From Zymomonas mobilis (GTDB lineage: Bacteria; Pseudomonadota; Alphaproteobacteria; Sphingomonadales; Sphingomonadaceae): DNA of 64,000 nt. Every line of letters begins with the position of its first letter. Within the stretch, counting starts at the first letter, position 1. The DNA is taken from contig NZ_VFOF01000001.1 in the NCBI RefSeq assembly GCF_006715975.1, forward strand, positions 1,064,001 through 1,128,000, in the 5' to 3' direction. Shown here one piece after another: positions 1-64,000 of the stretch. A program made the translations under genes and the position numbers. Under the pieces are notes generated by a model that saw only the letters and a list, made by a program, of their open reading frames with translations, was not told where the DNA came from and ran no database searches.

Positions 1-320
1 GGGATGGCTGGCGTATTCTTTTAACGATTATGTCGCTTTTTAGATTAGAGCGTCCCTTGCTCTTTTTTGGCATTATCGGGATGTTATTGGCGATTACGGG
101 TATTGGGCTTGCCGTGCCTTTAATGGTTACCTACTGCCATACAGGATTAGTGCCGAGATTACCGACGGCTTTGCTTTCGACGGGGCTTGTTATCCTTTCC
201 AGCCTTTCCTTTGCTTGTGGAATTATTTTGGATACAGTTGTCTATGGGCGTCGAGAAGCGTTAAGACTAGCTTATCTGGCACAGTCAGGTCTTTTTGAAT
301 CCCAGCCGAAAGAAAGATAG
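1..320 (+). CDS. C-terminal part of a family 2 glycosyltransferase (DPM1-like), cut by the window edge
   Basis: The frame of the ATG at 30 stays open to the left edge and reads DGWRILLTI before that Met, so this is the tail of a longer gene and not a 96-residue protein. The visible part has two hydrophobic stretches followed by a basic tail (VVYGRREALRLAYLAQ), the usual end of polyprenyl-phosphate or dolichol-phosphate sugar transferases with C-terminal membrane anchors. The catalytic GT-A domain lies outside the window. The family call rests on the tail alone. The gene runs in the same direction as clpP, 79 bases away. Confidence 0.7.
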   Translation, partial: DGWRILLTIMSLFRLERPLLFFGIIGMLLAITGIGLAVPLMVTYCHTGLVPRLPTALLSTGLVILSSLSFACGIILDTVVYGRREALRLAYLAQSGLFESQPKER

Positions 321-399
321 ATATATCTTTGGGCTTGAATTAGTAAGCAAGAGCGACAATCTATAATTTTCGCCAAATAATTAAGGACGCTGTTTTTCG

Positions 400-1032
400 A
401 TGAGCCATGATCACGCTGATATCGTCAATGCTTTAATCCCAATGGTTGTCGAACAATCGAACCGTGGTGAACGTAGCTTTGATATTTATTCTCGCCTGTT
501 ACGGGAACGTATTATTTTTGTAACCGGTCAGGTCGAAGACCATATGGCTTCGGTGATTTGCGCTCAGCTTTTGTTTCTGGAAGCTGAAAATCCGAAAAAA
601 GATATTTTTCTTTATATCAACTCCCCGGGTGGCGTTGTGACAGCAGGCCTCGCTATTCACGATACTATGCAGTATATCCGTCCAAAGGTCGGTACGCTTT
701 GCATCGGTCAGGCCGCTTCAATGGGTAGCTTCCTGCTTGCTGCGGGTGAACCTGGCATGCGTATTGCCACGACCAACAGCCGTATCATGATTCATCAGCC
801 TTCTGGTGGGGCGCAGGGTATGGCGGCCGATATTGAAATTCAGGCTCGTGAAATCCTGCGGATGCGTCATCGCTTGAATGCTCTTTATGCGAAATATACC
901 AATCAGCCGATTGAAGAGATTGAAAAGGCGATGGATCGCGATAACTTTTTGGAAGCCGACGAAGCCATGGCCTTTGGTTTGATCGACAAAGTCTTTGACA
1001 AGCGTCCGCCAGCTTCCGAAGAAAAAGAATAA
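400..1032 (+). CDS. clpP: ATP-dependent Clp protease proteolytic subunit
   Basis: Serine peptidase that forms the double-heptamer degradation chamber of ClpXP or ClpAP in the cytoplasm. At 210 residues it has full family length. The catalytic triad is visible as Ser107 (GQAASMGS), His132 (IHQPSGG) and Asp181 (MDRDNF), with the same spacing as in E. coli ClpP. It is followed by clpX after a 151-base spacer containing a strong hairpin. The neighbours often seen in other proteobacteria, tig upstream and lon downstream, are absent here. Confidence 0.98.
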
Positions 1033-1080
1033 ACAATTCCGAGCGAAATCGGTCTTTTTTATACAGACCCGTTTGACCTT

Positions 1081-1114
1081 TGCTGCAAAATATCCGTTTT
1101 TTCGGATTGCAGCA
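1081..1114 (+). other. Strong hairpin in the clpP-clpX spacer
   Basis: The arms TGCTGCAA (1081-1088) and TTGCAGCA (1107-1114) pair perfectly. An inner TCCG/CGGA pair closes a loop of six T. No T-run follows the 3' arm, so it is a poor intrinsic terminator. It could be an RNA processing or stability element that separates clpP and clpX expression. That role is inference. Confidence 0.6.
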
Positions 1115-1183
1115 GAGGGAAAACAAGCGCTAAAACGATCTTGGAATGGATGAAAGCGGCTAAAAGCCGCCAAGGATGATGTT

Positions 1184-2452
1184 ATGACCAAACTGAGCGG
1201 CAGCGATTCCAAAAGCACGCTTTACTGTTCTTTCTGCGGCAAATCGCAGCACGAAGTCCGTAAGCTTATCGCCGGGCCGACAGTGTTTATCTGCGATGAA
1301 TGTGTTGAACTGTGCAACGACATCATTCGCGAGGAAACCAGAGGCGCTTTGCATAAAGGCGACGGCAGCGTGCCGACCCCACAGGAAATCTGTACGATTC
1401 TTGACCAATATGTTATCGGACAGAGCAAAGCCAAGCGGGTGCTTTCTGTTGCGGTGCATAACCATTACAAACGGCTGAACCACGGTGGTAAAGACGCCGA
1501 TGTTGAATTGGCGAAATCCAATATCCTTTTGATCGGGCCTACCGGTTGCGGTAAAACGCTTCTGGCTGAAACCTTAGCACGCACTTTCGATGTGCCTTTC
1601 ACTATGGCCGATGCTACCACATTGACCGAAGCCGGTTATGTCGGAGAAGATGTCGAAAACATTATCCTGAAATTATTACAGGCTAGTGACTACAATGTGG
1701 AACGCGCCCAGCGGGGCATCGTCTATATTGATGAAATCGACAAGATCACCAGAAAATCCGATAACCCGTCTATTACGCGCGATGTTTCCGGTGAAGGCGT
1801 GCAGCAGGCCTTGCTGAAACTCATGGAAGGCACCACGGCTTCGGTCCCGCCACAGGGTGGCAGAAAACATCCGCAGCAGGAATTTTTGCAGGTCGACACG
1901 ACCAATATTCTCTTTATCTGCGGCGGTGCTTTTGCCGGACTTGATCGGATTATTGCGGATCGTCTTGAAGGCAAATCAATCGGTTTCGGCGCGCATGTTT
2001 CGGCTCCTGATGAACGGCGCACGGGCAAAATCTTGCAGGAATGCGAACCGGAAGATTTGCTGAAATTCGGCCTCATCCCTGAATTTGTCGGTCGTTTGCC
2101 TGTTCTCGCAACGCTTGAAGATTTGGATCAAGAAGCTCTGGTACGGATTTTAACCGAACCGCGGAATGCTTTGGTTAAGCAGTATCAGAAGTTATTTGAG
2201 CTGGAAGATGCCAAGCTAGAATTTACCGAAGATGCATTGGCTTCGATTGCGAAGAAGGGCATCGAACGGAAAACCGGCGCACGTGGTTTGCGTTCTATCC
2301 TAGAAGGTATCTTGCTGGATACGATGTTCGAACTACCCTCACTTGAGGATATTTCCGAAATCATCGTCGACAAAGATGTCGCCGAAGGAAAGAAAGAACC
2401 TGTTCGGGTTTTTGCCAAAAAAGAAAAAGAAGTTAGCCCCGGAGCTGCCTAG
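1184..2452 (+). CDS. clpX: ATP-dependent Clp protease ATP-binding subunit ClpX
   Basis: AAA+ unfoldase that feeds tagged proteins to ClpP. At 422 residues it is standard length. An N-terminal C4 zinc domain has Cys15, 18, 37 and 40. Walker A is GPTGCGKT at 118-125 and the Walker B region is around 179-187 (IVYIDEIDK). The pore loop GYVGEDV is at 151-157, the ClpP-docking IGF loop is near 266-268, and sensor 2 is GARGL near 366. ClpXP in alphaproteobacteria degrades cell-cycle regulators such as CtrA. That is family knowledge, and no such targets lie in this window. Confidence 0.98.
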
Positions 2453-2483
2453 AACAGCCCTAGCTAACAGCTTGCCTTAATGA

Positions 2484-2549
2484 AAAAGAGGCGGTGCTTC
2501 ATATCCTTTAATCTAGTCGATAACGGGGATATGAGGTGCCGCCTCTTTT
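2484..2549. terminator. Bidirectional terminator between clpX and the convergent GNAT gene
   Basis: A long inverted repeat has its left arm at 2484-2506 and its right arm at 2527-2549, nearly perfect over 23 bases with a 20-base loop. A-runs and T-runs at the outer ends give a U-tract on either strand. The right arm lies inside the last codons of the minus-strand GNAT gene (stop at 2513), so that protein's C-terminus is encoded within the terminator stem. Confidence 0.75.
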
Positions 2550-3124
2550 GGTAACAACCCCGTAAGACGGGGATCCTCATGAATTTCGATCATCCGCTGA
2601 AAAGGGCGGAATTGATGTTTCTGATAGAAGCGCAAGGCTGCGGGATGATCGAGGCTACAGCTATGTAGCCAAACGCGCCGTACATCCGGTCGCCATGCTT
2701 TGCTTAACGTATGCCTCATCATGGGATGACCTAGCTTTTTACCAAGACAGGCGCTGGAAAGACCAAAAAAAACAATTTCACATTGGCCTTCTTGGCGAAA
2801 ATCCAGCTCTACCAGACCGATAATCTGCTGATCTTGATCGCGCAGACGATAGATTTCGATTTTAGGATGGGTGATCAAAGCCTGTAATTCAGAGCTATCC
2901 AATTCCAAACGGGAAAACCACAACCACGGGCTGCCTATTTGCCGGAAGAGATCTAGATAGGGCGCGGTTTCTGGATTTTGCCAGTACTCTAAATGGTAGC
3001 GTTGGTTTTCAGCATCCAAAATGTCAGTATTTTGAGGTTGTATTGAAATATCGGGTCGGCTTGTCATTTCCAAAGCCGTGATAACGGATGCGATTTGCCC
3101 TTTTTCAAGCGAAAGAATCGTCAT
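2513..3124 (-). CDS. GNAT-family N-acetyltransferase-like protein
   Basis: A 203-residue protein whose C-terminal half looks like a GNAT domain: a strand with LVELDFRQ, then FFGLSSACLGKKLGHPMM as the likely acetyl-CoA loop, and DHPAALRFYQKHQFRP, the conserved motif near the end of many GNATs. The N-terminal half contains a conserved-looking YLDLFRQIGSPWLWFSRL block. The substrate cannot be deduced. It ends 3 bases upstream of hemF's stop-side neighbour and shares its strand, so it is probably co-transcribed with hemF. Confidence 0.75.
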   Translation of the reverse strand: MTILSLEKGQIASVITALEMTSRPDISIQPQNTDILDAENQRYHLEYWQNPETAPYLDLFRQIGSPWLWFSRLELDSSELQALITHPKIEIYRLRDQDQQIIGLVELDFRQEGQCEIVFFGLSSACLGKKLGHPMMRHTLSKAWRPDVRRVWLHSCSLDHPAALRFYQKHQFRPFQRMIEIHEDPRLTGLLPKEAAPHIPVID

Positions 3125-3127
3125 CGA

Positions 3128-3970
3128 CTATTCCCAAACCGCGATCGGGGGCAGGCTCATTAAAACAGCCTCGGCATCGCCACCCGTTTTCAGACCAAAT
3201 AAAGTCCCGCGATCATAAAGCAGATTGAATTCGGTATAACGGCCACGATAAACATGCAGTCGATGGAAGTCTTCTTCGCTGACGGGTGTATTTTGCCGTC
3301 TAGCAATCAGTTTCAGAAAAATATCGAGAAAGGCACTGCCGACATCTTTGGTAAAAGCAAAATCAGCCTCAAAATCATTGTCGATATAGTCATAAAAAAT
3401 ACCACCAACACCGCGTTTTGTCTGGCGATGGGGAATATCGAAATAACGGTCTGCCCATTCACTAAAACGGGTGTAATAATCAGGATTATGTTGGTCACAG
3501 ACGGCTTTCAAGGCCAGATGAAATTCATCTGTGTCTTCCTGATAGGGGGTAGAGGGATTAAGATCGATACCGCCCCCAAACCAGCTTTTTTCGGTTTGCA
3601 AAAAGCGGCAATTCATATGGATATTGGGGACATGGGGGTTCGCCATATGGGCGACCAGACTGATGCCAGTTGCGAAAAAATGCGGGTCTTTTTCTGTTCC
3701 CGGAATTTTCTGCGCGAAATCAGGAGAGAAACAACCTTTGACGGTCGAAATATTGACCCCGACCTTTTCAAAAATCTGGCCTTTCATCAAAGACCGAATG
3801 CCATGTCCTTTTTGAATGCCAAAACTGTCAGAATTCTTTTGCCATGGCGTCGGCAAGAAAACAGCCTGACTGCCTGCTTGATGCTCTACCGCTTCAAATT
3901 GCTGGCAAATACGATTGCGTAATTGATGAAACCAATCCGAAACCGTCTGTTGTTGTTTATCTAACTTCAT
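3128..3970 (-). CDS. hemF: Oxygen-dependent coproporphyrinogen III oxidase
   Basis: Cytosolic haem-biosynthesis enzyme that converts coproporphyrinogen III to protoporphyrinogen IX with O2. Family signatures include HMANPHVPNIHMNCRF, WFGGGIDLNPSTPYQED, DHGT-like YYTRFSEWADRYFDIPHR and GGIFYDYID. An ATG further upstream (4030) would run deep into trmL. I chose 3970 because AGGAGG precedes it by 8 bases and the protein then starts MKLDKQQQTVSDWF, giving 280 residues. It overlaps the trmL stop by 14 bases, which suggests translational coupling. An O2-dependent enzyme is notable in a fermentative organism. Confidence 0.95.
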   Translation of the reverse strand: MKLDKQQQTVSDWFHQLRNRICQQFEAVEHQAGSQAVFLPTPWQKNSDSFGIQKGHGIRSLMKGQIFEKVGVNISTVKGCFSPDFAQKIPGTEKDPHFFATGISLVAHMANPHVPNIHMNCRFLQTEKSWFGGGIDLNPSTPYQEDTDEFHLALKAVCDQHNPDYYTRFSEWADRYFDIPHRQTKRGVGGIFYDYIDNDFEADFAFTKDVGSAFLDIFLKLIARRQNTPVSEEDFHRLHVYRGRYTEFNLLYDRGTLFGLKTGGDAEAVLMSLPPIAVWE

Positions 3971-4415
3971 GTGCGAAGCCTCCTGTCTGGCGTAGGGCTT
4001 CAGCCAAAGCGATACCCGCCGAAACCGCAATATTCAAAGAACGGAAATCGGAGAGCAGCGGTATTCGGACCTGATGGGTAGCTGCCTTATGGACAAAATC
4101 GGGGGCGCCTGCGGATTCAGAACCGAACAGCAGAATATCATCCGGTTTAAAAGTCATTTCCGGTAATGGAATATCGCCAGCTGTGGTCAGTAATACCAAA
4201 CGTTCTGATCGCGCTTCTTGAAAGCTATTCCAGTCATTATGCCGCACGGGCGGGGCTATTCTTGCATAATCCATGCCCGCCCGTTTCAAAGCACGATCGG
4301 AAAAGGCAAATCCACAAGGTTCTATAATATCGACACCGACACCAAAACAGGCCGCCGTTCTCAGGATTGTTCCTACATTACCGGCAATATCCGGTTGATA
4401 TAACGCTATTCTCAT
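3957..4415 (-). CDS. trmL: tRNA (cytidine(34)-2'-O)-methyltransferase, SPOUT class
   Basis: Methylates the wobble ribose of tRNA-Leu isoacceptors using SAM. The SPOUT trefoil-knot motifs are clear: GNVGTILRTAACFG near the N-terminus, LLFGSESAGAP in the middle, and IPLLSDFRSLNIAVSAGIALAEALRQ at the C-terminal knot. I set the start at the ATG giving MRIALYQPDIAGN, the family's usual start. A TTG nine codons upstream at 4442 is the alternative. At about 152 residues it has family length. It is the first gene of the minus-strand trmL-hemF-GNAT unit. Confidence 0.9.
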   Translation of the reverse strand: MRIALYQPDIAGNVGTILRTAACFGVGVDIIEPCGFAFSDRALKRAGMDYARIAPPVRHNDWNSFQEARSERLVLLTTAGDIPLPEMTFKPDDILLFGSESAGAPDFVHKAATHQVRIPLLSDFRSLNIAVSAGIALAEALRQTGGFAHEVR

Positions 4416-4586
4416 TATTCGGATTATAATAATAGTTGGCAAATTATGCCAAAAAAGTTTATTACAAATATCAATAATTTTTTATTTTAATACATATCAA
4501 AAACCCGAAAAGGCTAAGGGAAATATATTTTCCTGCTGTGGAATTGCTCGACCCCCTTGGGGTGTCCGGTGAGGGGAGGAGAATCT

Positions 4587-5135
4587 ATGCCGTCTTCTGA
4601 AAAAAGCTTGCCCAAAGATATGGATCGCCGCGATTTCCTAAATGTCGCCGCCGTCGGTTTAACGGGCATCGGTGTTTGTGGGGCTGCGGTGCCGTTTATC
4701 GCGCAAATGAATCCGTCAAAGGATGTCGCAGAGCAAGAGAAAACAGAAGTCGATATTTCCTCCGTCCAGCCGGGGCAAACCGTCAAAGTTGTCTGGCGCG
4801 GACAGCCTGTCTTCATCCGTAATTTGACAGAACAGGAAATAACCGAGGCCAATGCCGTCGCGATGTCTGACCTTCGTGATCCTGAGACCTTGGAACAAAG
4901 AACCAAGGCAGGCAAGAATAACTGGCTGGTGACAATGGCGCTTTGCACACATCTCGGCTGCATTCCACAAGGCGGTAATGCCGGAGAGCCGAAAGGCGAA
5001 TATGGCGGCTACATCTGTTCTTGCCATGGTTCCGCTTTTGACACGGCAGGCCGTATCAGAAGGGGGCCTGCACCGACCAATCTGACTGTCCCACCTTATC
5101 GTTTTATCAGTCCTTCTGTCATCTCTATCGGTTGA
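4587..5135 (+). CDS. petA: Ubiquinol-cytochrome c reductase iron-sulfur (Rieske) subunit
   Basis: Carries the 2Fe-2S centre of the bc1 complex that takes electrons from ubiquinol. The N-terminus has a twin-arginine-like DRRDFL followed by one hydrophobic segment (about 18-40), typical of a Tat-inserted signal anchor. The cluster motifs are CTHLGC (Cys120, His122, disulfide Cys125) and CSCHGS (Cys144, disulfide Cys146, His147). I chose the ATG at 4587, preceded by GGGAGGAG, over an ATG ten codons earlier. It is the first gene of petABC. Confidence 0.97.
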   Translation: MPSSEKSLPKDMDRRDFLNVAAVGLTGIGVCGAAVPFIAQMNPSKDVAEQEKTEVDISSVQPGQTVKVVWRGQPVFIRNLTEQEITEANAVAMSDLRDPETLEQRTKAGKNNWLVTMALCTHLGCIPQGGNAGEPKGEYGGYICSCHGSAFDTAGRIRRGPAPTNLTVPPYRFISPSVISIG

Positions 5136-5146
5136 GCTTATTTGTT

Positions 5147-6403
5147 ATGAACCTGTCTCCGCCTCCATACCGGCCAAAAAATTCTTTTACCCGATGGCTG
5201 GATGACCGTCTGCCTGTTATCCGGTTACTGCATGATGTGATCGGCGGGGGATATCTTGTTCCCCGTAACCTTAACTGGTTGTGGAATTTCGGGGTGTTGG
5301 CAGGCATTGCCCTGACAATTCAAATTGTCACGGGCTTGGCCTTGGCGATGCATTACGTTGCCAGCAGCAGTGAAGCATTCAATTCGATTGAAGGCATTAT
5401 GCGCTATGTCGGTTTCGGGTGGTTAATCCGATATGGCCATATGGCAGGTGCCAGTTTGTTTTTCGCTGCCCTTTATATCCATATGTTTCGCGGTGTTTAT
5501 TATGGTTCCTATAAAGCACCCCGTGAAATGATCTGGTTGATTGGCGTTTTGTTGTTCATGTTAGCCATGGCGACTGCTTTTCTTGGATATACGTTGGTTT
5601 GGGGACAGATGAGCTATTGGGCTGCCCAAGTTATTACCGGCCTATTTTCGGTTGTGCCTTTTGTTGGTGAAAAGATAAGAATTTGGATTTTAGGCGGATT
5701 CTCGCCCAATGCGGCTACGGTGAACCGTTTCTTTGTTCTTCATTTTACGCTGCCATTTGTCATTCTGGCGGTGGTCGGGTTGCATGTCTGGGCTTTGCAT
5801 CGGAAAGGTTCGGGTAATCCAACTGGTATAGAGGTGCAAAAACCAGAAGAAGTCGTCCCCATGCACCCTTATTATGTTGTCAAGGACGCGGTCGCGGTTT
5901 GCGTCTTTTTGTTGATTTTTTGTAGTCTGGTTTTCTTTTATCCGAATGCCTTCTCTGACCCCGATAATTATATTCCTGCTAATCCTTTTTCGACACCTGC
6001 ACATATCAAACCGGAATGGTATTTCTGGCCGTTTTATGCTGTTTTACGCTCCTTTACCGTTAACTTCATGGGCATACCGGCCAAGGTCTGGGGTGTTCTG
6101 GGTATGGGGCTATCGGTTATAGTTTGGGGCTTGCTCCCTTGGCTTGATAACTCGCCTGTAAGATCGGGGCGTTACCGGCCTCTTTTTCGGTGTTTTTTCC
6201 TGTTTTTTCTGGCGGATATGCTTTTATTGGGATTTTGCGGCAAACAGCCCGCCGAAGAGCCATGGATAAGATTGGGGCAATGGGCATCCCTTTATTATTT
6301 CGCCTTTTTCTTGGTGATCTTGCCGATTTTACCGCTGTTTGAAAAAACAAAAGCCGTGCCTTTTTCGATAGACGAGGCAGAGAATAAAAGAACGGATGCC
6401 TGA
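5147..6403 (+). CDS. petB: Cytochrome b subunit of the bc1 complex
   Basis: Multi-spanning membrane subunit that holds haems bL and bH and the two quinone sites. Two His pairs, each 14 residues apart, are visible: His98/His112 (RYGHMAGAS, YIHMFRG) and His199/His213 (VLHFTLP, GLHVWAL), counted from the ATG at 5147. The Qo-site PEWY motif is at about 289-292. A TTG at 5132, overlapping the petA stop, is an alternative start five codons earlier. The full cytochrome b/b6 N and C domains are present in about 418 residues. It overlaps petC by 8 bases. Confidence 0.97.
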   Translation: MNLSPPPYRPKNSFTRWLDDRLPVIRLLHDVIGGGYLVPRNLNWLWNFGVLAGIALTIQIVTGLALAMHYVASSSEAFNSIEGIMRYVGFGWLIRYGHMAGASLFFAALYIHMFRGVYYGSYKAPREMIWLIGVLLFMLAMATAFLGYTLVWGQMSYWAAQVITGLFSVVPFVGEKIRIWILGGFSPNAATVNRFFVLHFTLPFVILAVVGLHVWALHRKGSGNPTGIEVQKPEEVVPMHPYYVVKDAVAVCVFLLIFCSLVFFYPNAFSDPDNYIPANPFSTPAHIKPEWYFWPFYAVLRSFTVNFMGIPAKVWGVLGMGLSVIVWGLLPWLDNSPVRSGRYRPLFRCFFLFFLADMLLLGFCGKQPAEEPWIRLGQWASLYYFAFFLVILPILPLFEKTKAVPFSIDEAENKRTDA

Positions 6404-7244
6404 TATGCTGAATTTTATCCGCCGTATCGGCTTCATACGCCTTTTATGTCTGTTGGCTGGTCTTGGCATGTGCCTTGTGTTGTTATGGGGCGTTATCCAA
6501 CCCAGAGTAAAACAGGATGTTGATCCCGCTATCCGTTACCAAAAGCCGTTAAAGCCCTTAAAATTGTCAAGTGATGGGCTGACGGAACATTTTGACAAGA
6601 AGCAATTGCGGCGCGGTTTTACCGTCTTCCAGTCTGTTTGTGCATCCTGCCACGGGGTAAACCAAGTCCGTTTTCAGGATTTGACTGAAATCGGTTATAG
6701 TAAAGCCGAGATTGATACCATCCGTCAGGAATGGATTAATCGCGTGCCGGATATTGATCCGAATACAGGCGAAGCCTTGATGCGTCAGCCTAACCGAACT
6801 GACCGGATTACAGGCCCTTATTACAATCCATTGGGCACATTAGGCATTACCAATGCCCCTGATTTATCCTTGATGACCAAGGCCAGAAAAGGCGGCACGC
6901 GCTATATCTATTCTTTGCTGACTGGCTATGAAACAGAGCCCAAGGAAATAGCCGAACGCTATCCCCAATTAAAAACACCGGAAGGCAGTTTTTATAATCC
7001 TTATTTTAAAGGGTTACATGTCGCGATGCCTTTGGCTCTTCTGACAGATAATCAGGTTAGCTATGAAGATGGCACCAAGGCCAGCACCGATCAGATGGCA
7101 CAAGATGTGACGGCTTTCTTGAAATGGACGGCGGAACCGGAATTGGAAAACCGCCACCGTATAGGGTTGGGTGTTATTATTTTCCTGCTTGTGGCAACGG
7201 GGCTTTCGGTTGTCTGTTGCTACCGGATATGGCGGAAGATTTAG
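6396..7244 (+). CDS. petC: Cytochrome c1 subunit of the bc1 complex
   Basis: Membrane-anchored c-type cytochrome that passes electrons from the Rieske centre to a soluble cytochrome c. An N-terminal hydrophobic segment (about 14-34) looks like a signal anchor. The haem-binding motif is CASCH at 82-86, the likely axial Met is Met211 (LHVAMPL), and a C-terminal membrane helix lies at about 255-275. At 282 residues it is close to other alphaproteobacterial c1 proteins. The start ATG overlaps the petB stop. Its last 68 bases overlap the convergent mtgA gene. Confidence 0.96.
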   Translation: MPDMLNFIRRIGFIRLLCLLAGLGMCLVLLWGVIQPRVKQDVDPAIRYQKPLKPLKLSSDGLTEHFDKKQLRRGFTVFQSVCASCHGVNQVRFQDLTEIGYSKAEIDTIRQEWINRVPDIDPNTGEALMRQPNRTDRITGPYYNPLGTLGITNAPDLSLMTKARKGGTRYIYSLLTGYETEPKEIAERYPQLKTPEGSFYNPYFKGLHVAMPLALLTDNQVSYEDGTKASTDQMAQDVTAFLKWTAEPELENRHRIGLGVIIFLLVATGLSVVCCYRIWRKI

Positions 7245-7926
7245 CGGGCGACGGCAGCAGGCAACGATCCAGTCCAGATTTTCTGACCAAGGCAATACGA
7301 CTTTGAATAATATTGCCGTAACGGCGGACAAAGCCTTTTGGTGTTTGGACACTGCGTTTTTTGGGTAGCGGGAAAATAGCCGCTAATCTGGCCGCCTCCG
7401 AGGCAGAAAGATGGCTAGCATCATGATGGAAGTAAAATTGTGATGCCGCCTCGACGCCGTATATTCCACGGCCTGTTTCAGCAATATTGAGGTAGACCTC
7501 CATAATGCGTCGTTTTGACCAGATATGTTCAATTAGAAACGTGAAATAAGCTTCGATAATTTTACGACTATAGCCGCCATTTTGCCATAAAAAGACGTTT
7601 TTGGCGGTTTGCTGACTGATTGTAGAGCCTCCGCGAATACGTCCGCCGCTGGCATTATGTTTGGCGGCTTGTTCAATAGCGGTAAAATCGAAACCATGAT
7701 GGGAACAGAAACGGCTATCTTCAGCCGCAATAACCGCATCCGCCATAATAGGATCTATCCGATTTAAGGGACGCCAACGATAATCAAGACCATAGCCCAT
7801 TATTCGGTTAGTTATCATGGTGAGGGTGACCGGAGGGGGGATAAAGCGATAAAATCCCGCCCATAAACAGGATAATAAAAGAGAAATAACAAAAATCCGG
7901 CAGAAAAAACGAAAAAGCCGACACAT
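7177..7926 (-). CDS. mtgA: Monofunctional biosynthetic peptidoglycan transglycosylase
   Basis: GT51 enzyme that polymerises lipid II into glycan chains at the inner membrane. A hydrophobic anchor is at about 7-28. GT51 motifs in order are AAEDSRFCSHHGFD with catalytic Glu69, RGGSTISQQTAKN at about 98-110, RKIIEAYFTFLIE with Glu125, and NIAETGRGIYGVEAAS at 147-162. There is no transpeptidase domain, which separates it from class A PBPs. The 3' end runs 68 bases into petC on the other strand. The C-terminal Lys/Pro-rich tail comes from that overlap. Confidence 0.93.
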   Translation of the reverse strand: MCRLFRFFCRIFVISLLLSCLWAGFYRFIPPPVTLTMITNRIMGYGLDYRWRPLNRIDPIMADAVIAAEDSRFCSHHGFDFTAIEQAAKHNASGGRIRGGSTISQQTAKNVFLWQNGGYSRKIIEAYFTFLIEHIWSKRRIMEVYLNIAETGRGIYGVEAASQFYFHHDASHLSASEAARLAAIFPLPKKRSVQTPKGFVRRYGNIIQSRIALVRKSGLDRCLLPSPAKSSAISGSNRQPKAPLPQAGK

Positions 7927-8067
7927 CCTGTTTTATTCCCTTGATTAGCCCTGTTAAGCAGATAACCGACGAAAACGACTGCAATTTCAGGCTTTATAGC
8001 AAGATTTTTAGGCTTTATAGCCATAATAACGATGTTTTTTGAAATGGTAGAGAAGAGGGCAATAGCC

Positions 8068-8562
8068 ATGAAAAACGCGATCAATCTTAAGCTTTTGGCC
8101 AGACTGTGTTTCGCGGCTATGCCTGTTTTTTCCGGTTTTGTCGGAAGTCAGCTATGGGCTGCCCCCGTTGGGATTGTGCCTTATATGGCGAATTGCTCTT
8201 CATGCCATCAGCCCAAAGGACAGGGTTCCGCCAATCTTGCCCCAAAATTGACGAACCGTATCGGGAAAATTGCGACTTTTGACGATGGCCGCCGTTATAT
8301 GCTGTCAGTCGTTTTCAATGGTATGGCAGGACGGGTTGTTGTTGAAAATATGCCTTTTTTAGGGGTGATGACCCCGTTAGGCTCATTAAAAGACGAGGAT
8401 ATCGCGGGCGCGCTTAATTATATTATGTCGTTGCAAAATATGCCTCAGATCAAGCCTTTTACCGCAGCAGAAGTGAAAGCTGCCCGTTCACTACCGAAAA
8501 AATCGGCACCTCAGATGACCATCGAACGACAGAAATTAATTGCCGCACATGGGCCTTTCTAG
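8068..8562 (+). CDS. Exported monohaem cytochrome c
   Basis: A 164-residue protein with an N-terminal signal peptide that probably ends near SQLWA-APVG, then one CSSCH haem motif (PYMANCSSCHQPKGQG) and later methionines that could be the axial ligand (VVENMPFLGVMTPLG). The domain resembles class I cytochrome c. The ATG at 8068 (MKNAINLKLL) has GAGGG upstream and is better than the ATG twelve codons earlier, because it gives a normal signal peptide. It is divergent from mtgA and close to petABC, so it may accept electrons from bc1 in the periplasm. The partner enzyme is not in the window. Confidence 0.85.
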   Translation: MKNAINLKLLARLCFAAMPVFSGFVGSQLWAAPVGIVPYMANCSSCHQPKGQGSANLAPKLTNRIGKIATFDDGRRYMLSVVFNGMAGRVVVENMPFLGVMTPLGSLKDEDIAGALNYIMSLQNMPQIKPFTAAEVKAARSLPKKSAPQMTIERQKLIAAHGPF

Positions 8563-8578
8563 ACTGGGAATTACTGTC

Positions 8579-9724
8579 CTAGCATTTTTCGCCGGATATC
8601 CAGACTGATTGCGGTTTTAATTTTTCATCCATCACAACGAAGTCGGCTCTTTTCCCTACTTCTAAGCTACCACGGTCGTCTAAACCCAGAAAACGGGCAG
8701 GGGTGAGGGATGCCATTCGTGAGGCCGCAACCAAGGAAATATCAGCAAATTTTACCATATTGGCAAAAGCCGCTGCCATATCGAGCAATGAACCTGCCAA
8801 AACATTTTTGTCATCGGTAATCCGGCCATCACGCCGATAAATCATTTGTTCCTGTAGCAAGAAGTGATCCTGTTCCCATCCGGTTAAGGGCATCGCATCA
8901 GTTATCAACATTAACCGGTCGGCACCTTTGGCTTTATACGCCAAGCGAATATTGGAAGGATGCACATGCTGCCCATCGGCAATAATACCGGCATAGGCGC
9001 TGTCACTATCTAAAGCGGCTCCCACCATAGAGGGCGCGCGACTGCTATTTTGAGACATCGCATTAAACAGATGGGTAAATCCACGTGCACCAGCAGCAAC
9101 GGCCTTTATGGCAGTATCGTAATCGCTATCGGAATGGCCGATAGAGACAATCACGCCTGCTTGTGACAGCCTTTTAATAACCGAAATATCCATCGTTTCT
9201 GGCGCCAGAGTCAAAAGGATTTTGAAGCTATCTTTGTTTTTTTGTGCGCTATCACAAAGGAAACGAATATCTTCTTCGCTGATGGGGCGAATTTTGTTTT
9301 CTGCATGGATGCCACGCCGTTTCATGGCGATGAAAGGCCCTTCAATATGAAGGCCGACAACTCCTTTGATGCCTAATCTTACCGCCTGTTCAATTGCCAG
9401 AACTGCTTTTTTGATAGTGGTCGTGTCTTCGCTCACCAAAGTCGGCATCAAAGCCGTCGTTCCAAAGGCACGATGGGCGGCGGCAATAGTGGCGATCGAG
9501 TCAACATCAGGATTGTCATTCAGAAGACAGCCGCCGCCGCCATTCACCTGAATGTCGATAAAACCAGCCAAGACAAGCTGATTACCCAGATCAACGATCG
9601 GTATACCAGATGGCACCGGTTGATCTGTAATAGCCTGTATCAGGCCGTCTTCGATCAACAGGGTGTGATCTGGCAATAGTGCATCCGGTGTAACGATCTG
9701 ACCATGCGTAAGGGCAATCTGCAT
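8579..9724 (-). CDS. nagA: N-acetylglucosamine-6-phosphate deacetylase
   Basis: Amidohydrolase-superfamily enzyme that removes acetate from GlcNAc-6-P, a step in amino-sugar and cell-wall recycling. At 381 residues it has full length. Motifs: FIDIQVNGGGG after the first beta domain, HIEGPF with metal ligand Glu128, GHSD with His197, THLFNAM with His218, ADGQHVHP, and LITDAMPLTG with catalytic Asp276. No nagB or GlcNAc PTS gene is adjacent, and the next minus-strand gene is a TetR regulator. Substrate assignment rests on family motifs. Confidence 0.93.
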   Translation of the reverse strand: MQIALTHGQIVTPDALLPDHTLLIEDGLIQAITDQPVPSGIPIVDLGNQLVLAGFIDIQVNGGGGCLLNDNPDVDSIATIAAAHRAFGTTALMPTLVSEDTTTIKKAVLAIEQAVRLGIKGVVGLHIEGPFIAMKRRGIHAENKIRPISEEDIRFLCDSAQKNKDSFKILLTLAPETMDISVIKRLSQAGVIVSIGHSDSDYDTAIKAVAAGARGFTHLFNAMSQNSSRAPSMVGAALDSDSAYAGIIADGQHVHPSNIRLAYKAKGADRLMLITDAMPLTGWEQDHFLLQEQMIYRRDGRITDDKNVLAGSLLDMAAAFANMVKFADISLVAASRMASLTPARFLGLDDRGSLEVGKRADFVVMDEKLKPQSVWISGEKC

Positions 9725-9821
9725 CGGGACATCTTTCAGGATTAAAATGGGGCGTTTGAACGGGCTGTGTGCAATAACGACCGGACTTTTTGAAAAAGTC
9801 GAAGTAAGATACAGGGTATCT

Positions 9822-10445
9822 TTAGGGGGCGTAAGCCTTTAGGAAAAGGGAGACGATCCGGCTGACATCCTCTTCGAGTGTTTCTTCAATATCTGGTTGA
9901 GGAATATTATAGAGGCGGGAAGGCATGCTTTTCGCGCATAAGGCATGCAGTAAGAAAGACGCCGCTTTTTGAGGATCGTCTTTTCTAAGCTGATTTTTTT
10001 CCATGGCGGATTCAAAATAGATCGCGAGTTTTTGCATGGCGACCTTGGGACCCGCGTCATAGAAAATTTTGCCGACCTCGGGGAAACGCCAACTTTCGAC
10101 AACCGCCAGCCGTAATAAGGTTTTCTTTTCCGGTTTAATAATATTCCGGCAAAGGTGACGGCCATATTGGTTCAGCGTGACTTCAATTTCAGCTTGTGGA
10201 TTAAGTAAATCTGTATAAACCTTATGAAAGTCGCCTGTTAGCCGTTCTATCACCGCAGAAAATAAGGCCTCTTTAGAGGGGAAATGAGACCACAGTGTCC
10301 CTTTTGACCCTCCGACTTTGGCCGCGATAGCCGACATGGAGGTTTCAGCATACCCTTTTTCAAGGAAAAAGCGCTTTGCTTCTTCGAGGATAGCTTCCCG
10401 GCGATCTACGCATTTTTGTTGCTTTGATATATTCATAATTTCCAT
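9822..10445 (-). CDS. TetR/AcrR-family transcriptional repressor of the adjacent efflux operon (predicted)
   Basis: A 207-residue protein with an N-terminal TetR helix-turn-helix: RREAILEEAKRFFLEKGYAETSMSAIAAKVGGSKGTLWSHFPSKEALF at about 15-63. The C-terminal ligand-binding domain is helical and divergent. It is transcribed away from a NodT/EmrA/EmrB-type operon across a 91-base gap, the classical layout for a local repressor of a drug or solvent pump. The spacer should hold the shared operator. The ligand is unknown. Confidence 0.88.
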   Translation of the reverse strand: MEIMNISKQQKCVDRREAILEEAKRFFLEKGYAETSMSAIAAKVGGSKGTLWSHFPSKEALFSAVIERLTGDFHKVYTDLLNPQAEIEVTLNQYGRHLCRNIIKPEKKTLLRLAVVESWRFPEVGKIFYDAGPKVAMQKLAIYFESAMEKNQLRKDDPQKAASFLLHALCAKSMPSRLYNIPQPDIEETLEEDVSRIVSLFLKAYAP

Positions 10446-10536
10446 AATGCAAAATACTCTACAGTACGATTCGACCTTGACAAAAACCGCCTTCTAACCC
10501 AAGAAAAAAGTTGTACTATCTGGTACGGAAAAATTT
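10446..10536. promoter_or_regulatory. Divergent promoter/operator region between the TetR gene and the efflux operon
   Basis: On the plus strand a TTGACA sits at 10477-10482, but no good -10 lies 17 bases downstream of it. On the minus strand TTGTCA followed by TAGAGT is a possible promoter for the TetR gene. The tetramer GTAC occurs at 10463, 10513 and 10523, the last two forming GTAC-N6-GTAC at 10513-10526 just before the efflux start. This spacing might mark an operator, but the flanking bases are not symmetrical. Confidence 0.35.
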
Positions 10537-11979
10537 ATGCATCTTAAACGACCACTCATTACCAGTATTTCTGTAGCAACGCTATTGCTGACAGGATGTG
10601 CCTCAATTCCTAAACTGGGGAAAGCGCCTAAAGTAAAAGACGTACATGATTATGCAACGGCACAATCCCTTGCAGGTAACGAAGTGGCATGGCCAGGCGA
10701 AGGTTGGTGGAAGTCATATGGTGACCCTCAACTAGACCAACTGATGACCGAAGCTTTAGCGAAAGCGCCTGATATGGCGATTGCCAAGGCACGGGTATTG
10801 TCGGCGGCTGGTAGCAAGCAAGTTGCGGGTGCTGGATTATTGCCTTCCATTAACGGCTTTGTCGGAACCGGTGCGGGGCACCTGATGAAAGATCAGGAAA
10901 TCCGGCAGATGGCGCGCGAAACCGGTGGGGGGGATAGCTTTAAAGACTGGGGCGATGGTGGTTCGTCTTTTCTGACTATCCGTTATAATCTGGATATCTG
11001 GGGTGGGTATCGCGCCAAATTGGCTGCAGCGACCTCGGAATCTAAAGCGGCTTTAGTCGATTCACACGAAGCGGCTTTGATGCTGACGACTGGTATTGCT
11101 GCTGCCTACGCCAACCTTTCCCGCCTGTTCGAAGAACGGGAAGTGTTGCAACGTAGTTTGGAAGTGCGCAGCCAGATCGTCAAGCTGACCCAGCAGAGAT
11201 TGGGACATGGCCTTGATAATGATGCGGTGATGCAAGATGCCAGCGCAAGACAAGCCAATGCCCAAGCTGATTTGATCGCCAATCAAGAATCTATTGATCT
11301 TGCTCGACATCAGATTGCAGCGCTTATGGGGGCAGGGCCTGATCGTGGTATGGTAATTCAACGGCCACAATCCGTTAAATTGCGGGCGGTTGGTTTACCG
11401 GATAACGCGGCATTAGACCTTTTGGGACGGCGGCCTGATATTGTAGCCGCACGTTTGACTGCGGAAGCCGCCGGTTATCGGGTCAAAGTCGCTAAAACCC
11501 AGTTTTATCCCAATGTCAGCCTTAACGGTATCGTTGGATATCAGACGCGGGCTTTAGAACATATGGCGACCCATGGTTTGGCTTTGGGGGCCGCCAGTGC
11601 CGCCCTTAACCTCCCGATTTTTAGAGGGGGCAGCCTGTCAGGTCAGTATCGCGAAGCATGGGCAACCTATCAGGAAGCTGTTGGTAGTTATGACAAAACA
11701 TTGTCACAAGCTTTGCAACAGGTAGCTGATGCCGCGACGAGTCAAAAACAGCTCAATCTGCAGCTTGACCAAACAGCTCAGGCGCTTAATCATGCCGAAC
11801 TTTCTTATAATGTGTCAGCCAACCGATATAAAAGCGGTCTCGTGACTTATATCGATGTTTTACAGGGGGAAGAAAACGTTCTGACCCTAAGAAAAGCAGT
11901 CGCCGATCTTCGGGCGAGAGCCTTCCAGCTTGATGTCTCATTGATTCAGGCTTTGGGTGGCGGTTTTACGGCAGCATAA
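10537..11979 (+). CDS. Outer-membrane efflux lipoprotein, NodT/OprM family
   Basis: TolC-like outer-membrane channel of a tripartite pump. The signal peptide ends in the lipobox LLTGC with Cys21 as the lipidated residue. The rest of the 480 residues shows the two repeated outer-membrane-efflux domains, including WWKSYGDPQLDQLMTEAL near the start, LGRRPDIVAARLTAEAAGYRVKVAKTQFYPNVSL in the second half, and SYNVSANRYKSGLVTYIDVLQ near the end, all typical of this family. It is the first gene of the operon with the EmrA-like and EmrB-like genes. Substrate not deducible. Confidence 0.93.
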   Translation: MHLKRPLITSISVATLLLTGCASIPKLGKAPKVKDVHDYATAQSLAGNEVAWPGEGWWKSYGDPQLDQLMTEALAKAPDMAIAKARVLSAAGSKQVAGAGLLPSINGFVGTGAGHLMKDQEIRQMARETGGGDSFKDWGDGGSSFLTIRYNLDIWGGYRAKLAAATSESKAALVDSHEAALMLTTGIAAAYANLSRLFEEREVLQRSLEVRSQIVKLTQQRLGHGLDNDAVMQDASARQANAQADLIANQESIDLARHQIAALMGAGPDRGMVIQRPQSVKLRAVGLPDNAALDLLGRRPDIVAARLTAEAAGYRVKVAKTQFYPNVSLNGIVGYQTRALEHMATHGLALGAASAALNLPIFRGGSLSGQYREAWATYQEAVGSYDKTLSQALQQVADAATSQKQLNLQLDQTAQALNHAELSYNVSANRYKSGLVTYIDVLQGEENVLTLRKAVADLRARAFQLDVSLIQALGGGFTAA

Positions 11980-12000
11980 CTTTTTTTGTGAGTGACAACT

Positions 12001-13212
12001 ATGGCAGATCATAATCCCACGGTTCAGGCCGCCGCAGATCAGGGTGACAGCAAGCTGTCATTGGATAAAGAAAACGAAAACGCTACCGAAAATACCGATT
12101 CCCAGCCGGATAAAACTAACAAAGCCAACAGAAAACGTTGGCTTCGTTATCTGGCCATCGGTCTGATCGTTATCGCAATAATCTATGCCATCTGGTATTT
12201 TTTAGTGGGTTCGCGTCATGCGACCACTGACAATGCCTATACCAATGCGGAATCAGCACAGGTTATGGCATTGGTTTCAGGACCGGTCGCACAGGTTTTT
12301 GTTTCGGATACGCAGCAGGTTCAAAAAGGTGATTTGCTGGTTCGCCTTAATCCGGATGACCAAGTCATCGCTTTGGCAAAAGCTGAAGCTGATATGGCCT
12401 CAGCAGAAAGAAGATTTGGCCAGACATCTGCCAGCAGCGATGCGCTTTCTCAAGCCGTGATGGCACAGCAGGCTAGCGTTGAACAAGCCGAAGCCAATTA
12501 TCTGGCTGCTCAGTCAACCTATCATCGTGCAGAAACCGATTATAACCGTCGCCATTCTTTAGTCGAATCTGGTGCTGTTTCTCGGGATGAAATGACAGCG
12601 GTCTCCAATGCTTTGGAAAAAGCACGGGCGGCTTTATTGCAAAGTCATGCCGCTGTTGATCAGGCACATGCAGCCAAAGAACAGGCTATCGGTAATTTTG
12701 AAGCCAATCAGGCTTTGATCAAAAACACGACGGTCAGCACCAATCCGCAGGTTCGTGCCGCCAAAGCCAATTTGGATCAGGCTCGTTTGGATAACAGCCG
12801 TCTTGAAATTCGCGCGCCTATGGCGGGTGTTGTTACCCAGCGTCAGGTACAGGTTGGACAGCGTGTCAATGTCGGCACGCCGATTGCGACCATTGTTCCG
12901 ATTGAACAAATTTATGTTGATGCCAATTTCAAAGAAACCCAGCTGGGTAAAGTGAAAGTCGGTCAGACGGCAACCGTGAAATCAGATCTTTATGGGGGTG
13001 ATATCGTTTATCACGGCCATGTCGTTGGTTTCTCTGGTGGTACTGGTGCTGCTTTCTCTCTTATCCCTGCCCAGAATGCGACGGGTAACTGGATCAAAGT
13101 TGTTCAGCGTTTGCCTGTTCGTATTGCCCTTGATCCCAAGGAATTGAGAGCCCATCCGCTGCGCGTGGGTTTGTCGATGGAGGCTGACATTGACCTTTCT
13201 TCAAAAAACTAG
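12001..13212 (+). CDS. Membrane-fusion (HlyD/EmrA-family) periplasmic adaptor
   Basis: Links an inner-membrane pump to the outer-membrane channel. A charged, Asn/Gln/Lys-rich N-terminal tail of about 45 residues precedes one membrane helix (RWLRYLAIGLIVIAIIYAIW). Then come the EmrA signature TTDNAYTNAESAQVMALVSGPV, the lipoyl half-motif VSDTQQVQKGDLLVRLNPDD, a long alpha-helical hairpin, and the second lipoyl half LEIRAPMAGVVTQRQVQVGQRV. The ATG at 12001 is preferred over a GTG three codons earlier. The downstream pump gene starts inside its last codons. Confidence 0.92.
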   Translation: MADHNPTVQAAADQGDSKLSLDKENENATENTDSQPDKTNKANRKRWLRYLAIGLIVIAIIYAIWYFLVGSRHATTDNAYTNAESAQVMALVSGPVAQVFVSDTQQVQKGDLLVRLNPDDQVIALAKAEADMASAERRFGQTSASSDALSQAVMAQQASVEQAEANYLAAQSTYHRAETDYNRRHSLVESGAVSRDEMTAVSNALEKARAALLQSHAAVDQAHAAKEQAIGNFEANQALIKNTTVSTNPQVRAAKANLDQARLDNSRLEIRAPMAGVVTQRQVQVGQRVNVGTPIATIVPIEQIYVDANFKETQLGKVKVGQTATVKSDLYGGDIVYHGHVVGFSGGTGAAFSLIPAQNATGNWIKVVQRLPVRIALDPKELRAHPLRVGLSMEADIDLSSKN

Positions 13213-14782
13213 TCATCAACTGCATGACTTTTTTGCGGGATTTTCTTTTGGCCCACCGGGAGACCGGCGGGCACCCGCTTCTGCTGAAGGTCTTTTATCT
13301 GGCTCCAAACAGGCAATAGCCTGTATTATTTTGGCGATGACCAATTTTATGGTCGTGCTTGATACGACCATCGCCAATGTGTCGGTGCCGCATATTGCCG
13401 GAGACCTCGCGGTTTCCAACTCCCAAGGCACTTGGGTTATTACCTCTTATGCGGTGGCCGAAGCTATCTGTGTGCCATTGACCGGCTGGCTTTCCCGCCG
13501 CTTTGGTACCGTGCTTTTATTCTTTATTTCAATTCTCGGTTTTACAACCTTCTCTTGCCTATGCGGTTTTTCGCATAGTTTGCTCGTTTTGCTGATTTTC
13601 CGTTGTCTGCAGGGCTTTTTTGGTGGTCCTTTGATGCCGATTACGCAAACGCTCTTGTTGCGTGTGTTCAAAAAAGAACAACATGCGCAGGCTATGGGTA
13701 TTTGGGCAATGACGACCATTACCGCTCCGATTATCGGGCCTATCATGGGCGGTTGGCTCAGCGATAACTGGTCGTGGCCGTGGATTTTCTATATCAATAT
13801 TCCGATCGGGGTTATCTGCGCTGTAGGTGTCTTTGCACTGTTGCGTGGTATCGAAACCCGCACATTCAAGGAATATATTGATAAGGGCGGCTTGGCTATC
13901 ATGGTGACATGGATTGCCTGCCTCCAGATCGCGCTTGATTTGGGTCATGACCATGACTGGTTGAGCAGCAGCATGATTGTCACGCTTCTGGTTGTGGCGG
14001 CGATCGGTTTTACGGTCTTCGTCATCTGGGAGTTGACTGAAAAAGAACCGATTGTTGATCTCAAGATTTTCAGACATCGTGGTTTCACAATTAGTGTTCT
14101 ATCGCTCTCATTCAGTTTCGGGGTGTTTTTCGCCTCGGCGGTTATTATTCCGCAATGGCTGCAGCGTGTGATGGGCTATACCGCGACGGATTCTGGTCTT
14201 GTGACCGCTATGTCCGGTATTTTGGCCGTCTTTTTCTCACCGATTGTTGCCAAACTAAGTGGCAAAGTTGATCCGCGTATTCTCGTCAGCTTTGGTATTT
14301 TGTGGCTGGGCGGCTGTACAGCGCTCAGAACGCTATGGGATACCAATAGCAGTTATTGGATATTTGCGGTTCCGCAATTCCTGCAAGGGATCGGGATGCC
14401 GTTTTTCTTTGTGCCGTTAACGACCTTGGCGCTTTCTTCGGTTTTGCCAGAAGAAACGACATCGGCGGCCGGTCTCATGAACTTTTTAAGAACATTGGCC
14501 GGCGCTATCGGTACATCATGGTCAACGACGGTTTGGGAAGATTATGCCCGCGTCATGCATAATGAGCTGGCCAACGTCATTCCTACCCCGAATGTGGTCT
14601 TGCCACTTTTGCAAATGGGCGGGCGAAATACGGTTAAGGCAAGGGCATTTTTCGATGCCTTGGTCGATACACAGTCTTATGCGCTTTCGACCACCCATAT
14701 TTTCTTTATCAGCACGATTGTCTTTATTGTTGCTTCTTCTGTGATCTGGCTCGCGCCAGCGCCCAAGAAAAAGCAGAAATAA
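13190..14782 (+). CDS. DHA2-family (EmrB-type) MFS multidrug transporter
   Basis: Proton-driven 14-helix major facilitator that works with the two preceding genes. Hallmarks are TNFMVVLDTTIANVSVPHIAGDL in helix 1, the RFGTVLLF loop, and GPIMGGWLSDNWSWPWIFYINIPIG in helix 5. The start is a TTG at 13190 inside the adaptor gene. It has GGAGG six bases upstream and no other in-frame ATG or GTG exists before helix 1, so TTG is well supported. The overlap of 23 bases implies coupled translation. Confidence 0.92.
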   Translation: MTFLQKTSHQLHDFFAGFSFGPPGDRRAPASAEGLLSGSKQAIACIILAMTNFMVVLDTTIANVSVPHIAGDLAVSNSQGTWVITSYAVAEAICVPLTGWLSRRFGTVLLFFISILGFTTFSCLCGFSHSLLVLLIFRCLQGFFGGPLMPITQTLLLRVFKKEQHAQAMGIWAMTTITAPIIGPIMGGWLSDNWSWPWIFYINIPIGVICAVGVFALLRGIETRTFKEYIDKGGLAIMVTWIACLQIALDLGHDHDWLSSSMIVTLLVVAAIGFTVFVIWELTEKEPIVDLKIFRHRGFTISVLSLSFSFGVFFASAVIIPQWLQRVMGYTATDSGLVTAMSGILAVFFSPIVAKLSGKVDPRILVSFGILWLGGCTALRTLWDTNSSYWIFAVPQFLQGIGMPFFFVPLTTLALSSVLPEETTSAAGLMNFLRTLAGAIGTSWSTTVWEDYARVMHNELANVIPTPNVVLPLLQMGGRNTVKARAFFDALVDTQSYALSTTHIFFISTIVFIVASSVIWLAPAPKKKQK

Positions 14783-14797
14783 CGGTCTTCCCGAATA

Positions 14798-14833
14798 GAC
14801 CTGCCTTCGTATAAGGATAAGCGAAGGCAGGTC
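14798..14833 (+). terminator. Hairpin after the efflux operon
   Basis: A perfect 12-bp inverted repeat, GACCTGCCTTCG (14798-14809) and CGAAGGCAGGTC (14822-14833), with a 12-base loop, 15 bases past the transporter stop. Only a short ATTTAAA follows, so termination may be inefficient. It also sets a left limit for the start of the next gene, which must lie beyond it. Confidence 0.6.
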
Positions 14834-14852
14834 ATTTAAAGGGGTAGGGGTT

Positions 14853-16073
14853 ATTTTTACAGAACGACTAACCGGCATAGCGGGAGCGCTATGCCTTATT
14901 TTGATTGCTTTCGGGCTATCTTCAAACCGTCGCAAAATCAAAATACGACAGGTCTGTGGCGCTTTTATTACGCAGATCGTGATCGCCATTCTTATTCTTT
15001 ATGTCCCTTTCGGGCAAAATATGATGGCGGCATTAGCGCGCTTCGTGAATAATTTCATAGGATATGCGTCTGCTGGGTCGGCTTTCCTTTTTGGTCCTTT
15101 GGCAACATCCCCATTGGGGCATAATTTTGCCATGCAGGCTTTGCCGGTTCTGATCTTTTTTTCTTCCCTGATTTCTATTCTTTACCATTTGGGTATGATG
15201 CAGTTTCTGGTGCGCTGGATTGGCGGTGCGATTGAAAAGCTGACCCAGATCGGTCGGGTTGAAGCCATCAATTGCGCAACCAATATTTTTGTCGGGCAGA
15301 GTGAATCTCCCTTGGTCGTTGGACCCTATTTAGGGGAATTGCCACCAGAACGACTGTTTACGATTATGGTAACCGGCATGAGCGGTATCGCGGGTACGTT
15401 GCTGGCCGCTTATGCCCAAATGGGTATTCGTCTTGATTACCTGTTGACTGCCAATCTGATGGCGGCACCCGCCGGTATTATGATGGCAAAAATCATGATG
15501 CCAGATCTGACAGAAAGTGCCGCATTTGAAGAAAAAATAGCCCCCCATCAGAAAAAATCGGCCAATATCATTATGGCCGCAGCTGAAGGTGCACAACAAG
15601 GTGTTAAGTTGGCGGTCGCCGTTGGGGCGATGGTGATGGCTTTTGTTGCTTTGGTGGCTATGGCGAATGGATTTTGTTCGATGGTCGGCAGCTGGTTTGG
15701 ATGGCCAGATTTAACCTTTCAAAGCTTGATCGGTGCGGCTTTCCGCCCTGTCATGTGGTTAGTCGGTGTGCCTTGGTCAGAAGCAGGAACCGCTGGTGGC
15801 TTGATGGGCGAAAAAGTCATTCTGAACGAGTTTATTGCCTATATTCATTTTGGCCAAATAACATCGGGTTTATCACCTCATACGATGGCTATCGTTACCT
15901 TCGCGCTTTGTGGTTTTGCCAATATTTCATCCATCGCCATTCAGATGGCAGTAACCGGTGGTATTGTTCCGCATCAGCGTCCTGTTATCGCCCGATTGGG
16001 TGGTCGTGCCTTGGTTGCTGCGATGCTGGCTAATTTAATGAGCGCCACACTTGCTGGTTTGTTGGTGTCCTGA
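14853..16073 (+). CDS. Concentrative nucleoside transporter (CNT/NupC family), probable non-canonical start
   Basis: Cation-coupled nucleoside uptake at the inner membrane. CNT signatures: FFSSLISILYHLGMMQFLVRWI, the conserved NIFVGQSESPLVVGPYL, TGMSGIAGTLLAAYAQMG and a C-terminal LCGFANISSIAIQMAVTGGI. The only ATG/GTG/TTG near the beginning is a TTG at 14901, which would cut off most of membrane helix 1. The frame continues upstream as FTERLTGIAGALCLILIAFGLSSNRR, matching the family N-terminus, and the region back to the in-frame stop at 14796 contains no standard start codon. ATT at 14853, behind an AAAGGGG/TAGGGG stretch, is my best candidate. First gene of a purine block. Confidence 0.8.
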   Translation: MFTERLTGIAGALCLILIAFGLSSNRRKIKIRQVCGAFITQIVIAILILYVPFGQNMMAALARFVNNFIGYASAGSAFLFGPLATSPLGHNFAMQALPVLIFFSSLISILYHLGMMQFLVRWIGGAIEKLTQIGRVEAINCATNIFVGQSESPLVVGPYLGELPPERLFTIMVTGMSGIAGTLLAAYAQMGIRLDYLLTANLMAAPAGIMMAKIMMPDLTESAAFEEKIAPHQKKSANIIMAAAEGAQQGVKLAVAVGAMVMAFVALVAMANGFCSMVGSWFGWPDLTFQSLIGAAFRPVMWLVGVPWSEAGTAGGLMGEKVILNEFIAYIHFGQITSGLSPHTMAIVTFALCGFANISSIAIQMAVTGGIVPHQRPVIARLGGRALVAAMLANLMSATLAGLLVS

Positions 16074-16287
16074 ATTATGTCAAAAACGATAGCAAAAAGT
16101 CTTTTAAAGGCTATGACAATCGAAAAAGAATCTTTGTTTTACAAAGGTTTGTTAAGGGTATCTGTTACGGATATCGTCTCTTCTTCTAATCTTTTTACAT
16201 CCCCTTTGAAAAATATTTATCCGGCGCGACAAAACCCTGTCAGTTGCTGGCAATATAATGTAACGAATGGCGGAAATGGGGGATATC
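16074..16287 (+). other. Spacer between the CNT and AzgA-type transporter genes
   Basis: AT-rich stretch of about 210 bases. A consensus-like TATAAT lies at 16254-16259 but no clear -35 is placed correctly upstream. A 75-residue frame starting at 16077 has no recognisable domain or ribosome-binding site and runs into the next gene, so I do not call it. The spacer probably holds a promoter for the permease gene. Confidence 0.4.
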
Positions 16288-17613
16288 ATGCAACAATGGC
16301 TTGACCACTATTTCAGGCTAACAGAACGCGGGACAACAATTCGCACCGAAGTCATGGCGGGTCTGACGACCTTTTTAACCATGGCTTATATTATTGTGGT
16401 CAATCCGACCCTGCTGGCACAAGCCGGTATGCCTTATGCAGCGGTTGCTGCTGCGACCTGTTTTGCGGCTGGATTTGCTAGCTTACTTATGGGGTTTTAC
16501 GCCAATACACCGTTGGCTTTGGCACCGGGGCTTGGGCTTAATGCCTATTTCGCCTTTACGGTTGTTGGACAGATGGGCATCCCATGGCAGCAGGCTTTGG
16601 GATGTGTTTTCTTATCGGGTGCAATTTTCTTGCTTCTGACTTTTGCCGGTATCCGGCAAATGATCATTAAAGCAATACCCCATTCTTTATTTGCAGCGAC
16701 GGCGGGCGGCATTGGTTTTTTTATCGCCTTTATCGGCTTAAGAAATGCCGGAATTATCGAAGCTAATACTTCGACATTGGTGACGTTAGGCTCTCTTGGC
16801 AGCAGCCAGACTTTATTTGCGATAACGGGACTTATTCTGACCGCGGCTTTAATGGCATATCGGGTTCGCGGTGCTATCCTGATCGGCATTTTGGCTGTTA
16901 CGGTTTTGGGTCTTTTATCGGGTTTTGTTCATTTTTCAGCGAGTGATTATAGCCCTGCGATGCTCGGAAAAACGGCCTTTGCCCTTGATATTAAGGGGGC
17001 TTTGTTCCGTGGTCATAATTTCGGCTCTGCTATTATCGAGATCCTGTTTATCCTGTTATTCGTCGATTTGTTTGACAATATCGGCACCTTGGTTGCTGTA
17101 ACAAAACGCGCCGGTTTAATGGATAAAGATGGTACTATCCCTAATTTGAACCGGATGCTTTTGACCGATGCGATCGCGACATTAGTCGGTGCCGTTTCCG
17201 GCACCTCGACAGTGACTTCTTATATTGAAAGTGCTGCAGGGGTGCAGGCTGGCGGTCGAAGTGGACTGACGGCCGTTGTTGTCGGGTTATTATTTTTGTG
17301 CATGTTGTGGGTTGCCCCTTATGCCCAAATTATTCCTATCGGTGCGACGGCACCGGCACTTATTCTGGTCGGGGCATTAATGATGGCGCCGTTAACCGAA
17401 ATAGAATGGAATAATATAGAAGAAGCGCTACCTTGCTTTTTGACGCTGATCATTATTCCTTTGAGCTTTTCCATTGCCAATGGTCTGGCATTCGGAATGA
17501 TTGCCTATACCGCGTTGAAAATAGCTAAAGGTAAAATCAAAAAGGACGATTGGCTTTTATGCCTGCTGGCCGCTTTGTTTATTGGTCGTTTCATTTATCT
17601 GGCGAGAGGGTAG
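16288..17613 (+). CDS. Guanine/hypoxanthine-type purine permease (NCS2, AzgA subfamily)
   Basis: Inner-membrane proton symporter for purine bases with 12 to 14 hydrophobic helices. Signatures: LTERGTTIRTEVMAGLTTFLTMAYIIVVNP at the N-terminus, LAPGLGLNAYFAFTVV, GIGFFIAFIGLRNAGI, LFVDLFDNIGTLVAVTKRAG and GTSTVTSYIESAAGVQAGGRSGLTAVVVG, all typical of the AzgA branch. I chose the ATG at 16288 behind GGGGGA. An ATG seven codons earlier is also in frame. It is followed 5 bases later by a NUP-family gene. Choice between guanine, hypoxanthine and adenine cannot be made from sequence. Confidence 0.92.
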   Translation: MQQWLDHYFRLTERGTTIRTEVMAGLTTFLTMAYIIVVNPTLLAQAGMPYAAVAAATCFAAGFASLLMGFYANTPLALAPGLGLNAYFAFTVVGQMGIPWQQALGCVFLSGAIFLLLTFAGIRQMIIKAIPHSLFAATAGGIGFFIAFIGLRNAGIIEANTSTLVTLGSLGSSQTLFAITGLILTAALMAYRVRGAILIGILAVTVLGLLSGFVHFSASDYSPAMLGKTAFALDIKGALFRGHNFGSAIIEILFILLFVDLFDNIGTLVAVTKRAGLMDKDGTIPNLNRMLLTDAIATLVGAVSGTSTVTSYIESAAGVQAGGRSGLTAVVVGLLFLCMLWVAPYAQIIPIGATAPALILVGALMMAPLTEIEWNNIEEALPCFLTLIIIPLSFSIANGLAFGMIAYTALKIAKGKIKKDDWLLCLLAALFIGRFIYLARG

Positions 17614-17617
17614 CGGG

Positions 17618-18706
17618 ATGATAAAGATACATCGGTATAAAAAAATAGCGGCAGTTTTGCTGGGTGCGAGTGCTTTATTTTTCAATTTTGGCACTCAAAA
17701 TAGTCAACAAGCCATTGCTCATGAAATCCATTCAAAAATGCCTGTTAGGGTTGTGGTTCTGACCGCTTTTGAAATCGGTGAAGATCAGGGCGATAAAGCC
17801 GGTGAATTTCAGGCTTGGGCGAATATTTTACCTGAAAAAATAGCCTTTCCAGCCGCACCCAGAAATTTGCGTTATGATCCCAAAACCGGTGTATTAGCGA
17901 TCAATACCGGCATGGGCACAGGGCAGGCGGCAACTTCGGTCATGGCTTTGGGACATGATGACCGTTTTGATTTATCTCATGCCTATTGGTTGGTAGCTGC
18001 GATCGCGGGTGTTAATCCAAATGCCACTAGCATTGGGTCGGCGGCTTGGATCGGTAATGTGGTCGATAGCGATTTCGGCTATATGCTGGATTCAAGAGAG
18101 ATACCGTCCGATTGGCCAACCGGCTGGGTGCCGTGGGATAGAGAACGTCCTTACCAATCGCCCCGTCCTGACAATACTCATAATGTCTTTCTATTAAATA
18201 AAGGCTTGCAAAACTGGGCATATCAGCAGACCGCACAGATTAAATTAGCTGATAATCCTACCTTGCAGAAAATAAGATCAGGATATCCTGCTTACAAAGC
18301 GGCACTGCAACCACCTGAAATTGTCAAAGGCGATGAGGCAACAGGGCAGGTATTTTGGCATGGCGTTTTAGCCAACAGTCATATTGAAAAATGGGTATCC
18401 TATTGGACGGATGGCTCAGGACGCTTTGTTATGACGGGCATGGAAGATAGTGGTATTGCCAGAGCCATTTCTGTTTTAGCCAAAGAAGGGCGAGCTGATT
18501 CTAATCGGGTCATGATGCTGCGAACAGCGGCCAATTATACCATTCAGCCCGCAGGCGAAAATGCGGCAGCAAGCCTTGCCCATGAAGGCAGTGAGCTTTC
18601 TGGGATGCAGTCGGCTTTGGATGCCGCTTTTCTGGTCGGAAACAAGGTTGTTAGTGAGATATCGACTCATTGGAACCGTTATCGTGATCACATACCGGCA
18701 TCTTGA
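17618..18706 (+). CDS. Purine nucleoside permease (NUP) family protein, exported
   Basis: The body of the 362-residue protein matches the NUP family first named from Candida: VVVLTAFEIGEDQGDKAGEFQAW, NTGMGTGQAATSVMALG, WLVAAIAGVNPNATSIGSAAW and VMTGMEDSGIARAIS. There is a cleavable-looking signal peptide (KKIAAVLLGASALFFNFG) and no further membrane helices, so it is more likely a periplasmic nucleoside-binding or phosphorylase-like protein than a permease. Start at ATG 17618 behind GAGAGGG. It sits between purine permease and deaminase genes, which supports a role in purine acquisition. Confidence 0.85.
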   Translation: MIKIHRYKKIAAVLLGASALFFNFGTQNSQQAIAHEIHSKMPVRVVVLTAFEIGEDQGDKAGEFQAWANILPEKIAFPAAPRNLRYDPKTGVLAINTGMGTGQAATSVMALGHDDRFDLSHAYWLVAAIAGVNPNATSIGSAAWIGNVVDSDFGYMLDSREIPSDWPTGWVPWDRERPYQSPRPDNTHNVFLLNKGLQNWAYQQTAQIKLADNPTLQKIRSGYPAYKAALQPPEIVKGDEATGQVFWHGVLANSHIEKWVSYWTDGSGRFVMTGMEDSGIARAISVLAKEGRADSNRVMMLRTAANYTIQPAGENAAASLAHEGSELSGMQSALDAAFLVGNKVVSEISTHWNRYRDHIPAS

Positions 18707-18742
18707 GGGCTAAATATTTTTTATTAAATTTGAGTATGTTGA

Positions 18743-19756
18743 ATGAATAATCTTATAAAATTTATAGAAGGTTTACCCAAGGCAGAATTGCATCTGCATA
18801 TCGAGGGAAGCCTTGAACCGGAGCTGATGTTTGAATTGGCCAAGCGTAATAACATTACCTTGCCATTCAAAGACATTGAATCGGTTAAATCAGCTTACAA
18901 ATTCAACAACTTGCAAGAATTTCTTGATATTTATTATCAAGGCGCCAATGTTCTTAGAACAGAAGAAGATTTTTGTGATCTCGCGATGGCTTATTTTTAT
19001 CGGGCACATCGCGACAATGTTGTTCATACTGAAATCTTTTTCGATCCCCAGACCCATACAGATCGCGGCATTCCTTTTAATGTCGTGATGAATGGTTTGC
19101 TGGCCGGTATTGCCAAGGCTGAGTCCGAATTAGGGATGTCGGTTCAGCTGATTATGTGCTTTTTGCGCCATCTTGATGAAGAATCTGCTTTTGCGACTTT
19201 GCGGATGGCCGAGCCTTTCCTCGATAAAATTACTGGTGTCGGCTTGGATTCTTCCGAAGTGGGTAATCCACCTTCCAAATTCCGGCATGTTTTTGCGGAA
19301 GCCCGTAAAAAAGGTTTAAAACTGGTTGCCCATGCCGGTGAAGAGGGCGCTGCGTCTTATATCAAGGAAGCTTTGGATATTCTGGGTATTGACCGGATAG
19401 ACCATGGCAACCGGATTACCGAAGACCATTTACTTCTGACCAAAGCGGCTCGTTCCGCCATGGCGTTGACGATGTGTCCGCTTTCTAATCAGAAATTACA
19501 GGTAGTTCCTGACCTTCGAAATCATCCTTTACCCTACCTGTTGCGCCATGGTCTGCGGGTCACTATAAACTCGGACGATCCGGCCTATTTTGGCGGTTAT
19601 GTGAATGATAATTATAAAGCATTAGCCAAATATTGCGACCTCAAGGCCGATGATTTCATCGAGATTGCCAGAAACAGTTTTCTCGGGTCATTTCTTCCGG
19701 ATCAAACAGTGTCGGCTTATCTGGATGTTCTGGATAAATATGTCGATTCTTTTTAA
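18743..19756 (+). CDS. Adenine deaminase of the ADA-like (Aah1) type
   Basis: Zinc enzyme of the adenosine deaminase superfamily that converts adenine to hypoxanthine. Metal and catalytic residues: His17 and His19 (ELHLHIEGSLE), His197 and Glu200 (VAHAGEE), His221 (DHGNRI), Asp278 (INSDDPAYFGGY). The segments NNLQEFLDIYYQGANVLRTE, FFDPQTHTDRGIPF and LDSSEVGNPPSKF are characteristic of the adenine-specific branch (fungal Aah1 and Pseudomonas homologues), so I prefer adenine over adenosine as substrate. 337 residues. It completes the purine block and is transcribed 36 bases after the NUP gene. Confidence 0.85.
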   Translation: MNNLIKFIEGLPKAELHLHIEGSLEPELMFELAKRNNITLPFKDIESVKSAYKFNNLQEFLDIYYQGANVLRTEEDFCDLAMAYFYRAHRDNVVHTEIFFDPQTHTDRGIPFNVVMNGLLAGIAKAESELGMSVQLIMCFLRHLDEESAFATLRMAEPFLDKITGVGLDSSEVGNPPSKFRHVFAEARKKGLKLVAHAGEEGAASYIKEALDILGIDRIDHGNRITEDHLLLTKAARSAMALTMCPLSNQKLQVVPDLRNHPLPYLLRHGLRVTINSDDPAYFGGYVNDNYKALAKYCDLKADDFIEIARNSFLGSFLPDQTVSAYLDVLDKYVDSF

Positions 19757-19845
19757 GACAGCGCGCTTTTTAAGACTGCACAATCAATTTTATAAAGAAT
19801 AAAGGCCAGAAAGGCATAAGACCGGTTCATGATCAGGATTAAAAA

Positions 19846-21000
19846 ATGATAACCATCCTGCATGTCCTTTTGATCATCATAGGTAGTCTGGCGCTACTTA
19901 TGGCGCTAGCAGGTGTAGGTTATACCACTCTGGCCGCGATCGTTGTGCTGTGTTGGCAAAAGAAAGAGACCATTGCGAGAAAAGAATGGCCATCGGTTTC
20001 TTTGGTCAAACCTTTGCATGGCGATGAACCAGCCTTGGTCGAAAATCTTTCAAGCTTTCTGGAACAGGATTATCCGGCTGAATATGAGATGCTATGTGGC
20101 ATCCAACATCCGGATGATCCCGCCGGTAAGATGGTTCGGGAAATGGCTTCAAAAAGCAACCAGACGGCTGTCCGTTTGATTGTTGATACCAAAAGCCACG
20201 GCACTAATGCCAAAATATCGAATTTAATCAATATTACGGCGCATATCGGCCATGATATTTTGATTATCAGCGATAGTGATATGAGCGTGCCTGATTGTTA
20301 TATCCGTCAGGTTGTTCATGCTCTTGAAAAAGAGGATGTCGGGGCGGTTACCTGCCTTTATCATGGTCGAGGCGATAACGGTTTTTGGTCGCAGCTTTCG
20401 GCCTCAAATATTGATTATAATTTTTTGCCATCTGTTATGGTTGGTGTCGCCCTTCGGAAAGCAAATCCTTGTATGGGTTCAACGATTGCCATAAAGCGTG
20501 ACACGTTAGAAGCGATTGGCGGATTTAGCAGCCTCGCCAATATTCTTGCAGATGATTATGTTTTGGGTGCAAAAGTCAGGGCTTTAGGATTAAAGGTTGA
20601 AGTAATACCGGTTATTTTAACGCATAGCTGCACAGAAACGAGTTTTTTATCGCTTGTTCGGCATGAATTGCGTTGGTCAGCGACAATTAGGGATATTGAT
20701 CCGGTCGGCTTTTTTGGAAGTGCGGTCACTTATCCGGTGCCTTTGGCCTTTGTCGGGCTGATGCTGACAAATGAATGGCTAAGTTGGCCTGTTCTTTGCC
20801 TTGCTTTGGCTTCCCGTTGGTTATTGGGGTTGCGTATAAATAGGGTGACTGGAGTTTCACGTTGGGAAGCGTTATTACAGCTCCCTTTTCGTGATTTACT
20901 CTCTTTCGGAATATTTTTATCGACCTTCTTTATCTCTTCTGTTGATTGGCAGGGAATGGAACTTACGTTGCATTCTGACGGACGCATTTCGCGCAAATAG
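19846..21000 (+). CDS. hpnI: Hopanoid biosynthesis glycosyltransferase HpnI
   Basis: Ceramide-glucosyltransferase-like GT21 enzyme that adds N-acetylglucosamine to bacteriohopanetetrol. Membrane helices flank the catalytic domain (one at about 1-35, several after 295). Glycosyltransferase motifs: SLVKPLHGDEPALVENLSSFLEQDYP, the DxD-like ISDSDMSVP, GSTIAIKRDTLEAIGGF, ADDYVLG and the HELRWSATIRD equivalent of (Q/R)XXRW. It starts the hpnI-J-K set in the order known from hopanoid-producing alphaproteobacteria, with hpnJ 14 bases downstream. Confidence 0.95.
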   Translation: MITILHVLLIIIGSLALLMALAGVGYTTLAAIVVLCWQKKETIARKEWPSVSLVKPLHGDEPALVENLSSFLEQDYPAEYEMLCGIQHPDDPAGKMVREMASKSNQTAVRLIVDTKSHGTNAKISNLINITAHIGHDILIISDSDMSVPDCYIRQVVHALEKEDVGAVTCLYHGRGDNGFWSQLSASNIDYNFLPSVMVGVALRKANPCMGSTIAIKRDTLEAIGGFSSLANILADDYVLGAKVRALGLKVEVIPVILTHSCTETSFLSLVRHELRWSATIRDIDPVGFFGSAVTYPVPLAFVGLMLTNEWLSWPVLCLALASRWLLGLRINRVTGVSRWEALLQLPFRDLLSFGIFLSTFFISSVDWQGMELTLHSDGRISRK

Positions 21001-21014
21001 GAGTCCTTTTTATA

Positions 21015-22445
21015 ATGATGCGTACGCTTTTTCTGCAGGCACCGTCTTTTGACGGTTTTGATGGTGGGGCAGGTTCCCGCTATCAGGCTCGCCGTGAAAT
21101 CAAGAGCTTCTGGTATCCGACCTGGCTCGCACAGCCTGCAGCTCTTATTAAAGATTCAAAACTGATTGATGCTCCGCCGCATGGTACGAAGTTGCCGGAA
21201 GTTCTGGCGATCGCGCCCGATTATGATCTGGCGATTTTGCATACTTCGGTTCCAAGCTTTGCTTCCGATGTCAAAACGGCAGCAGCGCTGAAAAAAGTCA
21301 ATCCGTCGATGAAAATTGGTTTTATCGGTGCAAAGGTTGCAGTCGAAGCTGATAAAAGTCTGAAAGATGCCAAGGGCATTGTGGACTTTGTTGCTCGCAA
21401 TGAATTTGACTTTACGATCAAAGATGTTGCCGATGGCAAAGAATGGTCAGATATTCTCGGCTTGAGCTATATCGATGACAAAGGCGAAATCGTTCATAAT
21501 GCCGATCGTCCTTTGCTTCAGAATATGGACGAGCTGCCTTTTGTTACCCCGATTTACAAGCGCGATCTTGAAATCGAAAAATACTTTATTGGCTATTTGA
21601 AGCATCCTTACATCTCGATCTATACTGGTCGTGGCTGTAAATCACATTGCAGCTTCTGCCTGTGGCCGCAGACGGTCGGTGGGCATAAATATAGAACCCG
21701 CAGCGTCGAGCATGTGATTGAAGAAATCAAATACGCACTGAAGACCTTCCCTCAGGTAAAAGAATTCTTCTTTGATGATGATACCTTTACCGATGATCGT
21801 CCTCGTGCCGAAGCCATCGCCCGCGAATTGGGTAAATTAGGGGTTACATGGTCATGTAATGCCAAAGCCAATGTGCCTTATGATACCCTGAAAATCCTTA
21901 AGGATAACGGGCTTCGTTTGTTATTGGTCGGCTATGAATCCGGTAACCAGCAGATCCTGCATAACATCAAAAAAGGGATGCGGGTCGAAACGGCCGAGAA
22001 ATTTACCCGTGATTGTCATGATCTGGGTATTGCTATCCATGGCACTTTCATCCTTGGCTTGCCGGGCGAAACGCGCGAAACGATCGAACAGACCATCAAA
22101 TGGGCATGTGAAATCAATCCGCATACCATTCAGGTTTCTTTGGCCGCGCCTTATCCGGGAACCCTGCTTTATAAACAGGCCATCGAAAATGGCTGGCTTG
22201 ATCAGTCCCATGCTGAATTAGTAGATGACCATGGTGTCCAGATAGCACCTTTGAGCTATCCGCATTTAAGTCATGAAGAAATCTTCCGTTCAGTTGAGAC
22301 TTTCTATAAGCGCTTTTACTTCCGCCCCGGAAAAGTCTTCTCAATTGTTAACGAAATGGTTCGTGACTTTGATATGATGAAACGCCGGTTGCGTGAAGGT
22401 GTTGAATTCTTCCAATTCCTGCGGGAACGGAAAGAAGCCTGTTAA
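21015..22445 (+). CDS. hpnJ: Hopanoid biosynthesis radical SAM protein HpnJ
   Basis: Radical SAM enzyme with an N-terminal B12-binding-like Rossmann region, implicated in ring contraction of glucosaminyl bacteriohopanetetrol to the cyclitol ether. The 4Fe-4S motif is CKSHCSFC (Cys208, 212, 215). Downstream are the SAM-domain segments EFFFDDDTFTDDRPRAEAIARELG, TWSCNAKANV and GTFILGLPGETRETIEQ. 476 residues, full length. It lies between hpnI and hpnK with spacers of about 15 bases, so one transcript is likely. Confidence 0.95.
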   Translation: MMRTLFLQAPSFDGFDGGAGSRYQARREIKSFWYPTWLAQPAALIKDSKLIDAPPHGTKLPEVLAIAPDYDLAILHTSVPSFASDVKTAAALKKVNPSMKIGFIGAKVAVEADKSLKDAKGIVDFVARNEFDFTIKDVADGKEWSDILGLSYIDDKGEIVHNADRPLLQNMDELPFVTPIYKRDLEIEKYFIGYLKHPYISIYTGRGCKSHCSFCLWPQTVGGHKYRTRSVEHVIEEIKYALKTFPQVKEFFFDDDTFTDDRPRAEAIARELGKLGVTWSCNAKANVPYDTLKILKDNGLRLLLVGYESGNQQILHNIKKGMRVETAEKFTRDCHDLGIAIHGTFILGLPGETRETIEQTIKWACEINPHTIQVSLAAPYPGTLLYKQAIENGWLDQSHAELVDDHGVQIAPLSYPHLSHEEIFRSVETFYKRFYFRPGKVFSIVNEMVRDFDMMKRRLREGVEFFQFLRERKEAC

Positions 22446-22460
22446 AAACGGAGTAATGAA

Positions 22461-23306
22461 GTGAAAAAGCTGATCGTCACCGCTGATGATTTTGGGGCTG
22501 CTACCGTTGTTAATGAGGCAGTGGAAAAGGCGCATATCGATGGCGTGTTGACGGCGGCTAGTCTGATGGTGGGGGCTCCGGCTGTCCTTGATGCGGTCGA
22601 ACGGGCAAGACGATTGCCCAATTTGGGGGTTGGTCTCCATTTGGTTCTGGTCGAAGGCCGTCCGGTTCTGCCACCTGATGAAATACCTGATCTGGTTGAT
22701 CGTGATGGTATGTTCCGCCGCAATATGGTCAGAGCCGGAGTTGATATCTTTTTCCGCCCTGGTGTCCGGCGGCAATTGGTGCGTGAAATCAATGCCCAAT
22801 TCAGTGCGTTTGCGGCAACCGGTCTTAAGCTGGATCATGTGAATGCCCATAAGCATTTTCATCTTCATCCGACGATTTCCAGCCTTATTCTGGCTATTGG
22901 TCGCCGTTATGGCTTAAAAGCGATGCGGGCGCCGGTTGAACCGATTAATGTTCTGGCCGAAGTTGAACCTGTTTCCCGCCATTTGCCCGATTATGTCGCA
23001 ATGCCTTGGGCTTATGGTATTCGGAAGCGTTCAGTTCATGCTGGGCTTCTTGTCCCTGACCAGACTTTTGGTATCGCATGGACGGGACATATGAACCCCC
23101 ATAGAATGTTAGGCTTGATCGAGCATTTGCCAGAAGGGCTTAGCGAAATTTATGTTCATCCAGCCGTGAGCGATGAATATGAAGGCCACGCCAAGGGATA
23201 TGAATCCATTGAAGAATGGCATGCTTTGACGGATGAAGCCGTCAAAAAAGCTTTGAAAGAGCAGAAAATCGAGCTTGGTAATTTTTCGGATTTTCTCGGG
23301 AAATAA
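22461..23306 (+). CDS. hpnK: Hopanoid N-acetylglucosamine deacetylase HpnK (YdjC family)
   Basis: ChbG/YdjC-type deacetylase that removes acetate from the GlcNAc-hopanoid made by HpnI. Signatures: LIVTADDFGAATVVNEAVEKAH at the N-terminus with the metal-binding Asp pair, NLGVGLHLVLVEGRPVLP, LDHVNAHKHFHLHP with metal His residues, and IYVHPAVSDEYEGHAKGYESIEEWHAL near the end. Start is GTG at 22461 behind CGGAG. 281 residues. A strong terminator follows at 23345-23382. Confidence 0.94.
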   Translation: MKKLIVTADDFGAATVVNEAVEKAHIDGVLTAASLMVGAPAVLDAVERARRLPNLGVGLHLVLVEGRPVLPPDEIPDLVDRDGMFRRNMVRAGVDIFFRPGVRRQLVREINAQFSAFAATGLKLDHVNAHKHFHLHPTISSLILAIGRRYGLKAMRAPVEPINVLAEVEPVSRHLPDYVAMPWAYGIRKRSVHAGLLVPDQTFGIAWTGHMNPHRMLGLIEHLPEGLSEIYVHPAVSDEYEGHAKGYESIEEWHALTDEAVKKALKEQKIELGNFSDFLGK

Positions 23307-23344
23307 CAGCTTCAAGCATCATTGATAAAAATTCAAAATAAAGG

Positions 23345-23382
23345 GCAGGTCTTTTACAAAGGTTAAAAGGCCTGCTTTTTTG
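23345..23382 (+). terminator. Intrinsic terminator after hpnK
   Basis: The left arm GCAGGTCTTTT (23345-23355) pairs with AAAAGGCCTGC (23365-23375), with one T-G wobble and a 9-base loop, followed by six T. This is a strong factor-independent terminator, so hpnL probably needs its own promoter. Confidence 0.85.
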
Positions 23383-23452
23383 TCAATGAAACTTGCGATT
23401 TTGGCCTCTCTATGGAATAGAGCCTTCTTTATAATCTCGGGTTTGTCCCACA

Positions 23453-23480
23453 AGCCGCTTAAAATCTTAAGCGGCTCTTT
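23453..23480 (+). terminator. Second hairpin, just upstream of hpnL
   Basis: A perfect 10-bp stem, AGCCGCTTAA (23453-23462) and TTAAGCGGCT (23467-23476), with a 4-base loop and CTTTT after it. It ends 24 bases before the hpnL ATG. A TATAAT-like hexamer at 23430-23435 would start transcription just before this hairpin. It may be a second terminator, an attenuator, or a 5' stabilising structure. The sequence does not decide. Confidence 0.6.
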
Positions 23481-23500
23481 TAATAATAGTATGGCGACCA

Positions 23501-24490
23501 ATGACCGGTAAAAATAAAGATAAACCATGGAGCCGTATTGTAATTCTGGCAGCAAGTCTGATCGGTTTCGTTCTGGCTCTTTATTTTATGCGCCGGATCG
23601 GTTTTCATAATATCTTTGCCTCGGTGGCGAGTATCGGGGTGGAAGGCTTTCTTCTTTTCTGTTTCTTTTCGGTTATTGTGTTGCTTCTTTTGGGAGCCGC
23701 ATGGTTTTCGGTTACGCCCAATCAGCCTTTGAAAAAAATGCCTTTATTTGCATGGGGGCGGACAATCAGAGAAGCAGCTAGTGAAATTCTGCCTTTTTCA
23801 CAAATTGGTGGTATTATCCTAGGCGCGAGAACCCTGACTGGAGCAGGTCTGCCTTTCCAATTGGTCTATGCGTCGATGATTGTTGATATGACAGCAGAAA
23901 TGGCGTCGCAGCTTATTTTTACCCTGTTTGGGGTAGGAACGATTTCTCTTTACTATTTCGGTGGTGGAAAGGCGATGTCGATACAGCCTTTATCCTATGC
24001 TGGATTAGGGGTTATCGTCGCGATATTGCTCTTATTTATTCTTTTCCAGCGCCCTATTTTGAATGTTGCAGGCAGTTTGGCTGAAAAAATTGTCCCTGGT
24101 GCTGGTGATAACATTCGTGATGTCTCGAATAAAATGACCGAGATTTATCGTCAGCCGGTAAAACTTCTGGCTTCTTTTGTTTTTAATATGTTGGCTTGGG
24201 TTATTGGGGCTTCCAGTGCATGGGTCGCCTTAAAATTTATGGGCGTGCAGGTTTCTTTGACCGCCGTTTTGACGATCGAAAGCCTTATTTTTGCCCTTCG
24301 AAGTGCTGCCTTTATCGTGCCGGGAGCAATCGGCTTACAAGAGGGCGCTTATATTTTGATGGCACCACTTTTTGGTTTAACGGGGGCGGAAATGATCGCT
24401 TTATCCCTTCTGAAAAGAGCGCGTGATATTTCCATTGGTGTTCCGGCTTTGGTTCTTTGGCAAATCAATGAAAGCCGCCGATTACTTTAA
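23501..24490 (+). CDS. hpnL: Hopanoid-associated membrane protein HpnL
   Basis: A 329-residue integral membrane protein of the lysylphosphatidylglycerol-synthase transmembrane (UPF0104) type found in hopanoid clusters. Segments such as EILPFSQIGGIILGARTLTGAGLP, LRSAAFIVPGAIGLQEGAYILMAPLFGL and ALSLLKRARDISIGVPALVLWQ are characteristic of the HpnL branch. About seven to eight hydrophobic helices are evident. Biochemical role is not established. It is the last gene of the cluster but is separated from hpnK by two hairpins. Confidence 0.9.
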   Translation: MTGKNKDKPWSRIVILAASLIGFVLALYFMRRIGFHNIFASVASIGVEGFLLFCFFSVIVLLLLGAAWFSVTPNQPLKKMPLFAWGRTIREAASEILPFSQIGGIILGARTLTGAGLPFQLVYASMIVDMTAEMASQLIFTLFGVGTISLYYFGGGKAMSIQPLSYAGLGVIVAILLLFILFQRPILNVAGSLAEKIVPGAGDNIRDVSNKMTEIYRQPVKLLASFVFNMLAWVIGASSAWVALKFMGVQVSLTAVLTIESLIFALRSAAFIVPGAIGLQEGAYILMAPLFGLTGAEMIALSLLKRARDISIGVPALVLWQINESRRLL

Positions 24491-24545
24491 AATCCCTCTT
24501 GCCTGTTTCAAAAGAAATAGGTAAGGAAGTGGCCTCTGGCATAAA

Positions 24546-24619
24546 GCGGGCGTAGCATAGTGGTAATGCACTAGCCTTCCAAGCTAGCTAGGAGGGTTCG
24601 ATTCCCTTCGCCCGCTCCA
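24546..24619 (+). tRNA. tRNA-Gly (anticodon TCC)
   Basis: A complete cloverleaf: acceptor GCGGGCG pairs with CGCCCGC, D-stem GCAT/ATGC, anticodon stem CTAGC/GCTAG around the loop CTTCCAA, and T-stem GAGGG/CCCTT around TTCGATT. The discriminator T and CCA are encoded. It reads GGA codons and, by wobble, GGG. 74 bases including CCA. Confidence 0.97.
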
Positions 24620-24636
24620 GTTTTTTTATAGCAGAC

Positions 24637-24672
24637 GCAAAAAAGCCGCCCTGTCTTGCGACAGTGACGGCT
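24637..24672 (-). terminator. Terminator of the aldo/keto reductase gene
   Basis: Read on the minus strand, AGCCGTCACTGTC pairs imperfectly with GACAGGGCGGCT around a GCAA loop, and the 3' arm runs into six T. It lies 17 bases past the reductase stop and just downstream of tRNA-Gly on the other strand, so it may separate the two. Confidence 0.75.
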
Positions 24673-24688
24673 CCTTTTATATTCAGGC

Positions 24689-25711
24689 TTACTTATCGCG
24701 GGGCGGAGGTGCCATAAATTCTGCACCGACCGGATTGGGGATGTTTTTAGCCAGAATAGCATCGATCGTTTTCAGATCTTCGGCAGAAATCTGCCAACCG
24801 AAAACTTCATCAATACCATCAATCTGTTCCGGCTTGCGAGCGCCCCAAAGTGCCAAAGTAGGACCTTGTTCCAGCATCCAGCGAATAGCCAAAGCCAGCA
24901 CAGACTTGTTGTAATGTTCTTTGGCGAGCGTTTTTAATTCTTCCACCGCAGCCAGATAATGTTCAAAGCGCGGCTTCTGGAATTTCGGGTCTGTTTTCCG
25001 TAAATCATCACCGGAAAAAGCACGATCAGCCGTCATCTTACCAGAAAGCAAACCACGGCAGAGTGCGCCATAGCCCAAAACGACCAGATCGTTTTTCTTG
25101 GCATAGGGCAGGATGTCTTTGTCTATTTCGCGTTCGAACAAGTTATAGGGTGATTGCGAAACAGCCAGTTCGGCATATTTCTTGAACTCATCCATCTGTT
25201 GAGCGGAATAGTTGGAGACACCGATTGACCGGATTTTACCTTCTTTTCTAAGGTCTTCCAGTGTCGATGCGGTTTCTTCGATCGAAACCAACGGGTCTGG
25301 CCAATGTACCTGATAAAGGTCGATATAATCGGTGCCAAGGCGGCGCAAGGAATCTTCGATTTCTTTTTTGATGCGGCTGGCTGAACTGTTACGGCGCATC
25401 GACTGATCTGGCGTCAAAGTCCAATCAAGGCCGACTTTGGTCGCAATAATAAGTTTATCGCGCTGTCCCTTGATAGCTTTACCGACGATTTCTTCGGCAT
25501 GGCCACGGCCATAAGCAGGGGCGGTATCAATAATATTGATGCCGAGATCAATGGCGCGATGAATAGTCTTTACCGAGGCGTCATCATCCGTTCCGCCCCA
25601 CATCCAGCCACCAATAGCCCATGTGCCGAGCGCAACACGCGTAGCTGGTTTATCAATACCGTTGATGGATATCTGGTCAAAATGAGTTGGTTTTTGCGTA
25701 GAAGTGTTCAT
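24689..25711 (-). CDS. Aldo/keto reductase
   Basis: NADPH-type oxidoreductase of the AKR superfamily, a TIM barrel of 340 residues. The catalytic tetrad is visible as Asp62, Tyr67, Lys92 and His136 (NIIDTAPAYGRG, ATKVGLDW, YQVHWPDP). The cofactor-binding C-terminal part is ALRWMLEQGPTLALWGARKPEQI. I believe this corresponds to the Zymomonas reductase reported to act on xylose and furan or aromatic aldehydes. That identification is from memory and not shown by the sequence. Monocistronic on the minus strand. Confidence 0.9.
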   Translation of the reverse strand: MNTSTQKPTHFDQISINGIDKPATRVALGTWAIGGWMWGGTDDDASVKTIHRAIDLGINIIDTAPAYGRGHAEEIVGKAIKGQRDKLIIATKVGLDWTLTPDQSMRRNSSASRIKKEIEDSLRRLGTDYIDLYQVHWPDPLVSIEETASTLEDLRKEGKIRSIGVSNYSAQQMDEFKKYAELAVSQSPYNLFEREIDKDILPYAKKNDLVVLGYGALCRGLLSGKMTADRAFSGDDLRKTDPKFQKPRFEHYLAAVEELKTLAKEHYNKSVLALAIRWMLEQGPTLALWGARKPEQIDGIDEVFGWQISAEDLKTIDAILAKNIPNPVGAEFMAPPPRDK

Positions 25712-25853
25712 CAGAAACTCTCCACATTTCTTATAAAATGCCCATGTCTTTAAAGGGCAATCAGGCTTTACGTTATTTCGGGATAAAAATCAGATATCTC
25801 TGAATTTTTTTCAATCGGCCTGTTTATCCGTTTTCAAAAACAGATTTGTTGAA

Positions 25854-26759
25854 TTAACGCTGGGCGTTATCAATTGTTTCCAATTCTTTATCCAAAATTT
25901 TGATGGCTTCGGGATAATGAATACTGCCACAGAGCGTAAGCGGGGCAGGGATAAACAGCCGATGTGCCTCGGGGATGGCCTTTGTTAAAAAGGGATGCTG
26001 TAACATCAGGCTACCCATATCCTGCGAAGGATTAGCTTTTTGTCCCATAATTAAAAAATCGGGACGATATGTAACGATTTCTTCGAGAGAAAGACGCGAT
26101 AAAGCGCCTTTATTGAGGCGTGTTGCTAGATTTTTTAAACCTGCTCTTGTCATCATATCATCAACCAGACTGCCTGTGCCACTCAGATAACCTTGGCGCT
26201 GGTAATAAGCAGCGGATCGCCCCTGTCCGGCAGGTGCCGGTAAATGCGCAAGTGCCGCCTGCATTTCCCTGATTTTTTTTTCGCCCCTTTCTGGATAACC
26301 AACGGCCAAAGCGACAACCCGAATCTGGGCGATGATATCATCTACGCTGTTGGCCAAGGGGAGGTCGATAATCTTGACCTTACGATCTCTCAGCAAAGGC
26401 AAATATTCAGCATGGCTATAGCTGCTGGTGATAACGAGATCAGGATGAAGGCGCAGCAACTCTTCAGCGCTGCCATAAGCAAAGGGGAGCGATTGCGCTT
26501 CTTTGGCGATTAAAGACATATCGGGATCGCGGGCATAGCGCGTTAAAGCGGTGATCTGGGAATGATCGGCCAAGGCTACCAATAGCTCGTCTGCGCATAA
26601 ATTGAGCGACACAACACGAGAGGGGCGTTTTAAATTTTCGCTTCGCAGCGGCGATAAAAAGAGGCCAAAAAAGAGAAAAAGCCATGCCAGCCTATGCAAA
26701 GGACGGCGTATAGTGTCCCTATTTCCTCGGTCAAAAGAAGAAAATAACGATTCCAACAA
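25854..26759 (-). CDS. Periplasmic B12-type ABC transporter substrate-binding protein (BtuF-like)
   Basis: Class III periplasmic-binding fold: RVVSLNLCADELLVALADHSQITALTRYARD, then LLRLHPDLVITSSYSH, SVDDIIAQIRVVALAVGYPERGEKKI and LSLEEIVTYRPDFLIMGQKAN. A hydrophobic signal (HRLAWLFLFFGLFLSPLRS) precedes it. The longest frame starts at 26972 but runs through the cobalamin riboswitch of the opposite strand, so its first 70 residues are not real. I place the start at a TTG near 26759 behind GAGAGG. A TTG at 26699 just before the signal is also possible. It is divergent from btuB, which supports B12 binding. No BtuCD in the window. Confidence 0.8.
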   Translation of the reverse strand: MLESLFSSFDRGNRDTIRRPLHRLAWLFLFFGLFLSPLRSENLKRPSRVVSLNLCADELLVALADHSQITALTRYARDPDMSLIAKEAQSLPFAYGSAEELLRLHPDLVITSSYSHAEYLPLLRDRKVKIIDLPLANSVDDIIAQIRVVALAVGYPERGEKKIREMQAALAHLPAPAGQGRSAAYYQRQGYLSGTGSLVDDMMTRAGLKNLATRLNKGALSRLSLEEIVTYRPDFLIMGQKANPSQDMGSLMLQHPFLTKAIPEAHRLFIPAPLTLCGSIHYPEAIKILDKELETIDNAQR

Positions 26760-26805
26760 GATTGATTGACCTCTCTCGTCCTTTCCGACTACGGGGGTTC
26801 TTTTG

Positions 26806-26960
26806 CATAGGGTTCCCTTCCAAGGAAGGGAAAAGGGAATAAGGTGTAAGGCCTTTGCTGCCCCTGCAACTGTAAACAGTCGAAACGCCGAAAGCCACTG
26901 GATAATGCAATCTGGGAAGGCGGCCATTTCTATGCTGTGAGCCAGGAGACCGACCCTATG
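26806..26960 (+). promoter_or_regulatory. Cobalamin riboswitch upstream of btuB
   Basis: The conserved core reads GCTGCCCCTGCAACTGTAA (from 26857), then AAAGCCACTGG (from 26891), CTGGGAAGG and the 3' B12-box part GCCAGGAGACC (from 26941). A terminal P1 helix closes it: CATAGGGT (26806-26813) with ACCCTATG (26953-26960). A 133-base leader follows before the btuB ATG, which has AGAGGGGGG as ribosome-binding site. Adenosylcobalamin binding is expected to reduce btuB expression. Confidence 0.95.
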
Positions 26961-27093
26961 TAATCGTTCCACGATCGGACAGGGGATTCTGATCGAACGA
27001 GGTAATTTCTTCCTCGCACGGGCGATAAATTGTGACCTTCAGGCCATATTGGTCTGTGGGGGTGTCTGGCTGTGACTAATAGAGGGGGGATCA

Positions 27094-29190
27094 ATGGCTC
27101 GATTATTTCTTTTATCGACTTTAGCTTTAACAACGACGAGTTTAGCGGCATTTCAGCCTGTTTTGGCAAAAGAAAATGACCATCATCATGATGCAGGCAA
27201 AATAAACCATAAAAACGACAAAAAGCTTTCTGGAAAACAAAATTCCGAAAAAGCACAGGATAAGACGCAAAATATCAACGCCTCTGATCCGGATGCCGAC
27301 GCTTTGGCGATTGCCAGCAGCAACCAACCTTCTTTGGTGGTGACTGCGTCCAGAACACCAGAAAAAGCCGATCAGGTTTCTTCCCAAGTAACGGTCTTGG
27401 ATAAAGCCGCCATTGATCACAGTCAGGGTATGGCAATTTCCGATATTTTGGTCAGAACACCGGGTGTAACGGTCGCTAGAAATGGTGGCTATGGAACGGC
27501 AACTTCTGTCTTTATCCGTGGTGCGGAATCTGGTCAGACGATGATGGTTATTGATGGGGTCAGAATGACCGATGCCTCATCAACCAATAATGGCTATGAT
27601 TTCGGGACTTTGATGACGGGGGATACTTCACGTATTGAAGTTTTGCGTGGTTCCCAGTCTATTTTATGGGGCAGTCAGGCAATCGGTGGTGTGGTCAATA
27701 TCGTGACCGCGATGCCGACAAAGCCTTTAGGGGGCAGTGTTGACCTCGAAATGGGTTCACATAGCACCATCAATGCCCGTGCCGCTATCGGGGGCAAAAC
27801 TGACCGGATTACATGGCGTTTGGCGGGTAATAATTTTTATACTAAAGGTATTTCCACAATCAGCCCGCGTTATGGCGGCCATGAACAGGATGGTTATCAT
27901 AACCGTTCCGCCACGGGTCGAGTCAATATTAAGCTTATTGATGAAGTGTCGGTCGATTTGAGAGGTTATTACTCTAAGGCGATGACCGATCTTGATAGCA
28001 GCTATGGCACGCCAGACACCTCTGATTATGAAAATAAAGAGCAATGGATGGGCTATGCCGGTTTGAATGTTGCGTTATTCGATAATCGGTTACGGAATCG
28101 TTTTGGCTACAGTTATACCCAGACCAAAAGAAACGATATCAGCCCGTCTTTCGAACCGTATAATACCGATACTTTCTTAGGGAATGGTCATACCAGACGT
28201 TTTGAATATCAGGGCAGCTTGGCCTTGGTCAAAAACTGGGATCTCGTTTTCGGTTATGAAAATGAGCGGAGCGGTATGAAAAGTTCTTCGCCTGCCTATG
28301 GTGGTTCCGATACCCGTGGAAGAATTGATATCAACAGCGTTTATGGACAGATAAAAGGGAAGATTATCAAAGGCTTCTCGGTCGATGGTGGTGTCCGTTA
28401 TGACCATCATTCGAAATTCGGCGGCAATGTTCTATTCTCTGGCGGTGGTGTTTGGGCGTTTAATAACGATAATACCGTCTTTCGGGCGCATTATGGGGAA
28501 GGGTTCAATGCCCCTTCGCTTTATCAAATCTATAGTGAATACGGTAACCAGAATCTGAAACCGGAAAAATCACATGGTTGGGATGCCGGTTTCCAGCAGC
28601 GTTTTTTTGATAAGCATTTGACGATTGGTGCGGATTATTTCCAGAGAACGTCCACTAACCTGATCGCTTATCTGAGCTGCCCTTATTCCGGCGAGTTACC
28701 TGCCATTTGTTATGTGCCGAATACCAACACGCCCCGCTATGGTTATTATGACAATATCAACCGCAGCACGGCACACGGCGTTGAAGTCAATGCCAGCCTT
28801 GATATCAAACGCGTTTCTTTGAATGGTAACTACACTTGGACTTCGGTTAAAGACCGTTCGGATGGTGTGGATTATGGCTATCAATTACCCAGACGGCCTA
28901 AAAACACCGCCAATGGATCGGCTGATTATCATTGGAAATTCGGTCTTGTGACCGGTATTGCTGTCCGTTGGGCATCGAAATCATGGGATACGGTGCATAG
29001 CGAATACAGCATGAATCCGCATATGAATCGGGGTTATACCCTTTATGATTTGCGACTGGAAATGCCGGTTTCAAAACATCTGACCGTATTTGGCCGCGTC
29101 GAAAATCTGACCGACAAATATTATGAAACCGCCTATCGTTATGGCACTTTAGGTCGGACATTTTACGGCGGCATTCGCGCCCGCCTGTAA
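27094..29190 (+). CDS. btuB: TonB-dependent vitamin B12 receptor (BtuB-like)
   Basis: Outer-membrane active transporter for cobalamins. A signal peptide ends near FQPVLA-KEND. A His/Lys/Asp-rich linker of about 45 residues follows. Then come the TonB box and plug (LVVTASRTPEKADQVSSQVTVLDKAAID, ISDILVRTPGVTVARNGG, IEVLRGSQSILWGSQAIGGVVNIVT) and a 22-strand barrel ending ENLTDKYYETAYRYGTLGRTFYGGIRARL. 698 residues. The cobalamin riboswitch upstream and a BtuF-like gene divergent from it support B12 as the substrate. Confidence 0.93.
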   Translation: MARLFLLSTLALTTTSLAAFQPVLAKENDHHHDAGKINHKNDKKLSGKQNSEKAQDKTQNINASDPDADALAIASSNQPSLVVTASRTPEKADQVSSQVTVLDKAAIDHSQGMAISDILVRTPGVTVARNGGYGTATSVFIRGAESGQTMMVIDGVRMTDASSTNNGYDFGTLMTGDTSRIEVLRGSQSILWGSQAIGGVVNIVTAMPTKPLGGSVDLEMGSHSTINARAAIGGKTDRITWRLAGNNFYTKGISTISPRYGGHEQDGYHNRSATGRVNIKLIDEVSVDLRGYYSKAMTDLDSSYGTPDTSDYENKEQWMGYAGLNVALFDNRLRNRFGYSYTQTKRNDISPSFEPYNTDTFLGNGHTRRFEYQGSLALVKNWDLVFGYENERSGMKSSSPAYGGSDTRGRIDINSVYGQIKGKIIKGFSVDGGVRYDHHSKFGGNVLFSGGGVWAFNNDNTVFRAHYGEGFNAPSLYQIYSEYGNQNLKPEKSHGWDAGFQQRFFDKHLTIGADYFQRTSTNLIAYLSCPYSGELPAICYVPNTNTPRYGYYDNINRSTAHGVEVNASLDIKRVSLNGNYTWTSVKDRSDGVDYGYQLPRRPKNTANGSADYHWKFGLVTGIAVRWASKSWDTVHSEYSMNPHMNRGYTLYDLRLEMPVSKHLTVFGRVENLTDKYYETAYRYGTLGRTFYGGIRARL

Positions 29191-29206
29191 TAACCAAAGA
29201 ATAAAT

Positions 29207-29238
29207 AAAAAAGCCGCCCGTTTTGGGGCGGCTTTTTT
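29207..29238. terminator. Bidirectional terminator between btuB and dnaN
   Basis: Arms AAGCCGCCC (29211-29219) and GGGCGGCTT (29226-29234) with a 6-base loop. A-run before and T-run after give a U-tract on either strand, serving both convergent genes. Confidence 0.9.
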
Positions 29239-29260
29239 TAAATCTGATGAAAAGTTCAAA

Positions 29261-30373
29261 TCAGACGCGCATCGGCATCAAAACATAAAGAGCTGCCGAC
29301 TGATCGGAATCTCGTATCAGGGTTGGGGCAGCCGATTCAGCCAGATGAATTTCGGCGACATCATTTTCAATCTGTCCAAGAATATCCAGCAAATAGCGGG
29401 CATTAAAGCCGATATCCAAATGATCGGCATCATATTCACCGGGAACTTCTTCGGTGGCCATACCATTTTCAGGGCTGGTTACGGAAAGAGAGATTTTACC
29501 CGGTTCAATCGTCATTTTAACCGCACGGGTTTTTTCGCTGGCGATGGTTGCCACACGATCAACACCCTGCATCAAAGCCTTGGGATTGACCTTTAATAAT
29601 TTGTCGTTAGCGGTCGGGATAACCCGCGTATAATCGGGGAAGGTGCCATCAATAAGCTTTGAAGTCAGAATGGCATGTCCCAGATCAAAGCATATCTTGC
29701 TGGCAGAAAGAGAAATTTTAATTTCTTCTTCGCATTCATCCAACAATTTTCGCAATTCGACGACGCATTTACGCGGGATGATCACATCCGGCATATCTTC
29801 GGCACCGGCAGGGCAAGAAACGGTAACGCAAGCGAGACGGTGACCGTCCGTTGCGGCTGCCTTCATAACACCTTCACCGTTTTTCAACACATGAAGGAAA
29901 ATACCATTCAGATAATAACGCGTTTCATCGACAGAGATGGCAAAACGGGTTTTATCAATAATTTGTTTCAGGCTTTCCGTTGGTAAAGCGAAATGGGTAG
30001 GTAATTCGCTTTCATTGATAACCGGAAAATCATCACGGGGCAGGGTGGACAAACTGAAACGCGAACGACCAGCAACAATCAGCATTTTGCCATCGGCGGC
30101 ACTCAACTGGATCTGTGAGCCATCAGGCAGTTTACGCACAATTTCAAACAGCATATGTGCTGACACTGTCGTTTCACCGGGGGTGTCGACTTCGGCGGAC
30201 AGCGTTTCTACGACCTGCAAATCGAGATCGGTAGCCATCAGCTTTACACAACCATTGGAGGCAGCTTCAATCAGAACATTCGATAAAATCGGAATAGTGT
30301 TGCGCCGCTCGACTACCGATTGAACATGGCTAAGACTTTTCAATAAAGTCGCGCGTTCGATCGTTGCTTTCAT
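29261..30373 (-). CDS. dnaN: DNA polymerase III beta subunit (sliding clamp)
   Basis: Ring-shaped processivity clamp of the replicase. At 370 residues it shows three successive clamp domains, with MKATIERATLLKSLSHVQSVVERRNTIPILSNVLIEA at the start and the conserved C-terminal YVLMPMRV that lines the protein-binding pocket. It does not lie beside dnaA or recF here, unlike the classical origin-proximal arrangement. It is convergent with btuB and downstream of the peptide ABC transporter genes on the minus strand. Confidence 0.97.
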   Translation of the reverse strand: MKATIERATLLKSLSHVQSVVERRNTIPILSNVLIEAASNGCVKLMATDLDLQVVETLSAEVDTPGETTVSAHMLFEIVRKLPDGSQIQLSAADGKMLIVAGRSRFSLSTLPRDDFPVINESELPTHFALPTESLKQIIDKTRFAISVDETRYYLNGIFLHVLKNGEGVMKAAATDGHRLACVTVSCPAGAEDMPDVIIPRKCVVELRKLLDECEEEIKISLSASKICFDLGHAILTSKLIDGTFPDYTRVIPTANDKLLKVNPKALMQGVDRVATIASEKTRAVKMTIEPGKISLSVTSPENGMATEEVPGEYDADHLDIGFNARYLLDILGQIENDVAEIHLAESAAPTLIRDSDQSAALYVLMPMRV

Positions 30374-30457
30374 AACTGTTTGGTCATCCCTGATTTAAAA
30401 AGGCGGAGGTCGGTTATAATCGATAGTTTTTTAAAAAGCCTTAACTCTTTTTAGGCC

Positions 30458-32023
30458 TTAGAGATTATAATTTTCCTGCCATATTTTGATCAGCCTTTGC
30501 GTATAATCATGCTTTGGCTTGGTGAAAATAGATTTGGTGCTTTCGTTTTCTATAACACGCCCCTTATAGAGAATCACCATTCGGGTTGCAAAAAAACGGG
30601 CAAAAGTAAGATCATGCGTTACCAATAAACAGGCCAGATTCTCTTGTTCAGACAGAGCTATCAGACTTTTTCCGATTTCCACCCGATTGCGACTATCCAA
30701 AGCCGAAAAGGCTTCGTCCAATAACAATAGTTCGGGTTCATTGACGAGGGCGCGGGCGATCGCCACCCGTTGACATTGTCCACCAGACAGGGTTGCCGGA
30801 TAGCGTTTTGTGATATCGGACGGCAAAGCCGCCTTTTCAAGGGCGCTTTGAAGCATATTAAAGCGCATTTCCGGCGATAAAGTGGTTTTCTTTTGGTAAA
30901 GATTCAGTGGTTCTGTAACCGTTTTTTCTACTGTCCAAGTCGGATCAAGGCTGCTGGTCGGATCTTGGAAAACCATCTGCATTTTTTGGTAAAGGGCAAG
31001 ACGATCTTGTTTTTTTTCAAAAGAAATAGCCTGATCTTGCCATAGAATTTCGCCTGAAGACGCTGGTAAAAGGCCAGATATCAATTTGAGTAAAGTCGAC
31101 TTTCCGGCTCCAGACTCTCCGATAATAGCAACTTTTTCTCCGGCTTTTATCTGGAGGTTGATATCACCCAACAGATTATTGTCTTTCTCCTGATAAGACA
31201 GATTGCGAAGGGTTAATAACGGTGCAGATATCGGCCTATGGTCAGCAGTTTCTGTTTCAGAATAAGGAGCAGCATTCAGCTGGTGATAGGATTGGATGAT
31301 GTCTTGGCTATAGCAATCTTGTGGATTTGACCACCAGCGCTGGCTCGCCATTTTTGAAACAAGCTCGCCATCTTTTAAAACCACGATACGTTCCGCCATA
31401 TGAACGGCCAAGGCTGGATTATGGCTGATGAGTAAAATGGCGGTTTCACGATTTTCGGTTGCCCGTTTGAAGATCGCCATAATCTGGGCTTCAGTGAGCA
31501 TGTCGAGGGCAGAGCTTGGCTCATCTGCAATCAATAAGCTGGGCTTTGACGCGAGAGCGACTGCAATGGCTGCCCGTTGTCGTTGTCCGCCAGAAAGTTG
31601 ATGCGGATAACGTTTCGCCATATCCGGTGTCAGCCCGACCTGCCGCAAGGCTTCTGCAACACGGGAAGCTGTCTGATCAGACTTGTCTTTAATGCTTTCC
31701 TGAAGGTGGTTGCCAATACTTTTCATTGGATCAAGAAAACGCAAAGAATCCTGTCCGATAAAGGCAATTTTTTGACCGCGCCAGTCATTCATCTGCTTTT
31801 CGGAAAGCTGCATTAAATCGGTTTTTCCAATACGAAGCGCACCGGATAAAGTAAGATTTTCTGGTAACAGTCGTAAAATGCTGCGGGCAAGGGTAGATTT
31901 CCCAGAACCGGATTCCCCGATTATTCCGACGATTTCACCGCGTCCGATGCGAAAGCCGATATCCTTTAACAAAAAGCGATCTTTTGCTTTAACGGACAGA
32001 TGTTCGATGGCCAAAAATGTCAT
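30458..32023 (-). CDS. Duplicated ATPase of a peptide-type ABC transporter (YejF/GsiA type)
   Basis: Two complete nucleotide-binding domains in one 521-residue chain. The first has GESGSGKST at 36-44 and signature LSGGQRQR. The second has GESGAGKST near residue 305 and signature LSGGQCQR, each followed by a D-loop and His switch (LISHNPALA, LLVTHDLTFA). Such double ATPases power dipeptide, glutathione or microcin C import. It overlaps the DppC-type permease gene by 4 bases and is the last gene of the three-gene transporter. Confidence 0.93.
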   Translation of the reverse strand: MTFLAIEHLSVKAKDRFLLKDIGFRIGRGEIVGIIGESGSGKSTLARSILRLLPENLTLSGALRIGKTDLMQLSEKQMNDWRGQKIAFIGQDSLRFLDPMKSIGNHLQESIKDKSDQTASRVAEALRQVGLTPDMAKRYPHQLSGGQRQRAAIAVALASKPSLLIADEPSSALDMLTEAQIMAIFKRATENRETAILLISHNPALAVHMAERIVVLKDGELVSKMASQRWWSNPQDCYSQDIIQSYHQLNAAPYSETETADHRPISAPLLTLRNLSYQEKDNNLLGDINLQIKAGEKVAIIGESGAGKSTLLKLISGLLPASSGEILWQDQAISFEKKQDRLALYQKMQMVFQDPTSSLDPTWTVEKTVTEPLNLYQKKTTLSPEMRFNMLQSALEKAALPSDITKRYPATLSGGQCQRVAIARALVNEPELLLLDEAFSALDSRNRVEIGKSLIALSEQENLACLLVTHDLTFARFFATRMVILYKGRVIENESTKSIFTKPKHDYTQRLIKIWQENYNL

Positions 32024-32838
32024 AATCTATTTTGTGCCTGATAACGGATAAGACCTTCGCCAATCATCTGGCAGGAAGATATAATCCAAAAAAGCATAAT
32101 CCCCGGCCATATAGCGAGCCATGGCGCAATATTCAGCAGATTTTGGGCTTCTAGCAACATGCGACCCAAAGACGGAACGGGAGGCTGAATGCCGATGCCG
32201 ATATAGGAAAGCGCCGCTTCCGCGATAAAGGCAAAGCCACATTGACTGCTGGCCTGTGTTAGTAACGGCACCGTGATATTGGGGAAAATATGTTGAAAGG
32301 CGATAGCAATGCGTCCTTTGCCCGATAATTGGGCGGCGGCGATAAAATCAAAAGAGGCAATACTTGTGCCATGATTGCAAGCCACACGGGCAAAAACCGG
32401 AATGGCATAAACGGCAATAGCCAGCATAACATTTTGCCCACCGGAACCACATAGTAATTGCAAGAGTAAGGCCGCAATCAAGGCCGGAAAGGCAAAAAGG
32501 ATATCACTGGCCTGCATCAGCATTTCACCTAATCCGTCACGACGGACGGCGGCAATCAGCCCGATAGGGACGCCGATTATAAAGCCTAACCCCACCGCAG
32601 GAAAAACAATTAGGCTGGAACAAGCAGCAGCAATGACCACTTCTTTTAAAACATCGCGACCAAAAGCATCTGTGCCAAAAAAATGATGCCATGAAGGCGC
32701 CTGTAAACGCTCGGCCAAGGTAATGGGTGGAACAAGGCCATAAAGAAGGTAGCCGCCTATCGATACCGATAAAAACAGAATAAGGCCAAGTAGACCCAAG
32801 CGCAGCAAGATAGGCAAAGAGCGGAAATTGGATATCAT
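32020..32838 (-). CDS. Peptide-type ABC transporter permease (DppC/YejE-like)
   Basis: A 272-residue inner-membrane protein with about six helices and the typical PSWHHFFGTDAFGRDVLKEVVIAA entry motif of the DppC/OppC branch, plus an EAA-like loop SGKGRIAIAFQHIFPNITVPLLTQ. It starts 1 base after the stop of the SBP-permease fusion gene and overlaps the ATPase gene. It supplies the second permease half. Substrate class (oligopeptide, nickel or similar) is not resolved. Confidence 0.92.
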   Translation of the reverse strand: MISNFRSLPILLRLGLLGLILFLSVSIGGYLLYGLVPPITLAERLQAPSWHHFFGTDAFGRDVLKEVVIAAACSSLIVFPAVGLGFIIGVPIGLIAAVRRDGLGEMLMQASDILFAFPALIAALLLQLLCGSGGQNVMLAIAVYAIPVFARVACNHGTSIASFDFIAAAQLSGKGRIAIAFQHIFPNITVPLLTQASSQCGFAFIAEAALSYIGIGIQPPVPSLGRMLLEAQNLLNIAPWLAIWPGIMLFWIISSCQMIGEGLIRYQAQNRL

Positions 32839-32839
32839 T

Positions 32840-35344
32840 CTATTTTAACCGTGGATCAATGGCGTGATGCAAAAGATTGCTGATAAAGCGGGTAAACAAG
32901 GTCACAGTTGCAATCAGAAGGGCAATAGCCTGTATCAAAACAAGATCACGGGCGGCAATAGCCTGCAAAAGAAGACGACCTAATCCGGGTAAATAAAAAA
33001 TATTTTCAACAATGACGGTGCCAGTAAGCATGGCAGGTAGGGAAAGCGCCAACAAGGGCAATAACGAAGGCAAAGCATGGCGAATAGCATGATGGATGAT
33101 GGCTTGCGAACGGGATAATCCCCGCGCCCGTGCCGCCATGATGAAATCTTCTTGTTCAATGGCCTGCAATTGCTGACTAAAGGCACGGGCGAGCCATGTT
33201 GCCTGCGGCAAAGACAAGGCGATAACCGGCCAGTAGAACGCCGGTTGGCCTAGTAAGGTGAAAATGGAGACGTTATGATCCACGGCCAAAGGCCAATGGA
33301 AATGAAGTGCCGCATAAAGCAATAAAATAGCTATCCAAAAGCCCGGTAAAGAAAGGCCTATACGGGTCAAGATAACAAGAAAGCCTCGTAAAGAACGATA
33401 GCGCAATAACACAATAGCAAGCCCAAAAAGAAAACCACCGACAGCCGCAAAAAGGAAAGAAACCAGCACAAGGGGAAGGGAAATGTTTAAAGCTTCCCTG
33501 ATCAAATCACTGGCCGGAATATGGTAGCTGAAGCTTGTTCCGAAATCACCTTGCAGGCTGTGGAAAAGCCAGTTCGCGTAACGCATATAGGCGGGTTTAT
33601 CGAGGCCAAATTCAGCCTGCACTGCCGCCAATGCACGGGGGCTAGCCTGTAATCCCATCATATATTCGGCGGGATCTCCCGGCAGAACAGACAGCAATCC
33701 GAAAATAATGACGCTGGCTATCCATAAGGCCAATAGAAATAGCCCGATTTTTTTCAAAAATGCAGATGGCGTTAATAGGTGGAAATGCAGGGTAATCGCA
33801 AAAAAGAGCAGTAAAAAAGTGGCAACCAACCATAACCCAAGATGTGTGGTTATCGAGCTATTATAAGATACCGAATGCGAGGTTGTGCCATAGCTATGGG
33901 TAAAATAAGCAGATGTCAGGTCAAAAGCCTGTGTCGGGCTACCGCGCCATAATCCGGCCAAATCAGCATTGGAGACAGCAAGATGAGGATATTGGAATAA
34001 GAAAACATTTGCCGCGTCATAGGTTAAGATTTTTTGAAGAGATTGCAGTTTTTGATGTCTTTGAAACGGGTCACTTTCCTGATCAAGTTGATCTAAAAGG
34101 GTATGAAATTCGGTTTTATGATAACCGAAATAATAGCCGTTTTTGTCGTAAATTCGGTAATCAAATGGTTCAGCATGATTGATAACGGTTAGCTGGAAAT
34201 CATGTTTTTTATAAACACGGTCGAGCCATGTCGCCCATTCTATTTGGCGAAGTGTAAGATGAATGCCGATTTTGCCTAATTGATCGGCGATTAACTGCCC
34301 CGAAAGCAACGCATAGCGGGACGGTGGCAAATCAATGACAAGGTTTAATCCGTTGGGATATCCGGCCTGTTTTAACAAGTCTTTCGCTTTTATTGGGTCA
34401 CAGCGATAAACTGAGGTCAGATCGAGATGATCAGGGTTTTGCGGCGGAAAATGGCTGCTGATGATGCGGCCATATCCATAAAGAACGCCGTCAATGAGGG
34501 CTGGGCGATTAATTGCTAGCGAAATCGCCTGCCGTAAAAGGCGATTTTGAAACAGCGGTACATTCTGATTAAAGGCAAGAATGACCTCGCCTTCGCTAGG
34601 AAAACTCGAAACTTTGAAATGCGGGTCATGCGCCAGCTCTTTTAGATTTTCCGATGAAGGGAAATCTGGAAAAAAGTCAACCTGACCTGTCTTTACCGCT
34701 GCATAAGCCGCCAAGGGATCTGATATAAAAAAGAAATTCAAGGCCGCGATGGAGGGTTTCTTTCCCCAGTAATCAGAGCGCGCGAGCAGTTGAATACGGT
34801 TTCCATGTTGCCATTCATGAAAACGGAAAGCCCCTGTGCCAATGGGTGAAACCGCAAGATGATTGGCCGATTTTGGCGAAACCATAACGCAATCAGGCAA
34901 CGACAATAAGGTCAGAAAAAAGCTGTCTGCCTTTTTTAAGGTAATACGAAGCTGGAAAGGCGAGGGGGTTTCTATCTTTTCAATAATAGACAGAGCTTCT
35001 TGCTGAACATTGGCCGAATTTTCTGCCCTTGCGCGGTTCAGGCTAAACCCGGCGGCGGCGGCATTAAAAGGCTGTCCATCAGAAAAGCTGACATCCTGCC
35101 GAAGATTAAAAAGATATTCTTTACCGTCTTTATTGATTGTCCAGTTTTTGGTCAGCCATGCTTCGGGGTGTCCATCGGTTGAAAGCCGAACCAAGCCTTC
35201 AAAAATAGTCCCGTAGCTGACGTCATCAATAACCGCGGAAGCGCCTGCCGTGGAATCCAGTGAAGGTGGTTCCATTTGCAACGCGATATTAAGCTGATCT
35301 TTAGCGATTGCGGGGGCAGAATTGAACATTCCCCAAAGGATCAA
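32840..35344 (-). CDS. Fusion of an extracellular solute-binding protein (family 5) with a DppB-type ABC permease
   Basis: One uninterrupted 834-residue frame. Residues about 15-485 are a family 5 solute-binding protein (ALQMEPPSLDSTAG, YGTIFEGLVRLSTDG, GTGAFRFHEWQHGNRI, RQAISLAINRPALIDGVLYG). A hydrophobic helix at about 502-522 follows. Residues about 530-834 are a DppB-type permease (VLPGDPAEYMMGLQASPRALAAVQAEFGLDKPAYMRYANW, the EAA loop QEDFIMAARARGLSRSQAIIHHAIRHALPSLL, NIFYLPGLGRLLLQAI). The extra helix lets the chain return to the cytoplasm so the permease keeps its normal topology. The start is uncertain: TTG at 35344 or ATG at 35329 give a short signal, while the frame upstream (THITAFFLLILWGMFNSAPAIA) looks like a fuller signal without a standard start codon. 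Confidence 0.88.
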   Translation of the reverse strand: MILWGMFNSAPAIAKDQLNIALQMEPPSLDSTAGASAVIDDVSYGTIFEGLVRLSTDGHPEAWLTKNWTINKDGKEYLFNLRQDVSFSDGQPFNAAAAGFSLNRARAENSANVQQEALSIIEKIETPSPFQLRITLKKADSFFLTLLSLPDCVMVSPKSANHLAVSPIGTGAFRFHEWQHGNRIQLLARSDYWGKKPSIAALNFFFISDPLAAYAAVKTGQVDFFPDFPSSENLKELAHDPHFKVSSFPSEGEVILAFNQNVPLFQNRLLRQAISLAINRPALIDGVLYGYGRIISSHFPPQNPDHLDLTSVYRCDPIKAKDLLKQAGYPNGLNLVIDLPPSRYALLSGQLIADQLGKIGIHLTLRQIEWATWLDRVYKKHDFQLTVINHAEPFDYRIYDKNGYYFGYHKTEFHTLLDQLDQESDPFQRHQKLQSLQKILTYDAANVFLFQYPHLAVSNADLAGLWRGSPTQAFDLTSAYFTHSYGTTSHSVSYNSSITTHLGLWLVATFLLLFFAITLHFHLLTPSAFLKKIGLFLLALWIASVIIFGLLSVLPGDPAEYMMGLQASPRALAAVQAEFGLDKPAYMRYANWLFHSLQGDFGTSFSYHIPASDLIREALNISLPLVLVSFLFAAVGGFLFGLAIVLLRYRSLRGFLVILTRIGLSLPGFWIAILLLYAALHFHWPLAVDHNVSIFTLLGQPAFYWPVIALSLPQATWLARAFSQQLQAIEQEDFIMAARARGLSRSQAIIHHAIRHALPSLLPLLALSLPAMLTGTVIVENIFYLPGLGRLLLQAIAARDLVLIQAIALLIATVTLFTRFISNLLHHAIDPRLK

Positions 35345-35443
35345 GAGAAAGAACGCGGTTATATGAGTAACAATAGGACGGATAGGGGGGTATCCTTTGC
35401 TAGTTCAAGCCATCTAATGAGATAGGCTTTTAGCCAAGAATGG

Positions 35444-36331
35444 TTATTTGCGTAAAGGTAAAAGACGGGCAGGATTGACGGCCTTTAAACCATGCCTAAT
35501 TTCAAAATGAAGCTGTGGTCGAGGCGTGTTGCCGCTTTCTCCGGCAGAAGCGATAACTTCGCCTTTTCTGACAAAATCGCCATGTTTCACTTTGATATTA
35601 TCCAAATGGCCATAAACGGTTGTCCAGCCTTGGGCATGTTGGATCAGAATAACGCCGCCTAAAATAGAAATATGGGTTCCGGTATAGGCAACATGGCCAT
35701 CTTCTGCGGCAAAAATAGGCGATCCCATGGCCGCCGCGATATCAAGACCATTATTGACATGGCCGTTTTCTGTCCGACCATAGCTGCGAATAATAGAACC
35801 ACGGGCAGGCCAACCGAAATGAAGCGGCTGTCCAGCCTTTTCACTGTCGTGATTATGGGGGGTTGCAGGCTGTGCACCGCCGACAATTTGTTTCACATTC
35901 AGGTGGTTGTCGCGGGATTCTTCGCTGTGACTTTGAAGAGAAGCCGTCGGTAAGATCAGCTTCATACCTTCCCGAAGGCGATAGGGGGGCTGTAAATGGT
36001 TTAAGCTAATAATCCGTTGCCATGATATTTGGTAACGATGTGCCAGACTGAGGCCAGTATCACCGGACTGGACGATATAGGATGACTGCCCTTCGGGTAT
36101 CATCAATATTTGTCCAGCCTGTAAACGGTAAGGCGCTTTTAAATGATTATGGCTAATCAGGGATTCAGCCTTAACGCCAAGTCGATGCGCGATACCGTTC
36201 AGGGTTTCGCCTGACCTTACATGGTAGACATCCGAAGCCGCCGCATGGCCATAGGTCGGTAAAGCCATGCTGCCCAAAAAGAGGGCAAGGCAAAGGCCGG
36301 ATATCTTCCATAAAGGCAGGCTTTTTATCAT
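35444..36331 (-). CDS. NlpD-like LysM/LytM protein, probably a non-catalytic amidase activator
   Basis: A 295-residue exported protein: signal peptide (LWKISGLCLALFLGSMALPTYGHA), two LysM peptidoglycan-binding repeats at about 35-78 and 84-128 (YHVRSGETLNGIAHRLGV, YIVQSGDTGLSLAHRYQI), a linker, and an M23/LytM domain. Two zinc-site histidines are replaced: NNGLDIAA instead of HxGxD, and QLHFEIRH instead of HLHFE. This pattern matches NlpD/EnvC activators that switch on cell-wall amidases. The start overlaps the surE stop (TAATG), the widespread surE-nlpD linkage. Confidence 0.9.
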   Translation of the reverse strand: MIKSLPLWKISGLCLALFLGSMALPTYGHAAASDVYHVRSGETLNGIAHRLGVKAESLISHNHLKAPYRLQAGQILMIPEGQSSYIVQSGDTGLSLAHRYQISWQRIISLNHLQPPYRLREGMKLILPTASLQSHSEESRDNHLNVKQIVGGAQPATPHNHDSEKAGQPLHFGWPARGSIIRSYGRTENGHVNNGLDIAAAMGSPIFAAEDGHVAYTGTHISILGGVILIQHAQGWTTVYGHLDNIKVKHGDFVRKGEVIASAGESGNTPRPQLHFEIRHGLKAVNPARLLPLRK

Positions 36332-37095
36332 TAGGCCAGAATATCCGTGAGCGGTTGCAGCGACGCGACATCGGTCAGATTAGGGGCAAGCGGCGTGACC
36401 GTGACATAATTCTGGTAAGACAGGTCAAGATCACCATTACGGTTATCTTTACTGATCGCTTCACCCAAAGCGAGCCAATACCAATCCTTACCACGCGGAT
36501 CGACGCCTTTTTCAATATTCAGGCGGCCATAGTCACGATGACCTTGCGCAACAACCTGGATCCCTTTGACATCATCATTTTCGCAAGCCGGAAAATTGAC
36601 ATTGTAAAAGGTGCGGTTTGGCAAAGGAGAGTCAATCAGTTGTCTGATGACTTTTTCACCCCAGCTAATCGCGGTATCGAAAGAAAGTGCGCCATTTTTG
36701 AAATCAGGCGAATAGACCTGACTAAGACCGATTGAACGGATACCTGCAATGGCACCTTCCATGGCGGCTGAAACCGTACCGGAATAAGTCACATCTTCTG
36801 CCAAATTGGCACCGTGATTGATACCGGACAGCACGAGGTCAGGCGGATTATTTTTCATAATCTCTTTAATACCCATAACCACCGAGTCAGATGGGGTGCC
36901 TGATACCGAGAAATGCCGATCGTCATGTTTATAAAGACGGCTCGGCAGGCTTAAAGTTAAGGAATGCGCCATGCCAGAACGCTCTTTATCAGGCGCAACG
37001 ACTGTCACATCATCCGAAATTTTAAGAGCGATTTCTTCCAGAATTTTGATACCTTGCGCCGAGATACCGTCATCATTGGTGATCAGAATACGCAT
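36331..37095 (-). CDS. surE: 5'/3'-nucleotidase SurE
   Basis: Metal-dependent nucleotidase that also acts on short polyphosphate. Signatures: [16 protein letters not shown] with metal ligands Asp8 and Asp9, [14 protein letters not shown] with Ser40, and [26 protein letters not shown] with the Asn ligand. 254 residues. Start and stop overlap serS and the nlpD-like gene by one base each (TAATG on both sides), giving a tightly coupled serS-surE-nlpD operon. A pcm gene, often found between surE and nlpD, is missing. Confidence 0.97.
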
Positions 37096-38372
37096 TAGAG
37101 AATCTCCAGCTTGGTTATGCCGTTCATGTAAGGGTGCAGCACTTCTGGAATGGTTACCGTGCCGTCTTCTTCCTGATAATTCTCAAGAATAGCGACCAAA
37201 GTCCGCCCGACAGCAAGACCAGAACCGTTCAATGTGTGAACAGCCGCAGTCCCTTTGCCTTCTTCTGGACGGTAACGCGCGCCCATACGTCTGGCCTGGA
37301 AAGCACCACAATCTGAAATGCTGCTGATTTCCCGATAACAATTCTGTCCAGGCAGCCATACTTCAAGATCATATGTCCGCGTGGCCGAAAAGCCCATGTC
37401 ACCGGTGCATAACAACACACGCCGATAAGGCAGATTTAGGCTTTGCAGGATATGTTCGGCACATTCGACCATCCGCATTTGTTCTGCGGTCGATTGTTCC
37501 GGCGTTGTAATCGCTACCATTTCCACCTTGTCGAACTGATGCTGGCGGATCAGGCCTCTTGTATCGCGACCGGCAGCACCTGCTTCAGCTCTAAAACAAG
37601 GGGTTAATGCGGTAAAGCGTAAGGGGAGCTCTTTTTCATCCAGAATAGATTCCCGAACGATATTGGTCAGGCACACTTCGGCCGTTGGAATAAGCCAGCG
37701 GTCATCCGTTGTATGAAATAAATCTTCTTCGAATTTGGGAAGCTGACCTGTTCCAAAAAGCGCATGGTCACGTACTAAAAGCGGTGGCGCAATTTCAGTG
37801 AAGCCATTGGTTTCGGTTTGGCAATTCAGCATATACTGGCCAATAGCCCGATTAAGGCGCGCCATAGCCCCTTTCATCAAAGCAAAACGCGCACCAGACA
37901 TGGCGGCGGCGGTATCAAAATCCAGCCCTAATGCAGGGGCAAAATCAGCATGTTCTTTGGGTTTGAAAGTAAATTGGCGCGGTTCGCCCCAACGAAAGAC
38001 TTCTTTATTGTCCTGTTCGTCTTTTCCTTCGGGGACATCTTCGGCTGCCAAATTAGGAATAGCCGATAAAAATCGCTGGAGCTTTTCGCCGATTGCGGCT
38101 TCATCGCTTTCCAGTGCGGTCATCTTTTCCTTGATGGCGGAGACTTCAGCCTTCATTCCTTCGGCTTTGTCTTTTTCGCCTTGCTTCATAGCTTGTCCGA
38201 TTTGGCGGGATACTTCATTGCGTTTGGTTTGCAATGTCTGAAGTTCCAATGCCAATGCACGGCGCGCGCCATCCATCTCAAGAACGGTCTCGGAAACGGG
38301 TTCAAACCCCCGACGGGATAAAGCCTTATCAAAATTTTCAGGCTCTGAACGGATTAGTCTTATATCATGCAT
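37095..38372 (-). CDS. serS: Serine-tRNA ligase
   Basis: Class II aminoacyl-tRNA synthetase. The N-terminal coiled-coil arm spans about 25-105 ([25 protein letters not shown]), motif 2 is [26 protein letters not shown], and motif 3 is [20 protein letters not shown] near the end. The ATG at 38372 ([14 protein letters not shown]) fits the family start and has AGGA upstream. An ATG 21 codons earlier adds an unrelated hydrophobic stretch. 425 residues. First gene of the serS-surE-nlpD operon. Confidence 0.96.
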
Positions 38373-38667
38373 AGTCCTGCCTATGACAATGCTGTAAATC
38401 GAACGCAAGACCGTATAAAAAAATCCATAGTCCATCTATTTTAAAAACGGTATTTAATACTATGATACTTCTCTATCTTGTCTGATCGGATTCCCCTGTT
38501 TAATACACTTCAAGAGTCGTGACGTGGTTGGCCATATAACAGAGAATTCTCTGTCTTGTAGTTAGCACGCATTTATAGAGTGAAGCCTGTTTCTGCCCGG
38601 AATGATCCTTCCAGATGAACCGTGCAGCGAAAAGGTGGTTGCCAGCTTTAAAAAGGGAGCAAAGTAT
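38373..38667. other. Divergent spacer between serS and dksA
   Basis: About 295 bases, AT-rich near serS. The part from 38602 could be read as a 22-codon in-frame extension of dksA, but a better ribosome-binding site (AAGGGAG) lies directly before the internal ATG. It should contain promoters for both operons. I see no clear repeats or structured RNA. Confidence 0.5.
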
Positions 38668-39153
38668 ATGGCATCTAATTTCACTGCTTCTAAGGTTGAT
38701 ACCAAAGGTATTAAAACCAGTGCTTTGGAAAAAGCGCCTTCTATCGCCGCCCCTGATGACTATCGGCCTTCACCGGATGAGCCGTTTATGAATGAACGGC
38801 AACAAGCCTATTTCCGTGAAAAACTGCTTAAATGGAAAGAGGCCATTCTGATTGAATCGCGCGGAACGCTTGCCCAATTGCGCCAAGAGTCGTTGAAAGA
38901 AGCAGACCTTACCGATCGGGCTTCAAGCGAAACAGACTGGTCAATCGAATTGCGGACGCGTGACCGGCAACGCAAACTCATTTCAAAAATTGATGCCGCT
39001 TTACGGCGAATCGATGAGGGGGAATATGGGTATTGTGAGGTTACGGGGGAACCTATCTCGCTGGCGCGTCTGGAAGCCCGCCCGATTGCAACAATGACGA
39101 TCGAAGCGCAGGAAAAGCACGAACGTCATGAGAGAGTGTCTCGGGAAGACTAA
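38668..39153 (+). CDS. dksA: RNA polymerase-binding transcription factor DksA
   Basis: ppGpp cofactor that enters the RNA polymerase secondary channel. The coiled coil is at about 50-110, with the tip motif DLTDRA (DxxDxA). The globular zinc-finger region keeps one cysteine (YGYCEVTGEPISLARLEARPIATMTIEAQEKHERHER). The other three are replaced, as is common in alphaproteobacterial DksA. The start at 38668 (MASNFTASK) gives 161 residues. A perfect 16-bp terminator follows. Confidence 0.93.
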   Translation: MASNFTASKVDTKGIKTSALEKAPSIAAPDDYRPSPDEPFMNERQQAYFREKLLKWKEAILIESRGTLAQLRQESLKEADLTDRASSETDWSIELRTRDRQRKLISKIDAALRRIDEGEYGYCEVTGEPISLARLEARPIATMTIEAQEKHERHERVSRED

Positions 39154-39160
39154 AACTTTT

Positions 39161-39197
39161 AAAAAGGACTTAAGTTGATCAACTTAAGTCCTTTTTT
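39161..39197 (+). terminator. Terminator after dksA
   Basis: A perfect 16-bp inverted repeat (39161-39176 with 39181-39196) around a GATC loop, starting with AAAAAGGACTT and ending in TTTTTT. It may also serve the convergent YdcH-family gene ending at 39211. Confidence 0.92.
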
Positions 39198-39210
39198 CTT
39201 TTCCCTTAAT

Positions 39211-39369
39211 TTATTTTAAAGAGAAAATATTTTCTTTAATTCGGAGCTTTTGTTTTTTTAGGCGGTTCATCACAGCAAAATCGGGGTTTGGACGGGTTGC
39301 TTCCGTTCGCAAGCGCGCATCAAGATCGGCATGTTTCGAAAAAAGTGCAGCGAGGTGACGATTTCTCAT
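39211..39369 (-). CDS. YdcH/DUF465-family small protein
   Basis: 52 residues: a short helical protein with HLAALFSKHADLDARLRTE and, after a Pro-rich turn, NRLKKQKLRIKENIFSL, the DUF465 signature LKKxKLxLKD. Start at 39369, behind GGGAG at a rather long spacing. A longer frame to 39519 has no similarity upstream of this Met. It is divergent from a second, related gene at 39571. Function of the family is not established. Confidence 0.8.
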   Translation of the reverse strand: MRNRHLAALFSKHADLDARLRTEATRPNPDFAVMNRLKKQKLRIKENIFSLK

Positions 39370-39570
39370 AACTGAAGAATCTCCCGTTAATGGTAGGCTG
39401 GATGCCCGAACAGGTGAAAGTAAACCACAGTTTGGCTGCGCTGTCCTGATACAAAATCTTTTTTGAAGATAAGCTGTATTTTTTACGCGACCAATATGGC
39501 ATAGAAGCAGGACTAGCACCCATGGTTTTCATGAAGGCGATATATTAAAACAGCTTTTAAAGGATTGATG

Positions 39571-39768
39571 ATGAACAATGACGCATTACTGGAGCAGCTT
39601 AACCTGCTACGTCAGGAACATCGGGATCTTGATATCGCTATTGACGCTTTGGCACTCAATAATCCGACTGAACAGCTACGTTTAGCTCGTATGAAAAAGA
39701 GAAAGCTTCGCCTAAAAGATGAAATTACCCTGATAGAAGACCAGTTGGTGCCGGATATTATCGCGTAA
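39571..39768 (+). CDS. YdcH/DUF465-family small protein (second copy)
   Basis: 65 residues: MNNDALLEQLNLLRQEHRDLD, then ARMKKRKLRLKDEITLIEDQL, the family's second helix with the KKRKLRLKDEI core. Start at ATG 39571 behind AAAGGA. ATG 39568 and TTG 39565 are also in frame. Paralogue of the divergent gene at 39211-39369. A terminator follows at 39801-39833. Confidence 0.85.
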   Translation: MNNDALLEQLNLLRQEHRDLDIAIDALALNNPTEQLRLARMKKRKLRLKDEITLIEDQLVPDIIA

Positions 39769-39800
39769 AGAATGATCCATTTTAGATTTTATTGATAGAA

Positions 39801-39833
39801 AAAAGGCCACATCCGTTAAAGATGCGGCCTTTT
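39801..39833. terminator. Bidirectional terminator between YdcH-family gene and hsp20
   Basis: AAAAGGCCACATC (39801-39813) pairs with GATGCGGCCTTTT (39821-39833) with one wobble and a 7-base loop. A and T runs at the outside suit both strands. Confidence 0.88.
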
Positions 39834-39863
39834 CTGGTTATTTTGAGAAGCGTTTTTATGCCG

Positions 39864-40352
39864 TTACGCGGCTTTTTGCTCAACTTTTGCATTGACGATA
39901 TCGCCCTCGATTTTGGGCTGATCGTCCTTTGCGGCGCCGATTTCAATTTTCCGTGGCTTCTTCTGTTCGGGAACCACGCGATCTAATTCAATATTCAACA
40001 GACCATTCTGATAATCGGCACCCACAATTTTGATTGTATCCGCTAACTGGAAGCGTCTTTCAAAACTACGTTTAGCAATGCCGCGATGCAGATATTCACG
40101 CCCTTCTTTGTTCGTCGTTTCGGTTGCGCGCCCCGTTATTGTCAGGACGTTTTCTTGCACGGTTACATCAAGTTCATCTTTGGAAAAACCGGCAACAGCC
40201 ATAGAAATGCAATAACGGTTCTCGGCTAGCTTTTCGATATTGTAGGGGGGAAAACTTTCACTTTCACCGCGAGAGGCCAAGTCAACGAGACGGTTAATAT
40301 TTTCAAAACCAACAGAAGAACGTAAGAAAGGGGTAAGATCAAAAGCACGCAT
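39864..40352 (-). CDS. Small heat-shock protein, Hsp20/alpha-crystallin family
   Basis: ATP-independent holdase that binds unfolding proteins. The 162-residue chain has a short N-terminal arm, the alpha-crystallin domain at about 35-130 (YNIEKLAENRYCISMAVAGFSKDELDVTVQENVLTITG, RSFERRFQLADTIKIVGADYQNGLLNIELDRVVPE), and a C-terminal tail with the PRKIEI anchor (IxI-type motif). It has a 5' leader with ROSE-like structure, so translation is probably temperature-controlled. Single gene on the minus strand. Confidence 0.95.
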   Translation of the reverse strand: MRAFDLTPFLRSSVGFENINRLVDLASRGESESFPPYNIEKLAENRYCISMAVAGFSKDELDVTVQENVLTITGRATETTNKEGREYLHRGIAKRSFERRFQLADTIKIVGADYQNGLLNIELDRVVPEQKKPRKIEIGAAKDDQPKIEGDIVNAKVEQKAA

Positions 40353-40470
40353 ATTTTCTAATCCTTATATTAAGCGACTAAATTACATTGTCTGCATTAT
40401 GCCAGACGAACAAGTTATATGCCGATTGGCCATATCTCTTGTTGAGATTGAGATAATATAGGAAAAAGTG
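40353..40470 (-). promoter_or_regulatory. ROSE-like RNA thermometer in the hsp20 leader
   Basis: On the minus strand, UCGCU (plus 40373-40377) sits 7 bases before the ribosome-binding AGGA (plus 40362-40365). UCGCU pairs with AGGA leaving the G bulged, the hallmark of ROSE elements, and outer A-U and G-U pairs extend the stem. Two upstream hairpins are visible: GTCTG/CAGAC (40390-40407) and GCC GATT GGC with flanking pairs (about 40417-40435). AGGA lies 9 bases before the ATG. The exact 5' end is not determined. A CTTGAAA on the minus strand near 40475 could be part of a heat-shock promoter, but spacing is poor. Confidence 0.7.
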
Positions 40471-40741
40471 ATTTCAAGATTTTTGGATAAATTTTTTTAT
40501 ATATTTTTGTCTATTTAATTTTAGGATGAATAGGCGCTTTTAAGAGGCTCCCTTAATATGAGAAAAACGGCGTATTTCCTTGGTGGTAGACTGCGAGGCA
40601 AGGCCTTTGCCAGAGATTAAAAAAGCCTCTGACAGAATAACCCGCCAGAGGCTTTGAGATAATAATCAAATAATAAATTTAGATACCGCAAACGATTATC
40701 CCACCCCAAGAAGGGGCAGGAATAATTGTTTGGAATTTTTG
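40471..40741. other. AT-rich spacer upstream of the hsp20 leader
   Basis: The stretch of 389 bases between hsp20 and the S10 peptidase stop holds the hsp20 promoter and leader, then A/T tracts around 40485-40530, and at the far end the peptidase terminator (40619-40655). I see no additional gene. Confidence 0.6.
40619..40655 (-). terminator. Terminator of the S10-type peptidase gene
   Basis: AAAGCCTCTG (40622-40631) and CAGAGGCTTT (40646-40655) form a 10-bp stem with a 14-base loop. Read on the minus strand the stem ends in six T. It is about 87 bases beyond the stop codon. Confidence 0.8.
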
Positions 40742-42337
40742 TTATTTGGTAGTCGTCTGGTCGTAGAATACGGAAATATCCTGTTTCATCTGATGCAGGG
40801 AGGCCGGATCTAAATAAACCATATGACCCGATGGATAATAACGGTAGCTGATATTGGCGCGTTGTGCCGGTTCAAGCATCATATGAGACAAGTCATATTC
40901 CGTTGCGAAAAAGGGCGTCGCCATATCGTAATACCCATTTAAAGAAAGAATTTTTAAATGAGGATTTTCGCGCATAGCGGCAGATAAATCGACCGCCACG
41001 TCAGGCATTTCCTGCGGGTAATGGGAATTCGGGGCTTTATGCTTCCAATCCCAGTTAAAGCCCGGCTGGCCATAAACACTGATACGATAATCAAGATTGC
41101 TCTGATATCCTAAGTCGCGACTGAGATAATCACTAAACAAAGCAAAGAAAGCACCAGAAACAGCGGTGCTAGAAGCATCGAATTCAGGACTTTCGCCAGC
41201 GGGTTCTGCATCGATACCCGTATAGCGGGCATCCAGACGGCCAGTGGTCAAATGCCGATCACGCAGCAATTCTTTCCGGAAAGCGCCTAATTCAACCCGA
41301 AGATTATTCAATTTGATAAATTCAGGAGAAAGACCCGTAAAGACAGCCATCTGTTGAGCAATCCGATTTTTCTCGGCTTCTGAAATCTGATCGCCTTTTT
41401 CTAAAGCAGCCGCATAATCTCCGGCAGCAAAAGCGCGAACCTGTTCCAAAAAGCTTTTGATGTCGGCAGGACGGTTGGCCAGTTTGTTGTGATACCATGC
41501 GGTTGCGGCATAGCTTGGCAAATAAGACTTATAAATCTGATCATATCCGGGCTGGCGGATACCGTAATTCAAAATAGATGAAAGCAAGATAACCCCGTTA
41601 AATTGCATTCCATCATTCTGTAACAAATTAATTAACTGGCCTGAACGGGTGGTGCCATAGCTTTCACCAAACAAGTATTTCGGGCTGCTCCAACGCTGAT
41701 TTTTATTTACATAGCGTTCAATGGTCTTAGCAAAGGCACGGGCATCCTGATCAACGCCCCAGAAAGCATCACCTTTCGTATCACCCAAAGGCCGAGAATA
41801 ACCGGCACCGATGGCATCAATAAAGACCAAATCAGATACATCGAGCATACTGTCAGGATTGGCGCCAAAGCTGTAGGGGGCAGGGCGGATAGTAACTGGA
41901 TCGGTCGTATTTACCTTTACCGGCGCAAATGATCCCACATGCAGCCACAAGGTAGAAGAACCGGGCCCACCGTTATAGAAGAAGGTAACCGGACGGCTTT
42001 TATCCGAATTTTTGTTGTTCACTGTATAGGCTGTATAAAAAACGCTGGCCGTGGGTTTTCCGTTGCCATCCCGTATAGTCAAGGTGCCTGCCGTTGCCTT
42101 GTAGTTAAGCTCTTTACCGTTAAGAGAGAAGCTATGTTCGGTCGTTTTTTCTTGTTCCGCGATCGGTGGTTTTGCCCAGTTTGATTGGATATCATCCGTC
42201 AAAGCAGGATTTTGCTCTTTATTTTCGACTTTTTTGTCGGAATCTTTTTTATTGCTGTGATTGTGGTCGGCCATCGCAGGCGAGACCAGCGTGCTGGCAG
42301 AAAATAATAAGGACGTCACAATAAGAGAAAAGCGCAT
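40742..42337 (-). CDS. Exported serine carboxypeptidase-like protein (peptidase S10 family)
   Basis: Alpha/beta-hydrolase peptidase of 531 residues with a signal peptide ending near SPAMA-DHNHS. After a His/Lys/Asp-rich stretch comes the hydrolase: NGGPGSS at 122-128 (oxyanion region), nucleophile Ser226 in FGESYGTT, Asp471 (NGYYDMATP) and His505 (YPSGHMVYLD). The ATG at 42337, behind AGGA, is preferred over the frame start 16 codons earlier. Probably periplasmic. Single gene with its own terminator. Substrate not known. Confidence 0.9.
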   Translation of the reverse strand: MRFSLIVTSLLFSASTLVSPAMADHNHSNKKDSDKKVENKEQNPALTDDIQSNWAKPPIAEQEKTTEHSFSLNGKELNYKATAGTLTIRDGNGKPTASVFYTAYTVNNKNSDKSRPVTFFYNGGPGSSTLWLHVGSFAPVKVNTTDPVTIRPAPYSFGANPDSMLDVSDLVFIDAIGAGYSRPLGDTKGDAFWGVDQDARAFAKTIERYVNKNQRWSSPKYLFGESYGTTRSGQLINLLQNDGMQFNGVILLSSILNYGIRQPGYDQIYKSYLPSYAATAWYHNKLANRPADIKSFLEQVRAFAAGDYAAALEKGDQISEAEKNRIAQQMAVFTGLSPEFIKLNNLRVELGAFRKELLRDRHLTTGRLDARYTGIDAEPAGESPEFDASSTAVSGAFFALFSDYLSRDLGYQSNLDYRISVYGQPGFNWDWKHKAPNSHYPQEMPDVAVDLSAAMRENPHLKILSLNGYYDMATPFFATEYDLSHMMLEPAQRANISYRYYPSGHMVYLDPASLHQMKQDISVFYDQTTTK

Positions 42338-42699
42338 CGGTAAATCCTGCTGTCTGGGAAGGGTTACATGACTTGTAAAAATCATTCGATTTTGTGGTTA
42401 ACGGTTAATTAGTCTTATAGCTTTCAATCTCTTTTTGAAACAATCTTTAAAATTCAAATTACATTGCAATAAAATGTTAATTTTTTCAGAATGTTTTTTC
42501 TGTATTTTTAGCTATTTAAAATCCAAAGTGATTTTTTAAAATCGCAATTGAAAGCCTTGTTTTTCAGGAATATTTTATACCGAATGGTAAAATAAATAGT
42601 ACTATTTATGGGTTATAAGACAACGGGAAGTGAATAAAAAAAAGCGCTCCCAGTTTCAAACCGAAAGCGCTTTTTTGTTTTAGAAGAAAATGGGGTAGA
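42338..42699. other. AT-rich gap between two minus-strand exported-protein genes
   Basis: 362 bases without a gene. The half next to the peptidase should carry its promoter: on the minus strand TTGTTT and TATAAG lie about 18 bases apart near 42440, a weak match. The centre is very A/T-rich with T tracts. The terminator of the next gene lies at 42638-42677. Confidence 0.5.
42638..42677. terminator. Terminator downstream of the low-complexity exported protein
   Basis: AAAGCGCT (42641-42648) and AGCGCTTT (42666-42673) form a stem with A-run on one side and T-run on the other, about 25 bases past the stop of the minus-strand gene. Confidence 0.75.
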
Positions 42700-43173
42700 T
42701 TATTTTTTACCGCCAGTGACATCTTTCCATGCGCCGGAGAAGGTCTTGCCGACGGTGTTAGCACCTTTCTTGATACCATTACCGGCTTTATCCGTGGTAT
42801 TTTCGATAGCACCGCCTGCTTTGTCGGCTGATCTTGCGATGGTATGACCCGCATTATCCGTAGCTGTTTCGGTGCTGCTTTTGGTCTTATCCCATGACTT
42901 ACCAAGAGCGTCGTTGCTCTTTCCGGTCGTTTTGCTGGCCGTTGATTTGGTCATTTTCCAGCTTTTTTTCGCAGAATGACGGACTTCATTCGTTGCACTT
43001 TTAGCACCGCTACTGGCTTCGTTGGCCGTATTTTTGATGCTGTTATCTGCCTTTTCGACAACGCCCTGATCCGCTGCAGTATAAGCGGCACCGGCCATGA
43101 CAGGGGAGAGACCAAAGGCTGCTGCGCCCAGAAGAAAACCCAAAACAGGTTTAGTCAGTCGGTTGCTGGACAT
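42700..43173 (-). CDS. Exported low-complexity, Lys/Thr/Ala/Asn-rich protein
   Basis: 157 residues from ATG 43173 (an ATG four codons earlier is also possible). A signal peptide (KPVLGFLLGAAAFGLSPVMAGA) precedes a hydrophilic chain full of short variations on ATN/DKAG/TKS: NTANEASSGAKSATNEVRHSAKKSWKMTKS, then ADKAGGAIENTTDKAGNGIKKG. It has few aromatic or hydrophobic residues and resembles LEA/YtxH-like stress proteins in composition, predicted helical or disordered. I do not recognise a defined family. Its terminator lies immediately downstream. Confidence 0.75.
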   Translation of the reverse strand: MSSNRLTKPVLGFLLGAAAFGLSPVMAGAAYTAADQGVVEKADNSIKNTANEASSGAKSATNEVRHSAKKSWKMTKSTASKTTGKSNDALGKSWDKTKSSTETATDNAGHTIARSADKAGGAIENTTDKAGNGIKKGANTVGKTFSGAWKDVTGGKK

Positions 43174-43454
43174 AGTAGAATGCATTCCTTTCGTGACAGA
43201 TATGTTCCGCTATTAAACCATAAACTTTAAGTTATGTTCCATTTCACAGAACATATGTAGATAGACTACGATAGATATGCTATATAAGCCGCATGCTTCT
43301 TTAAGAAAAATGATAAGGTTGCATGTCGTTTATTTAATATTTTTGTTACATTGAATCGAAGAAATATTTTTTCTTGATAAAAATTATTAAAAATCTAGCA
43401 CCGACGACACATCTGTCTTTAAGATAGATAAATATTTTGTTTAACCTATTGATT
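43174..43454. other. AT-rich divergent spacer between the exported protein and mscS
   Basis: About 280 bases, rich in A/T tracts, that should contain two divergent promoters. I see no structured RNA, repeat array or small gene with a credible ribosome-binding site. Confidence 0.5.
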
Positions 43455-44612
43455 ATGCGAGATAATTTATTGCCTAATTATCTTCTCCATAGCCTGCCAG
43501 TTTCTATCCAGACAATGCTTGTTCTCTGTCTTTGTGTTCTGGTGAGCCTTACCGCCTATCGTTTTATTTTACGTCTCATTCGAGCCATTATTGAGAATAA
43601 AGAAAACCCGATTGCCGAGATATGGCTGAACAAGCTCGCTTCACCTTTCCGTTGGATATCCGGTCTAATCGGTATTTATGCCTCTCAGCAAATATTGCCT
43701 TTCGGTGAAGTCGGAGAAAATTTGCTAGGCCGGACAGAGGCCTTTGTTGTGCCTGCCATGGCGGGGTGGCTGGCTTTGGCATTGCTGCATGCCATTAGCG
43801 ATATCGTTGATATAAGAAGCAAACGGTCGGTCGAAGGCAATGAAAGCCGAAAGCTGGAATCCAGACGACGGCGCACTCGTATGTCGATTATGATGCGAGT
43901 CGGCTCCTTTCTTATTATCATGGTCACGCTTGGGATTATGATGATGACGATTCCAGCGGTGCGAAATATCGGCGTAACCCTTATGGCGTCTGCCGGATTG
44001 GTGGGTTTGGCCGTCGGTGCCGCCGCCCAGCCAATGCTTAAAAACTTGATTGCCGGCATTCAGGTTGCTTTTACCGAGCCAATCCGCATTGACGATTTGG
44101 TCATTGTTGAGACGGGCGATTGGGGTTGGATAGAAAAAATCACATTAACCTATGTGACTGTCCGTTTGTGGGATGAGAGACGCGTTATTGTGCCTCTGGC
44201 GCGCTTTTTGGAAGCGCCTTTTGAGAATTGGACGAGAGAAGCTGAGCAGCTAATTGGAAAAGTTTTTTTATATGTTGATCCTTTGGCCGATGTGGAGCGG
44301 CTGCGTGAGCATATGAAAAAAGTAGTTACTTCCAATGCTTTATGGGACGGTCGATCTTATATTTTACAAGTAAGTGACATGAAACCGGAATATATCGAGC
44401 TCCGATTATTGGCGACTGCAAGGGATGCGCCGTCCTCTTGGGATCTCTGTTGTGACATCCGTGAACAGATGTTGCGTTTCATTGCTGAGAACATGCCAGA
44501 GACCATTGCACACACAAGATTTACGATGCCGCCGCGTAAAAAACTTGATTTTTTGGTCGATGGGGTAGATGCAATTCAACGAACCCCTAAGGGAAATAAA
44601 GCAGGAGTCTAA
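43455..44612 (+). CDS. MscS-family mechanosensitive channel
   Basis: Inner-membrane channel that opens on membrane tension. Membrane helices occur at about 15-37, 70-90 and 140-165, then the pore helix and MscS signature ASAGLVGLAVGAAAQPMLKNLIAGIQVAFTEPIRIDDLV, followed by the beta domain VETGDWGWIEKITLTYVTVRLWDERRVIVPLARFLEAPFENWTR and the C-terminal mixed domain. 386 residues from ATG 43455. A TTG six codons earlier is an alternative. Its stop lies 1 base before the eda ATG, so some co-transcription with eda is possible. Confidence 0.9.
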   Translation: MRDNLLPNYLLHSLPVSIQTMLVLCLCVLVSLTAYRFILRLIRAIIENKENPIAEIWLNKLASPFRWISGLIGIYASQQILPFGEVGENLLGRTEAFVVPAMAGWLALALLHAISDIVDIRSKRSVEGNESRKLESRRRRTRMSIMMRVGSFLIIMVTLGIMMMTIPAVRNIGVTLMASAGLVGLAVGAAAQPMLKNLIAGIQVAFTEPIRIDDLVIVETGDWGWIEKITLTYVTVRLWDERRVIVPLARFLEAPFENWTREAEQLIGKVFLYVDPLADVERLREHMKKVVTSNALWDGRSYILQVSDMKPEYIELRLLATARDAPSSWDLCCDIREQMLRFIAENMPETIAHTRFTMPPRKKLDFLVDGVDAIQRTPKGNKAGV

Positions 44613-44613
44613 G

Positions 44614-45240
44614 ATGCGCGATATCGATTCCGTAATGCGCTTGGCACCGGTTATGCCGGTCCTGGTCATTGAAGATATTGCTGATGCAAAACCTATTGCA
44701 GAAGCTTTGGTTGCCGGTGGCCTGAACGTTCTTGAAGTAACGCTTCGCACCCCATGTGCTCTTGAAGCAATCAAGATCATGAAAGAAGTTCCTGGTGCCG
44801 TTGTTGGTGCTGGTACGGTTCTTAACCCAAAAATGCTCGATCAGGCTCAAGAAGCTGGTTGTGAATTTTTCGTTAGCCCGGGTCTGACCGCTGACCTCGG
44901 TAAGCATGCTGTTGCCCAGAAAGCTGCTCTGCTTCCGGGTGTTGCTAATGCTGCTGATGTGATGACGGGTCTTGATCTCGGTCTGAACCGCTTCAAATTC
45001 TTCCCAGCTGAAAACATTGGCGGTTTACCTGCCCTGAAGTCCATGGCTTCTGTTTTCCGTCAGGTTCGTTTCTGCCCGACCGGTGGTATCACCCCGACCT
45101 CAGCTCCGAAATATCTCGAAAACCCATCCATCCTTTGCGTTGGTGGTAGCTGGGTTGTTCCGGCTGGTAAGCCAGACGTGGCAAAAATCACTGCTCTCGC
45201 TAAAGAAGCTTCTGCTTTCAAGCGCGCAGCTGTTGCCTAA
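44614..45240 (+). CDS. eda: 2-keto-3-deoxy-6-phosphogluconate aldolase
   Basis: Entner-Doudoroff class I aldolase that splits KDPG into pyruvate and glyceraldehyde-3-phosphate, the main glycolytic route in Zymomonas. 208 residues matching the Zymomonas Eda I know: Glu41 and Arg45 (LEVTLRTP), Schiff-base Lys128 (RFKFFPAENIGG), phosphate loop PTGGITP and CVGGSW. Start ATG 44614 behind CAGGAG. Synonymous codons look strongly biased (GCT, GGT, CTG, AAG pattern), as expected for a highly expressed gene and unlike mscS just upstream. Terminator at 45267-45297. Confidence 0.98.
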   Translation: MRDIDSVMRLAPVMPVLVIEDIADAKPIAEALVAGGLNVLEVTLRTPCALEAIKIMKEVPGAVVGAGTVLNPKMLDQAQEAGCEFFVSPGLTADLGKHAVAQKAALLPGVANAADVMTGLDLGLNRFKFFPAENIGGLPALKSMASVFRQVRFCPTGGITPTSAPKYLENPSILCVGGSWVVPAGKPDVAKITALAKEASAFKRAAVA

Positions 45241-45266
45241 TAGCGCAATAGAATTTGCCTCAAAGG

Positions 45267-45297
45267 CGCCGTCTGTTTTTAAACAGGCGGCGTTTTT
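45267..45297 (+). terminator. Terminator after eda
   Basis: CGCCGTCTGTTT (45267-45278) and AAACAGGCGGCG (45281-45292) form a 12-bp stem with one wobble and a tiny loop, followed by five T. Confidence 0.93.
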
Positions 45298-45536
45298 GTA
45301 TTTTGGGGAAGGGCGCCTTTATTCTTGGCCATTCTCTTTAGACAAATAATGTGATGCTAGTCTTCTAACCGAAATATAATTTTTATCTGGCAGAGCATCC
45401 AAAAAAGAAAAAACCGATTCTATAATCAGGCATTATCCGCTTATAAAAAGATCATATTTTCAAGCCCCAAAAGACGATATCCATCGAAAGCGGATATAAT
45501 AAAGAAACTTTTTTAGATATTACCCGTTCCTTGTTT
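45298..45536. other. Spacer between eda terminator and msrA
   Basis: About 240 bases of A/T-rich sequence. No gene seen. It should contain the msrA promoter. A TATAAT occurs at 45495-45500 close to the start codon, but no matching -35 is obvious. Confidence 0.4.
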
Positions 45537-46067
45537 ATGGATGAACAAGCGATACTAGCCGGTGGCTGTTTCTGGTGCATTGAAGCTATTTTCAAAGATA
45601 TTATCGGAATAATATCCGTTGAAAGTGGTTATATCGGCGGAACGGTACCCAATCCCAGTTATGAACAGGTCTGCGAAGGCAAAACCGGACATGCTGAAGC
45701 CGTGCGTTTGGTTTTTGATTCCAGCCAGATCAGCTATGCTGATATTCTCGATATATTTTTCGATATTCATGACCCAACGCAGCTTAATAGGCAGGGGGAT
45801 GATGTTGGCATCCAATATCGTTCTGCGATATTTCCATTGAATAACGAGCAGGAACATCTTGCCCAAGATGCGATTGTTAAAGCGCAAGCCCATACTCAAA
45901 AACCGATTGTGACAAAGATCGAGCCTGCTAGCGTCTTTTATCCGGCAGAAGCCTATCATCAGGATTATTTCTACCAAAAAGGCTCAGGAAACAATTATTG
46001 TGCCCTTGTTGTGGCACCTAAAATTGCCAAATTTCGCAAGAGCTACAGGGATAAATTAAAACAATAG
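45537..46067 (+). CDS. msrA: Peptide methionine sulfoxide reductase A
   Basis: Repairs the S-epimer of methionine sulfoxide in proteins. The catalytic site is GCFWC (Cys11 nucleophile, Cys14). Conserved segments [46 protein letters not shown] and [12 protein letters not shown] are all present, and a distal Cys in GNNYCALVV may be a resolving residue. I chose the ATG at 45537 over a TTG two codons earlier. 176 residues. Convergent with the Sua5/TsaC gene. Confidence 0.96.
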
Positions 46068-46116
46068 CCTCAAATGAACGAATTTTTTATCCCTGTCCTT
46101 TTGACCTGATCGCTTA

Positions 46117-47084
46117 TTAATTTCTGGGGGCCGCTGCGCGTCCCAAACGGTCATTGATGGCTTTTCCGATGCCGTTAAGCGGAATGGGGGCAATGGCGAT
46201 GCGTGCGTAGCCGCTTTTTTCGGCCTTATGGAGGGCTGAAAATAAATTGGCCGCCGCTTCGGTTAAATCGCCTGATGATGACAAATTATCATCGCCTGTA
46301 ATCTTTCCAAAACCGATATGCCATTCATCTTCGTCTTTTTTTGAAACATCTAATCGCACAGGTTGAGATGGGGCATAATGGCTGGCCATTTGTCCGGGGG
46401 CGACTGGATTTTGTCCGTTCGCTTTATATTCTACGATTGGCAAATGGGTCGCCGCTGCGATCTGTTCTGTGGTGATAGGCCCCGGTCGTAATATTTTTAT
46501 TTCATCCGCTTCGACAGAAATAATCGTAGATTCGATTCCTTTATCAGAAACACCCCCATCAAGAATGGCCGCGATTTTTCCATCGAGGGAATCTTTTACG
46601 TGAAGAGCCGTTGTTGGACTGATCGAACCGCTTTTATTGGCGGAAGGGGCCGCTAAAGGGCAGCCACAGATTTTGAGCAATTCCCGAATAACGGGATGAG
46701 ACGGCATTCTGACCGCAACTTTATCCAAACCTGCGGTCACAATAGAGGCAATTTTCGCTTCTTTTTTAAAGGAAGCACCAATGTCAAAGCACCCGGCCAA
46801 AATTTATCCGCTAAAGCCAAAGCGTCTTCATTGAATTCTGCGATATGCTCGGCCTGCGTCCTATCCGCGACGTGAACGATTAAGGGATTGAAGGACGGAC
46901 GACCTTTTGCCTGATAAATGCGGGCGACCGCTTCGCCGGATAACGCATCCGCCGCAAGGCCATAAACCGTTTCAGTCGGAAGGGCGACCGGATAGCCTTT
47001 CCGAATCAGTTGCACTGCCTTTTCAATGCCTTTTGGGTCACAGGGCAGGATTATAGTTTCAGTCGGAGAAAAAAACGCATTCAT
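46117..47084 (-). pseudogene. Sua5/TsaC-type L-threonylcarbamoyladenylate synthase split by a -1 frameshift
   Basis: Makes the TC-AMP intermediate for tRNA t6A37. The N-terminal part (47084 to 46737, 115 residues) holds the YrdC domain: PTETVYGLAADAL, IYQAKGRPSFNPLIVHV, KFWPGALTLVLPL. The rest of YrdC and the Sua5 C-domain lie in the -1 frame down to 46117 (RMPSHPVIRELL, PLAAPSANKSGSISPTTA, SHYAP). The frames meet at A AAA AAG (plus 46761-46767). A -1 slip there reads ...LPLKKEAKIASIV, the expected junction. Either one A was lost from the run or recoding is used. The activity is normally essential, so a simple dead gene is unlikely unless another copy exists. An inverted repeat TGACCGCA/TGCGGTCA follows 21 bases beyond the heptamer. 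Confidence 0.85.
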
Positions 47085-47260
47085 CCTTTTCGGCTATCCT
47101 CTGTCTGTTCGTTCTGCAAGTTTTCCCTATTTATCTGGCAAAAATCTTTTCTTTTTCGTGATCACAGACGCCATTTCCCTCTAATTAAAAAATAAACATA
47201 TAAACACATCTTTATATTTAGCTTGACCTTTGCCTCCTGATCGGAGAGCAAGAGGAAGGA

Positions 47261-47436
47261 TTAAGGTTCTTTGTTGCTAACAAAGCTAAGAGGGAAACTG
47301 GTGAAAAAAGATTTTTTAAAGCCAGTGCTGCCCCCGCAACTGTAAACGGCGAGCAAAGATCATTGTGCCACTGATATTGCAATATCGGGAAGGCCGATCT
47401 GAGGCGATGAACCGTAAGTCAGGAGACCTGCCTTAA
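47261..47436 (+). promoter_or_regulatory. Cobalamin riboswitch upstream of metE
   Basis: Conserved core GCTGCCCCCGCAACTGTAA (from 47327), then GTGCCACTG (47365), CGGGAAGGCCGAT and GTCAGGAGACC (from 47418). TTAAGG (47261-47266) pairs with CCTTAA (47431-47436) as P1. Its target metE encodes the B12-independent methionine synthase, so B12 should switch it off. A long hairpin follows (47453-47489). Confidence 0.95.
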
Positions 47437-47452
47437 ACCAGTCATCCATCCA

Positions 47453-47498
47453 TCAATTTTGAAAGCTGAAAAACGGCTTTCGAAATTGACTTCTTTTC
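47453..47498 (+). terminator. Expression-platform hairpin of the metE riboswitch
   Basis: TCAATTTTGAAAGC (47453-47466) pairs with GCTTTCGAAATTGA (47476-47489), 14 bp with one wobble, 9-base loop, then CTTCTTTTC. It ends about 16 bases before the metE start region. It could act as a ligand-dependent terminator. The U-tract is interrupted, so control of translation is also possible. Confidence 0.6.
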
Positions 47499-47513
47499 GG
47501 GGTTGAAGAGAAA

Positions 47514-49793
47514 ATGAGCGTTACCATTGCTAATTTGGGTTTCCCAAGAATTGGCCCGCATCGCGAACTGAAATTCGCGCTTGAGAGCTTCTGGGGTGGC
47601 CGTAGCAGCGAAACCGAGCTGAAAGAAACAGCCGCTTCCCTGCGTCGCGAAACTTGGTTGAAACAGAAAAATCTTGGAATCGACTATATTCCGAGCAATG
47701 ATTTTTCTTTTTACGATCACGTCCTTGATACCACGGTGATGTTAGGTGCCGTGCCGGAACGTTATGGCTTCAAGGGTGGAAAAGTTGATCTTGCCACTTA
47801 TTTCGCCATGGCTCGCGGTACGACCTCCGCTGAAAACAGCGTAACCGCCATGGAAATGACCAAATGGTTCGACACCAATTATCATTATATGGTGCCTGAA
47901 TTAGTCAAAGGTCAGAAATTCAGCCTCGCTTCTACCAAGGTTTTAGATCTTTATAACGAAGCCAAAGAAGCCGGTATCGAAACCCGTCCGGTTATTCTGG
48001 GTCCGGTTACATGGTTGAGCCTTGCCAAAGGTCGCGATGTCGATTCGTTCGATTATCTCGATGACGTTCTGGCTATTTACACCGAAGTTTTGACGAGCCT
48101 TGCCAAAGCCGGTGCAAAATGGGTTCAGATCGACGAACCTGCTCTTGTCCTCGATTTAAATGACAAACAGCGCGCAGCCTACAAAAAGGCTTATGACGTT
48201 TTGTCAAAAGCGGGTCCATCTTTGATGCTGACCAGCTATTTTGGTCGTGTCGCCGAAAACATGGATCTTGTAACCTCTTTGCCGGTTGCTGGTCTGCATG
48301 TTGATTTGATCCGTGGCAGCGATGATTATGATACGCTGTTGCTAAAAGCTCGCCCTGACACGGTTCTGTCTTTGGGTGTGATTGACGGCCGTAATATCTG
48401 GCGCGCTGATCTGGATGCTTTGGTTGACTGGATTGAACCGCTTGCGGAAAAATATGATCTGGTTCTGGCACCGTCATGCTCTTTATTGCATGTTCCGGTT
48501 GACCTGAAAGCCGAAAAGAAGATTGATCCGGAAATTACGCAGTGGTTGGCTTTTGCTCAGCAGAAGCTGGAAGAACTGGCTGTTCTCAAAACCGCTTTGA
48601 ACAAAGGCCGGAATGAAGTTGCCAAAGAACTGGCGGCCTCAACCCAAGCGGCTAAAAACCGTCAGTCTTCACCGCGCATCCATAACGAAGCCGTTACCAA
48701 ACGTCTGGCTGCAATCACGCCGGATATGGCACAACGTCGCAATCCTTATCCGAAACGTGCTGCTGTCCAGCAGAAAGGCCTGAACCTTCCGCTTTATCCG
48801 ACAACGACTATTGGTTCTTTCCCGCAGACGTTAGAAGTTCGTCAGGCACGCGCTAAAAACCGTCGTGGTGAGTTGGATGATGCTGGTTACACGCAGTTCC
48901 TGCGTGAACAGACCGCAGCAACCATTCGTTGGCAGGAAGAAATCGGTCTGGACGTTCTGGTTCATGGCGAATTCGAACGTAACGACATGGTTCAGTATTT
49001 CGGCGAACAGCTGAACGGTTTTGCCTTCACCAATAATGGTTGGGTACAAAGCTACGGTTCACGTTGCGTCCGTCCGCCGATCCTGTTCGGTGATGTCACG
49101 CGTCCGAAAGCTATGACGGTTGACTGGTGGTCATTCTCCCAGAAGCAGAGCAAAAAGCCTGTTAAGGGTATGTTGACGGGTCCGGTTACCATCTTGAACT
49201 GGTCTTTCGTTCGTAACGATCAGCCACGTTCCGTTAGCTGCCGCCAATTGGCCTTGGCTATCCGTGACGAAGTGGTTGATTTGGAAACCGCTGGCGCAAA
49301 AATCATTCAGATTGACGAAGCCGCTTTACGTGAAGGTCTGCCTTTGCGTCGTGCAGAATGGCAAACCTATCTGGATTGGGCAGTCGAATCTTTCCGTTTG
49401 ACGGCTTCCGGTGTTCGGGATGACACGCAGATTCATAGTCATATGTGCTATTCTGAATTTAACGACATTCTGCCTTCGATCGCTGCGATGGATGCAGATG
49501 CGCTCTCCATCGAGACCGCTCGTTCGCAGATGGAATTGTTGCAGGCTTTCGCCAGCTATCAATATCCGAACCAGATCGGCCCCGGTGTGTATGACATTCA
49601 TTCACCCCGTATTCCGTCTGTTGAAGAAATGGTGAACCTCTTGCGTTTGGCTCGGAAGCATCTTCCGGCTGACCGCTTGTGGGTCAATCCGGATTGTGGT
49701 CTGAAAACCCGTCGTTGGGAAGAAGTGAAACCTTCTCTCTTAGCGATGGTTGCTGCCGCAAAAGAAATGCGGAAAGAAGAAAAATCTAAATAA
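47514..49793 (+). CDS. metE: B12-independent methionine synthase
   Basis: Transfers a methyl group from 5-methyltetrahydropteroyl-triglutamate to homocysteine. 759 residues, full length with N- and C-terminal barrels: GFPRIGPHRELKFALESFW at the start, then TTTIGSFPQT at the start of the catalytic half. Zinc ligands in the C-terminal barrel are His643 and Cys645 (HSHMCYSEF), Glu667 and Cys728 (VNPDCGLKTR). Controlled by the cobalamin riboswitch upstream and followed by a strong terminator. Presence of metH elsewhere is implied by this regulation but not shown here. Confidence 0.97.
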   Translation: MSVTIANLGFPRIGPHRELKFALESFWGGRSSETELKETAASLRRETWLKQKNLGIDYIPSNDFSFYDHVLDTTVMLGAVPERYGFKGGKVDLATYFAMARGTTSAENSVTAMEMTKWFDTNYHYMVPELVKGQKFSLASTKVLDLYNEAKEAGIETRPVILGPVTWLSLAKGRDVDSFDYLDDVLAIYTEVLTSLAKAGAKWVQIDEPALVLDLNDKQRAAYKKAYDVLSKAGPSLMLTSYFGRVAENMDLVTSLPVAGLHVDLIRGSDDYDTLLLKARPDTVLSLGVIDGRNIWRADLDALVDWIEPLAEKYDLVLAPSCSLLHVPVDLKAEKKIDPEITQWLAFAQQKLEELAVLKTALNKGRNEVAKELAASTQAAKNRQSSPRIHNEAVTKRLAAITPDMAQRRNPYPKRAAVQQKGLNLPLYPTTTIGSFPQTLEVRQARAKNRRGELDDAGYTQFLREQTAATIRWQEEIGLDVLVHGEFERNDMVQYFGEQLNGFAFTNNGWVQSYGSRCVRPPILFGDVTRPKAMTVDWWSFSQKQSKKPVKGMLTGPVTILNWSFVRNDQPRSVSCRQLALAIRDEVVDLETAGAKIIQIDEAALREGLPLRRAEWQTYLDWAVESFRLTASGVRDDTQIHSHMCYSEFNDILPSIAAMDADALSIETARSQMELLQAFASYQYPNQIGPGVYDIHSPRIPSVEEMVNLLRLARKHLPADRLWVNPDCGLKTRRWEEVKPSLLAMVAAAKEMRKEEKSK

Positions 49794-49816
49794 TATTATA
49801 TTATTTTAGATAATGG

Positions 49817-49859
49817 ATCGGGTGACGGAGAGCTTTTGGGTCTCCGCCGCCCGATTTTT
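49817..49859 (+). terminator. Terminator after metE
   Basis: ATCGGGTGACGGAGA (49817-49831) pairs with TCTCCGCCGCCCGAT (49841-49855), with two mismatches and a 9-base loop, followed by TTTTTA. Confidence 0.92.
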
Positions 49860-50064
49860 ATATATATCACTCAAAAAAACCTTTCATTTCAGACATATTT
49901 TTTCATTAGGTCTGCATATCGCGGTTGTTGCCAAGGCAGCCGGATAAAAATCATCCTTGCAAAAAAGATGATATTCTGTTCCCAAAGAAGCAGGGTAGGA
50001 AAATGGCATCTGGTCTTTCAAAGACCATTTTGCGCAAACTTCCGATTGTGTAAGGGGGGACAGC

Positions 50065-51561
50065 TTGTTGTCATCAGAGAATAGAACAGATCAAGAAAAA
50101 ACTATTTTAGGACACCCACCGGGGCTATTTTTGCTGTTTTTTACCGAGATGTGGGAAAGATTTTCATTCTACGGAATGAGAGCGCTACTGATATTTTATT
50201 TAACGAAGCATTTTCTTTTCAGTGACAATAAATCCTATACTATTTACGCGGCGTATACATCCTTAATTTATATTATGCCGGTTATCGGTGGTTTTATTGC
50301 TGATAAAATTTTGGGTGGCCGAAAAGCCGTTCTCTATGGTGCGGTTCTTATTACCATTGGCCATTTTTTGATGGGTTTTGAAGGAAATGGCGGCAATCAA
50401 GCTTTTGCCATTAATTGTTTCTATATCGCACTTGCCTTTATCATCGTCGGCACCGGATTTCTGAAAGGCAATATATCCGCCATTGTCGGCAGCCTTTACA
50501 ATAAAGATGACCTAAGACGAGATCCAGCCTTCACTATTTTCTATATGGGCATCAATCTTGGCGGCGCATTAGGGCCTTTGATCTGTGGCTATATTGGCGA
50601 AAGATATGGCTGGCGTTATGGCTTCGGTCTGGCTGGTGTTGGTATGGCCATTGGCCTTGCGATCTTTATTTTTTGCCGTCCGCTTCTGAAAGGGCGGGGT
50701 GAATCCGCCTATCCTGAAAAATTGTCGCAAAAAATCATGGGTATTTCGAAAGAAAATTGGACGTATATCCTTGGTCTTGTTGGCATCGTTTTTTCTGCTT
50801 TGCTGCTCAATTATCATGAAGTTGTCGGTCAATTGCTGGGTGTTATCGGTATTCTGTTGGTTGGCTATATTTTATACTGCGCCTTTCAATTACCCTCTGT
50901 TGCCCGTGACCGTTTGTTGGCAGCAATGTTGTTGATGATCGGATCGGTTATTTTCTGGTCTCTATTCGAGCAAGCTGGATCATCGCTCAATATGTTTACC
51001 GATCGCTACACCGATCGCCATATTGCGGGTATTGATATCGCGACATCCATGTTCCAGTCGCTTAATTCGATTTATATCATTTTGCTGGCGCCTTTAATGG
51101 CCGGATTTTGGACATTACTGAACAAATACAAGCTTGAACCTTCGAGCTTTTTTAAATTCGGCATGGGTTTGATCGGGCTCGGCATCGGCTTTTTAGTTCT
51201 GGTTGCTGGTGCACCGGCACATTCAAACCAGTTGATGCCTGTTATCTTTATTTTCCTGATTTATTTCTTCCATACGCTGGGTGAATTATGCCTGTCACCC
51301 GTCGGACTGGCGGCTATTACTCGATTATCACCCATGCATATGGCTGGGTTGATGGTTGGCACATGGTTTTTTTCAACGGCATTCGGTGAATATGGTGCTG
51401 GAATGATCGCCCAAATGACCAGCAGTGGCGGCGGCGATGGATTTCATACTATTCTGAATGTTTATTCTTCTATCGGCTGGCTTTCCGTTGTATTCGGCGG
51501 GGGTATATTCATCTTAACACCCTTCTTGAAAAGGCTGTTGCATGAGAATGAAGGCGAATAA
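50065..51561 (+). CDS. POT/PTR-family proton-coupled di/tripeptide transporter
   Basis: MFS-fold inner-membrane symporter of 498 residues with 12 to 14 helices. Signatures: LFFTEMWERFSFYGMRALLIFYL (the ExxERF proton-coupling motif), GGFIADKILGGRKAVLYGA, GTGFLKGNISAIVGSLY, FTIFYMGINLGGALGPLICGYIGERYGWRYGF and HTLGELCLSPVGLAAITRLSP. The start is TTG at 50065, or the adjacent TTG at 50068, behind GGGGGGA. Single gene after a 270-base spacer. It could supply peptide-derived amino acids. Confidence 0.93.
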   Translation: MLSSENRTDQEKTILGHPPGLFLLFFTEMWERFSFYGMRALLIFYLTKHFLFSDNKSYTIYAAYTSLIYIMPVIGGFIADKILGGRKAVLYGAVLITIGHFLMGFEGNGGNQAFAINCFYIALAFIIVGTGFLKGNISAIVGSLYNKDDLRRDPAFTIFYMGINLGGALGPLICGYIGERYGWRYGFGLAGVGMAIGLAIFIFCRPLLKGRGESAYPEKLSQKIMGISKENWTYILGLVGIVFSALLLNYHEVVGQLLGVIGILLVGYILYCAFQLPSVARDRLLAAMLLMIGSVIFWSLFEQAGSSLNMFTDRYTDRHIAGIDIATSMFQSLNSIYIILLAPLMAGFWTLLNKYKLEPSSFFKFGMGLIGLGIGFLVLVAGAPAHSNQLMPVIFIFLIYFFHTLGELCLSPVGLAAITRLSPMHMAGLMVGTWFFSTAFGEYGAGMIAQMTSSGGGDGFHTILNVYSSIGWLSVVFGGGIFILTPFLKRLLHENEGE

Positions 51562-51631
51562 CCTTATTATTTGTCCCTAATTCTGACAGCCGGAAGTCTT
51601 AAAGTTTGATCGGAAAGGATGGTAATCGCGT

Positions 51632-52969
51632 ATGTCACGGCAATATTTTGGAACGGATGGTATCCGCGGTTGCACGAACAAAGATCCGATGACAGCCGAT
51701 GTCGCTATGAGAGTAGGACAGGCCGCCGGTGCCTATTTCAAACGTGGGCAGCATCGTCATCGTGTTCTGATTGGTAAAGACACGCGATTATCGGGCTACA
51801 TGGTAGAATCTGCCCTGATGGCGGGTTTTACCAGTGTCGGTATGGATGTCGTCTTGGTAGGTCCATTGCCGACACCGGGGGTCGCGCTTTTAACCCGATC
51901 AATGCGTGCTGATCTTGGCGTGATGATTTCTGCCAGTCACAATCCTTTTTCCGATAATGGTATCAAGCTTTTTGGGCCCAACGGATACAAGCTGTCTGAC
52001 GAAGAAGAAAAAGCCATCGAAACCGCCATCGATCAGCCGCCGGTTCTGGCGGCTCCGGCGGATATTGGTCGGGCAAGACGTATCGATGATGCACAGGGAC
52101 GCTACATCCATGCGGTAAAATCTAGTTTTCCAGAAAGTTTGCGACTGGATAAGTTACGGCTGGTTTTGGATTGCGCCAATGGGGCTGCCTATCAGGTTGC
52201 TCCCGCCGTTTTATGGGAATTAGGCGCCGAAGTCATTACTTTAGGCGTGTCCCCCAATGGGTTGAATATCAACGACCATTGCGGCTCAACCGACACCTCT
52301 TCTTTGCAAGAGAAGGTGCTTGAAACACGAGCTGATCTGGGCATTGCCCTTGATGGGGATGCCGATCGTCTGATTATTGTCGATGAAAAAGGACAGATCG
52401 TCGATGGCGATCAGATCATGGCCTTGATCGCGACGTCAGCCCATAAACGCAATTTGTTGCAGGGGAATTCGCTTGTCGCGACGGTAATGTCCAATTTAGG
52501 ACTTGAGCGTCATTTGTCGAAATTGGGTATTCAGCTTCTTCGCACACAGGTTGGTGATCGTCATGTCGTCGAAGCCATGCGGGCAGGGGGATATAGCGTT
52601 GGCGGAGAACAATCTGGCCATATTATCCTGTCTTATCATGCGACGACTGGAGATGGTTTGGTTGCCGCGTTACAGGTGCTGGCCGATCTGGTGCAAAGCG
52701 ATAAAAAAGCAAGTGAATTACTGCATGTTTTTGACCCGTTACCCCAGCTTTTGAAAAATGTCCGTTATAGCAGTGGTCAGCCTCTTAAAGACGAAGCCGT
52801 TTGCGAAGCGATATCCGAAGCCGAAGAAAATCTGAAAGGCAAGGGACGTCTGTTAATCCGTAAATCGGGAACAGAGCCGTTAATCCGCGTCATGGCTGAA
52901 GCGGAAGACCCCGAACTTATTCATCAGATTGTCGATCATATATGTGAGACTGTACGTCGTGCCGCATAA
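51632..52969 (+). CDS. glmM: Phosphoglucosamine mutase
   Basis: Interconverts glucosamine-6-P and glucosamine-1-P on the path to UDP-GlcNAc. 445 residues, full length. The phosphoserine is Ser102 in ISASHNP. The metal loop is ALDGDADRL, the sugar-binding loop GGEQSGH, and the phosphate-binding loop [15 protein letters not shown]-terminal [11 protein letters not shown] is family-typical. It overlaps the start of thiD and is followed by rnhB, forming an operon. Confidence 0.97.
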
Positions 52970-53810
52970 AATACCAGAAATTAGCGAGGACTTTCCTGCG
53001 CGTATTCTGACCATCGCCGGATCAGATTCCGGCGGCGGGGCAGGGATTCAGGCTGATATCAAGACCATCACGATGTTAGGCGGCCATGCCTTGACCGCGA
53101 TTACGTCTTTGACGGCTCAAAATACCCAAGGCGTGACCCGAATTGATGTCATCGCGCCTGAGATGGTCATTGCCCAGATTAATGCGGTGATGACGGATAT
53201 CGGCGTGTCGGCGATCAAAATCGGGATGGTTGGTAATGGCGAAGTCGCAATTGCACTGGCAGATTATCTTGAAAAATTTCCTGATATTCCAGTCGTTCTT
53301 GATCCCGTTATGGTTGCGACCAGTGGATCAACATTGGCCGATGATAAAACAATCGCGGCATATGACCGTTTGATGTTTCGGGCAGACCTTATCACCCCCA
53401 ATATTCCCGAATTAGAGATTTTAACCCACCAAAACATCCAATCAGATCAACAGCTGATTGAAGCGGGACGACAATTGGCACATCAATATGACAGCCCGAT
53501 ATTGGCTAAAGGCGGTCATGGCGAAGGGGCAATCTTGGTCGATCGTTTAATTTTACCCGATGGTCAGGAATATGCATGGCAGGATAGCCGTATCCTGACA
53601 AAAAATACGCATGGTACAGGCTGTAGTTTATCCAGCGCTATTGCGACCTCTTTAGGACAAGGCTTGTCGTTAAAAGAAGCCGTAACAAGGGCGCGTCACT
53701 ATATTCGGAAAGCTTTAGAAAAAGCACCGTCCCTTGGAAAAGGGCATGGACCTATCGGACATACTTTAGGGATTAGCGCCTTTGATCGCTGGTTTCTTGA
53801 AAACAACTGA
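52959..53810 (+). CDS. thiD: Hydroxymethylpyrimidine kinase / phosphomethylpyrimidine kinase
   Basis: Thiamin pathway kinase that phosphorylates HMP and HMP-P. Ribokinase fold with [59 protein letters not shown], and the anion-hole motif [13 protein letters not shown]. The start most likely lies at GTG 52959 within the last codons of glmM. GTG 52944 and TTG 52929 are also in frame. About 283 residues. No other thiamin genes are adjacent. Confidence 0.93.
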
Positions 53811-53828
53811 TTAGAACCGGCTGGAATA

Positions 53829-54461
53829 ATGTCAAAAAAAGCAATTGTTATGCCTGACCTATCTCATGAAGATAGCCTAAAAGGCGTGATTTTTGGCGTC
53901 GATGAAGTTGGGCGGGGACCTTTAGCGGGCCCTGTTATGGCCGGCGCTGTTTATCTTCATCGGGAACATATTCCACAAGGTATCAATGATTCCAAAAAGT
54001 TGACTCCGCGTCGTCGTCATCTCTTATCAGATATGCTGCATAATCAGGCTGATTATGCGACAGGTCTTGTGGATGTTGAGACTATCGACCGGATCAATAT
54101 CCGGCAGGCTAGTTTATTGGCAATGAGACGTGCTGTAGAAGCTTTGATACAGAAAATAGGTATCGAGCCTGATTATATCCTAGTAGATGGCCGTGAAAGT
54201 CCTGATTGGCCGTGGAAATCACGATCGATTATCAGAGGGGATAGTATATCTTTGTCGATTGCGGCGGCTTCTATTGTGGCAAAAGTCGAACGTGATGAGA
54301 TAATGACAGACGCTAGCCAACAATATCCGGGCTATGGCTGGGAAAGAAATATGGGCTATGGCACGCGGGAACATCGTGAAGCCATTCAAATTTTGGGGCC
54401 AACCCCGCTACACCGCCAGAGTTTTGCACCGGTTCGCTATTTTTATGAAAACAAAAACTAG
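53829..54461 (+). CDS. rnhB: Ribonuclease HII
   Basis: Removes RNA, especially misincorporated ribonucleotides, from DNA. 210 residues with metal ligands Asp25 and Glu26 in GVDEVGRGPLAGPV, then DSKKLTPRRRHLL, YILVDG and SIAAASIVAKVERDEIM, and GYGTREHREAI near the C-terminus. It follows thiD by 18 bases and ends the glmM-thiD-rnhB operon. Confidence 0.96.
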   Translation: MSKKAIVMPDLSHEDSLKGVIFGVDEVGRGPLAGPVMAGAVYLHREHIPQGINDSKKLTPRRRHLLSDMLHNQADYATGLVDVETIDRINIRQASLLAMRRAVEALIQKIGIEPDYILVDGRESPDWPWKSRSIIRGDSISLSIAAASIVAKVERDEIMTDASQQYPGYGWERNMGYGTREHREAIQILGPTPLHRQSFAPVRYFYENKN

Positions 54462-54578
54462 GGGCAAAACGACGTTATTTTAGTTACTTTTTTTAAATTT
54501 TATGAAGTTATAAAATAGTTACTTCAATAATCATCCATAACAGCTTTTTTATTTTTACAATGAAGCCTCTTGACCGAA

Positions 54579-54593
54579 GAGTCGCATTGAATC
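54579..54593. promoter_or_regulatory. Two GANTC sites upstream of the GANTC methylase gene
   Basis: GAGTC at 54579-54583 and GAATC at 54589-54593, 10 bases apart and about 40 bases before the ATG. GANTC is the recognition sequence of CcrM-type enzymes, so methylation state could feed back on the gene's own expression, as known for Caulobacter ccrM. Confidence 0.55.
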
Positions 54594-54630
54594 ACAGTAA
54601 AGCCGGATTTCTGTGAAAGGATCAGTATTT

Positions 54631-55779
54631 ATGCGCCTTGCCGAATGTGTATCACGCATGAGTGAGGAAGACATCGGAGGCGATACAGATTTATCTGACA
54701 GCCCAAAGTTACCTTTGAATTCTATTTTGGCCGGTAATTGTATCGACGTTTTAAAAACGCTGCCAGATAATTCGGTTGATCTTATCTTTGCTGATCCACC
54801 TTATAATCTTCAGTTAAGTGGTGAACTTTTCAGACCAGAAGGCAGTCGCGTTGATGCGGTCAATAATGCATGGGATAAATTCGATACCTTTGCGGCCTAT
54901 GATCATTTTACCCGTTTGTGGTTAAAAGAAGCCCACCGCGTGTTAAAAGATGATGGCACTATCTGGGTTATTGGAAGCTATCATAATATTTTTAGAGTCG
55001 GCACAGCCTTGCAGGATCAGGGCTATTGGATATTAAATGATATCATTTGGCGCAAATCCAATCCGATGCCTAATTTTAAAGGTCGGCGGTTTACCAATGC
55101 CCATGAAACCCTGATATGGGCGGCTAAATCAGATAAATCCCGTTATATTTTTAACTATGCCTCCTTGAAGACTTTTAATGATGATCTTCAAATGCGTTCG
55201 GACTGGCTATTACCAATATGTTCAGGGAATGAACGGCTGAAAAACGAAAACGGGCAGAAAATCCACCCCACACAAAAGCCTGAGGCCTTACTTTACCGGA
55301 TTATATTAGCTTCATCCCGACCGGATGACGTTATCCTTGATCCGTTTTTTGGCACGGGCACAACCGGCGTTATTGCCCGACATTTAAGGCGAAACTGGAT
55401 TGGGATCGAACAAGACCCGACTTACATTACCGCTGCTACGACCAGAATAGAGCAAGCAGAGGTTTTTGACGAAGGTTTGATGGGGCAATCATCCAATAAA
55501 CGGAAGCAGCCGCGTGTTACTTTTGGTTGTTTGATGGAAAATGGTTTTATCCGTCCCGGTCATGTCCTATATGACAGCCGTCGTCGTTTTAAAGCGGTCG
55601 TTAGTGTCGATGGTGCTTTGCAATCCGCCGATGGTCGGGTCGGCTCTATCCATAAATTGGGTGCTCAATTACAACAGGCCGTTTCCTGCAATGGCTGGAT
55701 TTTTTGGCATTTTGAAGAAAATAATACTTTGTTGCCGTTAGATATCTTACGTCAACGTTACCTTGCCGAGAATCCCTGA
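54631..55779 (+). CDS. ccrM: CcrM-type adenine-N6 DNA methyltransferase (GANTC)
   Basis: Solitary cell-cycle methylase of alphaproteobacteria. Beta-class order: [10 protein letters not shown] (DPPY at 55-58) first, then the recognition region with [25 protein letters not shown], then [10 protein letters not shown] (FGTGTT at 240-245). A C-terminal extension of about 90 residues ([27 protein letters not shown]) is the RAMA-like DNA-binding tail typical of CcrM. ATG 54631 behind AAAGGA is preferred over GTG 54613. 382 residues. No restriction gene is nearby. The stop overlaps the folP start (TGATG). Confidence 0.94.
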
Positions 55780-56885
55780 TGTCTTTTTATAATCAAAGTC
55801 TGACTACTCCCGAAATGCCTGATATCCGCCTTTATTTTTGTCCGACTGCCTTTGTCAATGCGCCGATTGCGCCTTCCGGTGCGACTTTCCGTCTGGCGGG
55901 CGGGTTAAAATGGTTTGGCGCTTTTAGTGTTATCATGGTGTCAAAAGGTGAGATCGTTCAGGAACGGGTTATTTCTGTTGCTGATATCAATAGCTTTTTG
56001 AACAGCCTTTCGACTGAAATGCAGTTGGATGCCTATAAAACGATTTCAAGGATTGTCGCGCCAAGGACGTCTTTTAAACTGGGTAAAAATGAGATCAAAT
56101 TAGATCATACCCATATTGTCGGCATATTGAATATAACGCCGGATAGTTTTTCCGATGGCGGGTTATATCAAAATAACGTCCAATCCGCCTGCGAAACGGC
56201 CAAGGCTATGATACAGCAGGGCGCTTCTTTGATTGATGTCGGGGGTGAATCCACCCGCCCTGGCGCCGAACCGGTAACAGAAGAAGAAGAAAAATTACGG
56301 GTAATGCCGGTCATTGACCGATTGAGAGAATCTTCTTTACCGATCTCAGTCGATACAAGAAAGGCATCCGTTATCTCGGCCGTATGGGAAAAAACACCAG
56401 CTATTTTTAACGATGTCTCGGCTTTAAGCTGGGATAAGAATTCTTTGCTTGTCGCGGCAGAAAAACAATATCCGGTTATCTTGATGCACCATGAAGAAAG
56501 CAAAGATCATGAGGCATCTTCTAAAAAAATCCTGATCGAGGTTTATAACTGGCTAGAAAAGCGTATAGCCGTTGCAGAAGCCGCCGGTATCAGTCGTGAC
56601 CGGATCATTATTGATCCAGGTATTGGTTTCGGTAAAAGCTTTCAAGATAATCTGGTTCTTATTCGTGGGATTGCGCTTTTCCACGGTTTGGGATGCCCCT
56701 TGATGCTTGGGGCAAGTCGAAAAAAACTGATTATTACCTTTGCAGGGGATACCCATCCCCAAGACAGATTAGGTGGTTCTTTGGCGATTGCCCTTCATGC
56801 AGCCGATCAAGGTGTGCAGTTATTGCGGGTGCATGATGTCAGAGATACGGCGCAAGCGCTGACCGTATGGCAGGCCTTATATTAA
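55779..56885 (+). CDS. folP: Dihydropteroate synthase with N-terminal extension
   Basis: Joins para-aminobenzoate and hydroxymethyl-dihydropterin diphosphate in folate synthesis. The TIM-barrel motifs start late: HIVGILNITPDSFSDGG near 112-128, SLIDVGGESTRPGAEPV, ISVDTRKASV, IIIDPGIGFGKSFQDN and LMLGASRKKLI. About 105 residues precede them, more than in the classical 280-residue enzyme. Its ATG overlaps the ccrM stop by one base, so the two should be translated together. Confidence 0.94.
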   Translation: MSFYNQSLTTPEMPDIRLYFCPTAFVNAPIAPSGATFRLAGGLKWFGAFSVIMVSKGEIVQERVISVADINSFLNSLSTEMQLDAYKTISRIVAPRTSFKLGKNEIKLDHTHIVGILNITPDSFSDGGLYQNNVQSACETAKAMIQQGASLIDVGGESTRPGAEPVTEEEEKLRVMPVIDRLRESSLPISVDTRKASVISAVWEKTPAIFNDVSALSWDKNSLLVAAEKQYPVILMHHEESKDHEASSKKILIEVYNWLEKRIAVAEAAGISRDRIIIDPGIGFGKSFQDNLVLIRGIALFHGLGCPLMLGASRKKLIITFAGDTHPQDRLGGSLAIALHAADQGVQLLRVHDVRDTAQALTVWQALY

Positions 56886-57012
56886 ATCGGATAAGTCCTC
56901 TTATTCGACTATCTGTCTGTTAAGTAAAAAAAATCTGCTTTTACGCAACAATGTCATGCATCGCTTTATGATATGAAGCGTTATTACTATTATTTTAATT
57001 GAAAGAGAATCT

Positions 57013-57876
57013 GTGTCACCAATCCGCGGACGAATCAGTCGAACTAAAGATGTCTTTTCCTATGTAGGAGTTTCACTTTGGATTTTGCTGGCCTGGGATA
57101 TTCTGGTCACCGCTCTTTACGTTTATAATCCTGAATGGCCATTATGGATGGAGGTGCCCACCGCACCGACAACTGTTTTAGGGTCTGCCCTTATTCTTTT
57201 TATCGGTTTTTCGACTAATAGTGCCTATGCCCGTTGGTGGGATGCGCGGGGATTATGGGGATTGATGAATAACAATTCCCGCAATTTTTCGCGTGAAGTC
57301 TTAATGGTTTTTCGGGATAAAGAACAACAAAAGCAATTGGTGCATCGCCATATTGCCTATATTCACGCTTTGCGTTGCCGGTTGTTTCAGATTGATCCGT
57401 CAAAGGATATCGAACGATTTTTACCCGCTGAAGAATGTGAAAAATTAAAAGAAGGCAATAACGTCCCCAATCTCATTCTTTTTGAAACCGGCCAAAAAAT
57501 TGCGGCCATAGCTGAAAAAGAAAATGTCGACAGCATTCGGTTACAAATGCTGGAAAATACGATGACGGCGATTTCACATGCCCAAGGCGGTATGGAAAAA
57601 ATAAAATCTACGCCGTTGCCGTATCAATATACGATTTTTCCGATGCTCTTTATCGAGTTCTTCTGCGTGGTTCTGCCGATAAGTGCGGTTGATACCTTGG
57701 GTATTGCTACGCCTCTGGCAACGACGATTGTTGGCTTTTTGCTGTTTATCCTGTGCCGCTTAGGCCGTGATTTGCAGAGTCCGTTTTTTCGCCAATCCCC
57801 AAATTGCTTGCAGCTTGATAGCATTTCCGAGATGATCGAAACAGATCAGCTTCAATGCTTGACATTTAATAAATAA
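57013..57876 (+). CDS. Bestrophin-like (YneE/DUF family) membrane protein
   Basis: 287 residues from GTG 57013. Bestrophin-type signature segments: VGVSLWILLAWDILVTALYV, PTTVLGSALILFIGFSTNSAYARWWDARGLWGLMNNNSRNFSREV, PLPYQYTIFPMLFIEFFCVVLPIS, and FILCRLGRDLQSPFFRQSPNCLQLDSISEMIE, where a family member would have a neck-and-tail region. Predicted anion channel of the inner membrane. It is single, between folP and the FAD oxidase. Function in bacteria is not established. Confidence 0.88.
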   Translation: MSPIRGRISRTKDVFSYVGVSLWILLAWDILVTALYVYNPEWPLWMEVPTAPTTVLGSALILFIGFSTNSAYARWWDARGLWGLMNNNSRNFSREVLMVFRDKEQQKQLVHRHIAYIHALRCRLFQIDPSKDIERFLPAEECEKLKEGNNVPNLILFETGQKIAAIAEKENVDSIRLQMLENTMTAISHAQGGMEKIKSTPLPYQYTIFPMLFIEFFCVVLPISAVDTLGIATPLATTIVGFLLFILCRLGRDLQSPFFRQSPNCLQLDSISEMIETDQLQCLTFNK

Positions 57877-58002
57877 AATTACATTTTATATGTAACTTTT
57901 AAACTAAAATATTAAGTTGCTGTTGCAAGAAATTGAAGTTACCTGTTTCGGGAGGGCATTCTATAAGAATCTTCTGAAAATGGTATTTTCGTGGAGATTC
58001 TT

Positions 58003-59448
58003 ATGTCCTGTCATCCGGAAGAGGCTTTGCTCGATGAACTCGAGGCGTTGTTAGGCCCAAAAGGATTTACCAAAGATCCGGCTATTATGGCGTCTTATCT
58101 AGAAGATTGGCGGGGCAAATTAAAGGGGAATGCTGCGGCACTGCTTTCCCCTGCATCGACTGAAGAAGTCGTGGCTATTATGAAAATGGCCTATGAAGCC
58201 AAAGTAGCCGTCGTACCTCAAGGTGGTAATAGCTCGACGGTAGGGGGCGCTACCCCTTCGAAAGACGGCTCAGCCCTTTTGCTGTCAACTAAAAGACTAA
58301 ATACTATTCGCTCTGTTTCCCCAGAAGAAAGCTGCGCTACGGTTGAAGCGGGCGTTATCTTATCCGCCCTGCATGAGGCCGCAGACCAGCATGGCTTGCG
58401 CTTTCCCCTTAATATTGCCTCCAAGGATATGGCAACTATTGGTGGCCTTATCTCGACCAATGCTGGAGGTTCCCATGTCCTTCGCTTTGGACAAATGCGG
58501 GCTTCCGTTATGGGCATTGAGGCCGTCTTTCCCGATGGTTCACTATTAGAAAATCTGCGGCCATTAAGAAAAGACAATCAAGGCTATGATTTGCGCCAGT
58601 TATTGGCCGGTGCAGAAGGTACCTTGGGTGTTATTACCGCAGCCAGCGTAAGATTGATGCCAAAGCCTCACTCTAGAGTAGTGATGTGGGTCGGGCTCGA
58701 ATCTCCTTCGGCGGCGTTATCCCTGCTACGTCATCTTGAAAAAGAAAGTGGTGAGGCGGTCGAAGTCTTTGAGCTGATGGAAGCCAGCCTTATTGATCTG
58801 GTATTGAAGCATATACCGGATACCGAAATCCCCACCGAAAAAGCGTATCCTTGGTATGTTTTAATTGAAGCCACTGCGTTTTCTGAAGATTTTGATCTGG
58901 AAGCGGTCATGGTCAATATTTTAGCCGATGCGACAGAGAAAAAAGAAATTCTTGAAGCCGTTATCGCCCAGAATGAAACGCAGGCAAAAAAATTATGGCG
59001 TTTACGTGAAACGATTCCATTGGCTGAACGGACGGAAGGTTTTGCTGTCAAACATGATATTTCGGTGCCCGTCAGTGCGATGCCGTCCTTTATAGAACGC
59101 GAAAGCGTCGCCATTGAACAGAAATTCCCCGGATGCACTGTTTTGGCCTTTGGACATCTAGGCGATGGGAATGTTCATTTTAATGTTTGCCCGCCAAAAG
59201 ATGTCAAAGATCAGCTTGGATGGGTCGAAAATGAAGGTATTTCAGTTTCTCATTTCATCTATGAAAGAGTGATGGCCAATGGTGGTGCCATTTCAGCTGA
59301 ACATGGAATTGGGCAAACAAAATTAGCTGATTTTGTCCGTTTTGGAAATAAAGCAAAAATACAGGCCTTAAAAGCGATCAAGAAAGCGTTAGACCCCGAA
59401 TCTATTATGAATCCTGGCAAGCTATTACCCGCTGACAAGCAGGGTTAA
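58003..59448 (+). CDS. FAD-linked oxidase of the GlcD/D-lactate/D-2-hydroxyglutarate dehydrogenase type
   Basis: 481 residues with an N-terminal PCMH/VAO FAD-binding domain (PQGGNSSTVGGATPSKDGSALLL, ATIGGLISTNAGGSHVLRFGQMR, LLAGAEGTLGVITAASVRLMP) and a C-terminal oxidase domain (AFGHLGDGNVHFNVCPP with metal His residues, GAISAEHGIGQTKL, LDPESIMNPGKLLP). It oxidises a D-2-hydroxy acid to the keto acid. Which acid is not clear. ATG 58003 behind GGAG is preferred over GTG 57991. No cysteine-cluster partner gene is adjacent. Confidence 0.9.
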   Translation: MSCHPEEALLDELEALLGPKGFTKDPAIMASYLEDWRGKLKGNAAALLSPASTEEVVAIMKMAYEAKVAVVPQGGNSSTVGGATPSKDGSALLLSTKRLNTIRSVSPEESCATVEAGVILSALHEAADQHGLRFPLNIASKDMATIGGLISTNAGGSHVLRFGQMRASVMGIEAVFPDGSLLENLRPLRKDNQGYDLRQLLAGAEGTLGVITAASVRLMPKPHSRVVMWVGLESPSAALSLLRHLEKESGEAVEVFELMEASLIDLVLKHIPDTEIPTEKAYPWYVLIEATAFSEDFDLEAVMVNILADATEKKEILEAVIAQNETQAKKLWRLRETIPLAERTEGFAVKHDISVPVSAMPSFIERESVAIEQKFPGCTVLAFGHLGDGNVHFNVCPPKDVKDQLGWVENEGISVSHFIYERVMANGGAISAEHGIGQTKLADFVRFGNKAKIQALKAIKKALDPESIMNPGKLLPADKQG

Positions 59449-59586
59449 CGGCTTATAAAAAGTCATATCTGGTATATATATTTATCATCGGGTCAAATAT
59501 TTTTACAATTCCCAGATATTATCCTTTATATGTCGTGAGCTTTCCCCTTTAATAGATATTTGTATCACTACAGGAGCAGAAAACGA

Positions 59587-60375
59587 ATGGCTTCAAGGCC
59601 GACTAACGCTTTGCCGGTTCTTTATAACGAACTTATCCCGATTTCTCGGCATGATCACAAAAACTGGCGCTTCCGTTTACAAGACAAGCTGCCTTTCATG
59701 TCGGAAATCCATGCCATTCCATTAGCCGTCGAAGAATTCGGTATGGCTCAGCGCAACTTCCCGATCGTCTTTTCATCTGGTCCTAATCCGGTGCCGCTGG
59801 CACTTATGGGTCTGAATGACGGGGTCAATGTTTTCTTTGATGAAGAAGGCAATTGTCGGGAAAGCCATATCTATTTGCCGGCCTATATTCGTCGCTATCC
59901 CTTTATGTTGGCCAAGATTAACCCAGAAAGCGAAGACATGTCGCTTTGTGTTGATACTAGTCGTGGGATGCTTGGTGAATTCGAGGATGGCGAGCTTCTT
60001 TTTGATGGGGATGAACCGAGCGAATTCACCAAAAATATTTTGGGTTTTTGTGAGCAATTTGCCATTTCTGCCCAGCGGACAAATGACTTTGTCGCGGAAT
60101 TGATGGAACACAAACTGTTGATCGACGGTGAAGTGGCCATTCAGCCCAATGATGCGACCCAGCCTTATGTCTATCGCAGCTTCCAAATCGTGTCAGAAGA
60201 CCGGTTAAAAGAATTGCGGGGCGATGTCCTTCGCAAGATGGTCAAATCTGGCCTTCTGCCCTTGGTTTATGCGCATCTGATGTCATTAAGTCTGGTGCAG
60301 GATATTTTCCAGCGGCAGGCCATTTTAGGCAGAATTCCGCCGTTGCAGGAAAATGGACAGAATCCAGCTTCCTAA
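59587..60375 (+). CDS. SapC-family protein
   Basis: 262 residues from ATG 59587 behind GGAG. It carries the SapC-like domain: LYNELIPISRHDHKNWRFR, IHAIPLAVEEFGMAQRNFPIVFS, PVPLALMGLNDGVNVFFDEEG, YLPAYIRRYPFMLA and FCEQFAISAQRTNDFVAELMEHKLL. The family is named after an S-layer-related protein, but homologues in sphingomonads have no assigned role. No signal peptide visible. A terminator follows at 60406-60439. Confidence 0.88.
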   Translation: MASRPTNALPVLYNELIPISRHDHKNWRFRLQDKLPFMSEIHAIPLAVEEFGMAQRNFPIVFSSGPNPVPLALMGLNDGVNVFFDEEGNCRESHIYLPAYIRRYPFMLAKINPESEDMSLCVDTSRGMLGEFEDGELLFDGDEPSEFTKNILGFCEQFAISAQRTNDFVAELMEHKLLIDGEVAIQPNDATQPYVYRSFQIVSEDRLKELRGDVLRKMVKSGLLPLVYAHLMSLSLVQDIFQRQAILGRIPPLQENGQNPAS

Positions 60376-60405
60376 CGCAAAAGCGGTTACATCCTTTATA
60401 AAATT

Positions 60406-60439
60406 AAAAGGCTGGAAGTTATAGACTTCCGGCCTTTTT
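60406..60439 (+). terminator. Terminator after sapC
   Basis: AAAAGGCTGGAAGT (60406-60419) pairs with ACTTCCGGCCTTTT (60425-60438), one mismatch and a 5-base loop, ending in T. Confidence 0.9.
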
Positions 60440-60483
60440 AATATTTTCTCGGCAGTAGCTGATGGCGATGATATTATTATGAG

Positions 60484-60924
60484 ATGAAAGATTCTCTTGC
60501 TTCGTTATTCGAGCGTTTGAGCCGCTCTTCTTTTCGGCAGCGCTTCCGTCTTGGTTCTCAAGAACAGCAATATTTAGCCAATAAAGGGCTGGAAACTATT
60601 TTGGAGCATGGCAAAGACTTTATTGCCAAGCGACTAGCACCGGCTGAAATACCCAATGATGGCAAGCAAACGCCGTTTAAAGGCCATCCGATCTTTTTGG
60701 CACAACATGCCACGGCAACCTGTTGTCGGGGCTGTATCGAGAAATGGCACGAGATAGAGGCTGGTCGTGCTTTGAACCAAGCCGAGCAGGATTATATTCT
60801 GGGTGTGATCGCCCATTGGCTTAATTTACAAGAAAGCCGCCCTCCCAAAATTCGGGCAACGCCATCCACGTCACAAAAGAAAGCCAAGCCAAAATCAGAG
60901 GACGGGCAGGGAAGTCTGTTTTGA
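60484..60924 (+). CDS. DUF4186-family protein
   Basis: 146 residues. The conserved core is FRLGSQEQQYLANKGLETILEHGKDFIAKRLAPAEIPNDGKQTPFKGHPIFLAQHATATCCRGCIEKWHEIEAGRAL, with a CxxC (TCCRGC) that may bind metal, and LNQAEQDYILGVIAHWL after it. The C-terminal Lys/Pro/Ser tail looks disordered. Function unknown. It sits alone between sapC and tRNA-Phe. Confidence 0.85.
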   Translation: MKDSLASLFERLSRSSFRQRFRLGSQEQQYLANKGLETILEHGKDFIAKRLAPAEIPNDGKQTPFKGHPIFLAQHATATCCRGCIEKWHEIEAGRALNQAEQDYILGVIAHWLNLQESRPPKIRATPSTSQKKAKPKSEDGQGSLF

Positions 60925-60998
60925 ATAAGAAGGATTAAACCGCATTTTGCCAGAATGACTGCAGGTTTAAATATAGATAAATTTTTAGGGGAAGACTG

Positions 60999-61074
60999 TG
61001 GTGCCCAGGGACGGAATCGAACCGCCGACACTGTGATTTTCAGTCACATGCTCTACCGACTGAGCTACCTGGGC
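60999..61074 (-). tRNA. tRNA-Phe (anticodon GAA)
   Basis: On the minus strand: acceptor GCCCAGG/CCTGGGC, D-arm GCTC/GAGC, anticodon arm TGTGA/TCACA around the loop CTGAAAA, T-stem GGCGG/CCGTC around TTCGATT, discriminator A, CCA encoded. 76 bases. Confidence 0.97.
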
Positions 61075-61165
61075 TGAGAGAATTTATCTCGTCTGGGTGG
61101 GCGTATAAGAATGAAATCAGGTCTTGTCCAGTATATTTTTTCTTTTTTCTTATATATTTAATAAT

Positions 61166-61345
61166 TTAATCAAAATCGGCATCATCAGCCTGCAAATTTT
61201 TACCCGGTAAACGGTAGGCATCCCCCAACCAATTCAGCAAATCGCGATCACGACAACCGCGGCTGCAAAAAGGTCTGAACTCGGCTTGGGTCGGTGCGCC
61301 ACATAAAGGGCATTTGCCTTTTGTTACCGTTTTTTTAGATGACAT
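61166..61345 (-). CDS. yacG: DNA gyrase inhibitor YacG
   Basis: A 59-residue zinc-ribbon protein, missed by 60-residue ORF cut-offs. It reads KGKCPLCGAPTQ, FRPFCSRGCRDRDLLNWLGDAYRLPG, with zinc ligands Cys12, 15, 27 and 31 and the family tail WLGDAYRLPG. YacG homologues bind gyrase. ATG 61345 follows the RNase-like gene by 22 bases on the minus strand, so they are co-transcribed. Confidence 0.92.
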   Translation of the reverse strand: MSSKKTVTKGKCPLCGAPTQAEFRPFCSRGCRDRDLLNWLGDAYRLPGKNLQADDADFD

Positions 61346-61367
61346 TATTTTCTCACAATATCGAAAA

Positions 61368-62384
61368 TCAGAAGGACGGGAATTCTACACCCACATCGCC
61401 TTGATAGATTGGGCGCATCGGCTCTGCTTTCAAGATGATTTCTGCGGCCGTCGATCGAGATAGTGCGTCCAACCATTCAGGATGCCGTTTAAGACATTCT
61501 ATAACGAAATGAGAGGCCGTCAGAACCCGTTTACCAGCGCCCTTAGCACGGCAAGCCTGCCGCAATAGCTGACGGGTTTCATGTTCGATAGGATGGGAGG
61601 CTATTTGCTCTGGCAAAGAAGGTCGTTTTTTTTGCCTGATAATTTGCAAAAAACCGAAACCATTGACGCCGGTGCGTTCAAAAGGCGCAGGCAAATGACG
61701 GTCAAGGCACTCAGCAACCTGCTGCCGGTCTGATTTGCCCGATAAGCCCGGGATATCAATCCCGATTGATCCACCGACACCAAAAAGCGTAATTGCTCGT
61801 GCAGTCGCCTCTGTGCCCTTTAAGGCGAGGTCTAATGCAGCCAGATGGCCATCTATATCAAATAGGGTTAAAGCAGGTGTTAATGCCATGCGTAGGCGCC
61901 CACCGGCAAAATCCATATCGCCGCTTCGGGCTTGTTCGATAATTTCTGACCATCCGGCTTTTTCCAAACGGTCAGGTTGATGATTTTGTTGATAGCTGAC
62001 AGGATAACCGCTGGCTTTCGCCCTCATTTCAAGAGACAGGCCGTCTTTCAGAGCGGTATCAGGAAGAGCAGGGCGTGCATGAGGGGGTTTTACGATACCA
62101 CGCTCGATAACGGTTTCCCGAATAATCTCGACGCGCAGCAAGCTGCCTTTGGTGAGGGAGCGAGGCACCGAAGCGACCCAGACAGGATCGCCTTTATCGG
62201 TGGTAGCCATTGTCCGACCCGTAGCATTGATCCCGTCTGCTAAACGGACATCTATAACCGATCCCGCTCGTAAGCAAGGCGTGTCCGTTTCTATACGCGC
62301 CTGAACAATGGTATCATCATCGGCCAATAAAGCGGCACGGGTTTCCCCGATGCCTTTTTCAATTAACCATTCATAGGAAATCAT
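61368..62384 (-). CDS. Ribonuclease E/G-like protein
   Basis: 338 residues, shorter than classical RNase G (about 490). An N-terminal part (EWLIEKGIGETRAALLADDDTIVQARIE) resembles the opening of the RNase E/G S1 region, and the C-terminal half holds a DNase I-like metal site LTLFDIDGHLAALDLALKGTE and GVGGSIGIDIPGL, the E/G signature. The zinc-link cysteine motif is not obvious. It lies between maf and yacG, an order common in alphaproteobacteria. The start is directly after the maf stop. Confidence 0.85.
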   Translation of the reverse strand: MISYEWLIEKGIGETRAALLADDDTIVQARIETDTPCLRAGSVIDVRLADGINATGRTMATTDKGDPVWVASVPRSLTKGSLLRVEIIRETVIERGIVKPPHARPALPDTALKDGLSLEMRAKASGYPVSYQQNHQPDRLEKAGWSEIIEQARSGDMDFAGGRLRMALTPALTLFDIDGHLAALDLALKGTEATARAITLFGVGGSIGIDIPGLSGKSDRQQVAECLDRHLPAPFERTGVNGFGFLQIIRQKKRPSLPEQIASHPIEHETRQLLRQACRAKGAGKRVLTASHFVIECLKRHPEWLDALSRSTAAEIILKAEPMRPIYQGDVGVEFPSF

Positions 62385-62993
62385 TCAGGCAGGTTCTTTT
62401 TCGGAAAGAGACGTCGCTGAAATAGGCCAACCGGCATTTATCAATAAATGGCGGGTTTCATAGAGGGGCAGCCCCATAACGGAAGAATGGCTGCCGGCTA
62501 GAAAACGGATAAACGATTCAGCATAGCCTTGAATGGCATAACCGCCCGCTTTTCCTTGCCATTCTCCACTAGCCACATAGTCTTCTATTTCTTGAGGGCT
62601 GAAGGGTTTGAATGTGACGATGCTGGATGATACCCGCAAGGCCGTAGGCGCGCCGTCTTTTTTCAAAGCAACTGCCGTTAAAACACGATGCCGCCGCCCA
62701 GATAACAGCTTGAGATAGGATGTTGCCTGTTTTTCGTTTTCTGCCTTAGGCAAAATACGACGGCCTGCGGCAACAACAGTATCTGCGGCCAGAACAAAAG
62801 AGTCAGAATTACGAGATGCTGCCCATTCTGCCTTTTCGTTGGCCATCCGCTGGACATATTCTAGCGGACGTTCACCTTTATGGGGTGTTTCATCAATATC
62901 TGCTGGAAGAACAAAATCGGGTTTAATACCGATACGTGCCAGCAATGCCAGCCGACGAGGACTGGCAGAAGCAAGAATAAGCGAAGATGCCAT
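62385..62993 (-). CDS. maf: Maf-type nucleoside triphosphate pyrophosphatase
   Basis: Cleaves non-canonical or pyrimidine nucleoside triphosphates to monophosphates and is linked to septum formation. Signatures: LILASASPRRLALLARIG, NEKAEWAA, VLAADTVV with the catalytic Asp, LSGRRHRVLTAVAL, and KAGGYAIQGYAESFIRFLAGSHSSVMGLPLYET. 202 residues. It is 4 bases downstream of infA and abuts the RNase E/G-like gene. Confidence 0.95.
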   Translation of the reverse strand: MASSLILASASPRRLALLARIGIKPDFVLPADIDETPHKGERPLEYVQRMANEKAEWAASRNSDSFVLAADTVVAAGRRILPKAENEKQATSYLKLLSGRRHRVLTAVALKKDGAPTALRVSSSIVTFKPFSPQEIEDYVASGEWQGKAGGYAIQGYAESFIRFLAGSHSSVMGLPLYETRHLLINAGWPISATSLSEKEPA

Positions 62994-62997
62994 AAAA

Positions 62998-63216
62998 TTA
63001 TTTAAAGCGGTAGGTGATCCGCCCTTTGGTCAGATCATAAGGGGTCAGTTCGACCAAAACTTCATCACCGACCAAGACGCGAATACGGTTTTTCCGCATT
63101 TTACCAGCCGTATGACCCAGAATTTCATGGTCATTTTCTAATTGAACACGGAACATCGCGTTGGGAAGAAGTTCCACAACACGACCACGCATTTCGAGTA
63201 ATTCTTCTTTTGCCAA
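62998..63216 (-). CDS. infA: Translation initiation factor IF-1
   Basis: 72-residue S1-fold protein that occupies the ribosomal A site during initiation. It reads [24 protein letters not shown], then [39 protein letters not shown], the complete IF-1 pattern. First gene of infA-maf-RNase E/G-yacG on the minus strand. A perfect 17-base palindrome lies 25 bases upstream. Confidence 0.98.
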
Positions 63217-63241
63217 ATGGAGCCTCTTTAATTTTCGATAG

Positions 63242-63258
63242 ACAGAATATTATTCTGT
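63242..63258. promoter_or_regulatory. Perfect palindrome upstream of infA
   Basis: ACAGAATA-T-TATTCTGT: 8-base arms with one central base, 26 bases before the infA ATG on the minus strand. It could be an operator or the base of a leader stem. I know no regulator that it matches. Confidence 0.4.
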
Positions 63259-63345
63259 GCCAGTTTGAAATTTAGCCGAATTTTTAACATCAGGCTTTTA
63301 CAAAAGATAATGCACAAAAATGCTAAAAATACCGACAGGTAAAAA

Positions 63346-63372
63346 TGCCTTCGGCAGCCGAAACTGCCGAGA
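63346..63372 (-). terminator. Terminator between the ABC auxiliary gene and infA
   Basis: CGGCAG (63352-63357) and CTGCCG (63364-63369) form the core stem. Flanking bases extend it, and on the minus strand a T-run (ATTTTT) follows. It lies about 60 bases past the stop of the auxiliary gene. Confidence 0.65.
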
Positions 63373-63434
63373 CTAAAAGCGCTCTTAACGTGATACGGCA
63401 TAAAAAGAAAGCCGTGATCCCAAAAAAGCTATTG

Positions 63435-64000
63435 TCAGGAAGCGGGCATTGTTACCTGTTGTTGATCCAACCAACTGGCGACTTCACCAGAAAGCTGGTT
63501 TGCCGCTTTGTTTAAAATATTGGCGACACTCACCGCATCTTGTTTGGTAACGGGCTGCCTTATTTCAAAATGATGGCTGGTAACGGTTTCCATCTTTTTG
63601 TCATTACTACCACGGAAAAAGGCATCATAAGTAATGACAACTTGTTGATGGACAGCATCCAATCCAAAGGCCGATAAATTACCCGTTAGGCGATAGGAAA
63701 CACCAACTGCGGAGCGATAGCTGACAACCATAAAGCGATTATGGCTGGCAATCGTTTCAGAAAGAACGTTACCGAAAAGATGAGATGGGGAATCAACCCA
63801 AACAGCATCTGTCAGATACGCAATCGTCGTTGGGCTGGTCGTTACCGGAATACGGGTAACTTTTAACTCGGCAGGGACAGCAGGCGGCGCCACCAGCAAT
63901 AATGGTTTGCTTTGCGAAGACGGCTTGTCATTAGCCGGAGCCGCCGCAGTCGCCGTTAGCGTCAGCAAATTTTTGGGCGGCTTGTGGTTACCTATATTGA
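63435..64000 (-). CDS. ABC-type transport auxiliary (PqiC/DUF330-like) protein, partial
   Basis: At least 177 residues, open to the right window edge. After a possible signal region (LLTLTATAAAPAND) comes KPLLLVAPPAVPAELKVTRIPVTTSPTTIAYLTDAVWVDSPSHLFGNVLSETI, then SYRLTGNLSAFGLDAVHQQVVITYDAFFRG, the pattern of lipoprotein partners of Mla/PqiB-type phospholipid transport systems. The N-terminus and any lipobox lie outside or at the edge. The TTG at 63968 is not a convincing start because the frame continues (GNHKPPKN). Confidence 0.7.
   Translation of the reverse strand, partial: NIGNHKPPKNLLTLTATAAAPANDKPSSQSKPLLLVAPPAVPAELKVTRIPVTTSPTTIAYLTDAVWVDSPSHLFGNVLSETIASHNRFMVVSYRSAVGVSYRLTGNLSAFGLDAVHQQVVITYDAFFRGSNDKKMETVTSHHFEIRQPVTKQDAVSVANILNKAANQLSGEVASWLDQQQVTMPAS

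Follow-up and report, generated by a model that had tools for sequence, protein, structure and literature searches.

A fused receptor-permease subunit predicted for a peptide-type ABC importer of Zymomonas mobilis and related bacteria

A single uninterrupted reading frame of Zymomonas mobilis joins a solute-binding protein (SBP) to a DppB-type permease. It is highly probable that this one chain forms the receptor-permease subunit of an ABC importer of the peptide type (peptide/nickel family), a reading that includes a single origin of the fusion and a peptide cargo. Positions refer to the window, the whole stretch of 64,000 nucleotides that was analysed.

The fused gene and its operon

Positions 32840-35344 on the minus strand form one open frame of 834 codons. 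Pfam recognizes in its product SBP_bac_5 (PF00496; residues 60-389, E 5e-75), BPD_transp_1_N (PF19300; residues 536-598) and BPD_transp_1 (PF00528; residues 637-834, E 8e-28), which confirms what a preliminary description of this DNA had claimed, namely a family 5 SBP and a DppB-type permease in one frame. The parts of the gene and of its operon are as follows.

32840..35383, minus strand: fused SBP/permease gene (open frame and Pfam), ending with TAG at 32842-32840 and 847 codons long if read from the proposed ATC
33911..35302, minus strand: SBP_bac_5 (cluster C) domain (Pfam and nearest solved folds)
33857..33910, minus strand: tether of ~18 residues with low conservation, predicted to be disordered
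33788..33856, minus strand: added transmembrane helix between the domains (AlphaFold models and hydropathy)
32843..33775, minus strand: DppB/NikB-type permease domain (Pfam and profile match to E. coli DppB, 8z1v)
32020..32838, minus strand: DppC/NikC-type permease partner (Pfam PF00528), intact
30458..32023, minus strand: double ATPase of the DppD-DppF type, both halves in a single protein (two ABC_tran matches), intact

The solved folds nearest to the binding domain are 5u4o, GsiB/YliB (1uqw), AgaA, AapF and DppA. The permease domain aligns to E. coli DppB and carries its EAA loop at ~33035-33133. A gap of 1 nt separates the TAG stop of the fused gene from the ATG of the partner permease, and the double ATPase also matches models of the NikD/NikE/YejF type. 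The earlier statement that the rest of the operon is complete thus holds for both the DppC-type permease and the double ATPase. The proposal of a tethered receptor in a peptide-type importer is likewise supported.

Topology of the fused chain

The hydrophobic segment between the domains of the Zymomonas protein has a mean hydropathy of 2.18 over 19 residues (~501-519 in the 834-residue numbering). Its outer flank is devoid of K/R while the loop to TM1 has two K. The same stretch has hydropathy values of 1.69-2.68 in the first 12 fused proteins measured and of 1.87-2.76 in 22 further ones (34/34 in total). The order found in 12 fused proteins is a variable linker, the helix, a loop with 2-4 K/R and TM1 of the permease. 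Unfused binding proteins end at the equivalent of residue ~494 (847-residue numbering) and the hydrophobic stretch is absent from the carboxyl termini of all 31 inspected, whose best 19-residue hydropathy is at most 1.45. The extra helix placed at ~502-522 by the preliminary description, and credited there with restoring the orientation of the permease, is accordingly found as a hydrophobic stretch and predicted helix in 34 of the 34 fused proteins.

AlphaFold models of two fused proteins feature a two-lobed SBP fold followed by a loose linker, a helix and the permease helices. The helix is predicted with moderate confidence in the Zymomonas protein (residues 510-536, pLDDT ~51-69; whole model, mean pLDDT 82 and pTM 0.59) and confidently in the homologue from genome G338 (residues 509-533, pLDDT ~71-90; mean pLDDT 86 and pTM 0.67). 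Residues 497-515 of the Zymomonas model have pLDDT below 50 and the tether sequence differs among genomes. The modelled arrangement of the binding domain relative to the permease is uncertain because of the pTM values of 0.59 and 0.67.

The signal peptide would route the binding domain to the periplasm, from where the tether of ~18 residues would lead to the added helix. This helix would cross back to the cytoplasm, allowing the permease half to retain its normal topology. The disordered and poorly conserved linker would also suit a protease, and a cut there after export would yield a free binding protein and an ordinary importer. The fused proteins compared have no conserved cleavage motif in the linker, and such processing is judged quite improbable. 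Note that conservation of the helix does not decide this point, because the topology needs it with or without a periplasmic cut. For an uncut chain, the fused subunit would combine with its separate permease partner of the DppC type and with the double ATPase; the channel would be a heterodimer to which one receptor stays permanently attached. A receptor/transporter ratio of 1:1 would follow from this architecture. The tether may hold the receptor near its presumed docking site, replacing the free periplasmic pool.

Distribution and origin of the fusion

Protein searches of sampled genomes, whose matches above the search threshold were followed by our own six-frame check of the DNA, identified a single frame with both domains in 34 genomes. 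They comprise four Zymomonas species, 10 other members of the family to which the window belongs, and 20 genomes of one genus (g408) from another alphaproteobacterial family (f189). An orthologue from another Zymomonas genome is 75% identical to the fused protein. The system is rare in the window's family (10 of the 398 sampled genomes) and every orthologue found there is fused. The fusion is common in g408: it is present in 20 of the 60 sampled genomes of f189, all of them from g408. G1169, from a different genus of f189, has the two domains as separate matches. About 40 orthologues elsewhere are encoded by two separate genes; unfused orthologues are devoid of the added helix. Further candidates with apparently long frames (G044, G050, G025, G047, G216, G449, G602, G674, G1055, G900, G790 and others) were rejected since a stop lies between the two frames; the search reading had passed through stops and six-frame translation was decisive.

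The fusion frame could in principle be a sequencing error or the remnant of a decaying operon, as Zymomonas genomes are small (2.1 Mb; 2.10 Mb for the source genome) and Zymomonas sits on a long branch of the tree. The recurrence of this joint in four assemblies of Zymomonas and in 30 further genomes, together with the intact EAA loop, domains and partner genes, makes an artefact or chance frame vanishingly improbable. A stop codon in the joint, which the preliminary description had named as a refutation, is ruled out by the homologues with one frame in 34 genomes. The taxonomic breadth that it had proposed to survey amounts, among sampled genomes, to two alphaproteobacterial families, and conservation on this scale speaks for a functional fused unit, as had been supposed from the complete operon.

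Trees computed without the linker and helix place the fused proteins in one branch (support 93/91; 12 fused rows). The branch is recovered in a larger tree with 23 fused rows (support 94/88; in 95% of bootstrap trees) and is nested among unfused orthologues. One fusion event is thus the simplest reading of the trees. Fusion rather than later fission is likewise the simplest reading, short of proof because the root is set by distant, long-branched outgroups. The SBP and permease genes of several unfused relatives overlap or abut in different frames, which is a plausible starting point: in a single event, adjacent binding-protein and permease genes would have fused and gained the helix.

Relation to known importers

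The system has the features of peptide/nickel (Opp/Dpp/Nik) importers: a cluster C SBP, DppB- and DppC-type permeases with the EAA loop, and two ATPase domains. Its binding domain, both permeases and ATPases belong to the same families as those of DppABCDF, GsiABCD and NikABCDE. The difference is that the binding protein of these systems is separate and no helix is added, whereas here it is fused. A separate binding polypeptide is usual, though not strictly defining, in Opp/Dpp/Nik importers, and one frame takes its place in 34 genomes. None of the named NCBIfam equivalogs (NikA/B, DppA/B, GsiB, Opp1-5) matches above its cut-off (e.g., Opp2B 198.6 vs 350).

A binding domain that shares its chain with the permease, as read here from the sequence, is the feature of tethered importers of the OpuA and GlnPQ kind. 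In OpuA of Lactococcus lactis, which transports glycine betaine, the linker of 11 residues and the hydrophobic membrane anchor lack sequence conservation (PMC11065425). The likeness lies in a binding domain covalently attached to the permease by way of a short linker and a hydrophobic membrane segment. OpuA is built from two identical OpuABC chains and has two binding domains of a family other than SBP_bac_5, while the importer described here would have a heterodimeric channel and one receptor. The OpuA binding domain is found at the carboxyl terminus of the permease, unlike the amino-terminal position of the domain here. The latter position is shared with the amino acid ABC importer GlnPQ, in which the binding domains precede the permease in one chain (PMC8025302). 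GlnPQ differs by its tandem small domains, its homodimeric permease and its amino acid family. The mechanism would resemble that of OpuA; by descent the system is a member of the peptide/nickel family.

Tethered receptors of the peptide/nickel family did not come up in a limited search of the open-licence literature, and no relevant paper was found there on SBP_bac_5 plus BPD_transp_1 fusions, fused dipeptide receptors or Zymomonas peptide importers. The tethered receptors studied so far belong to homodimeric importers, whose binding domains number two or four. A naturally occurring heterodimer with one receptor would make it possible to ask if transport can run on a single tethered domain, if the family requires its usual excess of free receptor, and how a fusion of a secreted and a membrane protein becomes viable through one added helix. 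The existence of both fused and unfused orthologues makes a direct comparison possible.

Translation start

The fused frame extends beyond the TTG at 35344 that had been chosen earlier as the start, reaching upstream as far as a stop. The following features were recognized in this region.

35381..35383, minus strand: proposed non-canonical start ATC (ATT in G002), within AT[C/T]-CG[T/C] conserved in four Zymomonas species
35393..35398, minus strand: Shine-Dalgarno-like AAAGGA, whose AAGGA ends 9 nt before the ATC
35303..35383, minus strand: signal peptide, (M)RPIVTHITAFFLLILWGMFNSAPAIA, with n, h and c regions and AIA recognized by eye and equivalents in G001-G003

The AT[C/T] codon lies 8-9 nt after AAGGA (AAGG in G002) in the four Zymomonas species, and a protein begun at this codon would in all of them read (M)R... 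and continue into a full signal peptide, as judged by eye. G000, G001 and G002 have no in-frame ATG, GTG or TTG anywhere from the preceding stop to the hydrophobic core. G003 has several in-frame canonical codons, the nearest of which, an ATG at -9, directly follows AAGG and is not conserved. Because three of the four species have no canonical codon ahead of a complete signal peptide and AT[C/T] follows AAGG(A) in all four, the Zymomonas fused gene is predicted to start, probably, at AUC/AUU. Differences between G001 and G003 at the three codon positions amount to 4, 3 and 6 downstream of the proposed start and to 10, 5 and 8 upstream of it; differences are fewer downstream, though the counts by codon position alone do not separate coding from non-coding DNA. 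The control for the Shine-Dalgarno sequence was weak: a matching 4-mer stood at the first start in 11 of 38 long frames, the background rate being 10%.

Initiation at TTG 35344, or at another canonical codon, would agree with the normal use of TTG as a start and with the likely choice of gene finders, and G003 offers its ATG at -9. The TTG would truncate the signal peptide to a short hydrophobic stub without its positive end and is missing at this position in the other species. The G003 ATG directly abuts AAGG and is unconserved, and the three other genomes lack a canonical codon before the hydrophobic core. The TTG is thus probably not the start, and a canonical start of any kind appears rather unlikely.

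IF3 represses the start codons AUU and AUC of infC (in E. coli and Streptomyces, respectively) and GUC of sigR (PMC5472188). The codon predicted for the fused gene likewise falls outside AUG/GUG/UUG; unlike infC, which codes for a translation factor, and sigR, which codes for a sigma factor, the gene here codes for a transporter. Since known non-canonical starts are repressed by IF3, the AUC/AUU codon could keep the fused protein scarce, and expression in Zymomonas would remain low. The chances appear even for the combined picture of a heterodimeric peptide-family importer with exactly one tethered receptor whose output in Zymomonas is held low by a genus-conserved, IF3-controllable AUC/AUU codon. 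Such a start, if true, would place a transporter gene among the very few that use one and show how gene finders miss them.

Cargo and gene neighbourhoods

The operon is flanked by genes for a TonB-dependent receptor and a Peptidase_S58 protein in G330, G338, G349 and G390, whose TonB receptors are 57-59% identical to that of G014. An S58 gene also adjoins the operon in G1119 and is found close to two unfused operons, in G037 and G053; the unfused operons of G053, G635 and G531 have an M20 peptidase gene nearby. No S58 gene was found in G029 and G030. Zymomonas encodes no SBP_bac_5 protein besides the fused one, and its relative of the importer-adjoining enzyme is unlinked.

G000:C1:1047250-1048221 (L127:4206-5222), outside the window: Zymomonas Peptidase_S58 gene, ~48 kb away, product 54% identical to the enzyme of the G037 operon

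The genes that flank the operon in Zymomonas (dnaN, an M23/LysM peptidase gene and surE) give no clue to the substrate and look like unrelated local genes. The S58 proteins of the operons may form a distinct subgroup, since they score far lower on the Pfam model (~175 bits) than other S58 proteins of the same genomes (350-387).

Family S58 includes DmpA and BapA. These enzymes act on carnosine and beta-peptides (PMC9235088), from which a first guess for the cargo would be short peptides, perhaps with amino-terminal beta-amino acids. A peptide importer is favoured by the neighbouring TonB receptor and Peptidase_S58 genes, and the ancestral cargo was probably short peptides. They would enter through the TonB receptor and then be cleaved by the S58 enzyme.

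Nickel or other metal chelates are an unlikely alternative cargo. The best NCBIfam matches of the permease are the nickel-type Opp2B, Opp1B and NikB and the NikA models match the binding domain well, but all of them below cut-offs; a FUR-family gene after the operon in G030 would also suit a metal. Against metals stand the S58 or M20 peptidases that flank the operon in the nine genomes named above for these enzymes, and the closest solved relatives of the binding domain, whose ligands are peptides, opines or similar organic compounds. Short peptides remain the preferred cargo. Note that in G030 (L061:14690-17962) the fused importer is followed by the FUR-family regulator and by a different TonB receptor, a hint of metal-related regulation.

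Vitamin B12 uptake by the importer was considered and rejected: the window has two cobalamin riboswitches, at 26793-26972 and 47247-47449 (both plus strand), neither at the operon. The first precedes a gene for a BtuB-like TonB-dependent receptor (27094-29190, plus strand) and overlaps the start of a divergent frame (25854-26972, minus strand) that matches periplasmic ABC substrate-binding proteins.

Follow-up and report, generated by a model that had tools for sequence, protein, structure and literature searches.

The 5′ leader of the Zymomonas mobilis hsp20 gene is very likely a ROSE-type RNA thermometer, as judged from its sequence, its predicted folding and its comparison with related leaders, and its third hairpin probably masks the ribosome-binding site and releases it only on heating. 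Positions 40353–40470 of the window, by which we mean the whole 64,000-nt stretch of DNA that was analysed, make up the 5′ leader region of hsp20 on the minus strand, the leader itself spanning about 40443–40353. The features on which this reading draws are the following:

39796–39840, minus strand: terminator-like hairpin downstream of hsp20 (−22.8 kcal/mol and a T run; absent from the list of the terminator scan)
39864–40352, minus strand: hsp20, small heat-shock protein of 162 aa (PF00011, E 2.8e-21)
40352–40350, minus strand: ATG of hsp20
40353–40443, minus strand: putative ROSE-type leader with three hairpins, predicted 5′ UTR of ~90 nt (fold z −4.18; 37.5 bits with our model R2, see below)
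40357–40382, minus strand: hairpin III, presumed thermosensing; outer stem 40382–40378 with 40361–40357
40362–40365, minus strand: Shine-Dalgarno (SD) sequence AGGA, 9 nt 5′ of the ATG
40390–40407, minus strand: hairpin II, GUCUGGC-AUAAU-GCAGAC; a single surplus G (40403 or 40402) can bulge out
40409–40443, minus strand: hairpin I, inner part AUAU-G-GCC-AAUC-GGC-AUAU, bulged G at 40431 or 40430
40453–40478, minus strand: predicted heat-shock (sigma-32-like) promoter, CTTGAA at 40478–40473 and CCTATATTAT at 40462–40453
40622–40655, minus strand: terminator-like hairpin 3′ of the upstream S10 peptidase gene (15-pair stem, then a T run)

An earlier note on this DNA had placed UCGCU seven bases before AGGA without giving a strand. 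The motif is indeed there, on the minus strand, where a 7-base spacer (40372–40366) separates UCGCU (40377–40373) from AGGA (40365–40362). Its proposal that UCGCU can sequester the SD around a bulged G agrees with the predicted pairing of hairpin III, in which UCGCUU (40377–40372) faces AAGGA (40366–40362) and G40375 bulges out, and with the conservation of this core described below. The two further hairpins that it had seen upstream lie at 40443–40409 and 40407–40390, the inner part of the latter being left open by RNAfold, and the gene downstream is hsp20, as it had said, carrying the only HSP20 (PF00011) match in the Z. mobilis genome. As to its leader of about 100 bases, the hairpins are present and the predicted UTR measures ~90 nt, but the distal part, 40470–40445, is probably promoter. 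Because the terminator-like hairpin at 40622–40655 separates the S10 peptidase gene from hsp20, the latter probably has a promoter of its own, and with a further terminator-like hairpin downstream it looks monocistronic.

ROSE-like elements are defined in the literature by a U(U/C)GCU motif that forms an imperfect helix with the SD within the 3′-proximal hairpin, with a bulged G, in a leader of two to four hairpins that typically precedes a small heat-shock gene (PMC3669281, PMC4166951, PMC11342760). The Z. mobilis leader combines motif–SD pairing, a predicted bulged G and three hairpins with a PF00011 gene downstream. A FourU thermometer, in which four consecutive U pair with AGGA (PMC4166951), was rejected, the anti-SD strand reading UC(G)CUU and not four consecutive U.

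Motif and spacing, from which the earlier note had argued, are thus present, but they are insufficient alone. UCGCU..AGGA..ATG occurs twice in the 64-kb window versus 0.71 times expected, with at least two occurrences in 16 of 100 shuffles, and 12 times genome-wide versus 4 for the reversed pattern. Taken by itself, the motif is therefore weak evidence and close to chance, and these counts are what could be put forward for a fortuitous UCGCU near AGGA in an AT-rich leader. Of the 11 genomic sites other than hsp20 we inspected 7. ORFs of 5–17 codons follow three of these; the ORFs behind the other four are longer and were judged by eye not to be heat-shock genes, and the leaders have no common fold. 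The second match in the window (46755–46783, plus strand) has only a 17-codon ORF after it and was taken as chance.

Conservation at hsp20, on the other hand, exceeds chance in the sequences compared. We drew leaders from 59 genomes (that of the window included), taking the 30 best hsp20 loci, and from the best 80 of at least 591 named loci, so that the sample represents the closest relatives rather than a random draw; removal of two copies identical to one leader (L023) left 108 distinct leaders. U(C/U)GCU and an SD pairable with it around the G were found in 103 of the 108, with AGGA as the SD in 98 of these 103. Among the five leaders without the core (L008, L057, L068, L073, and L091), L057 and L091 read UAGCU, and the start codon of L073 may be misplaced. 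Outer pairs 1–4 of hairpin III are formed in 70, 76, 61, and 57% of the 103 core-bearing leaders, versus 53, 56, 34, and 35% when the 3′ arms are shuffled between leaders, a level reached in 0 of 2000 shuffles for each pair, although these shuffles ignore relatedness. With the core kept in this way, and with a covariance model free of the window's genus ranking the leader first in the genome (see below), a chance origin becomes practically negligible; comparison with related leaders is the decisive evidence against it.

For this comparison at the level of structure, we used two covariance models. In a MAFFT alignment of 33 leaders (A2), from which RNAalifold recovered only 5 pairs, hairpins I and III did not line up; R1, built on A2 with the window's genus included, is searchable, but its hairpin III pairs are off by one in many rows. 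An alignment of 9 leaders (A3) lost hairpin II and was dropped. R2 was built from A6, which consists of 27 leaders of other genera, none from the window's genus, anchored on the bulged G of hairpin I; the structure of A6 was set by eye, so that the alignment of held-out leaders (A7) is the better test, though itself fitted to R2. R1, run on 100 of the 110 loci, matched the leader in 86 (E ≤ 0.1), and under strict filters (E ≤ 0.01) it had hits in 67 genomes out of 147 searched from the order. In the 2.1-Mb Z. mobilis genome, where 150 of 312 first-look candidates were scored, the hsp20 leader came top with R2 at 37.5 bits (E 3.4e-5), and the runner-up had 14.8 bits. Three congeneric loci gave 39.3, 36.0, and 26.3 bits when searched as such. 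The whole-genome search of 40 relatives with R2 returned a match at E ≤ 1 in 30 and missed two of the congeners, G002 and G003, in which 101 of 307 and 101 of 297 candidates were scored. Of 77 held-out loci, 69 had their leader found by R2 at E ≤ 0.01, giving 70 rows (one locus with two). The same model finds leaders that the Rfam family RF00435 accepts. Together, these matches indicate that the Z. mobilis hsp20 leader is, by sequence and modelled structure, homologous to leaders across alpha- and gamma-proteobacteria, and they uphold the extension of the ROSE pattern to this organism that the earlier note had proposed, as do the conservation and the published features above.

Two of the leaders deserve separate mention. 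At L008:1936–2037 (minus strand), U(C/U)GCU is no longer present; this leader, a natural variant, is not found by R2 at E ≤ 0.01 but scores 52.2 bits with R1, whose training set contained it. In Alteromonas aquimaris (L039:1173–1245, plus strand), tandem hsp20-like genes each have a ROSE-like leader of their own, the second leader being matched by both R1 and R2 and followed by an ORF from 1240 that is, by eye, Hsp20.

In the 70 held-out rows of A7, 91.7% of pair cells hold standard pairs versus 72.4% after shuffling and 40–54% with slid partners, in an alignment that is model-fitted. Cells with changes on both sides number 279 versus 87.7 in shuffles, while the pairs showing a both-side change (18) are only slightly above the shuffled 15.8, 12 of 500 shuffles reaching 18. 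These data bear on whether the conserved block might mainly be a DNA or protein-binding element, such as a promoter or operator, with the hairpins as a by-product. Nucleotides conserved upstream of rhizobial hspA were initially interpreted as such (PMC4166951), and a conserved CTTGA box does lie just upstream; yet DNA binding has no need of the both-side changes with pairing kept that the held-out cells display, and the SD is itself part of the structure. We hold this explanation to be very improbable.

The CTTGA box itself is found 85–180 nt 5′ of the start codon in 95 of the 108 hsp20 leaders, versus 7.6 in mononucleotide shuffles, and an rpoH gene is present in the genome above the curated cut-off; the CTTGAA at 40478–40473 is suggested by these observations to be part of an RpoH promoter. 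From its position, the transcript probably starts near 40444, which would make 40470–40445 promoter and not RNA. The location of the box and the terminator-like hairpin upstream both accord with a transcript that would contain the hairpins. The gap from CTTGAA to CCTAT is 10 nt, shorter than in most relatives, and for this reason the exact −10 element and transcript start are uncertain. A sigma-70-like site within the leader (40425–40396) falls within the chance rate (2 found versus 2.3 expected).

We further compared the leader with the Rfam families, a scan that the earlier note had proposed and that proved negative at the Rfam cut-offs for all three ROSE models. The gathering-level scan of the 64-kb window returned no ROSE, nor did a scan of 601 nt at E ≤ 10, and RF00435 (ROSE, gathering 45 bits) had no match in the Z. 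mobilis genome at E ≤ 10. When a 104-nt leader stretch was run against 4227 Rfam families at E ≤ 10, the sole match was ROSE_2 (RF01832) at 17.5 bits (E 0.11), 47.5 below its gathering value of 65; its alignment, which extends from the bulged-G hairpin across the start codon to AUGCGU, keeps the register. The length of the scanned stretch thus matters, since only the 104-nt piece, and not the 601 nt, gave ROSE_2. The highest score of ROSE_3 (RF02523, gathering 43 bits) was 13.5 bits, at another place in the genome (with 150 of 443 candidates scored), and it did not match the 104-nt leader at E ≤ 10. The hsp20 leader is, by their cut-offs, a member of none of the three Rfam ROSE models. Elsewhere in the window, two cobalamin riboswitches (26793–26972 and 47247–47449, both plus strand) score 105.9 and 135.9 bits, well above the Rfam cut-off.

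Among relatives, the Rfam scan of 19 loci found no ROSE at E ≤ 0.1, and that of 20 named related loci at E ≤ 1 found RF00435 in two (L074 and L101) and ROSE_2 in one (L047, 24.8 bits, below cut-off). Genome-wide, 5 of 59 relatives have RF00435 hits above the cut-off, 8 in all, and none of the 59 has one for ROSE_2, E. coli being the one control genome over the ROSE_2 cut-off. Sub-threshold matches to the alphaproteobacterial sRNAs BjrC1505/SorX, of 36–38 bits, were also noted just 3′ of hsp20 relatives and facing hsp20:

L021:2035–2187, minus strand: BjrC1505/SorX-like match
L019:1241–1393, plus strand: BjrC1505/SorX-like match
L028:1333–1396, plus strand: BjrC1505/SorX-like match

The Z. mobilis leader can nevertheless be linked to RF00435, since intermediate leaders score with both RF00435 and R2, at 53.8 and 40.2 bits in G014, 52.9 and 37.2 in G020, 51.5 and 31.1 in G009, and 43.1 and 35.5 in G011 (in this last case below the RF00435 cut-off of 45); a Bradyrhizobium leader (L074) gives 71.7 and 27.2 bits. 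In three genomes (G033, G020, and G014) the RF00435 hits precede copies that are 43–50% identical to the window's Hsp20, each genome having also a copy that is 61–70% identical, and in G009 and G024 they precede the genome's best hsp20 match, itself 50% identical; one of the three hits in G020 has no adjoining hsp20 match. The leaders of closer copies (53–60% identical) are matched by RF00435 at best with 30.3 (G046), 27.4 (G035), 25.4 (G040), and 21.8 bits (G048), or not at all. Similarly, the leader of the closest copy in G020 (70%) is found by R2 at 58.3 bits and not by RF00435. RF00435-type leaders before less similar copies (43–45% identical) are located at G020:C1:2557459–2557552 and G033:C26:138073–138166, both on the plus strand. 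Judged by these matches, what RF00435 captures in these bacteria is one group among the hsp20 leaders, and the group found before Z. mobilis hsp20 is a different one.

Alignment of the leaders also uncovered a bulged G in all three hairpins. In the model rows, the bulge column holds G in 27 of 27 for each hairpin, which for hairpin I is so by construction because A6 was anchored on that G; among held-out rows with a letter in the column, G occurs in 69 of 70 (I), 50 of 52 (II), and 70 of 70 (III). A model-free scan between −108 and −56 (score ≥ 12), which may count either hairpin I or II, detected a bulged-G hairpin in 74 of the 108 leaders, versus 5, 9, and 3 with A, C, and T as the bulged base and 1.6 with G in mononucleotide shuffles. 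The shared unit is a short helix with a single bulged G, namely YGCC/GGG (I), CYGGC/GCRG (II), and UYGCU/AGGA (III). The upstream bulged G is already contained in existing alignments, since an unpaired G of this kind also stands in an upstream hairpin in the consensus lines of both RF00435 and ROSE_2, and a limited search of the RNA-thermometer literature turned up no discussion of its sharing across hairpins. It might be taken to mean that the upstream hairpins are temperature-sensing modules that open stepwise and thereby sharpen or tune the switch, and not inert scaffolds. We consider this doubtful; hairpin I of Pseudomonas ibpA was unresponsive to temperature in the structure probing reported in PMC3669281.

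We then turn to folding. None of 200 shuffles folds as stably as the 96-nt leader (−25.3 kcal/mol, z −4.18), whereas 17 of 200 do so for a 130-nt piece that also takes in 5′ flank and coding sequence (z only −1.41). In a 122-nt fold, the SD is unpaired with a probability of 0.01 at 20 °C, 0.02 at 37 °C, and 0.07 at 50 °C, and G40375 with a probability of 0.99, falling to 0.13–0.39 at 20–30 °C once the fold includes 60 nt of coding sequence. With these 60 nt, a different fold is predicted up to 30 °C, in which the SD is hidden too; we give this competing fold little weight. RNAfold melting over 20–60 °C predicts little opening of the SD in the Z. mobilis leader. Two ROSE leaders recognised by Rfam show no predicted opening either, and RNAfold does not form even their core pairs, so that the energy model, failing equally for them, is no test of melting. 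Across the 103 core-bearing leaders, the core pairs reach P > 0.5 at 37 °C in 47 (Y–G) and 52 (C–G). In silico removal of the bulged G lowered the energy of hairpin III from −5.8 to −9.6 kcal/mol, in agreement with published deletions of the bulged G, which repress or weaken such switches (PMC3669281, PMC11342760).

A folded 5′ UTR could also set a constant translation rate or mRNA stability and leave heat control to RpoH transcription alone. The heat-shock promoter box and the rpoH gene could suffice for this, and the folding predictions at 20–50 °C foresee no melting. However, across alpha- and gamma-proteobacteria the SD is accompanied by the conserved anti-SD core with its bulged G, a pattern more in keeping with a switch than with a passive UTR, and ROSE leaders of five Pseudomonas species conferred heat-induced translation on a reporter (PMC3669281). 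We deem a constant UTR distinctly unlikely and favor the thermometer, in which the opening of hairpin III with heat is inferred from the ROSE family. Under this model, RpoH would transcribe hsp20 upon heat shock from the promoter whose −35 box lies ~125 nt 5′ of the ATG. At growth temperature, the closed hairpin III would keep the ribosome off AAGGA, adding a translational gate to RpoH control, whereas at heat-shock temperature the weak bulged helix would open and Hsp20 would be made. Hairpins I and II may aid folding or mRNA stability while remaining largely closed throughout.

The Z. mobilis hsp20 leader is, in this light, a well-known kind of switch in a form that Rfam does not recognise, and the finding is an ordinary one. 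More than 40 ROSE candidates from alpha- and gamma-proteobacteria were predicted in 2005 (Waldminghaus et al., cited in PMC3669281 and PMC4166951), and the Z. mobilis leader or a close relative may already be on that list. In the open-access literature we found no thermometer in Zymomonas or sphingomonads, and where a paper has Sphingomonas together with ROSE and the RNA thermometer, ROSE and thermometer stand only in a reference. The main texts of two Z. mobilis papers are silent on the subject, that on 5′-UTRs (PMC5770649) containing none of the terms "heat shock", "Hsp20" and "thermometer", and that on transcription starts (PMC7566282) none of "hsp20", "heat shock" and "thermometer". Through our analysis, the single small heat-shock gene of Z. 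mobilis gains a likely heat switch, and ROSE-type leaders are shown to run through the Sphingomonadales, where RF00435 passes in the said 5 of 59 relatives and ROSE_2 in none; a broader Rfam family could be built starting from R1 and R2. The leader also bears on the thermotolerance of Z. mobilis, whose upper growth temperature rises by about one degree with raised hsp20 expression, as reported in PMC7002363.

Among known systems, PMC3669281 singles out B. japonicum ROSE1 and the leader of E. coli ibpA as those studied best, other ROSE-like elements have been reported before ABC transporter genes (PMC11342760), and an RF00435 hit before an hsp20 gene was printed for Gluconobacter oxydans (PMC5756330). 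With RF00435, that is, the rhizobial hspA type, the Z. mobilis leader shares the order of three hairpins, an unpaired G before CC in hairpin I, the pairing of U(U/C)GCU against AGGA with a bulged G, the extension to the start codon and the small heat-shock gene; it differs in lacking a match to that model at E ≤ 10 and in having an AU-rich hairpin III. ROSE_2 (RF01832) resembles it through the sub-threshold match in register, but this model has only two hairpins, versus three in Z. mobilis. The short ROSE-like thermometers of Pseudomonas ibpA likewise carry U(U/C)GCU, hold the SD in the 3′ hairpin and are transcribed by sigma-32, whereas they consist of two hairpins in a UTR of 61–62 nt (PMC3669281), as compared with three hairpins and ~90 nt in Z. 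mobilis.
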